NCBI GenBank assembly: GCA_026984935.1
Contig: JALSRD010000059.1
Coordinates: forward strand, 10,001-53,948
Direction: 5' to 3'
Origin: Desulfobacterales bacterium
Lineage (GTDB): Bacteria; Desulfobacterota; Desulfobacteria; Desulfobacterales; JALSRD01
DNA length: 43,948 bases
The notes below the pieces were generated by a model. It did no database searches. It was not told where the DNA came from and saw only the letters and a list, made by a program, of their open reading frames with translations. The translations under genes were made by a program, and so were the position numbers. The number at the start of each line of letters is the position of its first letter. Positions within the stretch are counted from its first letter, which is position 1. Positions 1-43,948 of this stretch are shown in pieces.

Positions 1-211
1 CAAACGATCTGCCCGCTTGTCAAGACCAAACCGCACTTTTCCCGAAAAACCTTTTGCCCATGGTGTCTGGCAGGCACCCCATGCATCCCGCACGACCTCC
101 GGGGGCTCGGGTCGTCAACCACATCCCCGGAAACCATACCGCGTCTCAATTTCAAGCGCCTGCCTGCAACCAGCATGCAAAAAGTTTGGATCGAGCTGCC
201 GTGTCCGCAAA

Positions 212-224
212 CTTTAAAAGAGCA
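212..224 (-). promoter_or_regulatory. boxA-like antitermination motif
   Basis: The minus strand reads TGCTCTTTTAAAG about 40 bases past the predicted start of the promoter at 268-296. The bacterial boxA consensus, bound as RNA by NusB/NusE in rRNA leaders, is close to TGCTCTTTA. The match and its position support an rRNA leader; a chance match cannot be excluded because the 16S gene is not in the window. Confidence 0.5.
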
Positions 225-267
225 CAACGGCAACGGCGATTATGCCTGCCGTGCCGAACGAACGTGC

Positions 268-296
268 TAAATACTGGTCCGGCGGCCATTTGTCAA
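268..296 (-). promoter_or_regulatory. Strong sigma-70 promoter reading off the left edge
   Basis: On the minus strand TTGACA (291-296) is followed by a 17-base spacer and TATTTA (268-273). Transcription would start near 261 and run toward position 1. It lies about 350 bases beyond the tyrS stop, so it serves the next gene to the left rather than tyrS. With the boxA-like motif downstream and a second TTGACA at 18-23, the arrangement resembles the tandem promoters of a ribosomal RNA operon. Confidence 0.6.
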
Positions 297-646
297 CACT
301 ATTTTGCGGGCCTTTCAAAAAAAATGAGACTATTTCCTGGCAGCCTTTTAATGTGGATCAAAGACACGTAAAATCAGATTGTTGAATATTGCGGCAGTAT
401 CTTCTCAAAAACCTCCGGCATCAGGTTATCAAAGAGCGCCGGGCCTATTTTGGTGAAGCGGCAGCAGGAATCCGGCGAGAAAAGCCGTCCGGCCGGCCGG
501 CGTCGGGAATTTCAAACTGTTTGAGGGGCGCGGCGGCAACGTTCTTGAAATTCTTGGCGGGCGACCGGATGGCGCCGCAGGATGGACGCAGGAACGAAGC
601 CGGAACGCGATTGGCGCCGAGCCACCGGCATCTAATGGAAACTTAC

Positions 647-1933
647 TTACGACACGCTCAGCTTGTGGTAGCGCTTTTTACCCGCGCGCAGCAAAATGGC
701 CCCCTCCTTCAGGTCCTTCGCACTGATTAGGGTGTCGAAGTTGGGAATGCGCTCTCCGTTCAGGTAGGCACCGCCCTGATCGACCAGGCGCCGGGCGGCG
801 CTCCCGGAGGCCGTCAGGCCCACCCGACAGAAAAGCTGGAAAGCGGGGATTCCGGATTCGAGCTCTTTTCTGTCGATAGTGCTCCGGGGAACAGCCGCAT
901 CCCCGAATTCGGCTTCGCCTTTGTGGATCGCGCTGGAGGACAACAGCCCGGCGGGAATCTCCCCCTTTCCGAACATGGACGCCGCTGCATGGTACGCCTT
1001 TTTGGCCGCTTCCAGCCCGTGGGCGAGCTGCGTGGCTTCAAAAGCCAGCACCCGCTTGGCGGCGTTCAGATCAGCGCCGGACAGTGTTTCGACCTCCTGA
1101 ATTTCCGCCATGGGCAGAAAAGTGAAAAGGGCCAGGAAACGCTGTACATCGCGGTCATCCGTATTGACCCAATACTGGAAATAATCATAGGGGCTCGTTT
1201 TCCCGGCGTCCAGCCACACCGCCCCTTTTTCGGTTTTTCCCATTTTAGCGCCACTGCTGGTGGTGATCAGCGGGAAGGTGATGCCGAAAGCGCTTTTCTG
1301 CCGCATGCGTCGAATCAGGTCGATGCCGGCAACGATGTTGCCCCACTGGTCACTGCCGCCCATCTGCAGCCCGCAGCCGTGCCGGTCAAAGAGCATGAGA
1401 AAATCGTAGGCCTGCAGCAGCATGTAGTTGAATTCGATAAAGCTCAACCCCTCGTCGGATTCCAGGCGCATTTTATAGCTTTCGGCCCTGATCATGCGGT
1501 TTACTGAAAAGTGTCGGCCCACATCCCTTAAAAAAGGGATGTACTCAAGATGCGCCAGCCAGTCAGCGTTGTTCAACAGCAATGCACGGTCTTTTTCGAA
1601 ATCGATAAACCGTGCAAGCTGGCTCTTGATGCTTTCCGCGTTTCGCGAAATGTCCTCCGGTCCGAGCAGTTTGCGCATCTCGGTCTTGCCGGAGGGATCG
1701 CCCACCAGTCCTGTACCGCCACCGACCAGTGCAATGGGGATATGACCGCAGCGTTGCACATGCGCCAGCGCCATGATGGGCACCAAACTGCCGATATGCA
1801 GGCTGTCTGCCGTGGGATCAAAGCCGATATAGCAGCTTCTTCCGGCCTGATCGAGATACTCCCGCAGTTCATCCTGATGGGTCGTCTGTTCGACGAATCC
1901 CCGCTCATATAAGACATCGATCAAGTGCGTCAT
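647..1933 (-). CDS. tyrS: Tyrosyl-tRNA synthetase
   Basis: Charges tRNA-Tyr with tyrosine in the cytoplasm (class I synthetase). The 428-residue product has the HIGH-type motif HIGS at residues 46-49, the KMSKS-type motif KMGKT at 230-234, the substrate-pocket segment GGSDQWGN near 192-199, and a C-terminal S4 RNA-binding domain from about residue 360. Length is normal for the bacterial enzyme. An upstream ATG at 1963 is in frame, but the ATG at 1933 is preceded by AAGGA at good spacing and avoids overlapping rny, so I chose it. It follows rny by 10 bases and is probably co-transcribed with it. No terminator is obvious after the stop. Confidence 0.97.
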   Translation of the reverse strand: MTHLIDVLYERGFVEQTTHQDELREYLDQAGRSCYIGFDPTADSLHIGSLVPIMALAHVQRCGHIPIALVGGGTGLVGDPSGKTEMRKLLGPEDISRNAESIKSQLARFIDFEKDRALLLNNADWLAHLEYIPFLRDVGRHFSVNRMIRAESYKMRLESDEGLSFIEFNYMLLQAYDFLMLFDRHGCGLQMGGSDQWGNIVAGIDLIRRMRQKSAFGITFPLITTSSGAKMGKTEKGAVWLDAGKTSPYDYFQYWVNTDDRDVQRFLALFTFLPMAEIQEVETLSGADLNAAKRVLAFEATQLAHGLEAAKKAYHAAASMFGKGEIPAGLLSSSAIHKGEAEFGDAAVPRSTIDRKELESGIPAFQLFCRVGLTASGSAARRLVDQGGAYLNGERIPNFDTLISAKDLKEGAILLRAGKKRYHKLSVS

Positions 1934-1943
1934 ACCAGTTCCT

Positions 1944-3506
1944 TCACTTATTGGCATATTCAACCGCGCGCGTTTCGCGAATCACGGTGACTTTGATCTG
2001 GCCCGGAAAAGTCAGCGATTCCTCTATCTTCTTGGCGATATCGCGGCTCAGCAAAATGGCGTCTTCATCGGAAATTGTTGAGCTCTCAACAATGACACGC
2101 AGCTCACGGCCGGCCTGAATGGCATAGGTATTGGCAACCCCTTTAAAAGACTTGGCGATGCCCTCCAGGTCTTCGAGCCGCCGCACGTAGTTTTCCAAAA
2201 GTTCCTTGCGCGCCCCGGGGCGTGCCCCCGAAAGGCCATCCGCCGCCTGCACCAGTAGCGCGTAAACCGTCGCCGGCGGGACATCCTCATGATGTGCGGC
2301 GATGGCATGCACCACTTTGGGGGATTCGCCGAATTTTTTGGCCAGCTTGGATCCGATCAGTGCATGCGGCCCCTCCACCTCATGGTCAATGGCCTTGCCC
2401 AGATCGTGCAAAAGGCCCATGCGCTTGGCCAGTTTCTGGTTCAGCCCCAGCTCGGCTGCCATGATGCCGCACAAAAAGCCCACTTCCATGGAGTGCTGCA
2501 ACACGTTTTGCGCGTAGCTGGTGCGGAATTTGAGTCTGCCTAAGTATTTGATCAGCTCGCTGTGAATCCCGTGCACACCGAGGTCGAAAGCCGCCTGTTC
2601 ACCGGCCTCCTTGATGGTTTGGTCCACCTCCTTGCCGACCTTTTTCACCACGTCTTCAATGCGTGCCGGATGGATACGGCCGTCGGAAATGAGTTTCTGC
2701 AAAGACAGGCGGGCCACCTCGCGGCGCACCGGATTAAAGCCGGACAGGATGACGGCCTCGGGTGTGTCGTCGATAATCAGGTCAATGCCCGTGGCCGCTT
2801 CGAGCGCACGGATATTGCGCCCCTCCCGACCGATGATGCGGCCCTTCATTTCATCACCGGGCAATTGCACCACGGATACGGTTCGTTCGGCCACGAAATC
2901 AGATGCATACCGCTGAATGGCAACCGCCATGATTTTTTTGGCTTTTTTGTCGGCCTGCTCGCGGGTCTCGTTTTCAATTTTTTTAATCAGTTTAGCGCCT
3001 TCATAGCGCGCTTCATTTTCCATGGCCCGCAACAGCAGCTCCTTGGCCTGATCAGCGGTCAGCCCCGAGATTTTTTCCAGCTGGGCCTTCTGCTCGCTGA
3101 TCAGCTGCTCATATTCGGATTTCTGTTTGCCAAGCAACGTCTCCTGCTGGCTCAACTGCAGTTCCCTTTGGTTGCATTCGCTTTCCTTTTTCTCCAGGTT
3201 CTCGTTTTTCCGGTCGAGATGCTCCTCTTTCTGGTTTAAGCGCTGCTCTCTTTTTTTTAGTTCGGTCCGTGTTTCCCTCGTTTCGGCATCAAACTCGCTC
3301 TTCATTTTGAACAGGCGGTCTTTGGCCTCGAGCCGCGCCTCTTTTACCAGCGTATCTGCCTGGCGCCTGGCGTCGTTTAAGAGCTTGCCGGCTTCCTCCT
3401 GCGCAGCCTTTATTTTGCGCGCTGCGGCATTCTGCTTGACCCAGTAGGCAATGGCAAAACCGGCGGCAAAACAAACCAACCCGATCAGTATATACGTTTG
3501 ATTCAT
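1944..3506 (-). CDS. rny: Ribonuclease Y
   Basis: Membrane-anchored endoribonuclease that starts mRNA decay. The 520-residue protein shows the full family layout: an N-terminal membrane helix (about residues 5-23), a long charged coiled coil (about 30-190), a KH RNA-binding domain (segment GREGRNIRALE) and an HD phosphohydrolase domain with the motif LLHDLGKAIDHE. Start: TTG at 3509 and ATG at 3506 are adjacent; GGGAG lies 7 bases before the ATG, which I prefer. In this strand order it lies between the 6S RNA gene upstream and tyrS 10 bases downstream. rny close to zapA and 6S is a recurrent arrangement in this group from what I know; here it is directly visible. Confidence 0.97.
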   Translation of the reverse strand: MNQTYILIGLVCFAAGFAIAYWVKQNAAARKIKAAQEEAGKLLNDARRQADTLVKEARLEAKDRLFKMKSEFDAETRETRTELKKREQRLNQKEEHLDRKNENLEKKESECNQRELQLSQQETLLGKQKSEYEQLISEQKAQLEKISGLTADQAKELLLRAMENEARYEGAKLIKKIENETREQADKKAKKIMAVAIQRYASDFVAERTVSVVQLPGDEMKGRIIGREGRNIRALEAATGIDLIIDDTPEAVILSGFNPVRREVARLSLQKLISDGRIHPARIEDVVKKVGKEVDQTIKEAGEQAAFDLGVHGIHSELIKYLGRLKFRTSYAQNVLQHSMEVGFLCGIMAAELGLNQKLAKRMGLLHDLGKAIDHEVEGPHALIGSKLAKKFGESPKVVHAIAAHHEDVPPATVYALLVQAADGLSGARPGARKELLENYVRRLEDLEGIAKSFKGVANTYAIQAGRELRVIVESSTISDEDAILLSRDIAKKIEESLTFPGQIKVTVIRETRAVEYANK

Positions 3507-3722
3507 CAATGCACTCCCGTGTAGTGGTTATATGTTCCAGCCCTGAAGCGCCGGCTTGAAAAGCATGCCTTTTCTGCAGCCCAACGGCAATCAGCGCTGC
3601 AGCGCTCCGGCTGCACGCCGGACCGCAGGCAAACGCCGCCCCTGGGCTCCGGCCAAGTCAGTCTGGCGACGCTACTGATTTTTTGCATGGATCTCGAAAA
3701 GGATTATGCAGCGACGGGCAGT

Positions 3723-3755
3723 GTATGCCGGCACCCGGATATGGTGCCGGCATAC
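3723..3755. repeat. Perfect 13-bp inverted repeat between 6S RNA and rny
   Basis: Arms 3723-3735 and 3743-3755 are exactly complementary around a 7-base loop. There is no run of T after either side, so it is not a classical rho-independent terminator. It sits about 25 bases past the 3' end of the 6S RNA and could mark its 3' processing or stop transcription, or be a palindromic repeat unit. Nothing else is seen from here to the rny ribosome site. Confidence 0.7.
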
Positions 3756-3780
3756 CTAACGGGGAAAGATCGAATTGAGA

Positions 3781-3959
3781 GGACCCCTGCCTAAGTGCCG
3801 TGTTGGCAGGCCTTTGAGCCCTGTTTCAAAGTGGGCGCTTTATGGTTTTTTTAGGCTTTTCTGTACGCGCAGAACTTGCACACCAAAACCAGGAAAAGCT
3901 CCCGTTATGTATGCGTTGGATCAAAGGACATCTTCCAATCACGAGCACGACAGGGGTTT
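3781..3959 (-). ncRNA. ssrS: 6S RNA
   Basis: About 180 nt, the usual size. 6S RNA mimics an open promoter and holds sigma-70 RNA polymerase in stationary phase. Read on the minus strand, the ends pair (3949-3956 with 3784-3791, then a GTGC/CGTG and TTGG/CCAA extension), a long apical hairpin closes with 3890-3899 pairing 3854-3863, and the central bubble's 3' side carries the small hairpin CTTTGA (3826-3831 region) with TCAAAG (3812-3817 region). The segment AAAAGCCTAAAA after the apical stem resembles the E. coli GAAGCCTTAAAA segment at the same place, and the final segment resembles the E. coli 3' end. Location just downstream of zapA matches E. coli zapA-ssrS. Ends are estimated to within several bases. 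Confidence 0.85.
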
Positions 3960-4080
3960 AACTGTAACTCCAATGCCCGTTCTACAACCTCCAGCCTCTA
4001 TGCTTTTCCAGGCTGACTGCATGCCGGCAGGCATTTGAAGCGAGCAACATTACAGAGACAGCTCGTATGTTTTTTACACA

Positions 4081-4374
4081 TCAGGCCGCTTTGGCGTCGA
4101 GTAATCGCAAGAGCTTGTCTGACCGCTCCGAGAAACCGTCGACAAGCTCCGAATACCGCTTTTTCAGCTCCACATTGTCATTGGCGATGTTCAGCGCCGC
4201 TGAAATAAGAACCGCCAATCGATTGATATTGGGTGTTTTTTTCACATGCTCCTGCTCAACCCGGCTTACCTCCTCGACGAGAAGGTCCGCTACTTCGCGT
4301 GCCTGCGTAACATCGGACTCGGCCCTAAACGTGTAATTCTGTCCAAAAAGCTCTATATTGACAAGCTGTTCCAA
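4081..4374 (-). CDS. zapA: Cell division protein ZapA
   Basis: Promotes FtsZ bundling at the division ring. The 97-residue protein has the ZapA beta-alpha N-terminal head (segment VNIELFGQNYTFRAE) and a C-terminal coiled coil rich in Leu, Glu and Lys, with the family segment LAVLISAALNIANDN. The length is typical. The only in-frame start is TTG at 4374, with AGGTGA about 12 bases upstream, suggesting modest translation. It is downstream of a zapB-like gene by 46 bases and upstream of the 6S RNA, so one transcript from the promoter at 4692-4721 could carry all three. Confidence 0.9.
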   Translation of the reverse strand: MEQLVNIELFGQNYTFRAESDVTQAREVADLLVEEVSRVEQEHVKKTPNINRLAVLISAALNIANDNVELKKRYSELVDGFSERSDKLLRLLDAKAA

Positions 4375-4420
4375 TAGATGCCCGAATCACCTTTCCTACT
4401 GCCCGGCGAAGTAGGCCCGC

Positions 4421-4666
4421 TTACGCTTCCGGCTGAGAAACATTCTCAAGGCGGGCCAACAAGCCGTCAATTTTTGAACGGATCAAATCCTTTTCTTGAA
4501 CGTAGCGGTTCTCTGCATCAATTTTGGCCTGAAGCTCCTTCTCCAGGCTGTCTATCCTGTTTTTAAGCCCCGAATTGGCTGTCTCAAGTGACTTGCACTC
4601 TTCAATCAAACGTTCAACCTTGTGCTCAATCTTGTCAAACTGCTGCAAAATCAATTCATTATCCAA
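4421..4666 (-). CDS. zapB: ZapB-like cell division coiled-coil protein
   Basis: An 81-residue, almost wholly coiled-coil protein with heptad-spaced Leu and Ile and many Glu and Lys; it matches the size and character of ZapB, which links ZapA-FtsZ rings to other division factors. Such short coiled coils are low in sequence information, so the name rests on its position directly before zapA as much as on its sequence. The start is TTG at 4666 with GAGGTG 5 bases upstream; no ATG is available. It is the first gene after a strong promoter at 4692-4721. Confidence 0.7.
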   Translation of the reverse strand: MDNELILQQFDKIEHKVERLIEECKSLETANSGLKNRIDSLEKELQAKIDAENRYVQEKDLIRSKIDGLLARLENVSQPEA

Positions 4667-4691
4667 TCTATCACCTCTTCATTTTTATATG

Positions 4692-4721
4692 ATTATAAAG
4701 GTCAACGGTGTTTAAAGTCAA
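4692..4721 (-). promoter_or_regulatory. Promoter of zapB-zapA(-6S RNA)
   Basis: On the minus strand TTGACT (4716-4721) is followed by 18 bases and a perfect TATAAT (4692-4697). The predicted start is about 20 bases before the zapB TTG codon, leaving a short leader with the ribosome site. The -35 box abuts the stop codon of the upstream pyrophosphorylase gene. Confidence 0.75.
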
Positions 4722-4722
4722 G

Positions 4723-5481
4723 TTATTTTAATCTTTTTTGCAGCGTCCGCTGTGCGGCTGCAAGATCGTGAATGCTGTTTATGCCGATGGTTTCATCCGC
4801 ATCCGCAGCCACAGCAACTCCCATGGTGCGCCTCTCGCGGTAACCAATGCCGATAATGTCGGTGAGGTAGAGTTCGCCCTGTGCGTTACGGGTATTGATC
4901 AGCGCCAGGCCGTGGGCCAGAAAATCTTTCCGGACGCAGTAGATGCCCGTGTTGACCAGCTTGATCTGTCTTTGCAGATCACTGGCATCGGTTTCTTCAA
5001 CGATCCCCATCAGGTTTCTCTCCCCGCCCAGCAAGATGCGGCCATAGCCACTTGGGTCACGGAGTTCAACGGCCAGCACCGTCACATCCCGGCCGGCCTG
5101 CAGGTGTCCGCCGACCATTTTTCGCAGGGTTTTCGCCGTCAGCAGCGGCACATCACCACATAAAATCAGCACGTGCCGGCTTTTTGCGGGCAGATGATCC
5201 AGCGCGCACAACACGGCGTGTCCCGTGCCCAGCTGTTCTTCCTGCAGGGCAAATGCGACCCGGCCGGCTCCCGATGCAGCCGCCTTGACCTGCTCGGCCT
5301 GGTGTCCGACGACCACGACAACCTGCTCACCGACGACAGCCCTGGCGGTCTCAACCACATAGGAGATCATCGGCCGGTCGAACAACGCATGCAAGACCTT
5401 GGCCTTGTCCGACTTCATGCGGGTCCCCAGGCCGGCCGCCAGAATAACGGCGGCCATCGAGCCGCCTGGTGTGCTTTTCAT
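4723..5481 (-). CDS. GlmU-like N-acetylglucosamine-1-phosphate uridylyltransferase, pyrophosphorylase domain only
   Basis: Likely forms UDP-N-acetylglucosamine from UTP and GlcNAc-1-phosphate for peptidoglycan and lipid A. The 252-residue protein carries the GlmU signature LAAGLGTRMKS with KVLHAL shortly after, EEQLGTGHAV, CGDVPLL and the EETDAS region. It ends after the transferase fold; the left-handed beta-helix acetyltransferase domain of full GlmU (about 450 residues) is absent, and the next bases are the zapB promoter, so this is a clean stop rather than a visible frameshift. An in-frame start exists at 5559, but ATG at 5481 has GGAG 7 bases upstream. Other sugar-nucleotide substrates are possible. 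It is separated from atpC by a terminator. Confidence 0.8.
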   Translation of the reverse strand: MKSTPGGSMAAVILAAGLGTRMKSDKAKVLHALFDRPMISYVVETARAVVGEQVVVVVGHQAEQVKAAASGAGRVAFALQEEQLGTGHAVLCALDHLPAKSRHVLILCGDVPLLTAKTLRKMVGGHLQAGRDVTVLAVELRDPSGYGRILLGGERNLMGIVEETDASDLQRQIKLVNTGIYCVRKDFLAHGLALINTRNAQGELYLTDIIGIGYRERRTMGVAVAADADETIGINSIHDLAAAQRTLQKRLK

Positions 5482-5781
5482 GCCATGCTCCGGAATTTCA
5501 ATGGATTCCCCCGGGCAAGGCCGTGTCCTTGCCCCAACAACCCGTGGGCTGCGCGACACTCGTTACGCCGTTTTGATGGTAGCCAATTGCAATAATGGCG
5601 CATTCATCCACGGTAAACCCCTGGCAGCCTGCCTTCGAGCGCCGGAGCGCAACCAACCCAAGTAACCCAACAAAAAGGGCAAGCCGTTCCGTCCCCGGCT
5701 TGCCCCAGCGTGCGATTTTTTGCCCCTGTCAGTCCCGCGTGCCCCTGTCCACAAAAAACACATCCGCCGTCTCAATACCGG
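5482..5781. other. Intergenic region between atpC and the pyrophosphorylase gene
   Basis: About 300 bases without a credible gene. It holds the atp operon terminator at 5670-5706. The rest should contain the promoter of the pyrophosphorylase gene, but no convincing -35/-10 pair stands out. Confidence 0.6.
5670..5706 (-). terminator. Rho-independent terminator of the atp operon
   Basis: On the minus strand a 10-bp GC-rich stem (5696-5705 with 5677-5686, GGGCAAGCCG and its complement) is followed by TTTTTG. It lies about 75 bases after the atpC stop. Confidence 0.85.
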
Positions 5782-6192
5782 TCACAAGCCGGCGATGGAG
5801 ACCCGGTAGACGGCGCGGTTGAGCGCCGCCTTGGCACGCTGCCGGTCGATCTCTTCCTGGTGGGCGGCATCCGTCAGTCGCTTTTCGGCGCGCTCCCTGG
5901 CAGCCTGCGCCCGCTGAACATCGATTTCACGCCGGCGTTCCGCCGATTCCGCCAGTACGGTCACCTTGTCCGGCAGGGCTTCGGCAAAACCACCGCTGAT
6001 AAAGACCAGATGCTCCTGGCCCGCCGCATCCACAAAGCGCAACCTGCCGGTCTTCAAGGTTGTCAGAAAGGGAATATGACCGATCAATACGCCGAACTCC
6101 CCCTCGCTGCCGGGGGCCACGACGATGCGGACCTCCTCGTTTACTACGGATTTTTCAGGGGTGACGATCTCCAGTTTTATATTTCCAGCCAT
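5782..6192 (-). CDS. atpC: ATP synthase epsilon subunit
   Basis: Regulatory central-stalk subunit of F1. The 136-residue protein has the N-terminal beta-sandwich (KLEIVTPEKSVVNEEV, GEFGVLIGHIPFLTTL) and the C-terminal two-helix domain that can inhibit ATP hydrolysis. The frame extends upstream to 6303, but ATG at 6192 is preceded by GGGGAG and matches the family start. It is the last gene of the operon, 176 bases after atpD, a gap occupied by a large palindrome, and is followed by a terminator. Confidence 0.96.
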   Translation of the reverse strand: MAGNIKLEIVTPEKSVVNEEVRIVVAPGSEGEFGVLIGHIPFLTTLKTGRLRFVDAAGQEHLVFISGGFAEALPDKVTVLAESAERRREIDVQRAQAARERAEKRLTDAAHQEEIDRQRAKAALNRAVYRVSIAGL

Positions 6193-6248
6193 GATCTCCC
6201 CTCTTGTTGGGTTGCGGAAAGAATTAAATCCACAGATATTATGCCGGA

Positions 6249-6330
6249 TTTTGGTTCGGCTGCAAGGCGCGTCGGTGGTTTCATACTGGTTGTATGGGAC
6301 CATCGGCGCAACACCGCAGCCGGGCCAAAA
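6249..6330. repeat. 82-bp imperfect palindrome between atpD and atpC
   Basis: The arms 6249-6286 and 6292-6330 pair around a 5-base loop (TGGTT): 15 bp at the base, a small internal loop, then 18 bp counting G-U pairs. It lies inside the atp operon, so atp mRNA should fold it. It shares AAGGCGC and GCA-x-CAC elements and overall shape with the palindrome at 43759-43841, suggesting a dispersed repeat family. Confidence 0.85.
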
Positions 6331-6368
6331 GACAAGTCAGAATGGGGATTTTATTTTTTCCGGGGCCC

Positions 6369-7784
<1,416 letters not shown>

Positions 7785-7873
7785 CTACTGACCTCCATCG
7801 TTTGCCAAAGTTATCCCCAAAATATCTTTTGGATGCCGCCAGGCGGCGAGGCCCATACACGGCTTGCGCCGCT

Positions 7874-8770
7874 TTACCCACGCAGCGCTTCCGCCCCTCC
7901 CACGATATCCATCAATTCTGCCGTAATAGCCGCCTGGCGGGCCTTGTTATAGGCCAAGGTTAAATTCTCGATCATATCGTTGCAGGCCTTGGTGGCGTTG
8001 TCCATGGCCATCATGCGCGCGGCATGTTCGCTGGTGGATGTCTCCAGCAGTGCATTGTAAATCTGCACGTAAATATCCCGTGGCAGCAGCTGGCCGAGCA
8101 GTTCAGGCGCCGAAGGCTCGCAAACATGCTCAGCCATATAGACCTGCTCCGACTCCGTTTCGTTCGCGGCTTCAGGCTCTTTTGCAGGTGAAATGGGCAG
8201 AAGCTGCTTGAATACCGGTTGTTGTTTGGCCATGCTGATGAATTCGGCATAAATCAGGTACACCGCGTCGTACTTTTCTTCCAGGAAAGCCTTGACCAGT
8301 TTCTGACCGGCGGTCATGGCAACATTGAAGCTGAACCTGGCGCCCACGACCCCCAGGTATTCATCCACAATGTCCAGCTTTTCCCGTCGGCACCAGTCGC
8401 GTCCCTTTTTACCGAAATTCGTAATGGAGACCTGGCGCCCCTCGGCGGACTGCGTGCGGCAGAACGATTCCGCCCTGCCGATCAGGTTGGCATTGAAACC
8501 ACCGCAGAGTCCGCGGTCGGATGTGCACAGCACCAAGTGCACGTTTTTGACCTCCTGGCGCGGCACCAAAAGCGGGCTGGCGGCTTCATCCGATCCGCCC
8601 GCCAGACCGCCCAGCACCTCCGCGAATTTGGCGGCATAGGGGCGGAAAGCCTCTGAATCGGCCTGTGCACTGCGCAGCCGGGAGGCGGCCACCATGTTCA
8701 TGGCCTTGGTGATCTGCCGGGTCTTTTGAACGGCTTTGATCTTCAGTTCGACATCTTTTAAGGTCGCCAT
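7874..8770 (-). CDS. atpG: ATP synthase gamma subunit
   Basis: Rotor shaft of F1. The 298-residue protein has the conserved N-terminal helix (KDVELKIKAVQKTRQITKAMNMVA), SDRGLCGGFN, and the conserved C-terminal helix ending in TAELMDIVGGAEAL. The frame also allows a TTG at 8779, but AGGGG lies about 10 bases before the ATG at 8770, so I start there. About 90 bases separate it from atpA. Confidence 0.97.
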   Translation of the reverse strand: MATLKDVELKIKAVQKTRQITKAMNMVAASRLRSAQADSEAFRPYAAKFAEVLGGLAGGSDEAASPLLVPRQEVKNVHLVLCTSDRGLCGGFNANLIGRAESFCRTQSAEGRQVSITNFGKKGRDWCRREKLDIVDEYLGVVGARFSFNVAMTAGQKLVKAFLEEKYDAVYLIYAEFISMAKQQPVFKQLLPISPAKEPEAANETESEQVYMAEHVCEPSAPELLGQLLPRDIYVQIYNALLETSTSEHAARMMAMDNATKACNDMIENLTLAYNKARQAAITAELMDIVGGAEALRG

Positions 8771-8860
8771 ACGTGTCAACCCCTACCTTCGCAGTTGCGG
8801 ATTGCGAGCGCAGAACCCGGACAGGAGTGCTTCCCGGTGTGCAGTGGCTGCGCTCTCCCG

Positions 8861-10378
8861 TTATTTAATGGTGTCTTTGAACTCCTCGTCGTAGGCCGTC
8901 AGTGCCTCGATCATCAGTTTTTCCAGATCCTCCGAGATTTCCTGTTTTTCGTCCAGCTCCTTGAAAATCTGGGGATAACGCTCCTCGATAAAAGGATACA
9001 GGCCGGCTTCGTATTTTCCCAGCACGCCGAGATCATACTTGTCGAGAAATCCCTTGGCACCGGCAAACAGGATGGCAACCTGCTTTTCCAGCGAAAGCGG
9101 CTGATACTGCGGCTGCTTGAGAATCTCGACCAGCCGTGCACCGCGGGTCAGCTGCTTTTGGGTGGCGGCATCCAGATCGCTGCCGAAAGCGGCAAAAGCC
9201 TCGAGTTCCCTGTATTGCGCCAGGTCCAGCCGCAGGGTGCCGGCCACCTGCTTCATGGCTTTGACCTGGGCCGCGCCGCCCACCCGTGACACCGAAAGGC
9301 CCACGTTAATGGCCGGCCGCACACCGGCAAAGAACAGGCCGGGCTCCAGATAGATCTGCCCGTCGGTGATCGAAATCACGTTGGTGGGAATATACGCCGA
9401 CACATCACCGGCCTGGGTTTCAATGATCGGCAACGCCGTCAGGGAGCCGGCTCCCAGTTCGTCGCTGAGCTTGGCCGCCCTCTCCAGCAGGCGCGAATGG
9501 TTGTAAAAAATATCACCGGGGTAGGCCTCGCGTCCCGGAGGACGCCGCAGCAGCAGGGAAACCTGGCGGTAGGCCGCCGCCTGTTTGGACAGGTCGTCGT
9601 AGATGATCAGGGCATGCTGCTTGTTATCACGGAAATATTCCCCCATGGCGCAACCCGCATAAGGCGCAACGTACTGCAGGGTAGCCGGATCGCTGGCGCA
9701 GGCCGAGACAATGGTGGTATACTCCATGGCGCCGTGTTTTTCCAGAACCGCATGCACCTGGGCCACGGTGGATTTCTTCTGTCCGCAGGCCACGTAGATA
9801 CAGAAAATATCCGTATTCTTCTGCGCCAGGATGGCATCGATGGCACAGGCGGTTTTCCCGATCTGGCGATCACCGATAATCAATTCGCGTTGTCCGCGGC
9901 CCACCGGTGTCATGGCATCGATGGCTTTCAGGCCGGTATAGCAAGGTTCGTGCACACTCTTGCGGGCGATGACACCCGGCGCCACCATCTCCACCCGGCG
10001 GAACTCCTTGGCATCGATGGGTCCCTTGCCGTCCAGCGGTTCCCCCACCGCCGACACCACGCGGCCCAGCACGGCCTCGCCCACCGGAACCTGGGCAATG
10101 CGCCCGGTGCGCTTGACCATGTCGCCCTCTTTGATGTGGATGTCCTCCCCCATGATGGCGATACCCACGTTGTCCTCTTCAAGGTTCAGCGCCAGTCCCA
10201 GGATGCCGCCGGGGAATTCCACCAGTTCGAGCGCCATCACTTTTTCCAGGCCGTACACCCTGGCGATGCCGTCACCCACGGACAGGACCACGCCGGTTTC
10301 ACTCAGTTCCACCTTCTTGTCATAATCCGTAATCTGCTCTTTAATGATCTGACTGATTTCCTCGGCTCTTAGTTCCAT
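8861..10378 (-). CDS. atpA: ATP synthase alpha subunit
   Basis: Non-catalytic nucleotide-binding subunit of F1. The 505-residue protein has the P-loop GDRQIGKT, the segment [16 protein letters not shown] and the signature [17 protein letters not shown]. Its ATG overlaps the atpH stop as TAATG, so translation is probably coupled. Confidence 0.99.
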
Positions 10379-10929
10379 TAGACACTCTCACCCCTTTTTA
10401 AAGATTCCCTCATGTTGAGTAATTGCGTTCGGATACTTCCGTCCAGCACCAGGTCCCCGATGCGGGTGACAACCCCTCCGATCAGACCGGGATCCTGATC
10501 GATTTCCAGAACGACCTGTTTGCCCGTCTTCTGAGAAAGGGTGGTACGGATCTTTTCAATGGCTGCGGGTGAAAGCTCGGCAGCCGAAACCAGGCTGGCC
10601 CGCGCAATCCCCTTCAGCTCATCCACCAGCTGCTGATAGTACGCATCGATGCTGGCCAGAAAACTGATCCGCCCCTTGTCAAACAGAAGATTTACAAACG
10701 CAGTTACAATCGATGAAAGATTTAACTTTTCCAGAACCGCCTGCAGAACCCTTTTGCGTTCAGCAGCCACGTACAACGGGTTGCTCACAGCCTGCTCAAG
10801 CTGTTTTTCTCTGGCCATCAATGCTGCAAGCCCTTCCAGCTCCTGTTTGTACGTTTCGGCCTGACCATCCTCTTTGCCGATTAACAGAAGTGCCTTGGCA
10901 TACCGCCGTGCTATTGCCAGATTTTTCAC
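10378..10929 (-). CDS. atpH: ATP synthase delta subunit
   Basis: Peripheral-stalk cap that joins F1 alpha to the b subunits. The 183-residue protein starts [13 protein letters not shown], as the family does, and ends with the conserved [28 protein letters not shown] region. Overlaps atpF at its start and atpA at its stop by one base each (stop/start overlaps), indicating tight translational coupling. Confidence 0.97.
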
Positions 10930-11591
10930 TACGCCACCACCTTCTCCAAGTATTCGTCAACCAGCCTGTCCTGGTCGTCCGCGGTTATGTTGCGCTTCAC
11001 CATTTCCTCGGCCCTGGCCATGGCCTTCTCCATCACCTCCTGCATCAGTTGCGCTTTGGCTCTTTTAAACTCATTCTCGATGTTCCGGCGCGCCTGTTCT
11101 TCCAGCTTTTCGGCCGAGGCCTCCGCAGCCTTCAGAATTCGCGTTTTGGCTTCCTCCCCCTGCCGGATGTAGTCCGCAACGATTTTCTGGGCGCGCTGAT
11201 CGAGTTTCGAAAGCTCTTCCGCGTACTTTGCCAGTTCCTTTCTGGCTTGTTCTTTCCTGTGCTCCAGATCTTCCAGTTGATTCTTGATGTCCTTGATCCG
11301 GGTGCTGAAGGCCTGGGCAGCCGGCTTGCGTAAAAGGATAAACAGGCCGATGGCCAGCACGGCGAAATTCATGATCCGCAGCCAGTCGGTGGTAGCCCAT
11401 CCGCCTTCATGGACGGCTTCTCGGGACGACTCATCGGTCGCTTTTTCGACAGCTGCAGCCTTATGGGCCGGCTCGGCAGCAACCGCCCATAACGGGGCCG
11501 CCACCATAAAAAAAGCAGCCACTCCCAGGCTTAAAACCGCCAACCTGAAGGCAGCTGCTCGACGAGGCGTAGACTCTGCAGCAGTTCTCAT
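10929..11591 (-). CDS. atpF: ATP synthase b subunit with N-terminal signal-like extension
   Basis: Peripheral-stalk subunit of F0. The 220-residue protein begins with a basic segment and a hydrophobic stretch (about residues 15-42) ending in AVAAEP, like a cleavable signal, then a second hydrophobic segment (about 66-88, WLRIMNFAVLAIGLFILL) that is the usual b anchor, followed by a long charged helix. This extension makes it about 60 residues longer than E. coli b. Its start overlaps the b' stop (ATGA). Together with the short b' gene upstream it gives a heterodimeric stalk. Confidence 0.92.
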   Translation of the reverse strand: MRTAAESTPRRAAAFRLAVLSLGVAAFFMVAAPLWAVAAEPAHKAAAVEKATDESSREAVHEGGWATTDWLRIMNFAVLAIGLFILLRKPAAQAFSTRIKDIKNQLEDLEHRKEQARKELAKYAEELSKLDQRAQKIVADYIRQGEEAKTRILKAAEASAEKLEEQARRNIENEFKRAKAQLMQEVMEKAMARAEEMVKRNITADDQDRLVDEYLEKVVA

Positions 11592-12016
11592 TGCACTGAC
11601 CTCCCTAGAATCTTTTGTGCGATGGCGCTGGCAAAGGTTCCCAGCTCTTTTTCCAGCGACCGGCGGGCAGCTTCGCTTTCCCGCGCCACTTTTTCCCGGA
11701 TCTGCGCCAGGTCCGCCTGGGCCTTGCGGGCGAGCCTGTCCAGGATCTGCTTTTCCTCCTCTTCGGCGGCCTGGACAATCATTTCCTTCTCCCGGATCCC
11801 CTTGGCCCGGGCGTCCCGAATGCCGAGCGTCAGCGACAGCTGCTTTTCCTCGGCATCTTTCTGCGAAGCCGCAATGCTCTTTTCAAGATCCTCAATTTTT
11901 TCTTTGCGCTGGCGGATGATTCCCCGGATGGGACGGTAGAGAATGAGGTTAAGCACCCAGATTAAAAATAGAAAGTTGACAATCTGGAGAATCAGGGAAT
12001 TGTTGACACTGATCAT
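11588..12016 (-). CDS. atpF': ATP synthase b' subunit (second b-type stalk protein)
   Basis: A 142-residue stalk protein with one N-terminal membrane helix (about residues 8-27, LQIVNFLFLIWVLNLILY) and a long charged helix rich in Lys, Glu and Arg. It is the first gene of the operon; the a and c subunits of F0 are not in the window, so their genes must lie elsewhere. A split operon of this kind with paired b genes is known in sulfate-reducing deltaproteobacteria. It overlaps atpF by four bases. The leader from the promoter at 12110-12138 is about 87 bases. Confidence 0.93.
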   Translation of the reverse strand: MISVNNSLILQIVNFLFLIWVLNLILYRPIRGIIRQRKEKIEDLEKSIAASQKDAEEKQLSLTLGIRDARAKGIREKEMIVQAAEEEEKQILDRLARKAQADLAQIREKVARESEAARRSLEKELGTFASAIAQKILGRSVQ

Positions 12017-12109
12017 AGGCTCTCCTCTGCAACAGGTCTATATTTCCATTAACATTTTAATATCGTTGGAATATCAATGTTGAAGAGCAGCTGGGAAATG
12101 CTGCCGCGG

Positions 12110-12138
12110 TCTATAGCATCCTGGACAACCGCTGTCAA
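12110..12138 (-). promoter_or_regulatory. Promoter of the atp operon
   Basis: On the minus strand TTGACA (12133-12138) is followed by 17 bases and TATAGA (12110-12115), close to the sigma-70 consensus. The -35 box overlaps the stop codon of the bactofilin gene. The predicted start is near 12103, upstream of atpF'. Confidence 0.75.
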
Positions 12139-12518
12139 AGGTTTTTTGATGCCGCGGGATCGACGGACGCCTCGGTTTTGCCTGCAGTAACGCATTTTCC
12201 GTTTAAAACCGCGCCCTTTTCAACGGCGATCACCGGGGCCCGGATATCGCCCTCGATCCGTCCCGGTGATTTGACTTCAACTTTTTCAGCGGCCGTCAGG
12301 CTGCCGTTGATCCGCCCTTGTACAACGGCCGTTCCCACCTGGATATCCGCATCCAGCCGGGCCTTCTCTCCCACGGCCAGCAGCCCGTCAGGACTCTGGA
12401 TGTTGCCCTGGACACGGCCTTCAATGCGGATACTGCGCTGAAACGTCACTTCCCCTTTAATCCGCACATCATGCGCCAGAAAGGCGCCGGCGGTATCTAT
12501 TTTTTTTGAATTCCGCAT
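12135..12518 (-). CDS. Bactofilin (polymer-forming cytoskeletal protein)
   Basis: Bactofilins self-assemble into filaments and help place cell-wall synthesis. The 127-residue protein is one right-handed beta-helix domain with repeated short strands and Gly turns (SIRIEGRVQGNIQS, RINGSLTAAEKVEVKSPGRI), with short tails. ATG at 12518 has GGGGGAAG just upstream. It follows rodA by 54 bases, but a terminator lies in that gap (12531-12561), so its expression relative to the shape operon may be reduced or separately driven. Position next to mre/rod genes fits a role in cell shape. Confidence 0.92.
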   Translation of the reverse strand: MRNSKKIDTAGAFLAHDVRIKGEVTFQRSIRIEGRVQGNIQSPDGLLAVGEKARLDADIQVGTAVVQGRINGSLTAAEKVEVKSPGRIEGDIRAPVIAVEKGAVLNGKCVTAGKTEASVDPAASKNL

Positions 12519-12530
12519 GGTCTTCCCCCT

Positions 12531-12561
12531 AAAAAACCCGGGCGCTTTCCGTTTGCCCGGC
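12531..12561 (-). terminator. Terminator after rodA
   Basis: On the minus strand the stem CCGGGC (12555-12560) with GCCCGG (12538-12543) is followed by TTTTTT (12531-12536). It ends the mre-rod transcript just before the bactofilin ribosome site. Confidence 0.75.
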
Positions 12562-12572
12562 GAAAGGTTCGG

Positions 12573-13673
12573 CTATTCATACATAAAACGGCGCATGCTG
12601 ATGTTGAGCAGGATGCCGATGCTGAGCATCATTATAATGTTCGAGGAGCCGCCGTAACTGATGAAGGGCAGCGGCACGCCGACCACCGGCAGCAGTCCCA
12701 TCACCATGCCCATGTTGATGAAGGCCTCCCAGAAGATCATGGCTGTAATGCCGAAGGCCAGCATGGCGCCGAAAGGTTCTCGGGACCGCTGGGCGATTTT
12801 CAGCCCCCAGAAAATCAGCGCCAGGAAAAGCAGTATCACGATGGCGGATCCCACAAACCCCCACTCTTCCGAAAGCACGGAAAAGATAAAATCCGTATGC
12901 TGTTCGGGCAAAAAGGAAAGTGCATTCTGGGTCCCCTGCTGGTAGCCCTTACCCAGCAGCATTCCGGAACCGATGGCAATTTTCGACTGAATGATATGAT
13001 AGCCGGCGCCCAGCGGGTCACGGTTCGGATCCAGAAAGGTGAGGATGCGCTGCTTCTGGTAGCCTTTCAAAAACATCCACACACCCGGTACGGCGGCGGT
13101 TGCGGCAATGAATATCGAGATCAGTGAACGTTTTTCAATTTTCGCAAACAGTGTCATGGAAGCGGCGATCAGAAAGATCAGCATGGCTGTGCCCAAGTCA
13201 GGCTGTTTGACGATCAGCAGGAAAGGCAGCAGCACAATTCCGATGGGTTGCAGCAGTTCACGCAGAGTCAGGCCGCCGGGATTCAGTTTGCGGCTGTAGT
13301 ACCGCGCCAGGACAATGATGACCGCAATTTTGGCAACCTCCGAGGGTTGTACGGAAATCGGCCCCAGCACCAACCAGCGTTTGGAGCCGGCAATGTATCG
13401 GCCCAGCAGCAGCACCACCAGCAAAAGGCCGACGCTGGCTGCATAGACGAGCAGCGCGTAGCGGTCCAGCTGCTTGTAATGGAAAAGGAAACTGATGACC
13501 ATTACGACCAGCCCGGCGCCGTACCACGTGAGCTGCTTGATATAGAGCATCTTCTGAACACCCGCTCCGGCCGTCGTGGCGCTGTACAGTGTCGACAGGC
13601 CGCAAACGGCCAGCAGGCAGGTCAGCACCAGCAGCCCCCAGTCAAAGCAGTGTATCAGTCTGCGGTCAAACAT
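12573..13673 (-). CDS. rodA: Peptidoglycan glycosyltransferase RodA
   Basis: SEDS-family glycan polymerase that works with PBP2 in side-wall growth. The 366-residue membrane protein has about ten hydrophobic helices and the SEDS motifs QPSEVAKIAVIIVLA, KQPDLGTAMLI and, near the C-terminus, GVPLPFISYGGSS. The frame runs upstream to 13754, but ATG at 13673 starts with the usual MFDRR-type N-terminus and has GAGG upstream. It follows mrdA by 137 bases, as usual for an mreBCD-mrdAB cluster. Confidence 0.96.
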   Translation of the reverse strand: MFDRRLIHCFDWGLLVLTCLLAVCGLSTLYSATTAGAGVQKMLYIKQLTWYGAGLVVMVISFLFHYKQLDRYALLVYAASVGLLLVVLLLGRYIAGSKRWLVLGPISVQPSEVAKIAVIIVLARYYSRKLNPGGLTLRELLQPIGIVLLPFLLIVKQPDLGTAMLIFLIAASMTLFAKIEKRSLISIFIAATAAVPGVWMFLKGYQKQRILTFLDPNRDPLGAGYHIIQSKIAIGSGMLLGKGYQQGTQNALSFLPEQHTDFIFSVLSEEWGFVGSAIVILLFLALIFWGLKIAQRSREPFGAMLAFGITAMIFWEAFINMGMVMGLLPVVGVPLPFISYGGSSNIIMMLSIGILLNISMRRFMYE

Positions 13674-13810
13674 CCGGATTTGCCTCGAACATGTGTACGT
13701 TGACTTTCTGGTATCGTCCCAAATGCCCCGGCTGCCTGTCGGCAGCGGGGCCATGTGTTGTCTTGCGCAAAACCGGCGCCATCTATCCGATGGACCCGGA
13801 ATGCGGCCCG

Positions 13811-15664
13811 TCAGGGGTTTTTCACCACCAGCGCTGAATGCGCGCTTTCTCGGCGCAGGTAGGTTTTGATCAGTTCCCTGGCAATGGGTGCCGCAGCGCT
13901 GGATCCATGTTCGCCATGTTCGACAATCACGGAAACGGCGATCTGTGGGTGATCCGCGGGTGCGTAGGCCACGAACCAGGCATGCGCCCGCCGGTGCTCC
14001 GGCCGCACGATCTTGCGCCCGGATTCGCTCTTTTTGCGTCCGATGACCTGTGAAGTGCCGGTTTTGCCGCAGATGGCGATATCCTTGAGCTTGGCGATGC
14101 GGGCGGTGCCGTGCCGGCCATTGACCACACCGTAGAGCCCCCGCCGTACCAGGTCAAGCGTCTGCGCGCTGACCGGCAGCCTGCCGGCCACGTGGGGCGT
14201 GTTCTGTCTGATAATTTTCCCCTCGGCGTTTTCCACCCGTTTGAGAATCATGGGCGTATAGCGCGTACCGCCGTTGGCCACGGCGGAAATCATCACCAGA
14301 TTCTGCAGCGGCGTGGCCAGGTCGTATCCCTGGCCGATGGCGACCGAGAGCGTTTCACCGCGCTGCCAGAGCACACCGGTACGTCGCTTTTTCCAGGCGG
14401 CCGTCGGAATCAGCCCGCGGGCCTCGTGGTCCAGCTGGATTCCCGTGGGGGCACCCAGACCGCAGGCCCTGGCGTACCAGGCCAGCCGGTCGGCACCCAG
14501 TTTTTGCCCCACCTGATAAAAAAACACATCGCACGATTCCGTCAGTGCCCTAACGACACTGACATGCCCGTGTCCGCCTCTTTTCCAACAGTGAAAAACG
14601 CGGTTGCCGAAGCGGTAAAAACCCGGACAGAAAAGCGTGGTGTTTTCGTCGATCACACCCTCCTGAAGCCCTGCAATGGCCGTAACGATCTTGTAAGTGG
14701 ACCCTGGAGGGTACTCCCCCTGGATGGCCTTGTCCTCCATGGGGCGGAAGGGGTTGGAGGCCAGTTGGCGCCACTTCCGGCCCGGCAGCCCGCTGACGAA
14801 ATCATTGGGATCAAAGGACGGGCTGCTGGCCAGCACCAGAATTTCTCCGGTCGACGGAACCATGGCCGCCACGGCCCCGGCAACGCCTTCAAGCAGGGAC
14901 TGGGCCCTGGCCTGCAGCTCCAAATCCAGGGTCAGGAAAAGGTTGAGCCCGGCCTTGGCATCGACCGTATCCAGCACCCGTACGACCTGTCCGGATGCGT
15001 TCACTTCCACCTGCCGCCCGCCGGCGCGCCCCCGAAGCGCGTTTTCAAAGGATTTTTCAGCGCCCAGCTTGCCGATCATGTCACCGACCTCATAGCCGGC
15101 GCCGGCATGCCGCTTCAGCTCTTTCAGGCTGACCTCGCCCAGGTATCCGATCAAATGGGCGGCAACATTTTTGTATAGATATTCCCGGCGCGGCTTGACG
15201 TTTACGACCACTCCGGGAAGGTCGAACTTGTGCACTTCCAGCACGGCCAGCAGGTCCCGGTCAATGTCTTTTCTGAGGATTACCGGCTGATAGGAGGACA
15301 CGCCTTGGGCGGACGCGATTCTGGCCTGCAGCCCGCCGACGTTCACGTGCATCAGCCCCGCGAGCGTTTTGAGTGTTTTTTCGACCGGCTTGGCGTCTTT
15401 GAGCACGATCCCCAGGTCAAAAGCCGGCCGGTTGTCTACCAGGAGGTGCCCGCGGCGGTCAAAAATCAGTCCCCGCGGCGCCGGAATATCCTGCAGCCGG
15501 ATGCAGTTGTTCTCCGAAAGCCGGCGATACTCCTGCCCTTCAACAATCTGCAGATAGAACAGGCGCACGAACAGGGCGCCGAACAGGACCAGAGCGATCA
15601 CCATCACCGCCGGCATGCGCTGTTTGAACCAGTCACCATCTGAATTTTTCAGTACGTCGTTCAT
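13811..15664 (-). CDS. mrdA: Penicillin-binding protein 2 (elongasome transpeptidase)
   Basis: DD-transpeptidase that cross-links side-wall peptidoglycan in the periplasm. The 617-residue protein has a short cytoplasmic tail, one membrane helix (about residues 18-38), a dimerization (pedestal) domain beginning with APRGLIFDRRG, and a transpeptidase domain with the catalytic SxxK as S322-T-Y-K325, the SxN-type motif SCD and the KTG motif in GKTGTSQV. Length is normal. It starts 7 bases after the mreD stop. Confidence 0.97.
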   Translation of the reverse strand: MNDVLKNSDGDWFKQRMPAVMVIALVLFGALFVRLFYLQIVEGQEYRRLSENNCIRLQDIPAPRGLIFDRRGHLLVDNRPAFDLGIVLKDAKPVEKTLKTLAGLMHVNVGGLQARIASAQGVSSYQPVILRKDIDRDLLAVLEVHKFDLPGVVVNVKPRREYLYKNVAAHLIGYLGEVSLKELKRHAGAGYEVGDMIGKLGAEKSFENALRGRAGGRQVEVNASGQVVRVLDTVDAKAGLNLFLTLDLELQARAQSLLEGVAGAVAAMVPSTGEILVLASSPSFDPNDFVSGLPGRKWRQLASNPFRPMEDKAIQGEYPPGSTYKIVTAIAGLQEGVIDENTTLFCPGFYRFGNRVFHCWKRGGHGHVSVVRALTESCDVFFYQVGQKLGADRLAWYARACGLGAPTGIQLDHEARGLIPTAAWKKRRTGVLWQRGETLSVAIGQGYDLATPLQNLVMISAVANGGTRYTPMILKRVENAEGKIIRQNTPHVAGRLPVSAQTLDLVRRGLYGVVNGRHGTARIAKLKDIAICGKTGTSQVIGRKKSESGRKIVRPEHRRAHAWFVAYAPADHPQIAVSVIVEHGEHGSSAAAPIARELIKTYLRRESAHSALVVKNP

Positions 15665-15671
15665 CGGCCAT

Positions 15672-16202
15672 TCAGCCCTGAAAGCCGTTCTTGCGCTGCG
15701 TGTGCGCCCACATCCAGCGGTTCCATCTGCGATGGGTATCGCGCAGCAAAATGAGCAGAAAAGGGCCGGTCAGCAGCGCCCACACAAACTGTACGCTCAC
15801 CGCATGCAGTACCGCCGGCGAAATCCTGACTGCCGGGGAAAAAGCCGCCAGGCTCAACACCACGAAAAAGTTTTCGATCAGCACGCCGACGGCCACGACC
15901 ACCGGCAGCAGCAGTGTGCTGCTCACGTGCACGAACTGGGTGACCCATTTCAGAATAACGAACAGCCAGAAATAGGCGCTCAAAAACAGGCCGAACGGCG
16001 CCCCGGACAGGCTGTCCATGCACAGACCGAAGAAAATCACCAGGACCATACTGTCGCGCCGCGGCCGGAAAAGTGCCAGGTAGACCACGAAAGGTGTCAG
16101 CAGGTCGTAAAAACTGCTGCTGAGAAAGGCGCTTTCCTGGAAGATCGTCGTCTGGAAAACCAGCAGCAGCAAACCGCTGCCAATCAGATAAAGGTAACTC
16201 AT
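15672..16202 (-). CDS. mreD: Rod shape-determining membrane protein MreD
   Basis: Integral membrane member of the elongasome. The 176-residue protein has five to six hydrophobic helices and the MreD-type segment GLCMDSLSGAPFGL in the middle. Its ATG overlaps the mreC stop (ATGA), showing translational coupling. MreD is poorly conserved, so identification uses both size and position between mreC and mrdA. Confidence 0.93.
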   Translation of the reverse strand: MSYLYLIGSGLLLLVFQTTIFQESAFLSSSFYDLLTPFVVYLALFRPRRDSMVLVIFFGLCMDSLSGAPFGLFLSAYFWLFVILKWVTQFVHVSSTLLLPVVVAVGVLIENFFVVLSLAAFSPAVRISPAVLHAVSVQFVWALLTGPFLLILLRDTHRRWNRWMWAHTQRKNGFQG

Positions 16203-17035
16203 GGCTCTCCGGCAAAAGCGGGTCTGGGAGGTCTCAGGAGCACCAGCACCTCTTCGAGTTTTTCAAAATCCACGAAAGGCGTCACCGTCACCTGCTGAAA
16301 AATCCCCGAACTGCGCTTGACGATTCCGGTCACGTTGCCGATGCGCAGCCCCTTGGGGAAGATGCCGTCCAGCCCCGACGATATGACCGTATCGCCGATG
16401 CGCACGTCACGTTTGCGCAAAACATACTGAAAACGGCAGCGTTCCGACGTTTCCCCCTTGACGATGCCGCGGGCACGCGTGCGCTGATCCAGGGCATCCA
16501 CGGCGCTGTTATGATCCACCAGCAGCAGAACCTTGGCATAGTGGCCGGCAGCATTGATGATCTGGCCGGCAATACCCTCGGGAATGACCACCGGCAGGCC
16601 CTTGACAACGCCCTCCGCACGCCCCTTGTCGATGATCACGGCCTTAAACCAGGGCGAAGGGTCCCGGCCCACGACCTCGGCGGCCACAACCCGACGGGTG
16701 ATTTTTTTTTCAAAGTTGAGCATTTTGCGCAGGCGCCGGTTGGAGAGCCGGATTTCGGTGCAGGCACTGTTTTCGCGAATGGCACGTCCCAGCGCTTTTT
16801 TTAAGGCCTCCACCTCCCGGGCTGCGGAAACCAGATCGAAGTAATGGCGCCAAACCCCGCTGAAGAACCCGATGGTCTGGCTGACGGCTTTTTGAAAGGG
16901 ACCGATCAGGACGAGTACGTAGCGTCCTACGGGGTTGGTGGAATCGCGATGACGGCTGGTCACGGACAGGATGACGGCATTGACCGCGATCACGGCGATC
17001 ACCAGTGTGATCACCAGCATCTTTTTCGAAAACAT
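16199..17035 (-). CDS. mreC: Rod shape-determining protein MreC
   Basis: Periplasmic scaffold that activates PBP2-RodA. The 278-residue protein has an N-terminal membrane helix (about residues 7-26), a coiled coil (about 75-110) and the two-beta-barrel domain with VIDKGRAEGVVKGLPVV and GLDGIFPKGLRIGNV, both typical MreC segments. It follows mreB by 4 bases and overlaps mreD by 4 bases. Confidence 0.95.
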   Translation of the reverse strand: MFSKKMLVITLVIAVIAVNAVILSVTSRHRDSTNPVGRYVLVLIGPFQKAVSQTIGFFSGVWRHYFDLVSAAREVEALKKALGRAIRENSACTEIRLSNRRLRKMLNFEKKITRRVVAAEVVGRDPSPWFKAVIIDKGRAEGVVKGLPVVIPEGIAGQIINAAGHYAKVLLLVDHNSAVDALDQRTRARGIVKGETSERCRFQYVLRKRDVRIGDTVISSGLDGIFPKGLRIGNVTGIVKRSSGIFQQVTVTPFVDFEKLEEVLVLLRPPRPAFAGEP

Positions 17036-17039
17036 CTTT

Positions 17040-18390
<1,351 letters not shown>

Positions 18391-19473
18391 TCAGGAACAC
18401 ATCGACAGGGATTCCATCACCGCGTCATGCAGTTTCGGCCGGAATTGCCGGATGCGTTCATTTTGCCGCGACGGATGCACACGGTTGGACAGCAGCACAA
18501 CCGACAGACAGCGTTTCAAGTCCACCCAGAAGGAGGTGCCCGTAAAGCCCAGGTGCCCCACAGCATGTTCCGGGAAGTAGCGTCCGCTGCTGGAATGGGG
18601 CCGTGAGGGGCAGTCAAACCCCAGGGCCCGGCCGGTGGCGGGATTGCGCCGGAGGAAGTGTTGCAGCAGGCGTGGGTTGAAAAACGGCTGTGGCGCACCG
18701 CCGTGGTAGTCGGAGAGAATCTGGTCCAGGAGCCGGTTCAGAGCCGCGGCATTCCCGAAAAGCCCGGCATGACCGTCGATACCGCCGACCGCGTAGGCAT
18801 TTTCATCGTGCACGACCCCTTCCAGGAGCATCTTGCGCCATGGGCATGCTTCGGTGGCCGCAAATGTATGCCGTGAGCGGTCCGGCCCCGCCTCCAGATC
18901 CACGAAAAAAAGGCCCTCGACACCCAGTGGCGTATACACCTCCCGGTGTACGAAACGGTCCAGTCGCCGGCCGCTGATGGTTGCGACAACCCGCGCCAAA
19001 ATCATGAAACCCAGATCGGAGTATAGCGCCTGCTTACGGTTGTTTCGTAAGGGAATCTCTTCGGCCAGTCTGCGGGTCAGCGCGCTGCGTCGCAAGGGTG
19101 CCGGTCCCTTGATCAGTTCCCTGTAGAAGGGACGGTAGGCCACCAGGCCCGCGGTGTGCCCCAGCAGTTCCGCCACCGAGATGTCCCCGCCCGGGGAATT
19201 TTCGAACTCCGCCAGCAACGTTTTCAGCGGCTGATCGAGATGCAGCCGGCGCTGCTCCACGAGGCGCATCACGGCCAGCGTGGTCGCCAAAGGCTTGGTC
19301 AAAGAGGCCAGGTCGAAAACCGTCTCCCGAGTCACAGGCCGGCCTGAAAAAATATTGGCACAGCCGTAGGCTTCAAAAAAAACGCACGCCGAATTCCGGC
19401 TGACCAGAAGCACCGCTCCCGGGAAAACGCCGTCCTCAATTGCCCGCTTCATGAGCGCATGCACGGTCCGCAT
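18391..19473 (-). CDS. Beta-lactamase-fold (class C/PBP4*-like) serine hydrolase
   Basis: Member of the beta-lactamase/D-aminopeptidase/esterase superfamily. The 360-residue protein has the SxxK motif S57-LT-K60, a YxN-type motif at Y151 (YSDLG), GHTAGL near residue 106, and the third-motif region GHLGFTGTSFWVD. No signal peptide is seen, so it is probably cytoplasmic. The frame extends to 19527; ATG at 19473 is preceded by GGGGG at short spacing. It lies 66 bases downstream of ldcA, which suggests a role in muropeptide handling, but esterase activity is equally possible from sequence alone. Confidence 0.85.
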   Translation of the reverse strand: MRTVHALMKRAIEDGVFPGAVLLVSRNSACVFFEAYGCANIFSGRPVTRETVFDLASLTKPLATTLAVMRLVEQRRLHLDQPLKTLLAEFENSPGGDISVAELLGHTAGLVAYRPFYRELIKGPAPLRRSALTRRLAEEIPLRNNRKQALYSDLGFMILARVVATISGRRLDRFVHREVYTPLGVEGLFFVDLEAGPDRSRHTFAATEACPWRKMLLEGVVHDENAYAVGGIDGHAGLFGNAAALNRLLDQILSDYHGGAPQPFFNPRLLQHFLRRNPATGRALGFDCPSRPHSSSGRYFPEHAVGHLGFTGTSFWVDLKRCLSVVLLSNRVHPSRQNERIRQFRPKLHDAVMESLSMCS

Positions 19474-19539
19474 GACAACCCCCGCTGTCTTCAGGCCAGC
19501 CCGAACAGGTGTGCACCGGTGGCGCAATGAATGGTCATG

Positions 19540-20517
19540 TCAGTCCTTTCCACCTGGCTTTGCCGCCGGTTCAAGGACCTTTTCATCCGGCCGCCGTGTC
19601 GCCGCCCGCGCATAAGACAGCGTCGCTGATGCGGTGTCCAGGCGGGCCGCGAGGCCCAGCGCCAAGGTCCGGTTGTCTTCCCCGTGCCCTGCGGGGAGCC
19701 CCGCCAGGATGGGGATCTCCAGGGTGCTGAAAACGTCTTTAACAATGGTGCAAATCGCATCCATATCCCCGCAATCACGGAAAACGCCCAGTACCAGGCC
19801 GGCAAGGTTTTGGAAACAGCCGGCCAGACGCATCTGTGTCAGCATGCGGTCGATACGGTAGGGTTTTTCGTGGACATCTTCCAGGAAAAGGATGGCACCG
19901 GACAAATCGGGGGAAAAAGGCGTCCCCGCCAGGCTGCACAACACCGCCAGGTTGCCGCCGAGAACCACCCCCGAAGCCGACCCGGCACGGATGACACGGG
20001 GGTTTTGAAATGCGAGGTGCTGCGCTTTTCCGCCGGAAAGGAACGCCGCCAGTGCATCGCAGGCGCCGGGCGGAATGCGGCCCAGGCTGGTGACCACCGG
20101 ACCGTGGAAAGTCACCAGTCTGCAGCAGTGGTACAGCGCGGCATGCAGGGCCGTGATATCGCTGAACCCTACAAAAACCTTGGGACAGCACCGTATGAGA
20201 TCGTAGTCGAGCAGGGGCAGAATCCGCAGGCAGCCGTACCCGCCGCGGGCACAGAAAATCCCCTTTATGTTCGGGTTCTGGAAAAGCGCCAGCAGCTGCG
20301 CGGCCCGCCGTCGGTCATGGCCGGCAAAATACCCGCAGCGCGTAAAAAGATCCTCGGGCAGGTGTATCCTGTAGCCCATGTCCTCCAACACACGGACCCC
20401 GCGCGCAAAGGCTTCTTCATCAAAGGGACTGGCCGGCGCGGCGATGCCGACGGTATCTCCGGGCCTCAGCCGCGGGGGCCTTACAGATGTCCGTAACCAC
20501 GGTTTTTCATCTTTCAA
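19540..20517 (-). CDS. ldcA: LD-carboxypeptidase (peptidase family S66)
   Basis: Removes the terminal D-alanine from tetrapeptide muropeptides in cell-wall recycling. The 325-residue protein keeps the S66 triad: S119 in the GFSD motif, E213 in [15 protein letters not shown]278 in GLPAGHGED; also [16 protein letters not shown] before the nucleophile. Length is normal. The only plausible in-frame start is TTG at 20517, with a weak AGGGTG upstream, so the exact start is uncertain. Its upstream region is shared with the divergent tRNA-Pro promoter. Confidence 0.92.
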
Positions 20518-20521
20518 TGTC

Positions 20522-20550
20522 TTGACACCCTATGTCAAAGATGTTAACTA
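20522..20550 (+). promoter_or_regulatory. Promoter of tRNA-Pro
   Basis: TTGACA (20522-20527), 17 bases, TAACTA (20545-20550), ending 11 bases before the tRNA. The -35 box begins a small inverted repeat (TTGACA ... TGTCAA, 20522-20538). It starts only 5 bases from the ldcA start codon on the other strand. Confidence 0.6.
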
Positions 20551-20561
20551 TATACAGACGT

Positions 20562-21199
<638 letters not shown>

Positions 21200-22027
21200 A
21201 TGAAGATCTTTGATGTCCACATGCACAGCGGAGATAAAAACGAATGGACCGCAGAGGCTTTCGGATTTCTGATGTCCCTCGGGCACCGATACGAGCAAAA
21301 GTTATACGACGCGGCCGGCAATCAGAACGACGACGAACTTTACCATATTCTGGTCAGAGAAGGTGTTGAGCATGCGGTTCTGCTCCCGGAGTATGCCCCT
21401 AAGATAGCGGGGATCCACCCTGTTGAACGGGTCATCGAGATCGCCGCAAAATATCCGAGATTCATTCCGTTCGGATTTATCAACCCCCTTCTGCACCATC
21501 CGACAAGGGAATTTGAACGGCAGTTCAACCTCGGCATCAGGGGCATGAAAATTCACCCCGTCCATTGTGAACATTACGTCAACGACCGCAATCTCTATCC
21601 AGTCTACGATCGCTGCCTGCAACTGAAAATGCCGGTGATGATGCACGCAGGGACATCGATCTTTACGGGATCAAAAATGAGATACGCCGATCCATACAGC
21701 TATGACGACGTCGCGGCTGACTTTCCGGACTTGACCATCATCCTCGCCCATGGTGGACGTGGATTCTGGTACCAGGAAGCCGAATTCATGGTGAAACGGC
21801 ATAAAAATGTTTATATCGACGTCTGCGGACTGCCGCCGAAAAACCTGCTCAAATTATTCCCCGGCCTGCCACGGCTGCCGGAAAAATTTCTCTTTGGAAC
21901 CGACTTCCCCGGGGTTCCGGGAATCAAAGCCAACGCAGAAGCCATCTGCACACTTGATCTTTCCCAGGAAGCGAAAGAACTTATCTGCTACGGAAATGCA
22001 AAGCGAATCATGCTGGGAGATGCGTAG
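21200..22027 (+). CDS. Amidohydrolase-family (amidohydro-related, TIM-barrel) metal-dependent hydrolase
   Basis: A 275-residue single-domain protein of the amidohydrolase_2/ACMSD-like group; members hydrolyse or decarboxylate carboxylated rings and similar substrates. Metal-ligand candidates are visible in order: H7 and H9 (DVHMH), H149 (MMHAGTS), H184 (LAHGGRG) and D235 (GTDFPG). The ribosome site AAGGGG precedes the ATG. No signal peptide. It is a single plus-strand gene convergent with the MFS gene. The substrate cannot be told from sequence. Confidence 0.85.
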   Translation: MKIFDVHMHSGDKNEWTAEAFGFLMSLGHRYEQKLYDAAGNQNDDELYHILVREGVEHAVLLPEYAPKIAGIHPVERVIEIAAKYPRFIPFGFINPLLHHPTREFERQFNLGIRGMKIHPVHCEHYVNDRNLYPVYDRCLQLKMPVMMHAGTSIFTGSKMRYADPYSYDDVAADFPDLTIILAHGGRGFWYQEAEFMVKRHKNVYIDVCGLPPKNLLKLFPGLPRLPEKFLFGTDFPGVPGIKANAEAICTLDLSQEAKELICYGNAKRIMLGDA

Positions 22028-22225
22028 CTGATATAAATGCGTCCCCCACCGCTGCCGGAAATTTTTCCGGACATCGCCGGCAGACGGGATCGGAACCGGA
22101 AAATCATCCGCGTTCACCGGCGCTGCGGATACACTTTACGGGGAACCGCCTGTTCTCAGTCTGCTCCGTGCAACGGTCAGCCGAATGGCCCATAAACGGA
22201 ACTGAAAAAATGGCAATTCAAGACC

Positions 22226-22272
22226 TGACCCCTTTTGGTTTGACCCCTTTTGGTTTTGCCCCCTTTTGGTTT
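22226..22272. repeat. Triple tandem repeat of a 15-16 bp unit
   Basis: Three head-to-tail copies of TGACCCCTTTTGGTTT (22226-22240, 22241-22256, 22257-22272, the last with one change). They follow AATTCAAGACC and lie 10 bases beyond the 3' end of the MFS gene. Confidence 0.9.
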
Positions 22273-22282
22273 CAGGGCATGG

Positions 22283-23611
22283 TCACGGGCGTCGGCGTGG
22301 CATGAAAATGTATATCAAAAACCCGCAGACCAAAAGCCCTGCCAGGGTCACCGCGGCGGCGGACACGAATGACATGCGGTAGGCGAACACCTGGGTAGAC
22401 CCGGAGGCGATCAGCAGGTCCGCGATGGGTCCGGCGATCAACGTGCCGGCCAGCCCCCAGGAGAGAAAAAAGGTGGCATTGAACAGGCTGAACAGCCGCG
22501 CGCGCATGTCCGGCGGCATGAGCGCCGAGGCAAAGGCATAGGCTGACGATAAAATGGCCACCTCGGAGACACCGCGCAAAAAAGATGCCACGTAGACCAT
22601 TTTGATATCGCCGGTGATTGCCAGAACGGACAGGGAAGCCAGTGACAACGCCCCACCCAGCATCAGCACATTGTCGTCGCCCATGCGGCGGCAAATCCAT
22701 CCGATGGCCAGTCCGGCCACGATCATCGCCACGGACTGCGTGTTGAAGATGTAGCTCAGTTCGCGGCTGGAAACTGCAAACCCGTCACCTATCACCAGGT
22801 ACTGGCTCAGAATCACCGCAATGGAGTTGCGCCCGAAATTGATCAGCGTCATGCCGGCGAGAAATATGCCGAACACGCCGACAGGCGTGCGGTCTGATGC
22901 CCCTGCTGCGGCGGATACCTGGACGGAACTCTTTCGGATCCCCCCTTCGGGGACGAACAACATGGGCACCACCGAGATGAACATGGCGCCGGAAGCGACG
23001 AAGAAAAGCGCTCCGGCGTAAAACCCCCAGCCCGCATATTTCAGGCCCATGCCGTCGTAAAGCAGCCCGCCCAGCCAGATGCCCAGCATGCGGCCGACGC
23101 CGCCCACACTGGACAGGCGTCCCTGGACAGTGCTGCGCCTTTCCTCGCGGTACAGGTCGGAAATCAGGGCGCTCCATCCGATGTTGGACATCGACCAGAA
23201 AACCTCGACAAGGGTGAGGCCGGCAATGATGACATACCCGGCTGCATGCCTGTCCGCCGGCCAGGTGTGCACCCACCACACGCCCAGTGTGCCGGCACCG
23301 CCGAGGCATTCACCCCAGACGATCAAGGTGCGCCGCAGCTGGCGGCGGTCTGAAAACGGACCCCACACAAAGGTCTGAAAGAGGATGTTGGCAATCATGG
23401 GGCCAGTGGCGAAAAGGGTGGTTTCGGTGACACTCAGCCCTAAAAAATGGCGCAGATAAATGGACAAAAAAGCGTAAAACATCCCGCGCCTGAACATGGC
23501 CAGCATCTGAAAGGAGGAAATCCCCCAGAAGAAATGTTCCGGCCGCCGCGCACGGCCGGTGATCTCCCGATATTTTCTCAAAACCGTGTTGGCGATGTTT
23601 CCAGGTGACAA
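22283..23611 (-). CDS. Major facilitator superfamily transporter
   Basis: A 442-residue inner-membrane protein with about twelve hydrophobic helices in two halves and the MFS loop motif in GPFSDRRQLRRTL between helices 2 and 3; a second, weaker copy occurs as GWICRRMGDDN in the second half. The start is TTG at 23611 with GGAAG about 9 bases upstream; a downstream start cannot be excluded. Substrate unknown. It is divergent from the DUF2156 gene, with a repeat element between them. Confidence 0.85.
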   Translation of the reverse strand: MSPGNIANTVLRKYREITGRARRPEHFFWGISSFQMLAMFRRGMFYAFLSIYLRHFLGLSVTETTLFATGPMIANILFQTFVWGPFSDRRQLRRTLIVWGECLGGAGTLGVWWVHTWPADRHAAGYVIIAGLTLVEVFWSMSNIGWSALISDLYREERRSTVQGRLSSVGGVGRMLGIWLGGLLYDGMGLKYAGWGFYAGALFFVASGAMFISVVPMLFVPEGGIRKSSVQVSAAAGASDRTPVGVFGIFLAGMTLINFGRNSIAVILSQYLVIGDGFAVSSRELSYIFNTQSVAMIVAGLAIGWICRRMGDDNVLMLGGALSLASLSVLAITGDIKMVYVASFLRGVSEVAILSSAYAFASALMPPDMRARLFSLFNATFFLSWGLAGTLIAGPIADLLIASGSTQVFAYRMSFVSAAAVTLAGLLVCGFLIYIFMPRRRP

Positions 23612-23936
23612 AATTGTCTTCTTCCGGTCCGTTAACCATCGTTGACAGACCCGTAAAAAAGTCGGTTTTGAACGGATTGCAAGACTTTTCGTGTGCGAAA
23701 AGCCCGGACTTTTACGAAATCATCATCGTTGGCTTCGCTGTCCGGGCCGGCATGCAGATATGCAAAGTAATCCATCCCGGCCCGCCTGTCCATGCCTATC
23801 CGGCATGCGGACACGATCGCAGCCGCCTGCGGCTCAGCCCGGCTGCAGGACGCTGCGCCGACTTTCAGGCAGCGTTGCCTGTCCGTTTCTGCCGACCACT
23901 CGACTTTTTGCGCCGCATGGAATAAGGTGTCCATAA
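23612..23936. other. Intergenic region with repeat copy A
   Basis: Between divergent genes. It holds the repeat at 23643-23724 and then several short palindromes (for example TGTCC-ATGCC with GGCAT-x2-GGACA at 23788-23816). The promoter of the DUF2156 gene is not clear. Confidence 0.5.
23643..23724. repeat. MITE-like repeat, short copy (A)
   Basis: Its left 50 bases match the left end of copy B (24992-25188) at about six in seven positions, and its right end (CCGGACTTTTACGAA) matches the right end of copy B (CCGGACTTTCCACGAA). The ends are inverted with respect to each other: CGTAAAAAAGTC on the left, GACTTTTACG on the right. Copy A lacks about 115 bases present in the middle of copy B. Confidence 0.7.
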
Positions 23937-24815
23937 ATGATTTTCGACTTTGTACCCATTTCACTGGAACAGCAGGATATCTACCTGCAGCGGCTTGCGC
24001 AATGCCCCGTGGTAGCGTCGGATTACAGCTTTGCCAATCTCTGGGGGTGGGCGGAAGCGTACGGCCTTTCGTGGTGCTGGCAGAAGGATCTGGTATGGAT
24101 CCGACAGTCCCGCCCCGAGGCGGCGCTGTGGGCCCCGGTGGGCCCCTGGGACAAAGTGCACTGGCCGCAGATCTTCGCGGGTCTGCCCACCGGCATGCGG
24201 CAGTTTTGCCGGGTACCGCATCCCCTGGCCCGCCTCTGGCAGCGGCAGATGGGAAGCGCCGTGGGTCTGGACAGCGAGCGCGACCATTGGGACTATCTGT
24301 ACACCCTGTCCGATCTGGTCGCCCTGAAGGGCAAGCGTTTTCATAAAAAAAAGAACCTCTTAAACCAGTTTGTCAAAAGTTACGCCTTTCGCTACCAACC
24401 GCTGGACGCGGACATGCTCGACATGGTTCACGGCCTTCAGTCGGATTGGTGCACCTGGCGTGACTGTGAAGCATCCCCGATGCTGGCCGCGGAAAACCGC
24501 GCCATTGAAAAAACCATCGCCGCCTGGCGTCAGTTGCGCGGCCTGATGGGAGCTGCTCTGCTGGTGAAGGGCCGGATGGCGGCCTATACCGTGGGCCAGC
24601 GGCTCTCGCCCGACACCCTGGTAATCCATTTTGAGAAGGGCAGCCCGGAATTCAAGGGTGTTTACCAGGCCATCAACCAGATGTTTCTCGCACATGCCGG
24701 CGGCCATTTCAGGTATGTCAACCGTGAACAGGACGCCGGCGATCCGGGCCTGCGCAGCGCCAAAATATCCTACCACCCGGTGGCTTTTTTAAAAAAATAC
24801 CGTGTCAGCGGATAG
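23937..24815 (+). CDS. DUF2156 (phosphatidylglycerol lysyltransferase C-domain-like) protein
   Basis: A 292-residue soluble protein resembling the stand-alone DUF2156 family, which has the acetyltransferase-like fold of the C-terminal half of MprF aminoacyl-lipid synthases. Visible segments are SDYSFANLWGW at the N-terminus, GKRFHKKKNLLNQF in the middle, and FEKGSPEFKGVYQAINQ and VNREQDAGDPGLRSAKISYHP near the C-terminus, all as in that family. There are no membrane helices, so it lacks the MprF flippase part; its acceptor is unknown. AAGG precedes the ATG. Confidence 0.85.
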   Translation: MIFDFVPISLEQQDIYLQRLAQCPVVASDYSFANLWGWAEAYGLSWCWQKDLVWIRQSRPEAALWAPVGPWDKVHWPQIFAGLPTGMRQFCRVPHPLARLWQRQMGSAVGLDSERDHWDYLYTLSDLVALKGKRFHKKKNLLNQFVKSYAFRYQPLDADMLDMVHGLQSDWCTWRDCEASPMLAAENRAIEKTIAAWRQLRGLMGAALLVKGRMAAYTVGQRLSPDTLVIHFEKGSPEFKGVYQAINQMFLAHAGGHFRYVNREQDAGDPGLRSAKISYHPVAFLKKYRVSG

Positions 24816-25212
24816 ATCCGCACGTGAAGCCACCTTCCACCCTGCCATCGAAACCGGTTACCCCTTTCCCGAGTATTTTGCCGGCGCGTGGCGTGTCGCC
24901 GACCGCCAAACCGGTCCCGGTGCTTGACTTGTACCAACTTGTGCCCATGTTAGGTTAAGATCGAGGGACAGCTGTTTTCTGAACCCAACAGTGACAGGCC
25001 CGTAAAAAAAGTCGGTTTCGAGCGGGCTTCAAGACTTTTCATCGAAAAACGCTGTGTAGGGTGGCGGGTTAAGAGCCCCAAGCTGTTTGAGGAGTAAAAC
25101 GACGCGCTCCTGGGATTTGGCGCAAGCCTGCACCGCTCCTGGAAAGGCTTGCGAAAGCGAGAAGTCCGGACTTTCCACGAACTCATTAAGCGTACAATAG
25201 GGGGTTTTAAAA
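24816..25212. other. Intergenic region with repeat copy B
   Basis: About 400 bases without a gene. The right half is the repeat at 24992-25188. At its right border a possible promoter (TTTCCA 25172-25177, 15 bases, TACAAT 25193-25198) would read into the small ORFs that follow; spacing is short. Confidence 0.45.
24992..25188. repeat. MITE-like repeat, long copy (B)
   Basis: A 197-bp version of the repeat at 23643-23724 with the same outer ends and an extra central part of about 115 bases. The terminal inverted sequences (CGTAAAAAAAGTC and GACTTTCCACG) and the absence of any coding capacity fit a non-autonomous mobile element; no transposase is in the window. Confidence 0.65.
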
Positions 25213-25404
25213 ATGCCTGATATATTGAAAAGAGACCGTACCGGTAAATGCGAAGGCGAATGCAGCAACCGTGTTCGCCAAGGTGAAGAGGAACGCCAGG
25301 CGAAAATAAACGCCGAATCTTTTGAGACGCCTGACGCTTATCCGGATGTTCCCTGGGCGTATGCCCGAAATGAACAGCCCGGTGTCTATGGCGGACATGT
25401 TTGA
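25213..25404 (+). CDS. Small hypothetical protein with a CX3C motif
   Basis: 63 residues, not recognised. It is hydrophilic, acidic in the first half, with two cysteines in KCEGEC (residues 12-17) and an aromatic, Pro- and Gly-rich C-terminus (YPDVPWAYARNEQPGVYGG). AGGGGG lies 8 bases before the ATG. It ends 23 bases before the cysteine-rich ORF that follows, so the two may form one transcript ending at the terminator 25601-25628. A long open frame exists on the other strand, but has no ribosome site of comparable quality. Confidence 0.45.
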   Translation: MPDILKRDRTGKCEGECSNRVRQGEEERQAKINAESFETPDAYPDVPWAYARNEQPGVYGGHV

Positions 25405-25427
25405 TGAATGCACAAGGAGGTGCTGCC

Positions 25428-25571
25428 ATGGGTAAGGACAAAAAGAAAAAAAGCGGAAAATCGTCTGCCAAATCGAAATGTTATTACGTGGTTGACGGAT
25501 GTGGGTGCACGATCGGCACATACTGTTGCGACGGTCCCGACATGTCCAGCTGCCGTTTCGATAAATGCTGA
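25428..25571 (+). CDS. Very small cysteine-rich protein
   Basis: 47 residues, too short for usual gene callers and not recognised. AAGGAGGTG sits 5 bases before the ATG, a near-perfect ribosome site. The protein has a Lys/Ser-rich head (residues 3-17, KDKKKKSGKSS and so on) and a tail with seven cysteines at 18, 25, 27, 33, 34, 42 and 47, in the pattern C-x6-C-x-C-x5-CC-x7-C-x4-C, with Gly-rich turns. Such spacing suggests a metal-bound or disulfide-bonded knot, or a modified peptide. A strong terminator follows 30 bases later. No modifying or transport gene is recognisable next to it. Confidence 0.75.
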   Translation: MGKDKKKKSGKSSAKSKCYYVVDGCGCTIGTYCCDGPDMSSCRFDKC

Positions 25572-25600
25572 CGAGCAATCTGCCCGAAAAAGACCCGATC

Positions 25601-25628
25601 AGACCGGGAGCATTTCCCGGTCTTTTTT
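25601..25628 (+). terminator. Rho-independent terminator after the small cysteine-rich gene
   Basis: A perfect 9-bp stem (AGACCGGGA 25601-25609 with TCCCGGTCT 25615-25623), 5-base loop, then TTTTTT. Confidence 0.93.
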
Positions 25629-25931
25629 AATGCCCACCAGGACCTTTCCGGCAAACCGCCGTCCGTCCAGCCACCCTGCCGGCTGTCAGCCGGGCTACTG
25701 AAAAACGCCGTCCGCACAAATTGCACTCAAGGAATGCACCCCGAAAACCGATAGGTGTCCAAGGGGGCACAGTTCCGGAACGGATCGTCTGCGATCATTC
25801 GTAAATCAGCGCATTCCGGCACCCTCTGCCGGGGCAGCGACGGCTGCGCGTTCCGCCCCCGATGACAACGGCACAACCCGCCGTCATCCCGGCTACTGAA
25901 AAGATTCCGTCTACACAAGGGAGAAAGCGCC
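25629..25931. other. Intergenic region upstream of the HEAT-receiver gene
   Basis: No gene. It contains two copies of an imperfect direct repeat of about 28 bases, at 25692-25719 and 25889-25918 (shared GGCTACTGAAAA, CCGTC and ACACAA/GCACAA blocks). The second copy ends next to the ribosome site GGGAG of the following gene. Confidence 0.6.
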
Positions 25932-27569
25932 ATGAGCGGCATCAAATCTGAAGATTTTATTGAAGAACTGCGTTTTGACCTGAAGGCCAAAGACATGCTC
26001 AAAGCACGGCTGGTGCTTGCCCATCTTGGGGATGTGGATAAAAAAACCCAGCGGCTGACACTGTTTGAATTGAGCCGCGCCGCCGATGACATGGCAATTG
26101 AACTGATCGTCGGTGTGCTGGCATCGCAGCCGGAGCTGGAGGACCGTTACCCTCAGCTCAAAGAAGTCCTGTACTTGAAGGCGCTGGACAGTCCGACCAC
26201 TTTCCTCACCCTTTTGTCCAAAACAAAAAAGAAATCCCATCAGGCGCTGATGGCTGAGATCGCCGGCGAGATCCGGCTGGACGGCGCCACGCCGGTGCTG
26301 CTTGAAATCCTGAATACCGAGCACGACCAGCAGGTGCTGAAAAGCGCCGTCGCTGCGCTGGGCATGCTCGGTGATCTGAGCGCCACCACCGCCGTGTCGG
26401 AATACCTGTACGCCGGCAGCATGGAATTGATTGCTTCCGCCATCAGTGCCCTGGGACAGTTTGCGTCGCCCACCGCCATTCAGCGCTTGTGGGAACGGCT
26501 GGATACAGACCCGCAGCTGGACATCATGATCCTGGATGCCCTCGCCGCTTCCCAGATCCCGGAAGCCCTGGAAAAACTGAACCAGACCCTCTCCTCCCAG
26601 CATGCCCATTTGAGAAACGCCGGCAAACAGTGCCTGCGGAAAATCGGCGTCAAAGCGGTGCCGGTGCTGATCGGTAATCTGCACCATGACGATCCGGACC
26701 TGCTGGTCCACACGCTGGATGTACTCGGCCAGATTGGCGACGACTCCGCCATTGTGCCCATCCGCAAGTTGCTGTTCAACGAGCCCAGAGATCCCAATGT
26801 TCGTTTTGCCGCCTACGAGGCCATGGGGAACCTGTCTGCCTCCAAAGGGGCTTTCGCACTGGCACAGGGACTTCATGACCCGGTGGACAATGTGCGCATA
26901 GCTGCTGCGCGGGCAATCGACACCAACTACAACCTGGTGCTGTCCGCTGGCCTGAAAAACATGTTACGCAGCGACAGCCCCGAGGCGCGCCAGATCGGGC
27001 AGACCCTCATCGACGCCGAGTGCGACCGCATTTTCCTGGATCTCATCGAGCAGGAGCCTTTCCGCAAACGGGCCGCGGAATATCTGCAGCAAGAGGCGCA
27101 TCCGGACATCCGCGAGCATTTCCTGCAAATCCTGAGAGCCAACGGATTTTCGGATCTGGCGGCTGAAATCGACACCCGGCAGGCCAACAGCAGTGCTTCA
27201 GCACCCTGCGTCTATGCGGTGGACGACTCGAAAATGGTCCTGAGCATCTATCGCACGATGCTGCATAAGCTGGGATGCAACCTGCAGCTTTTCGCCGTTC
27301 CCGCAGAGGCCCTGGCGCAGATCCGTGAAGAGAAGCCGGACCTGGTTCTAACCGATCTGAACATGCCGGAAATCAACGGGATCGAGCTGACCCGGGAGAT
27401 ACGCCGCCTGTATGATCGAAAACAGCTGCCGGTCGTCATGGTCACCACCCAGGGAGAATCCCAGGATCGGCAGGCGGCGCTTTCAGCCGGCGTGAACACG
27501 ATACTGCACAAGCCATTTACCGAAGAGATGATTGCCGGCGTCCTGTCTGAGTTCATCCCCCCGCACTGA
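25932..27569 (+). CDS. HEAT-repeat protein with C-terminal response-regulator receiver domain
   Basis: 545 residues. Residues about 60-400 are a helical repeat solenoid of HEAT/PBS-lyase type (for example AVAALGMLGDLSATTAVSEYL, VHTLDVLGQIGDDSAIVPI, AAYEAMGNL); such solenoids bind partner proteins. Residues 426-545 are a CheY-like receiver with acidic pair D431-D432, phospho-acceptor D475 in LTDLNMPE and K527 in HKPF, so it should be phosphorylatable. There is no DNA-binding or enzymatic output domain; the solenoid is presumably the output. GGGAG precedes the ATG. No histidine kinase is adjacent, so its partner lies elsewhere. Confidence 0.9.
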   Translation: MSGIKSEDFIEELRFDLKAKDMLKARLVLAHLGDVDKKTQRLTLFELSRAADDMAIELIVGVLASQPELEDRYPQLKEVLYLKALDSPTTFLTLLSKTKKKSHQALMAEIAGEIRLDGATPVLLEILNTEHDQQVLKSAVAALGMLGDLSATTAVSEYLYAGSMELIASAISALGQFASPTAIQRLWERLDTDPQLDIMILDALAASQIPEALEKLNQTLSSQHAHLRNAGKQCLRKIGVKAVPVLIGNLHHDDPDLLVHTLDVLGQIGDDSAIVPIRKLLFNEPRDPNVRFAAYEAMGNLSASKGAFALAQGLHDPVDNVRIAAARAIDTNYNLVLSAGLKNMLRSDSPEARQIGQTLIDAECDRIFLDLIEQEPFRKRAAEYLQQEAHPDIREHFLQILRANGFSDLAAEIDTRQANSSASAPCVYAVDDSKMVLSIYRTMLHKLGCNLQLFAVPAEALAQIREEKPDLVLTDLNMPEINGIELTREIRRLYDRKQLPVVMVTTQGESQDRQAALSAGVNTILHKPFTEEMIAGVLSEFIPPH

Positions 27570-27646
27570 TCGGCTCTCGCCCGCCGGCATGGGACCCGGC
27601 ATCGCCGGGACACGGACGCGATGCTCCTGAAAGGCCCCGCCGCATC

Positions 27647-28456
27647 CTACTTGCGCCGGCTGGACACATACGACAGGGCTTCCTGGATGTTCAGTTCCCG
27701 CGTGCTGCCGCCGGTGCGCAAATAAAAACGCGTCGCCCGGTCCTGCTTGACGAAAACGGGCTGCTGCGCGGGTGCCACGATAATACGGCATACATCTTTG
27801 TCCTCGATGCGGTGGAAAATGAAGTCGAGATGCCGGCAGAACTCGGGCCCCAGTTTGGTGGAAACGGCAGTCATGACGGCAAGCTCGAACCCGTCGCGGC
27901 TCTTTTTTTTCAGGGTGGCAAAATCCTTCTCCAGTCCCGAAATTTCACCGCCGTCCTCAACGCCGATGAGCAGCGTCCCGCCCTGACTGTTCATGAAGCC
28001 GGCCAGCGTTTTCAGGACGGCACCCTCCAGGCTGCGGTTCACCCGGTTTTGCCGCCGATCCCAGCGGAAAGAGGACTTGAACTCCAGCCTGGGGCCCTCC
28101 CCCTGGGCGATCAAGGCCCCCAGGTTTTCCCCGAGTGCAGTACGGAGCGTCTGAATCTGGCTCTGCTTTTTCTGCCAGGCATTGAAAAACAGGCCCATCG
28201 CCAGACCCAGGGCCGCCCCCACCAGTGTGTAAAATACCGTCTTTTGCGGCGTGTTGCCCTTCAGGGAACTCACCAGCTGGCCCAAGATGAATGCCCAGAC
28301 CGTGGGCGCGTGGGGATAGTGCTCATAGTAGTAAACATACTCATTGATGGGATACAAAAGGAAAAATCCCGACACCGCGCCAATGGCTGTCGCAAGCCAT
28401 AACACCCGGTTCCAATAGCTGTGCCGTATTCTGATCGTCCCTGGTTGTTTCGTCAA
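27647..28456 (-). CDS. Membrane-anchored AlbA_2 (Schlafen-like) domain protein
   Basis: With the chosen start, 269 residues. Two or three hydrophobic helices occupy about residues 18-36, 53-67 and 72-91, followed by a short coiled linker and an AlbA_2 domain (about 119-260) with the family segments RLEFKSSF, KTLAGFMNSQGGTLLIGVED and FYLRTGGSTREL. AlbA_2 domains occur in putative nucleic-acid-binding and ATPase proteins. The frame extends to 28510, but TTG at 28456 has GGGAGG about 8 bases upstream. Membrane tethering of this domain is the notable point. Convergent with the HEAT-receiver gene. Confidence 0.75.
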   Translation of the reverse strand: MTKQPGTIRIRHSYWNRVLWLATAIGAVSGFFLLYPINEYVYYYEHYPHAPTVWAFILGQLVSSLKGNTPQKTVFYTLVGAALGLAMGLFFNAWQKKQSQIQTLRTALGENLGALIAQGEGPRLEFKSSFRWDRRQNRVNRSLEGAVLKTLAGFMNSQGGTLLIGVEDGGEISGLEKDFATLKKKSRDGFELAVMTAVSTKLGPEFCRHLDFIFHRIEDKDVCRIIVAPAQQPVFVKQDRATRFYLRTGGSTRELNIQEALSYVSSRRK

Positions 28457-28623
28457 AGTGCCCGCCTCCCGGTGGTTGCAGGATTCAATGAGGCTGTGGA
28501 GAGCCGCCAAAACACCCGCCTGAGCACACCGACGGCACCTGCCGATGCAAAACGGTGCGCACGGATGGTCCGCCTGGCCCTTTCTCTTCGGCTTCCGCGG
28601 GCTCGGGCAGCACCGGTCCCAAT

Positions 28624-29397
28624 TTACAACAGGTTTGCATTGCCGGATTCCCGTGTCAGCGTAAAGTCACAAATTAAAGGGGTGTGGTCGGACAGTTTGA
28701 TCTTTGGAATTTCGAAACCGGTGACGCGCAGTTCAGGACTGTGGAAAATGTAGTCCAGCTGCCGGTGAGGCGATCGGCTGGGATGTGAGGGTGTTCCGGC
28801 TCGGTTGGCATTTTCGAGGCCGCTGGCAGCCAGAAAGAGCTGCAGCTCGCGGTCACCCCGGAAAACATTGAAATCTCCGGCCACAATACAGGGTTTGCGC
28901 GTATGCCTGATGATGTCGTAGAGATCCTGAAGCTGGTACTGGCGGTGACGGAATTTGATCGACAGGTGGACCAGGAAAACCGACAGCGCCTCCAGTTCGA
29001 CCTCGATGACCAGACGTTTGACACCTTCGCGGAAATAATGGAATTTCTGGGTGACGACCGGCAAACGGGTCAGCACGGCGTTTCCCTGTTTGTTCAGCAG
29101 CGGAACTTTGCGCGTCACCGAGGTGGCCGCGTACTTGGACTGATAAATGTGCTGGTGCTGCAGCTCCCAGGCGATGGACTCGGCCTGGTTGTTCCTTTCG
29201 GAACGAAATGAACCACTGTCCACCTCGATCAACCCGATGATGTCCGGCCGTACCGATCTTATGAAATCCAGAATTTCTTTCAGATTAAAACCGGTTTTTT
29301 TGAAATAGCCGCTGTAGGGCACCGGAAAATGGAACTTTTTTCCGATGCCCGCGGCGTAGCGTATATTGTATAAGAGAAACCGCATGGTATCGTTCAC
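28624..29397 (-). CDS. Endonuclease/exonuclease/phosphatase-fold protein
   Basis: 257 residues of the EEP superfamily, metal-dependent phosphodiesterases. Family residues are visible: N11 (LLYNIRY), E58 in GLIEVDSG, the HLS segment, GDFN in IVAGDFNVF, and SDH in LSDHTPLI near the C-terminus. No signal peptide is seen. The start is GTG at 29397 or ATG at 29385; neither has a strong ribosome site. 74 bases after the methyltransferase gene on the same strand, possibly one operon. DNA repair, nucleic-acid or lipid-head-group substrates are all possible. Confidence 0.82.
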   Translation of the reverse strand: MNDTMRFLLYNIRYAAGIGKKFHFPVPYSGYFKKTGFNLKEILDFIRSVRPDIIGLIEVDSGSFRSERNNQAESIAWELQHQHIYQSKYAATSVTRKVPLLNKQGNAVLTRLPVVTQKFHYFREGVKRLVIEVELEALSVFLVHLSIKFRHRQYQLQDLYDIIRHTRKPCIVAGDFNVFRGDRELQLFLAASGLENANRAGTPSHPSRSPHRQLDYIFHSPELRVTGFEIPKIKLSDHTPLICDFTLTRESGNANLL

Positions 29398-29471
29398 AGC
29401 CGGGTATAACCCGTTTGACTTTGTCGGACCGTACGGATAGTTGCATTTTTCCGCCAGGCGCCGGCCGGAAG

Positions 29472-30326
29472 CTACTTTCGGCCAGCAGCGGCATCCGCAC
29501 GGCGCAAGCCGGCCGACGGCCGGACGGCGATGAACTCCAAACGCTGCATGGGCACCTTGATTTTGCCGTCGCCGTCGGGCGGATACTTTCGCAGGTAGCG
29601 CTGCGCAATCGATTCGATAAAACGGTTGCGCGACCTTTGGTCTACCCGGTGGAGATACGGCAGCCAGGTGGTCCGTATCCAGCCCTTGAAAGCTTCCCGA
29701 TCCTCGTGGGCCATCGTTCTGGGTTTCAATACCAGGCGTTGCACACTGAAACCGGCCCCTGCAAGCCAGGGCCCGTATTCCTGCGGCGCGTAGAATCCAT
29801 ACGGAAAAGTGAAATTTTTAAAATAGCCTTTCCACGGGTCTTCGCGTATGATTTCGTCCAGGATTTCAACAACCCGCTGTGCATTGCCCCGACCCCCCAT
29901 CTGTACGACCGCTCTCCCCCCCGGCTTCAACGCCCGGTATATCCCGGCCAATACCGGCCCATGCCCGAGAATCCAGTGAAGGCAGGCGTTTGAAAAAACA
30001 ATATCAAACTCTTCGCGAAAGGACAATTGCGACGCATCCATTTGTACGAAACGCAGATTCGGATATCGCCGGGCGGGGTAGCGCTGCATGGCAAGGGTGA
30101 TCATTTGGTCCGAATTGTCGATTCCCACGACCCGGCCCCCGTCGAGATGCCGGGCGATTTCAGCTGTTACCTTGCCGTCTCCGCAGCCGATATCCAGCAG
30201 TGCTTCACGGCCTTTTAAGCGCACGCCGGCGATCAGCTCCCGGGCCCACGCCTGCTGCGTCGCAGAGTGTAGGGCATAATCCCGGGCATTCCATTCAAAG
30301 GCCGCTGTGTCCGGTTTCGTGCGCAT
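29472..30326 (-). CDS. Class I SAM-dependent methyltransferase
   Basis: 284 residues. Rossmann-fold methyltransferase with the SAM-binding motif I LLDIGCGDGKV (residues 43-53), an acidic residue after the second strand in VVGIDNSDQM, and motif FSNACLHWI as in the trans-aconitate methyltransferase-like group. The last third (about 170-270) is a helical cap that probably selects the substrate, which is unknown. It sits between the MetE-like gene (70 bases upstream on the strand) and the EEP gene. Confidence 0.85.
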   Translation of the reverse strand: MRTKPDTAAFEWNARDYALHSATQQAWARELIAGVRLKGREALLDIGCGDGKVTAEIARHLDGGRVVGIDNSDQMITLAMQRYPARRYPNLRFVQMDASQLSFREEFDIVFSNACLHWILGHGPVLAGIYRALKPGGRAVVQMGGRGNAQRVVEILDEIIREDPWKGYFKNFTFPYGFYAPQEYGPWLAGAGFSVQRLVLKPRTMAHEDREAFKGWIRTTWLPYLHRVDQRSRNRFIESIAQRYLRKYPPDGDGKIKVPMQRLEFIAVRPSAGLRRADAAAGRK

Positions 30327-30396
30327 TGTGTCTCAAATGAGCGGTTCCTGAATCATTGCCTGCATCCTGCACCGACAATCTCAAAAATTTCCATGA

Positions 30397-31422
30397 TCAG
30401 CCCGGCCGATACTTTTCACGCAGCCGGGAGGCCAGCGCGGCGACGGTTGCAAAAGCACGCTCGACCGTCTTCTCCTTATCCGGATTCACCAGACAGCAGG
30501 TAGCCGGTGAAAGCATGCTGTTTTGCACCAGCTGCTCGCGGTCGACCCCCTTCGACCACAGCACTTGCCAGACGTTTTCCAGCCGTGCCGTCAGCGACGG
30601 GATGTCTTCGACGGCAAATGTTTCGAACCCGGTGGGCACGATGCCCCAGACGATGATCTTGTCCCGCTCCAGGAAGCGCCGGATCGACGGGGCGTAGGAT
30701 GCGAATATCTCGGCATTGGTGTAGACATCCAGCGAAAGGATGTCCAGGTCCAAATTCAGCAGGAAATCCCAATCCGGATTGCCGCACAGATGGATCCCGC
30801 GAGGGTGGTCGACGGCCGCGAAAAACTGGTCCAGATCGCCCTTGGCCTGGATATCGCCGTACCCGGCCATGGCCGAAAACAGAAACTGCAGCCCGGGTTC
30901 GTCCACGAACATGAATGCATTGGGATTCAGCCCCTTGAGGCGCTCCAGCTGCACGTTCAGGCGCCGGGCCATGAACTCCAGCATGAAGGGCCGCACGGTA
31001 TCATCGAAAATGATCGGCCGTTCATCCTGATCCAGGATGTTGAAACCAAAGCTGACCGGCCCTTCGAGCTGCCCGCGGATGGCGGGTCGGTTCGCCAGGT
31101 CCAGCGACAGGAAGCGGTGGTAGACGGCGGAATAGGTTCGGCTGACGTCGAAGTAGGCCGGATCGTCGAAATGCTCCAGCACCTGCTCGAATTCTTCCGT
31201 GAACTTTTCGATGGAAAACCGCAGGGTGCGCTGCCCCACGTTCAAAACGATACCCGGGAAATGTTCGGCCGCCTGGACGTACATGTCCTCATAGTAGCTG
31301 TAGTTGGGGAGTTGCGGCCAGAACGGCACATCCATCGTCAAGGCCATCTCCAGCGCACGTTCCACGTCCGTATGCGGCATGACCGCCATGGCGGTGGTCA
31401 ACAGATTCCCGGGAATTTGCAT
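30397..31422 (-). CDS. UROD/MetE-superfamily zinc methyltransferase-like protein (core-MetE type)
   Basis: 341 residues, about the size of the C-terminal half of cobalamin-independent methionine synthase. Features: FVDEPGLQF (residues 172-180, compare the DEP motif of MetE), H211 and C213 in HLCGNPDWDF, and C309-C310 in SPATCCL, which match the His-x-Cys and late Cys zinc ligands of MetE. There is no N-terminal MetE half, as in core-MetE proteins that take methyl groups from corrinoid proteins. Homocysteine or another thiol could be the acceptor. GGGGAA precedes the ATG. Alternative: a uroporphyrinogen decarboxylase-like protein without enzyme role. Confidence 0.65.
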   Translation of the reverse strand: MQIPGNLLTTAMAVMPHTDVERALEMALTMDVPFWPQLPNYSYYEDMYVQAAEHFPGIVLNVGQRTLRFSIEKFTEEFEQVLEHFDDPAYFDVSRTYSAVYHRFLSLDLANRPAIRGQLEGPVSFGFNILDQDERPIIFDDTVRPFMLEFMARRLNVQLERLKGLNPNAFMFVDEPGLQFLFSAMAGYGDIQAKGDLDQFFAAVDHPRGIHLCGNPDWDFLLNLDLDILSLDVYTNAEIFASYAPSIRRFLERDKIIVWGIVPTGFETFAVEDIPSLTARLENVWQVLWSKGVDREQLVQNSMLSPATCCLVNPDKEKTVERAFATVAALASRLREKYRPG

Positions 31423-31485
31423 GGTTTTCCCCGTGCCGCTGCAGGTTCTCGCTAAATTCGTGCGGGCACCGGCCGGCTGCCGCCT

Positions 31486-32907
31486 TCAGGGTTTTTCCGT
31501 TTTGGCGCCCGGCGCCTTTACGGCACTCGCCCACCCGCCGCCCAGGGCCTTGTAAAGTTTCACGTAGGCGTTCAGGTATTGCTGCTTGAGTTCGGAGAGC
31601 TGAAGCTCGGCGGTAAACAGGGAACGTTCCGTGTCCAGCACTTCGAGATAGCTGGAAACGCCCCGGTCGTAGCGTTTCTTGGACAGGATGTTGGCGTTCT
31701 TGGCGGCTTTGCGCTGTCGCGTCACCGCCGCCAGCTCTTCCCTGTAAGTTTGGATCTCCGCCAGGCTGTCCTCGACTTCGCCAAAGGCGTGCAGCACCGT
31801 ATTTTCGTAACGGTACAGGGCTTGGCGGGTCTTTTCTTTCTCGATTTGTACCCGCCGTATATTTTTCTTGAAATCGATGAGCGGCCCCAGCACACCGCCG
31901 GAAACCGACCAGATGCCGCCGTCCGAGGTCACCGACGACACCTCGCTGCTGGCCACGCCCAGCAGGGCGGTCAGCGAAAAGGACGGAAAACGCAGGGCCT
32001 CGGCCACGCCCACCGCTTCGGTTTGGGCTTTTAATAGATACATGGCCCGGGCGATATCGGGCCGGCGGGTCAGGATGTTCGACGGCAGGTCCAGTGGAAT
32101 GTCCGGCGGAAGCTGGGCGTCCAAGCCGTAATCCGTTTCAATGCCGTGCGGCAGCTCTCCCAGCAGGATGCGCAGGGCGTTTTCGCTCTTGGCAATCTGG
32201 CGCGCGTACAGCGGAATGGATGCCGCGGCGAGCTCTTTCTGAATTTGGGCCTGGTTGACGTCCAGCTCGGGCACGATGCCGTGCTTGAAGCGTTTTTGGA
32301 TAATCTGCAGGTATTCTTCCCGCGATTTCAGGGTTTCGCGGGAAACGGCCAGGCGCTTGTGAAAATCCAGCAGGCGGTAATAGGTGCTGACCACCTCTGC
32401 AATCAGGCTCAGCTGGACCGTTCTGTAGGCATACTCAGATGCCAGCAATTCCGCCCGGGCGGCCTCGGTAGCGCGCCGGAATTTGCCCCAGAAGTCGATT
32501 TCCCAGCTGAGCACCGGTGCAATGAAGTAATTGCCGTTAGTCGTCGACGACCGCGTGCCGACGAAATTTCCCCGGCCGGCGCCGCCTTCGAGGTCGACGC
32601 GCGGATACTGATCGGCCCTGTTAAACCCTACGAAGGCGCGCGCCTCTTCGATGCGGCTGGCGGCAATCAGGATGTCGCGGTTGTGGTTCAGGGCGGTCGC
32701 CACGAGTTCGTAGAGCACGGGATCGTTGAACAATTCCCACCATTTCAGGTTCTGCGTGCTTTCGGCGGTCACTTTCCCGAAACGGTAGTTTCCCGGCGTT
32801 TGGACTTCGGGCGGCGTAAAATCCGGCCCCACCTTGGCACAGCCCGCCAATAAAAAGGCCGCCAGCACGGCGATTGCCGTCGTGCGCCTAACTGGGCTTA
32901 GAAGCAT
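31486..32907 (-). CDS. RND efflux outer-membrane channel lipoprotein (OprM/NodT family)
   Basis: TolC-like exit duct of the tripartite pump. 473 residues with a lipoprotein signal (lipobox LLAGC, C23), then two homologous outer-membrane efflux halves with long helices and beta segments (PVLSWEIDFWGKFRRATEAAR, RRPDIARAMYLLKAQ, YDRGVSSYLEVLDTERSLF). The frame extends to 32982 and would overlap acrB; ATG at 32907 has GAGG 8 bases upstream and gives the signal peptide. 10 bases after the pump gene. Confidence 0.95.
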   Translation of the reverse strand: MLLSPVRRTTAIAVLAAFLLAGCAKVGPDFTPPEVQTPGNYRFGKVTAESTQNLKWWELFNDPVLYELVATALNHNRDILIAASRIEEARAFVGFNRADQYPRVDLEGGAGRGNFVGTRSSTTNGNYFIAPVLSWEIDFWGKFRRATEAARAELLASEYAYRTVQLSLIAEVVSTYYRLLDFHKRLAVSRETLKSREEYLQIIQKRFKHGIVPELDVNQAQIQKELAAASIPLYARQIAKSENALRILLGELPHGIETDYGLDAQLPPDIPLDLPSNILTRRPDIARAMYLLKAQTEAVGVAEALRFPSFSLTALLGVASSEVSSVTSDGGIWSVSGGVLGPLIDFKKNIRRVQIEKEKTRQALYRYENTVLHAFGEVEDSLAEIQTYREELAAVTRQRKAAKNANILSKKRYDRGVSSYLEVLDTERSLFTAELQLSELKQQYLNAYVKLYKALGGGWASAVKAPGAKTEKP

Positions 32908-32917
32908 GTCCAACTCC

Positions 32918-35900
32918 TCACTCGTGCACCTCCGCGGAAGCCCGCTTCTTCTCATAACGCGCCAGCTTGCCGATAAAGACAAACAGCATGGGGTAGAAAA
33001 AAACCCCCAGCAGGGTGGCCAGGGTCATGCCGCCCAAAAGCGCCATGCCCATGACCACGCGCGCCTCGGCGCCGGCGCCGGTGGCGACAACCAGCGGCAG
33101 CACCCCCAGAATAAAGGAAAAGGCCGTCATCAGAATGGGTCGAAAGCGCAGCTTGGCGGCTTTGACGGCCGCATCGAAGAGCGACAGGCCCTTATCGAAT
33201 TCGAGCTTGGCGAACTCGACGATGAGAATCGCATTTTTGGCGGCCATGGCGATCAGCATGACCAGCGCGATCTGGGCAAAAACATTGAGCTCATAGCTCT
33301 GGCTGTATATGCGACCCAGAAACAGCGCCAACAGGGCGCCCAGGATGGCAAAGGGCGTTCCCAACAGGATACTGAAAGGCAGCGACCAACTCTCATACTG
33401 CGCCGCCAGAATCAGGAAGACGAACACCAGTGAAAAAACCAGTACCACCATGCCGGTACCACCGGCTTTTTTCTCCTGAAAGGACATGTTGCTCCAGGCG
33501 TATCCCATGTCGGCCGGCAGCGAAGTCTTGGCCACCTCCTCCAGGGCATCCAACGCCTGGGCCGAAGTATAGCCGGGCGCCGGCCCGCCGGTCAGTTCGA
33601 TGGCGCGGTACAGGTTGAAGCGATTGGTAAAATCGGGGCCGGCAATTTCCTTGATAGTCACAAAGGCGGATAGGGGCACGCTCTGGCCGGCGCGGTTTTT
33701 GATATAAAACAGGTTGATCTGGTCGGCATTCAGGCGGTACCGGGGTTCCGCCTGGATATAAGCCTTGTAGAGCCTGCCGAAACGGTTGAAATCGTTCACG
33801 TAGGAGCCGCCCAGGAAGGCGCCTACGGTGGTGTAGAGGTCGTTTAGGGCGATACCGGCTTTGAGCACCTTATCCCTGTTGATCTGCATGTACTTCTGCG
33901 GGACGCTGGCGCGGAAGGTGGTGAATACGGAGCCGATTTCGGGCCGCTTCAGGGCCGCCTGGATGAAACGTCCGGCGTTCTCTGCCAAGTAGGCGGGCGG
34001 GTTGCCGCCCTTGTCCTGGATCATCATGGTAAATCCCGAACCGTTTCCCAGACCGGGAATGGCCGGCGGCCCGAAGGCAAACACCTGGGCCTCGTCAACG
34101 GCCGTGCGGAAATCAGCATTCAGACGGGCCACGATCTGGCGGGCGGTTGCTTGGCGCTCTTTCCAGTCCTTGAGGGATACGAAGATAAAGCCCGCATTGG
34201 TGGACATGCTGCCCGAAATCATACTGAAACCCGCCGCCGCCGTGACGTGTTGCACTTGCGGGTACTTTGCGACAATCGCCTCGACCCTTTTCGTCACGGC
34301 ATCGGTACGCTGCAGCGAGGCGGCGTCGGGCAGCTGGATATTGACCATCAGGTAACCCATATCCTCTTCGGGCATGAAGCCGCCGGGCACCATTTTGCCG
34401 AGAAAACCCATGGCCACGCACACAATGGCGATGAACACCAGGCCGATGGTGATCTTGCGCGTCACGATGCGCGTAAACCCCATGTAGACATCAGTGGATT
34501 TATCAAAAACGCGGTTAAAGGCCTTGAAGAACAGGCCCAGCGGCCCGCGGTAGGGTTTGCGTTTGCGCAAAAGCAGCGAACACAGCGCCGGGCTCAAGCT
34601 CAGGGCGTTGATGGAGGAAAACACCACCGAAACCGCCACGGTAATGGCAAACTGTTGGTAGAGCCGCCCCGTGATACCGCCCATGACCGCCACCGGGACG
34701 AATACCGCCACCATCACCAGGGTGGTGGCGATCACCGGCGCCGTCACTTCGTTCATGGCCGCTACGGTGGCTTCTTTGGGCACCATGCCCTTTTCGATGT
34801 TGACCTGCACGGCCTCCACCACCACGATGGCGTCGTCCACCACGATGCCGATGGCCAGCACCAGGCCCAGCAGCGACAGCACGTTGATGGAAAAGCCGAT
34901 CAGCGGAAAGACGATAAAGGCGCCGATCAGCGATACCGGGATGGCAATGGTGGGAATCAGGGCGGCACGCCAGTCCTGGATGAAGATGAACACCACCAAA
35001 ACCACCAGTGCCAGGGCAATGTACAGGGTCGTAATAATTTCATCGATGCCCGCGGTGATGGCCTGGGTTGTGTCCAGCGATACATCGTAGCGGATACCCT
35101 TTGGAAAAGAGGTGGACAGCTGCGCCATGGTCTTGCGGACTGTTGCGGCCAGATTAACGGCATTGGAACCCGGCGCCTGGTAGACAGCGATCATGGCGCA
35201 TTGTTTGCCGTTTAGGCGTGTACGGGCGTTGTAGGTTTCCACACCCAGCTCCACGCGCGCAATATCCCGGATCCTGACCTGGGAACCGTCGGGCTGGGTC
35301 CGGACCACGACGTTGCCGAACTCTTTGACGGACTGCAGCCGCTCGGGCAGCCGCACCGTGTAGGTGAATTCGGTCCCCGGCGGGGCCGGTTCGGCACCGA
35401 ACTTGCCCCCCGGCACGATGACGCTCTGGGCGCGGATGGCATCCACGATCTCCGGCACCGTGATGCCCAGATGCGCCAGACGATCGGGCTTGATCCAGAT
35501 GCGCATGGAGTAGTCACTGGCACCGATGACATTGACCCGGCCGATACCCTTTATGCGCGCCAGAATGTCCTTGATGTTGATCAGCGCGTAATTGCCCAGG
35601 AAATTCTGACCGTAGCGGCCGCCTTCAGACGTCAGGGCAATCAGCATCAGGATGTTGGGCAGCGATTTCTCGGTGGTCACCCCGAAGCGCTTGACTTCTT
35701 CCGGCAGCTTGGCCGTGGCCGCGGCCACGCGGTTCTGGGTAAAGACGGTGTTCATGTCCGGATCGGTGCCGACCTCGAAAGACACCTGCAGGTTCATGGT
35801 GCCGTCGTTGGCATTGGTGGATTTCATGTAGATCATGTTGTCCACGCCGTTGATCTGCTGCTCCAGCGGCGTGGCCACCGACTGCTCCACGCTGACGGCA

Positions 35901-36058
35901 TTGGCTCCGGTGTAAGTGGCGCGCACTTCGACGATGGGCGGCGTGATGTCGGGGTACTGCTCGGTGGGCAGACCGCCGAGAAAGACAACCCCCACAATCA
36001 CGGTGACAATGGCGATGACCATGGCCACGATGGGCCGTCTGACAAAGAAGTTACCCAT
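32918..36058 (-). CDS. acrB: RND multidrug efflux pump, AcrB/MexB (HAE1) family
   Basis: Proton-driven drug exporter of the inner membrane. 1046 residues, twelve membrane helices and two large periplasmic loops. Proton-relay residues are present: adjacent Asp pair in GIVVDDAIVVVEAV (about residue 405) and Lys in AAKNAILIVEFA (about 940). The N-terminus FFVRRPIVAMVIAIV is typical. It starts 6 bases after the fusion-protein gene. The name denotes family; substrates are unknown. Confidence 0.96.
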   Translation of the reverse strand: MGNFFVRRPIVAMVIAIVTVIVGVVFLGGLPTEQYPDITPPIVEVRATYTGANAVSVEQSVATPLEQQINGVDNMIYMKSTNANDGTMNLQVSFEVGTDPDMNTVFTQNRVAAATAKLPEEVKRFGVTTEKSLPNILMLIALTSEGGRYGQNFLGNYALINIKDILARIKGIGRVNVIGASDYSMRIWIKPDRLAHLGITVPEIVDAIRAQSVIVPGGKFGAEPAPPGTEFTYTVRLPERLQSVKEFGNVVVRTQPDGSQVRIRDIARVELGVETYNARTRLNGKQCAMIAVYQAPGSNAVNLAATVRKTMAQLSTSFPKGIRYDVSLDTTQAITAGIDEIITTLYIALALVVLVVFIFIQDWRAALIPTIAIPVSLIGAFIVFPLIGFSINVLSLLGLVLAIGIVVDDAIVVVEAVQVNIEKGMVPKEATVAAMNEVTAPVIATTLVMVAVFVPVAVMGGITGRLYQQFAITVAVSVVFSSINALSLSPALCSLLLRKRKPYRGPLGLFFKAFNRVFDKSTDVYMGFTRIVTRKITIGLVFIAIVCVAMGFLGKMVPGGFMPEEDMGYLMVNIQLPDAASLQRTDAVTKRVEAIVAKYPQVQHVTAAAGFSMISGSMSTNAGFIFVSLKDWKERQATARQIVARLNADFRTAVDEAQVFAFGPPAIPGLGNGSGFTMMIQDKGGNPPAYLAENAGRFIQAALKRPEIGSVFTTFRASVPQKYMQINRDKVLKAGIALNDLYTTVGAFLGGSYVNDFNRFGRLYKAYIQAEPRYRLNADQINLFYIKNRAGQSVPLSAFVTIKEIAGPDFTNRFNLYRAIELTGGPAPGYTSAQALDALEEVAKTSLPADMGYAWSNMSFQEKKAGGTGMVVLVFSLVFVFLILAAQYESWSLPFSILLGTPFAILGALLALFLGRIYSQSYELNVFAQIALVMLIAMAAKNAILIVEFAKLEFDKGLSLFDAAVKAAKLRFRPILMTAFSFILGVLPLVVATGAGAEARVVMGMALLGGMTLATLLGVFFYPMLFVFIGKLARYEKKRASAEVHE

Positions 36059-36064
36059 GTCCGA

Positions 36065-37228
36065 TCACTTGCTCTCCGGGTCTGCCGATTTGACTTCCTT
36101 AACCTCTTGGACGATCGGATTGACCAGCATGCCGTTCTTGACTTGCTGCAGCCCCTCATAGATGACTTTTTCTCCCAGCTTCAAACCCTTGCTGATCAGC
36201 CAGAAGCTCCCCACTTTGGGTCCCGCTTGGATTTCCCGGCTCTGGGCCTTGTTGTCTTTATCCACGACATAGACGCTGTAACGCCCCTGCAGCTCGGTGA
36301 CACATCGCTGGGGGACCAGAATGCCGTTTTTGACAATTCTCACCAGGGCCTTCACCTTGGCAAACTGCCCGGGCCGCAGGATTTCATCCGGATTGGGGAA
36401 GGAGGCCTGCACCAGCATGGCACCGGTGGTGGGATCCACTTCACGGTTTACAAAGTCGATTTTGCCCTTATGCTCGTACACCGAACCGTCCGCCAGAATA
36501 AGATCCAGCGGGGGCTCTGCGTCGTTCGGGTGGTCGGACGGATTTGCAGCGTTGTACCGACGCGCAATATGAAGATACTGCCGCTCCGTAATGAAAAACT
36601 GCACGAGAATGGTGTCGATGCGCGAGACAGTGTTCAAAATCACCGGGTTGGGGCTGCGCCCCACGAAGTCACCGACCTTGGCCTGGGTTTTGCCGATAAT
36701 GCCGCTGATGGGAGCATAAATCTTGGTGTAGCCCAGCTGGATTTTGGCGGCTCTGAGATTGGCCCGGGCTGCTTCCACCGAGGCGATGGCGGCCTCATAC
36801 TGCGCCACGGCGCCGTCCAGGTCGCTCTGGCTGACCGCCTTTTCAGCCGCCAGTGGCCGGATGCGGCCGAGGTCGCTTTTCGCTTTGGCCAGCATGGTCT
36901 TGGCTTCGGCCACCCGGCTCATCTTGGCGGCCACATCGGCTTCGAAAGGCTGGCTTTCCAGAACGTACAGCAGGGCGCCCTTTTTGACATGCGAGCCCTC
37001 CTTGAAATGGATGCTCTCCAGAAAGCCTTCCACCCGCGCGCGGATGGCAATATCTTTCATTCCGTAAACCTGCCCCACAAATTCCTGGTAGAGCGGAACG
37101 TCCTGGCTTTTTGTGACCACCACCTGAACTTTGGGCGGAGGCGGCGCTTTGGCGGCTTGCTTCTCCTTCTGGCAGGCCGCCGGCACCAGCAGTAACCCCA
37201 GCAGCAAACACAGCGTTTTTTTTCTCAT
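36065..37228 (-). CDS. acrA: RND efflux membrane fusion protein (AcrA/MexA family), lipoprotein
   Basis: Periplasmic adaptor between pump and outer-membrane channel. 387 residues: lipoprotein signal with lipobox PAAC (C19), lipoyl-like halves and a helical hairpin (about residues 95-170, AVAQYEAAIASVEAARANLRAAKIQL), beta-barrel and membrane-proximal domains. An upstream extension to 37321 would read through the promoter; ATG at 37228 gives a normal signal, with a weak GAAAAG ribosome site. First gene of the pump operon. Confidence 0.95.
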   Translation of the reverse strand: MRKKTLCLLLGLLLVPAACQKEKQAAKAPPPPKVQVVVTKSQDVPLYQEFVGQVYGMKDIAIRARVEGFLESIHFKEGSHVKKGALLYVLESQPFEADVAAKMSRVAEAKTMLAKAKSDLGRIRPLAAEKAVSQSDLDGAVAQYEAAIASVEAARANLRAAKIQLGYTKIYAPISGIIGKTQAKVGDFVGRSPNPVILNTVSRIDTILVQFFITERQYLHIARRYNAANPSDHPNDAEPPLDLILADGSVYEHKGKIDFVNREVDPTTGAMLVQASFPNPDEILRPGQFAKVKALVRIVKNGILVPQRCVTELQGRYSVYVVDKDNKAQSREIQAGPKVGSFWLISKGLKLGEKVIYEGLQQVKNGMLVNPIVQEVKEVKSADPESK

Positions 37229-37273
37229 GGGTCTTTTCTTTGCGACGTTGTTGGCAGAGCACGGCAGCTGTTT

Positions 37274-37315
37274 CCGCCGGAGCATATATATATAGCGCAT
37301 CCGGCGGGAAGTCAA
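37274..37315 (-). promoter_or_regulatory. Efflux operon promoter with overlapping inverted repeat
   Basis: On the minus strand TTGACT (37310-37315), 17 bases, TATATA (37287-37292). A perfect 8-bp inverted repeat, CCGCCGGA (37274-37281) and TCCGGCGG (37300-37307), brackets the -10 box: one arm in the spacer, the other just past the start. This is a classic position for a repressor site. No regulator gene is next to the operon. Confidence 0.7.
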
Positions 37316-37327
37316 ACCCATCCGAAT

Positions 37328-39286
37328 TCACGGTGCTGCGGAGCCGTTGTTTTCCCCCCGGGCGCCGGCATAACTGACCTCGGCAAACCCGGAGCCCCTG
37401 ACCTGCAACAGGTAGAGCTTTTTCTGGGCATCGCCGTTGGGGCCGAAGATGGTCAGGCCGGTGACACCGTCGTATGGGGAGAGCTTGCGCAGCTTTTCAC
37501 GCAGCGTAGAGCGGAAAGGCAGGCCGGTCGCGCCGATGGTACGCAGCAGGATCATGGCCGTGTCATAGGCCACGGCTTCGATGAAACCGGGATTGCGCCC
37601 AAACGCCGCGTGAAACGCCGCCACAAAAGCCCGGACCTGCGGGGCCCGGCTGCGGCCAAAAAAACCGGCCGGCATGATGGCACCCCGGACGTAGGGCTGC
37701 GCCATGCGGATCAGCTTCTGCGAATGCCATAAGTTGGTGCCGAACAGGTAAATATCCTTGATGTCGTAAAAGGCCAGCTGCGGGATAATCAGGCCCGCGA
37801 CTTCCGGTGAATCCGGGATAAACAGCGCCTTGAAATCAATGGTCGGCTGTTTTTTTTCATTCCCGGAAGGCGCATCCGTGGTTTGCCGGAGAGACTCCGG
37901 CTGCAGAGCCTCCGGAACGGGATAGTACATGCCCGTCAGTTTCTTGATGGCATCCGCGAAATCGGTCTGCCCCGGCCGGTAGGATTCTGCACCGGTGACG
38001 CGCCCGCCCCGGGCCGTGACGGCATCCCAAAATGCCTGCATAAAGGTCAGCCCGTACTTTTCCCGGGGGTAGAAAACGGCAAAATCGTGCACCCCCAGTT
38101 CGCCCACGGCATAGTCCACCAGGCTTTTCACCTGCATCTCGGGGGTGATGAAATTCCGGAAAATATAGTCGCCGATGTCCGGTACGCCGGCTTTCTGGCT
38201 CAGCGTGATCATGGGAATCTGTTCGCTCTGGGCCCGGGCCGCCGCGGATCGGGCGCTGACGATGGGCCCGATGATGGCCGCGACCCGTTCTGCGGCCAGG
38301 TCTTTAACGGCTTCCACCGCCCGTTCGGGTTCTCCGCCGCTGTCCTTGATCACCAATTTGAAGGGCGCCCGGCGGTCGCCGCCGACGGTCTGGTAAAAGG
38401 CCAGTTCGACGCCGTCCAGCGCCTTGTGGCCGATGGCGCCGAAGGGCCCGCTGAGCGGCAGCAGGCATCCGACGGCAAAGTGGTTGTACACGGATTTTCC
38501 CTGCAGTTCTTCGACGAGCCTGCGAACCTGCGGGGCATCGGCGTGCCGGGGGTAGGTTTTCAGAAAATGTTCGAACACACCCAGGGCATCTTCATAGCGC
38601 TCCTGTTCCAGGTAAAGTTTTCCCAAGCGGTAGAGCAATTCACTGTGCACCGCACCTTCCGGCTGGCTTTTCAGCAGAGACAGCACCTCGGCGGCATTCA
38701 GGCGCCGGACGGCGTTTTTGATTTTGTCTGCAACGGCGGGCTTCTGATCCGCAGGCGCCAGCGCATGGACATGGCCCAGCACCGGCACGGCGTGTACGAG
38801 ATCCCCGGTTTGCAGATAGGCCCCGGCCAGCATCTGCTGGGCTTTGAAACGCAGGCGGTCCGAGGGCAGCTTCGCCAAAACAGCCGGTGTTTCACGGATC
38901 ACACGGGGAAAGTCCTGTTCTATAAAATCGGCACGCAGTGTGCCCAGCATGGCCGCCGGCAGCAGGCGGCTTTGGGGATACAGCCGCATGAGCTGTTCAA
39001 AATACCGGCGCGCCTGAACCGGATTCCCCTGATCGTTGTAAATGGTTCCGATCCTGAACAGGGCCGCAGCGGCGCGTGGCCCCTGCGGGTAGTGCTGCAC
39101 ATAACGCTTGAAGGCCTGCAGAGCTTCGGGAAACGCCCCAGCTGCAAAATGCTTTTCAGCGCTGGCAAACAGTTTGTCGCCGGGCCCCTGCAGAGCCGGC
39201 ACACGCGGTGCAACCGGCATGCGTGCACAGGCGGTAAAGAGCAGCAGCGGACACAAAACGAACAGCGTGAAATATGTTTTTTTCAT
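37328..39286 (-). CDS. LpoA/LppC-like lipoprotein (TPR plus periplasmic binding protein fold)
   Basis: 652 residues. Lipoprotein signal with lipobox FTAC (C20); N-terminal tetratricopeptide-like repeats (about residues 35-260, for example FPEALQAFKRYVQHYPQGPRAAAALFRIG); then a type I periplasmic-binding-protein domain (about 275-630, GCLLPLSGPFGAIGHKALDGVELA, IIGPIVS, IPMITLSQKAG). This is the LpoA/LppC layout, an outer-membrane activator of bifunctional penicillin-binding proteins in gammaproteobacteria; an amino-acid-sensing role is the alternative. Start: ATG at 39286 with AGGAC upstream rather than 39310. It ends 6 bases before the efflux promoter's -35 region. Confidence 0.85.
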   Translation of the reverse strand: MKKTYFTLFVLCPLLLFTACARMPVAPRVPALQGPGDKLFASAEKHFAAGAFPEALQAFKRYVQHYPQGPRAAAALFRIGTIYNDQGNPVQARRYFEQLMRLYPQSRLLPAAMLGTLRADFIEQDFPRVIRETPAVLAKLPSDRLRFKAQQMLAGAYLQTGDLVHAVPVLGHVHALAPADQKPAVADKIKNAVRRLNAAEVLSLLKSQPEGAVHSELLYRLGKLYLEQERYEDALGVFEHFLKTYPRHADAPQVRRLVEELQGKSVYNHFAVGCLLPLSGPFGAIGHKALDGVELAFYQTVGGDRRAPFKLVIKDSGGEPERAVEAVKDLAAERVAAIIGPIVSARSAAARAQSEQIPMITLSQKAGVPDIGDYIFRNFITPEMQVKSLVDYAVGELGVHDFAVFYPREKYGLTFMQAFWDAVTARGGRVTGAESYRPGQTDFADAIKKLTGMYYPVPEALQPESLRQTTDAPSGNEKKQPTIDFKALFIPDSPEVAGLIIPQLAFYDIKDIYLFGTNLWHSQKLIRMAQPYVRGAIMPAGFFGRSRAPQVRAFVAAFHAAFGRNPGFIEAVAYDTAMILLRTIGATGLPFRSTLREKLRKLSPYDGVTGLTIFGPNGDAQKKLYLLQVRGSGFAEVSYAGARGENNGSAAP

Positions 39287-39343
39287 CAAGTCCTGCCTGT
39301 GCGATTGCAAATGGCCTGCAAACGGGCATATCGACAGAAGCGC

Positions 39344-40000
39344 TCAGCTCTTGATCTCGGAAAGGTCTCCGGAAGGGCCGATCACCACGAGGGTGTCGCC
39401 CTTGCCCACTGTGTCGTTGGCCTTGGGAATGAACCGAAAGCGCGAATCCCCGGCTTTTTTGATGGCGATCACCTGAATGTTGAAACGGTTGGTCAGATCA
39501 ATTTCCCGCAGGGTCTGGCCGGCCCACTCCTTGACCGTCAATTCCTTGAGCACCATGTTGCGGTCGAACGGCAGGTAATCGATAAACCCCGGAATGGCCA
39601 TGCGATTGGCCAGCTGGCGGGCCGCCACCTGGCCGGGGATGATGACGTGTCCCACACCGATCTTGTTGAGCAGCTTCTTGTGGTCCGAATGGATGGCCTT
39701 GACCCATACATTGGCAAGGCCCAGCTCTTTCAGGTACATGGCGATCATGGTGGAGGCCGAAATCGACTCCCCGACGCTGATCAGGGCATGATGGACATCC
39801 GTAAATCCGATCTGTTTCAAGGCCTCCTTGTCCATGGCGTCGGCCTGGTAGACCTGGGTAAAAACGTGCCGCGCCCGTTTGACGTTGTCGGGGTTGATGT
39901 CGACGCCCAGCACATCGTGACCCATTTCGGATAAATGTTTCCCGAACCAGAAACCGAATTTTCCCAGACCGATAACACCGATCAGCAACTTGACTGCCAT
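39344..40000 (-). CDS. ktrA: Potassium uptake regulatory subunit KtrA/TrkA
   Basis: Cytoplasmic gating ring of a Ktr/Trk potassium channel. 218 residues: RCK-N Rossmann domain with dinucleotide-binding GLGKFG (residues 11-16) and the acidic residue in VLGVDINP, then an RCK-C domain (about 140-218, IPKANDTVGKGDTLVVIG). A single RCK unit, as in KtrA, rather than the double TrkA of E. coli. It follows ktrB by 15 bases. Confidence 0.93.
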   Translation of the reverse strand: MAVKLLIGVIGLGKFGFWFGKHLSEMGHDVLGVDINPDNVKRARHVFTQVYQADAMDKEALKQIGFTDVHHALISVGESISASTMIAMYLKELGLANVWVKAIHSDHKKLLNKIGVGHVIIPGQVAARQLANRMAIPGFIDYLPFDRNMVLKELTVKEWAGQTLREIDLTNRFNIQVIAIKKAGDSRFRFIPKANDTVGKGDTLVVIGPSGDLSEIKS

Positions 40001-40015
40001 GCAATCCTCCCTGCC

Positions 40016-41374
40016 TCAGCCGATGAGCATGCTCTCTTCCGGCTTGCGGTAAAGCTGTTCCTTCTGATAGCTCTGGATGGCCGCCAGAAACAGGATGGGG
40101 CCCAGACGGCCGATAAACATCATCAGCGTGATCACACTCTTACCGGAAAGCGTCAATTGCGGTGTAATACCGGTACTCAGGCCCACCGTCCCGAAGGCGG
40201 AAACCACTTCGAACAGAATCTGCAGGCTCAGCCCTCTGGCCAGAGGGTGCGGCAGGTCGCCGCCTTCGGTAATGTTCAATATCAGCACCGCCAGGGCCAC
40301 GAGCATGACGCCGAAAAGCGTCAGCACCAGGGCTTTGTTAAGCGTAGTCGCGTCCACGGCGAATTTTCCGACTTCCGGCTGTTGGCGGCCTTTGACCTGC
40401 GCCACCGCAAAGGCCACGATGGTGCGGAAAGTCGTCACCTTGATGCCGCCGGCACAGGAGCCCGGGGCTCCGCCGATAAACATCAGCACGATCATGATCA
40501 GCAGCGATACGTTGGTCATCTTGCCGATGTCCAGGGTGTTGAAGCCGGCCGTGCGGCAGGTCACGGACTGAAATAGCGAAGACAGCAGCGCATCGTTGAA
40601 GGGAATGGTGCGGCGAAAGCCGATATACTCGCCAAAATAAATAACGACCCAGCCGCATACGATGAGCCACAGAGTCGTTGTCAGCACCACGCGCGTATAC
40701 CAGCTGAGCGACCGCCGGGCGCGGTTTCGGGCTGACGCAAAGGGGCGGCCCATGTAATCGTAGAGTTCCACCAACACGGCAAAACCGATGCCTCCGCTGA
40801 CGATCAGGGCCATGAACACCAGGTTGACGCCCCAGTTGCCGCGCCAATGCATGAGGCTGTCGGCGAAAAGCGAAAAACCGGCGTTGCAAAACGCCGATAT
40901 GGAATGAAAGATGGCTGAAAAAGGGGTAAACCGCGCGGGTGCCTGCACGTAAAGCAGGGCGGCGCCGACCAGTTCGATCAGCATGGTCCAGACCACTACC
41001 CGTTTGAGAAAATGCCCCAGGTGAAAAGACTGGTCGTGCAAAAGGCTCTGGCCCACGGCCACGCGGTCCAGCAGGGAGACCCGTTTGGTCCACAGAAAAA
41101 GCACCAGGCTGGTGATGGTCATGATACCCAGGCCGCCGACCTGGATCAGGCCCAGAATCACAATCTGACCGAAATGGTTGAAAAAGGTGCCCGTATCCAC
41201 GACGACCAGGCCGGTGACGCAGGTGGCGGAAGTCGCCGTAAAAAGGGCATCGATCCAGGTGATGGGGGCAGCTGAAGCATACCGGCTGTGCAAGAGTAGG
41301 GTCCCGGTCAGAATGACCGCGCCGAAAAAGATGATCGGGTATGAAAAAGGAGATAGCCTGAATTTACGTTTCAT
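40016..41374 (-). CDS. ktrB: Potassium uptake membrane subunit KtrB/TrkH
   Basis: Ion-conducting subunit for potassium uptake. 452 residues with four helix-pore-helix repeats and selectivity-filter segments ATCVTGLVVVD, AFCNAGFSLF, CRTAGFNTLD and GTVGLSTG. Length fits KtrB. A possible promoter starts at TTGACA (41479-41484, minus). The upstream leader is about 60 bases or longer. Confidence 0.94.
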   Translation of the reverse strand: MKRKFRLSPFSYPIIFFGAVILTGTLLLHSRYASAAPITWIDALFTATSATCVTGLVVVDTGTFFNHFGQIVILGLIQVGGLGIMTITSLVLFLWTKRVSLLDRVAVGQSLLHDQSFHLGHFLKRVVVWTMLIELVGAALLYVQAPARFTPFSAIFHSISAFCNAGFSLFADSLMHWRGNWGVNLVFMALIVSGGIGFAVLVELYDYMGRPFASARNRARRSLSWYTRVVLTTTLWLIVCGWVVIYFGEYIGFRRTIPFNDALLSSLFQSVTCRTAGFNTLDIGKMTNVSLLIMIVLMFIGGAPGSCAGGIKVTTFRTIVAFAVAQVKGRQQPEVGKFAVDATTLNKALVLTLFGVMLVALAVLILNITEGGDLPHPLARGLSLQILFEVVSAFGTVGLSTGITPQLTLSGKSVITLMMFIGRLGPILFLAAIQSYQKEQLYRKPEESMLIG

Positions 41375-41561
41375 GGGTATAAGAACTGCACCTTCCCCGT
41401 TGTCCGGGCAAGTATCGCAACAGGCATTTCCCGGCCCGCAACATCATTCCAAAAAAGCTATGTCCGGGCCGCGCATTCTGTCAAATCTACGCACCGCTTT
41501 TCGGATTGACGTTTGGCGCACCATCCGGTTTTCCGGCAGATTGCCTGCGGGCCGTCATACA

Positions 41562-41903
41562 TCAGGTGTATTCGCTGTATTTCAAGGCCTTGCCGAAAAC
41601 TTTGTCTGCCGGATATTTTGCGTGGTTTTCGGCCAGTTTGGCGTGCGCGGCGCCAAGCGGGTCGATTCCCAGTTTGTCCGCCAAGTTGACCAGATAGATC
41701 AGGACATCGCCGATTTCGCGTGCCACGGCCGCATGCTTTTCACCATCCAGCCGCCGGCTCTGCTCCTGGCTCATCCACTGGAAATTTTCCGCCAGCTCAG
41801 CGGCTTCCACCGTCAGCGCCATGGCCAGGTTCTTGGGAGAATGAAAGCGGTCCCAGCCCCGCTGGCGGCGAAACTCTCTCACTTTTCGAATCAACGCGTC
41901 CAT
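41562..41903 (-). CDS. MazG-like nucleotide pyrophosphohydrolase
   Basis: 113 residues, single all-helical MazG/dCTPase (RS21-C6-type) domain. Metal-binding motifs are visible: EAAELAENFQW (about residues 33-43) and EIGDVLIYLVNLAD (about 63-76). It hydrolyses non-canonical or surplus NTPs or dNTPs to the monophosphate. The ATG at 41903 lies 296 bases from the divergent pepA gene. Substrate not predictable. Confidence 0.9.
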   Translation of the reverse strand: MDALIRKVREFRRQRGWDRFHSPKNLAMALTVEAAELAENFQWMSQEQSRRLDGEKHAAVAREIGDVLIYLVNLADKLGIDPLGAAHAKLAENHAKYPADKVFGKALKYSEYT

Positions 41904-42107
41904 GGTTCAACCCCCCCCGGCAGGTTTCATCAGCGCCCACACGGCAACCGGCTCTGTAGGTTGCATCTCCCCGTCTTCATATGAAATCGCCCGGTGCTTA
42001 TCAAGCAGTTTCTTTGCCCTTCGCTCCGCGGCCACCTGAAGGCGGCGCCGAAAGAGGCGTATCCCGGCTACAGCTCCATCCCTGCAGCGGCCATCGGGAA
42101 AATTTCA

Positions 42108-42136
42108 TTGACTTGTATCGTCAAGCCGACTAAATG
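42108..42136 (+). promoter_or_regulatory. Candidate pepA promoter
   Basis: TTGACT (42108-42113), 17 bases, TAAATG (42131-42136). Good -35 box, moderate -10 box, about 55 bases of leader before the pepA start. Confidence 0.5.
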
Positions 42137-42199
42137 CTTAGCTTTGCAGCGCTTCCTATACACCGGCACCACGCCTTTGCACGAAAGGAGACACCCGCG

Positions 42200-43681
42200 A
42201 TGCTGGAATTCAACACAGCCGATATAGACACCCTGAAAATTGATGCACTGGTCATACCGGTATGCCGGGACGGCCGCCTCTATACCCATCGGACGCTGAA
42301 CGCACTGGTGAAACAGGCATTGCAGCAGCCGGAGTTCGACGGTGGCAGGGACCAGCTGGTAACCTTCCCCGACCCCCGCGGACTGGCGGCCGGGCGCATC
42401 GTGTTTATGGGGCTGGGCAAACGCGGCCGGGTGGACACCGAAGCCCTGCGCCGGATGGGCGGCAGAGCCGTAAAAGCCGGCATCAAGAATAAGCTGGAGA
42501 GCATCTGTTTTGCGGTGCCCACGCCCAAAAAGCTGGGGCTGGCCACACCGGGTCTACTGGCAGCCATGTTCGAGGGCGCCTTCCTGGGAAACCACCGTTT
42601 CGACGCCTACAAACAGGAAAAAGAGTTTGCGCCCCTGCAAACGATCCAGCTGTGGGTCGCCGCAGGTACGGCCAGGCGCTACGCACGGCTGCCGGTGCGC
42701 ACCGAAATCCTGTGTACCGGCACGCTGCAGGCCCGCGAGTGGGTCAGCATGCCGTCCAATGACAAGAAACCCGAGCAGTTCGCCGAGGCTATCGTTTCCA
42801 AGGCGCAGCAGCAGAAACTCGAGGTAACGGTGCTTACCGGGGAGGAACTGGCGGCTGAAAAATTCGGCGCCCTGCTGGCCGTGGCCGCCGGAAGCCGGTG
42901 CAGCCCCCGGCTGGTGGCGCTGAAATACCGCTCGCGGGCCGCACGCCGCACACTGGTGCTGGTGGGCAAGGGCGTGACTTTTGATGCCGGGGGCATCAAT
43001 TTAAAGCCCACCGCTTCGCTGGAAGACATGAAGATGGATATGTCCGGCGCAGCCGCCGTGGCCGCCACGCTGCTGGCGACGGCGCGCGTAAAACCTAAAA
43101 TAAACGTGGTGGGCGTCATGCCCATCGTGGAAAATATGCCTTCGGGTGATGCCTGTCGACCCGGCGATATCGTGCATAGCCTTGCCGGCAAGAGTGTCGA
43201 AATCGGCAACACCGACGCCGAGGGCCGCCTGATTCTCATCGATGCCATGGCCTGGGCGCTGAAAGTCCACAAGCCAGATTATCTCATCGACGTGGCCACC
43301 CTGACCGGCGCCTGCGTGGTGGCCCTGGGTGAAAAAATCGCCGGCCTCTTTTCGCCGGACGACGAGCTGGCGGAAACCGTTCTGCAAGCCGCCGCACACA
43401 CCCACGAACGCTGCTGGCGCCTGCCGCTGCCCGATGACTACCGTGAACTTTTGAAAAGCGATTTCGCCGACCTGAACAACATGAGCCGTTCGCGCTGGGG
43501 CGGGGCCATCACGGCGGCTCTGTTTCTCTCGGAATTTGTCAACGATACCCGCTGGGCACACATCGATATTGCCGGCCCGGCCTACGTCAAGAAGGAACAG
43601 CCCTACTGCGCCCCGGGCGGCACGGGCTTCGGCGTGCGACTTTTGTGCGACGTCATTCAAAACATAGCGGCCGGCGGTTGA
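42200..43681 (+). CDS. pepA: Leucyl aminopeptidase (family M17)
   Basis: Cytoplasmic dizinc/dimanganese aminopeptidase for peptide turnover; some homologues also bind DNA. 493 residues: N-terminal macro-like domain, then the M17 catalytic domain with VGKGVTFDAGGINLKP, MKMDMSGAAAV, the family signature NTDAEGRL and the later segment LTGACVVALG. All expected Lys, Asp and Glu metal ligands are seen. The frame extends to 42134, but ATG at 42200 has AAGGAG upstream and the normal N-terminus. The C-terminal end is complete. Confidence 0.96.
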   Translation: MLEFNTADIDTLKIDALVIPVCRDGRLYTHRTLNALVKQALQQPEFDGGRDQLVTFPDPRGLAAGRIVFMGLGKRGRVDTEALRRMGGRAVKAGIKNKLESICFAVPTPKKLGLATPGLLAAMFEGAFLGNHRFDAYKQEKEFAPLQTIQLWVAAGTARRYARLPVRTEILCTGTLQAREWVSMPSNDKKPEQFAEAIVSKAQQQKLEVTVLTGEELAAEKFGALLAVAAGSRCSPRLVALKYRSRAARRTLVLVGKGVTFDAGGINLKPTASLEDMKMDMSGAAAVAATLLATARVKPKINVVGVMPIVENMPSGDACRPGDIVHSLAGKSVEIGNTDAEGRLILIDAMAWALKVHKPDYLIDVATLTGACVVALGEKIAGLFSPDDELAETVLQAAAHTHERCWRLPLPDDYRELLKSDFADLNNMSRSRWGGAITAALFLSEFVNDTRWAHIDIAGPAYVKKEQPYCAPGGTGFGVRLLCDVIQNIAAGG

Positions 43682-43758
43682 CGGCATCGTCCACAGCGCC
43701 CGGAAAAGTTCCTGCCGGCAACAAAGCAGGTGTATTACCTGAATCTTGCAAGCGTCGC

Positions 43759-43841
43759 GTTTGCCGCCTGTACAAGGCGCAGGGCATGCAGCTGTAGTAG
43801 ACAGACGCAAATGCCCTGCATCACAGTAGAGGCGGTAAAAT
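43759..43841. repeat. 83-bp imperfect palindrome downstream of pepA
   Basis: Arms 43759-43795 and 43801-43841 pair around the loop AGTAG, with a perfect 9-bp core GCAGGGCAT/ATGCCCTGC and outer GCCGCCT/AGGCGG. Same size, loop length and AAGGCGC element as the palindrome at 6249-6330. The remaining right edge (43842-43948) shows nothing else. Confidence 0.8.
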
Positions 43842-43948
43842 CGGCGCTCCCGCAGGGCAGACAATTTTGAAGTCAAAATGGAAGGTTTCCGAACATACCA
43901 ATGACGCTAAAAAATATCGCGCTGCATCCATAGACAACCATGAGATAA

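Follow-up and report, generated by a model that had tools for sequence, protein, structure and literature searches.

Very small cysteine-rich proteins of a new family in Desulfobacterales, with a possible role in metal binding

A stretch of 43,948 nucleotides from a Desulfobacterales contig, hereafter the window, contains an open reading frame of 47 codons, P0001, which is almost certainly a genuine protein-coding gene. It adds to the known repertoire of sulfate-reducing bacteria a family of very small, apparently well-translated cysteine proteins that is absent from the curated libraries searched. The hosts live in the presence of sulfide and metals. Should the tails of these proteins bind metal, they would be the equivalent of a metallothionein with a simple seven-residue repeat, which is easy to test. 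The family of the adjacent gene, P0002, provides a second untouched target.

Results

P0001 and its expression signals

The translation of P0001 is MGKDKKKKSGKSSAKSKCYYVVDGCGCTIGTYCCDGPDMSSCRFDKC, followed by the stop codon. Its seven cysteines are at positions 18, 25, 27, 33, 34, 42 and 47, exactly as listed in an earlier sequence-only reading of the window. Residues 1–17 form a polar, disordered head, and residues 18–47 a tail that carries the cysteines. The strong ribosome site and the terminator announced in that reading are both present (Table 1). The terminator begins 29 nt past the stop codon, and its RNA folds with an energy of −19.1 kcal/mol (z = −2.7). The description of a compact, well-signalled gene is therefore right as to the signals, but P0001 is not a lone gene, as it is the second of a two-gene unit with P0002. 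Nor is it too small for most gene callers, as had been stated: 47 residues exceed the default minimum of common programs, for example 90 nt in Prodigal.

Table 1. Positions of P0001, its signals and the adjacent gene in the window
Feature	Position	Strand	Remarks
P0002, 63-aa ORF, RDxTGxCxGEC...PGxxGGHV family	25213..25404	+	Stop 23 nt before the P0001 ATG
Shine-Dalgarno AAGGAGGTG	25414..25422	+	5 nt before the P0001 ATG; equivalent motif before 33/33 members
P0001, 47-aa cysteine-rich protein	25428..25571	+	ORF and translation, homologues, selection, model
Intrinsic terminator	25601..25628	+	Stem 25601-25623, T run to 25628

As a bare ORF, P0001 is not beyond chance. One ORF of 40–60 residues with at least seven cysteines is present in the window, compared with a mean of 0.5 in windows shuffled according to an order-1 Markov model of the window. 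P0001 stands above chance because it has homologues, is under purifying selection and shares recurrent signals with its relatives. That it is a chance ORF, as the frequency in shuffled windows could suggest, is hardly credible, and is refuted by the homologues described below.

Two branches of one family

Close relatives of P0001, termed branch A, were found in six other genomes of the order (G029, G015, G001, G166, G199 and G008). Identity to P0001 is 77% in G029, 67% in G015 and 58% in G001, which belongs to the same genus; the G008 copy runs off the end of its contig. Scanning of named genome contigs yielded four relatives, in MAGs carrying the labels Desulfosarcina, Desulfobacterales and Desulfobacteraceae. 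In the six intact branch A members, six of the seven cysteines of P0001 (18, 25, 27, 33, 34 and 42) are invariant, as is a C-Y-x-V-V-D-x-C-G-C core. The ATG lies a few bases past a GGAGG-type site in all branch A members except the G015 copies. G015 carries two copies of the gene 5 kb apart (L012 6379-6480 and 11439-11573), one with a frame broken near its end and the other with no clear start codon.

Both genomic checks proposed in the sequence-only reading gave positive results. Relatives with intact frame and cysteines occur in other genomes of the order, and substitutions are biased towards synonymous ones, with dN/dS ratios of 0.09–0.45 among branch A members (Nei-Gojobori method, dS often saturated). 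Branch A is under purifying selection at the protein level.

Branch B was entered through three weak profile matches (L022, L023 and L024) that were judged real on reading. A profile built from these and applied to further genomes of the order gave a set of 27 distinct proteins of 47–59 residues from 24 genomes. The plan is that of branch A, with a polar variable head and a tail built on C-Y-x-V-V-D-x-C-G-C. The tails consist of CCYVVDPCGCYVDPCGCYVDPCCC-like repeats and contain 6–12 cysteines and almost no histidine. The core is often repeated as YVDPCGC or (YV)DPCGC, with CCC at the end, and a C-x(2-4)-D spacing recurs within the tails. The homology of the two branches exceeds what cysteine composition would give, since only 0–2 of 2000 tail shuffles reached the real score. 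Alignment of the two profiles with hhalign gave an E-value of 3e-10 over a 16-column core (CYxVVDxCGC). P0001, with its polar head and C-Y-x-V-V-D-x-C-G-C tail, is a member of this new family.

Family members are 45–59 residues long. The net charge of the head varies from −6 to +7, and the basic Lys/Ser head that had been taken as a feature is peculiar to the window's branch. Among the 33 members collected from both branches, all are preceded by a ribosome site and at least 20 are followed within 130 nt by a terminator, defined as a perfect stem of 6 bp or more and then Ts. No head contains a signal peptide or hydrophobic segment, and at most 5 of 15 head residues are hydrophobic. The stop codon is TGA in 15 members, TAA in 11 and TAG in 7; as three different stop codons are in use, selenocysteine read-through of a terminal TGA was rejected. 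Two or three copies of the gene per genome are present in G207, G188, G291 and G015. In G324, the family member has another cysteine-rich ORF, ending in CCETFCCCC (L099 6857-7012), at a distance of 0.7 kb on the other strand; the two do not align.

Distribution and database searches

In 297 genomes across the phylum, about a dozen of which are from the order, the branch B profile retrieved only the window's own member. Weak matches outside the order (L091-L097) were found on reading not to be family members. As judged from these searches, the family is apparently restricted to the Desulfobacterales in the genomes sampled.

P0001 has no match in Pfam (E ≤ 1), NCBIfam, the PHROGs phage families or PADLOC, and no Pfam or NCBIfam family fits 23 of its relatives. 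Sequences of the PDB and plasmids contain no match to the family, and no description of it was found in a search of the literature outside subscription journals. The family is undescribed in the curated libraries searched, in agreement with the earlier suggestion of an undescribed small-protein gene, now with homologues of intact frame and cysteines.

Structure model

In the AlphaFold model of P0001, the tail forms a three-stranded β-structure with pLDDT values of about 80–90 and the head is disordered, the pTM being only 0.39. With this model of low pTM, Foldseek gave no match below an E-value of 1.4, and comparison to solved structures with VIA-align gave Z-scores of at most 2.7. A predicted structure of so short and cysteine-rich a chain proves little.

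P0002 and the gene neighbourhood

We infer that P0001 and P0002 are probably co-transcribed as a two-gene message. The P0002 family has an invariant C-x-G-E-C motif and a C-terminal GGHV, is usually encoded by a stand-alone gene and is absent from the curated family libraries searched. Among 389 genomes of the order, 70 have it; in a phylum-wide draw of 128 genomes it was found in two only, both of the order. The structure model of P0002 is poor (pLDDT 60).

The two genes are adjacent in the window and in G008, and within 1 kb of each other in G188 and G324, where a further ORF (PilZ-like by reading) lies between them. For unlinked genes, chance would bring the two together far less often than this, in four of the dozen or so genomes that have both families. 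In G008, the P0002 copy beside the cysteine gene (L014, G008:C231, minus strand 104-283) is frame-shifted near its start, and may be broken or misassembled.

P0002 apart, no neighbour is conserved from genus to genus, which is what a self-sufficient protein would show. The neighbours of P0001 in the window are a phosphatidylglycerol lysyltransferase-like gene and a HEAT-repeat/response-regulator gene. Elsewhere, family genes lie near HtpG-, DnaJ-, RdgB- or ATP-grasp-like genes (by reading), and a 97-aa gene is found 3' of the family gene in three close relatives only. Genes for metal resistance, as assigned by sequence reading, accompany family members only in isolated instances: in G119 a copper-ATPase-like gene lies at 235 nt, and G185 has a cation-efflux-like gene. 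Of Rfam elements, only one cobalamin riboswitch was found beside family genes, and it lies at the distant edge of its locus. A 6S RNA is encoded elsewhere in the window, at 3780-3959 on the minus strand.

Directly upstream of P0002, positions 24992-25190 are occupied by a dispersed DNA repeat of about 170–200 bp, which is not an Rfam family. It recurs at least 38 times more in the same genome, as copies or fragments of 66–86% identity, and a fragment lies in the window at 23643-23690.

Discussion

The most likely function of P0001, with about an even chance of being right, is that of a cytosolic, metallothionein-like thiolate metal binder. Its thiolates, in the reduced state and arranged as C-x-C and C-C pairs at intervals of 4–7 residues, would serve as ligands for a small cluster of soft metal ions. 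With Zn, Cd, Cu(I), Ni or Fe as the candidate metals, such a cluster would buffer or sequester the metal. The disordered polar head would keep the tail soluble, and the strong ribosome site would drive translation, in this genome from a short message shared with P0002. Since these bacteria reduce sulfate anaerobically and their cytosol would be reducing, the most plausible role of the paired thiols (C-x-C, C-C and CCC) is to bind soft metals. The cytosolic reduced state, the binding of metal and the buffering role are all presumed. The sequence-only reading had left the choice between a metal-binding protein, a disulfide-stabilised miniprotein and a precursor peptide; the first is favoured here and the other two are disfavoured. 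Against metal binding, metal-resistance genes are not recurrent neighbours, known metallothioneins give no match, and the family conserves Y, V, V, D and P residues beyond what a plain metallothionein would need.

The aromatic and aliphatic residues among those conserved point to a possible binding surface, and P0001 could tentatively be seen as a small redox, persulfide or metal-delivery adaptor working with the CxGEC protein P0002 rather than as a general metal buffer. Linkage of the two genes in four genomes is far commoner than random position in a genome of 3–7 Mb would give, and neither family was found outside the order. However, the majority in each family are stand-alone genes, only 4 of about 12 genomes with both show linkage, and the structure model of P0002 is poor. 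In a bolder version of this reading, of similarly low probability, sulfate reducers would use the two proteins together to handle metal or reactive sulfur, as the two components of a system confined to the order and based on the new repeat YVDPCGC and a new metal-cluster geometry. A secreted or envelope miniprotein stabilised by disulfides, such as an antimicrobial peptide, would fit the cysteine pattern and the β-rich model. It is improbable given the lack of export signals in all 33 heads, the odd number of cysteines in P0001, their variation from 6 to 12 between members and the anaerobic sulfate-reducing lineage. The runs of cysteine codons and the terminator just past the stop also recall a leader ORF that regulates a downstream gene through ribosome stalling and attenuation. 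This is very improbable, as residues other than cysteine are conserved at the protein level and the downstream gene is not conserved across genera.

The layout of head and tail, together with the C-x(2-4)-D spacing of branch B, also fits the precursor of a ribosomally made modified peptide, in which the head would be a leader and the Cys/Asp tail would be cross-linked by a radical-SAM enzyme. SCIFF (six cysteines in 45 residues) and CX3D ranthipeptide precursors indeed resemble the family in size, cysteine number and repeated Cys/Asp motif. Such a function is nevertheless unlikely for P0001. Its family has a conserved tail and a variable head, the opposite of leader and core, and no maturase travels with the genes, although one encoded elsewhere could conceivably act on the product. 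The NCBIfam profiles of SCIFF and ranthipeptide precursors match neither P0001 nor 23 relatives. The window contains no ORF of at least 200 residues with CxxxCxxC; only two of 14 other wide loci do, and in both the ORF resembles an unrelated radical-SAM enzyme. The G222 member has two radical-SAM genes in a cluster that begins 645 nt downstream of it, but this cluster is directly preceded by a separate 66-aa cysteine-containing ORF that is the likelier substrate. This ORF (L129 4464-4664, with a RPQLIVLGRGTPEENVLAGCK head) and the two radical-SAM genes look like a peptide-modification cluster in its own right, and the cluster was rejected as a maturase of the P0001 family since it has its own candidate precursor. 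Matches to the SCIFF maturase model (TIGR03974) in the window's own genome are far below the cut-off. Of these three matches, two flank a HemB-like gene, and the pair was set aside as apparently belonging to haem synthesis. A graspetide, considered on account of two ATP-grasp-like genes near the G029 copy, was also rejected, as these genes are absent around the G166 and G199 copies.

As a putative metal binder, P0001 resembles the bacterial metallothioneins (SmtA/BmtA, PF02069), which are likewise tiny, cytosolic and rich in cysteines with C-x-C pairs, the thiolate binding of metal being a proposal for P0001. The new family differs by its near lack of histidine, the spacing of its cysteines, the repeated YVDPCGC unit and the disordered polar head. 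PF02069 has no match in P0001, in 23 relatives or in the window's own genome, whereas the control genome of Synechococcus elongatus gives one. By this profile comparison, P0001 falls outside the bacterial metallothionein family. The CPxCG-type small zinc-ribbon proteins of archaea are also very short, cysteine-based, conserved and often missed; the present family has CGC and CCC motifs instead of CPxCG knuckles.
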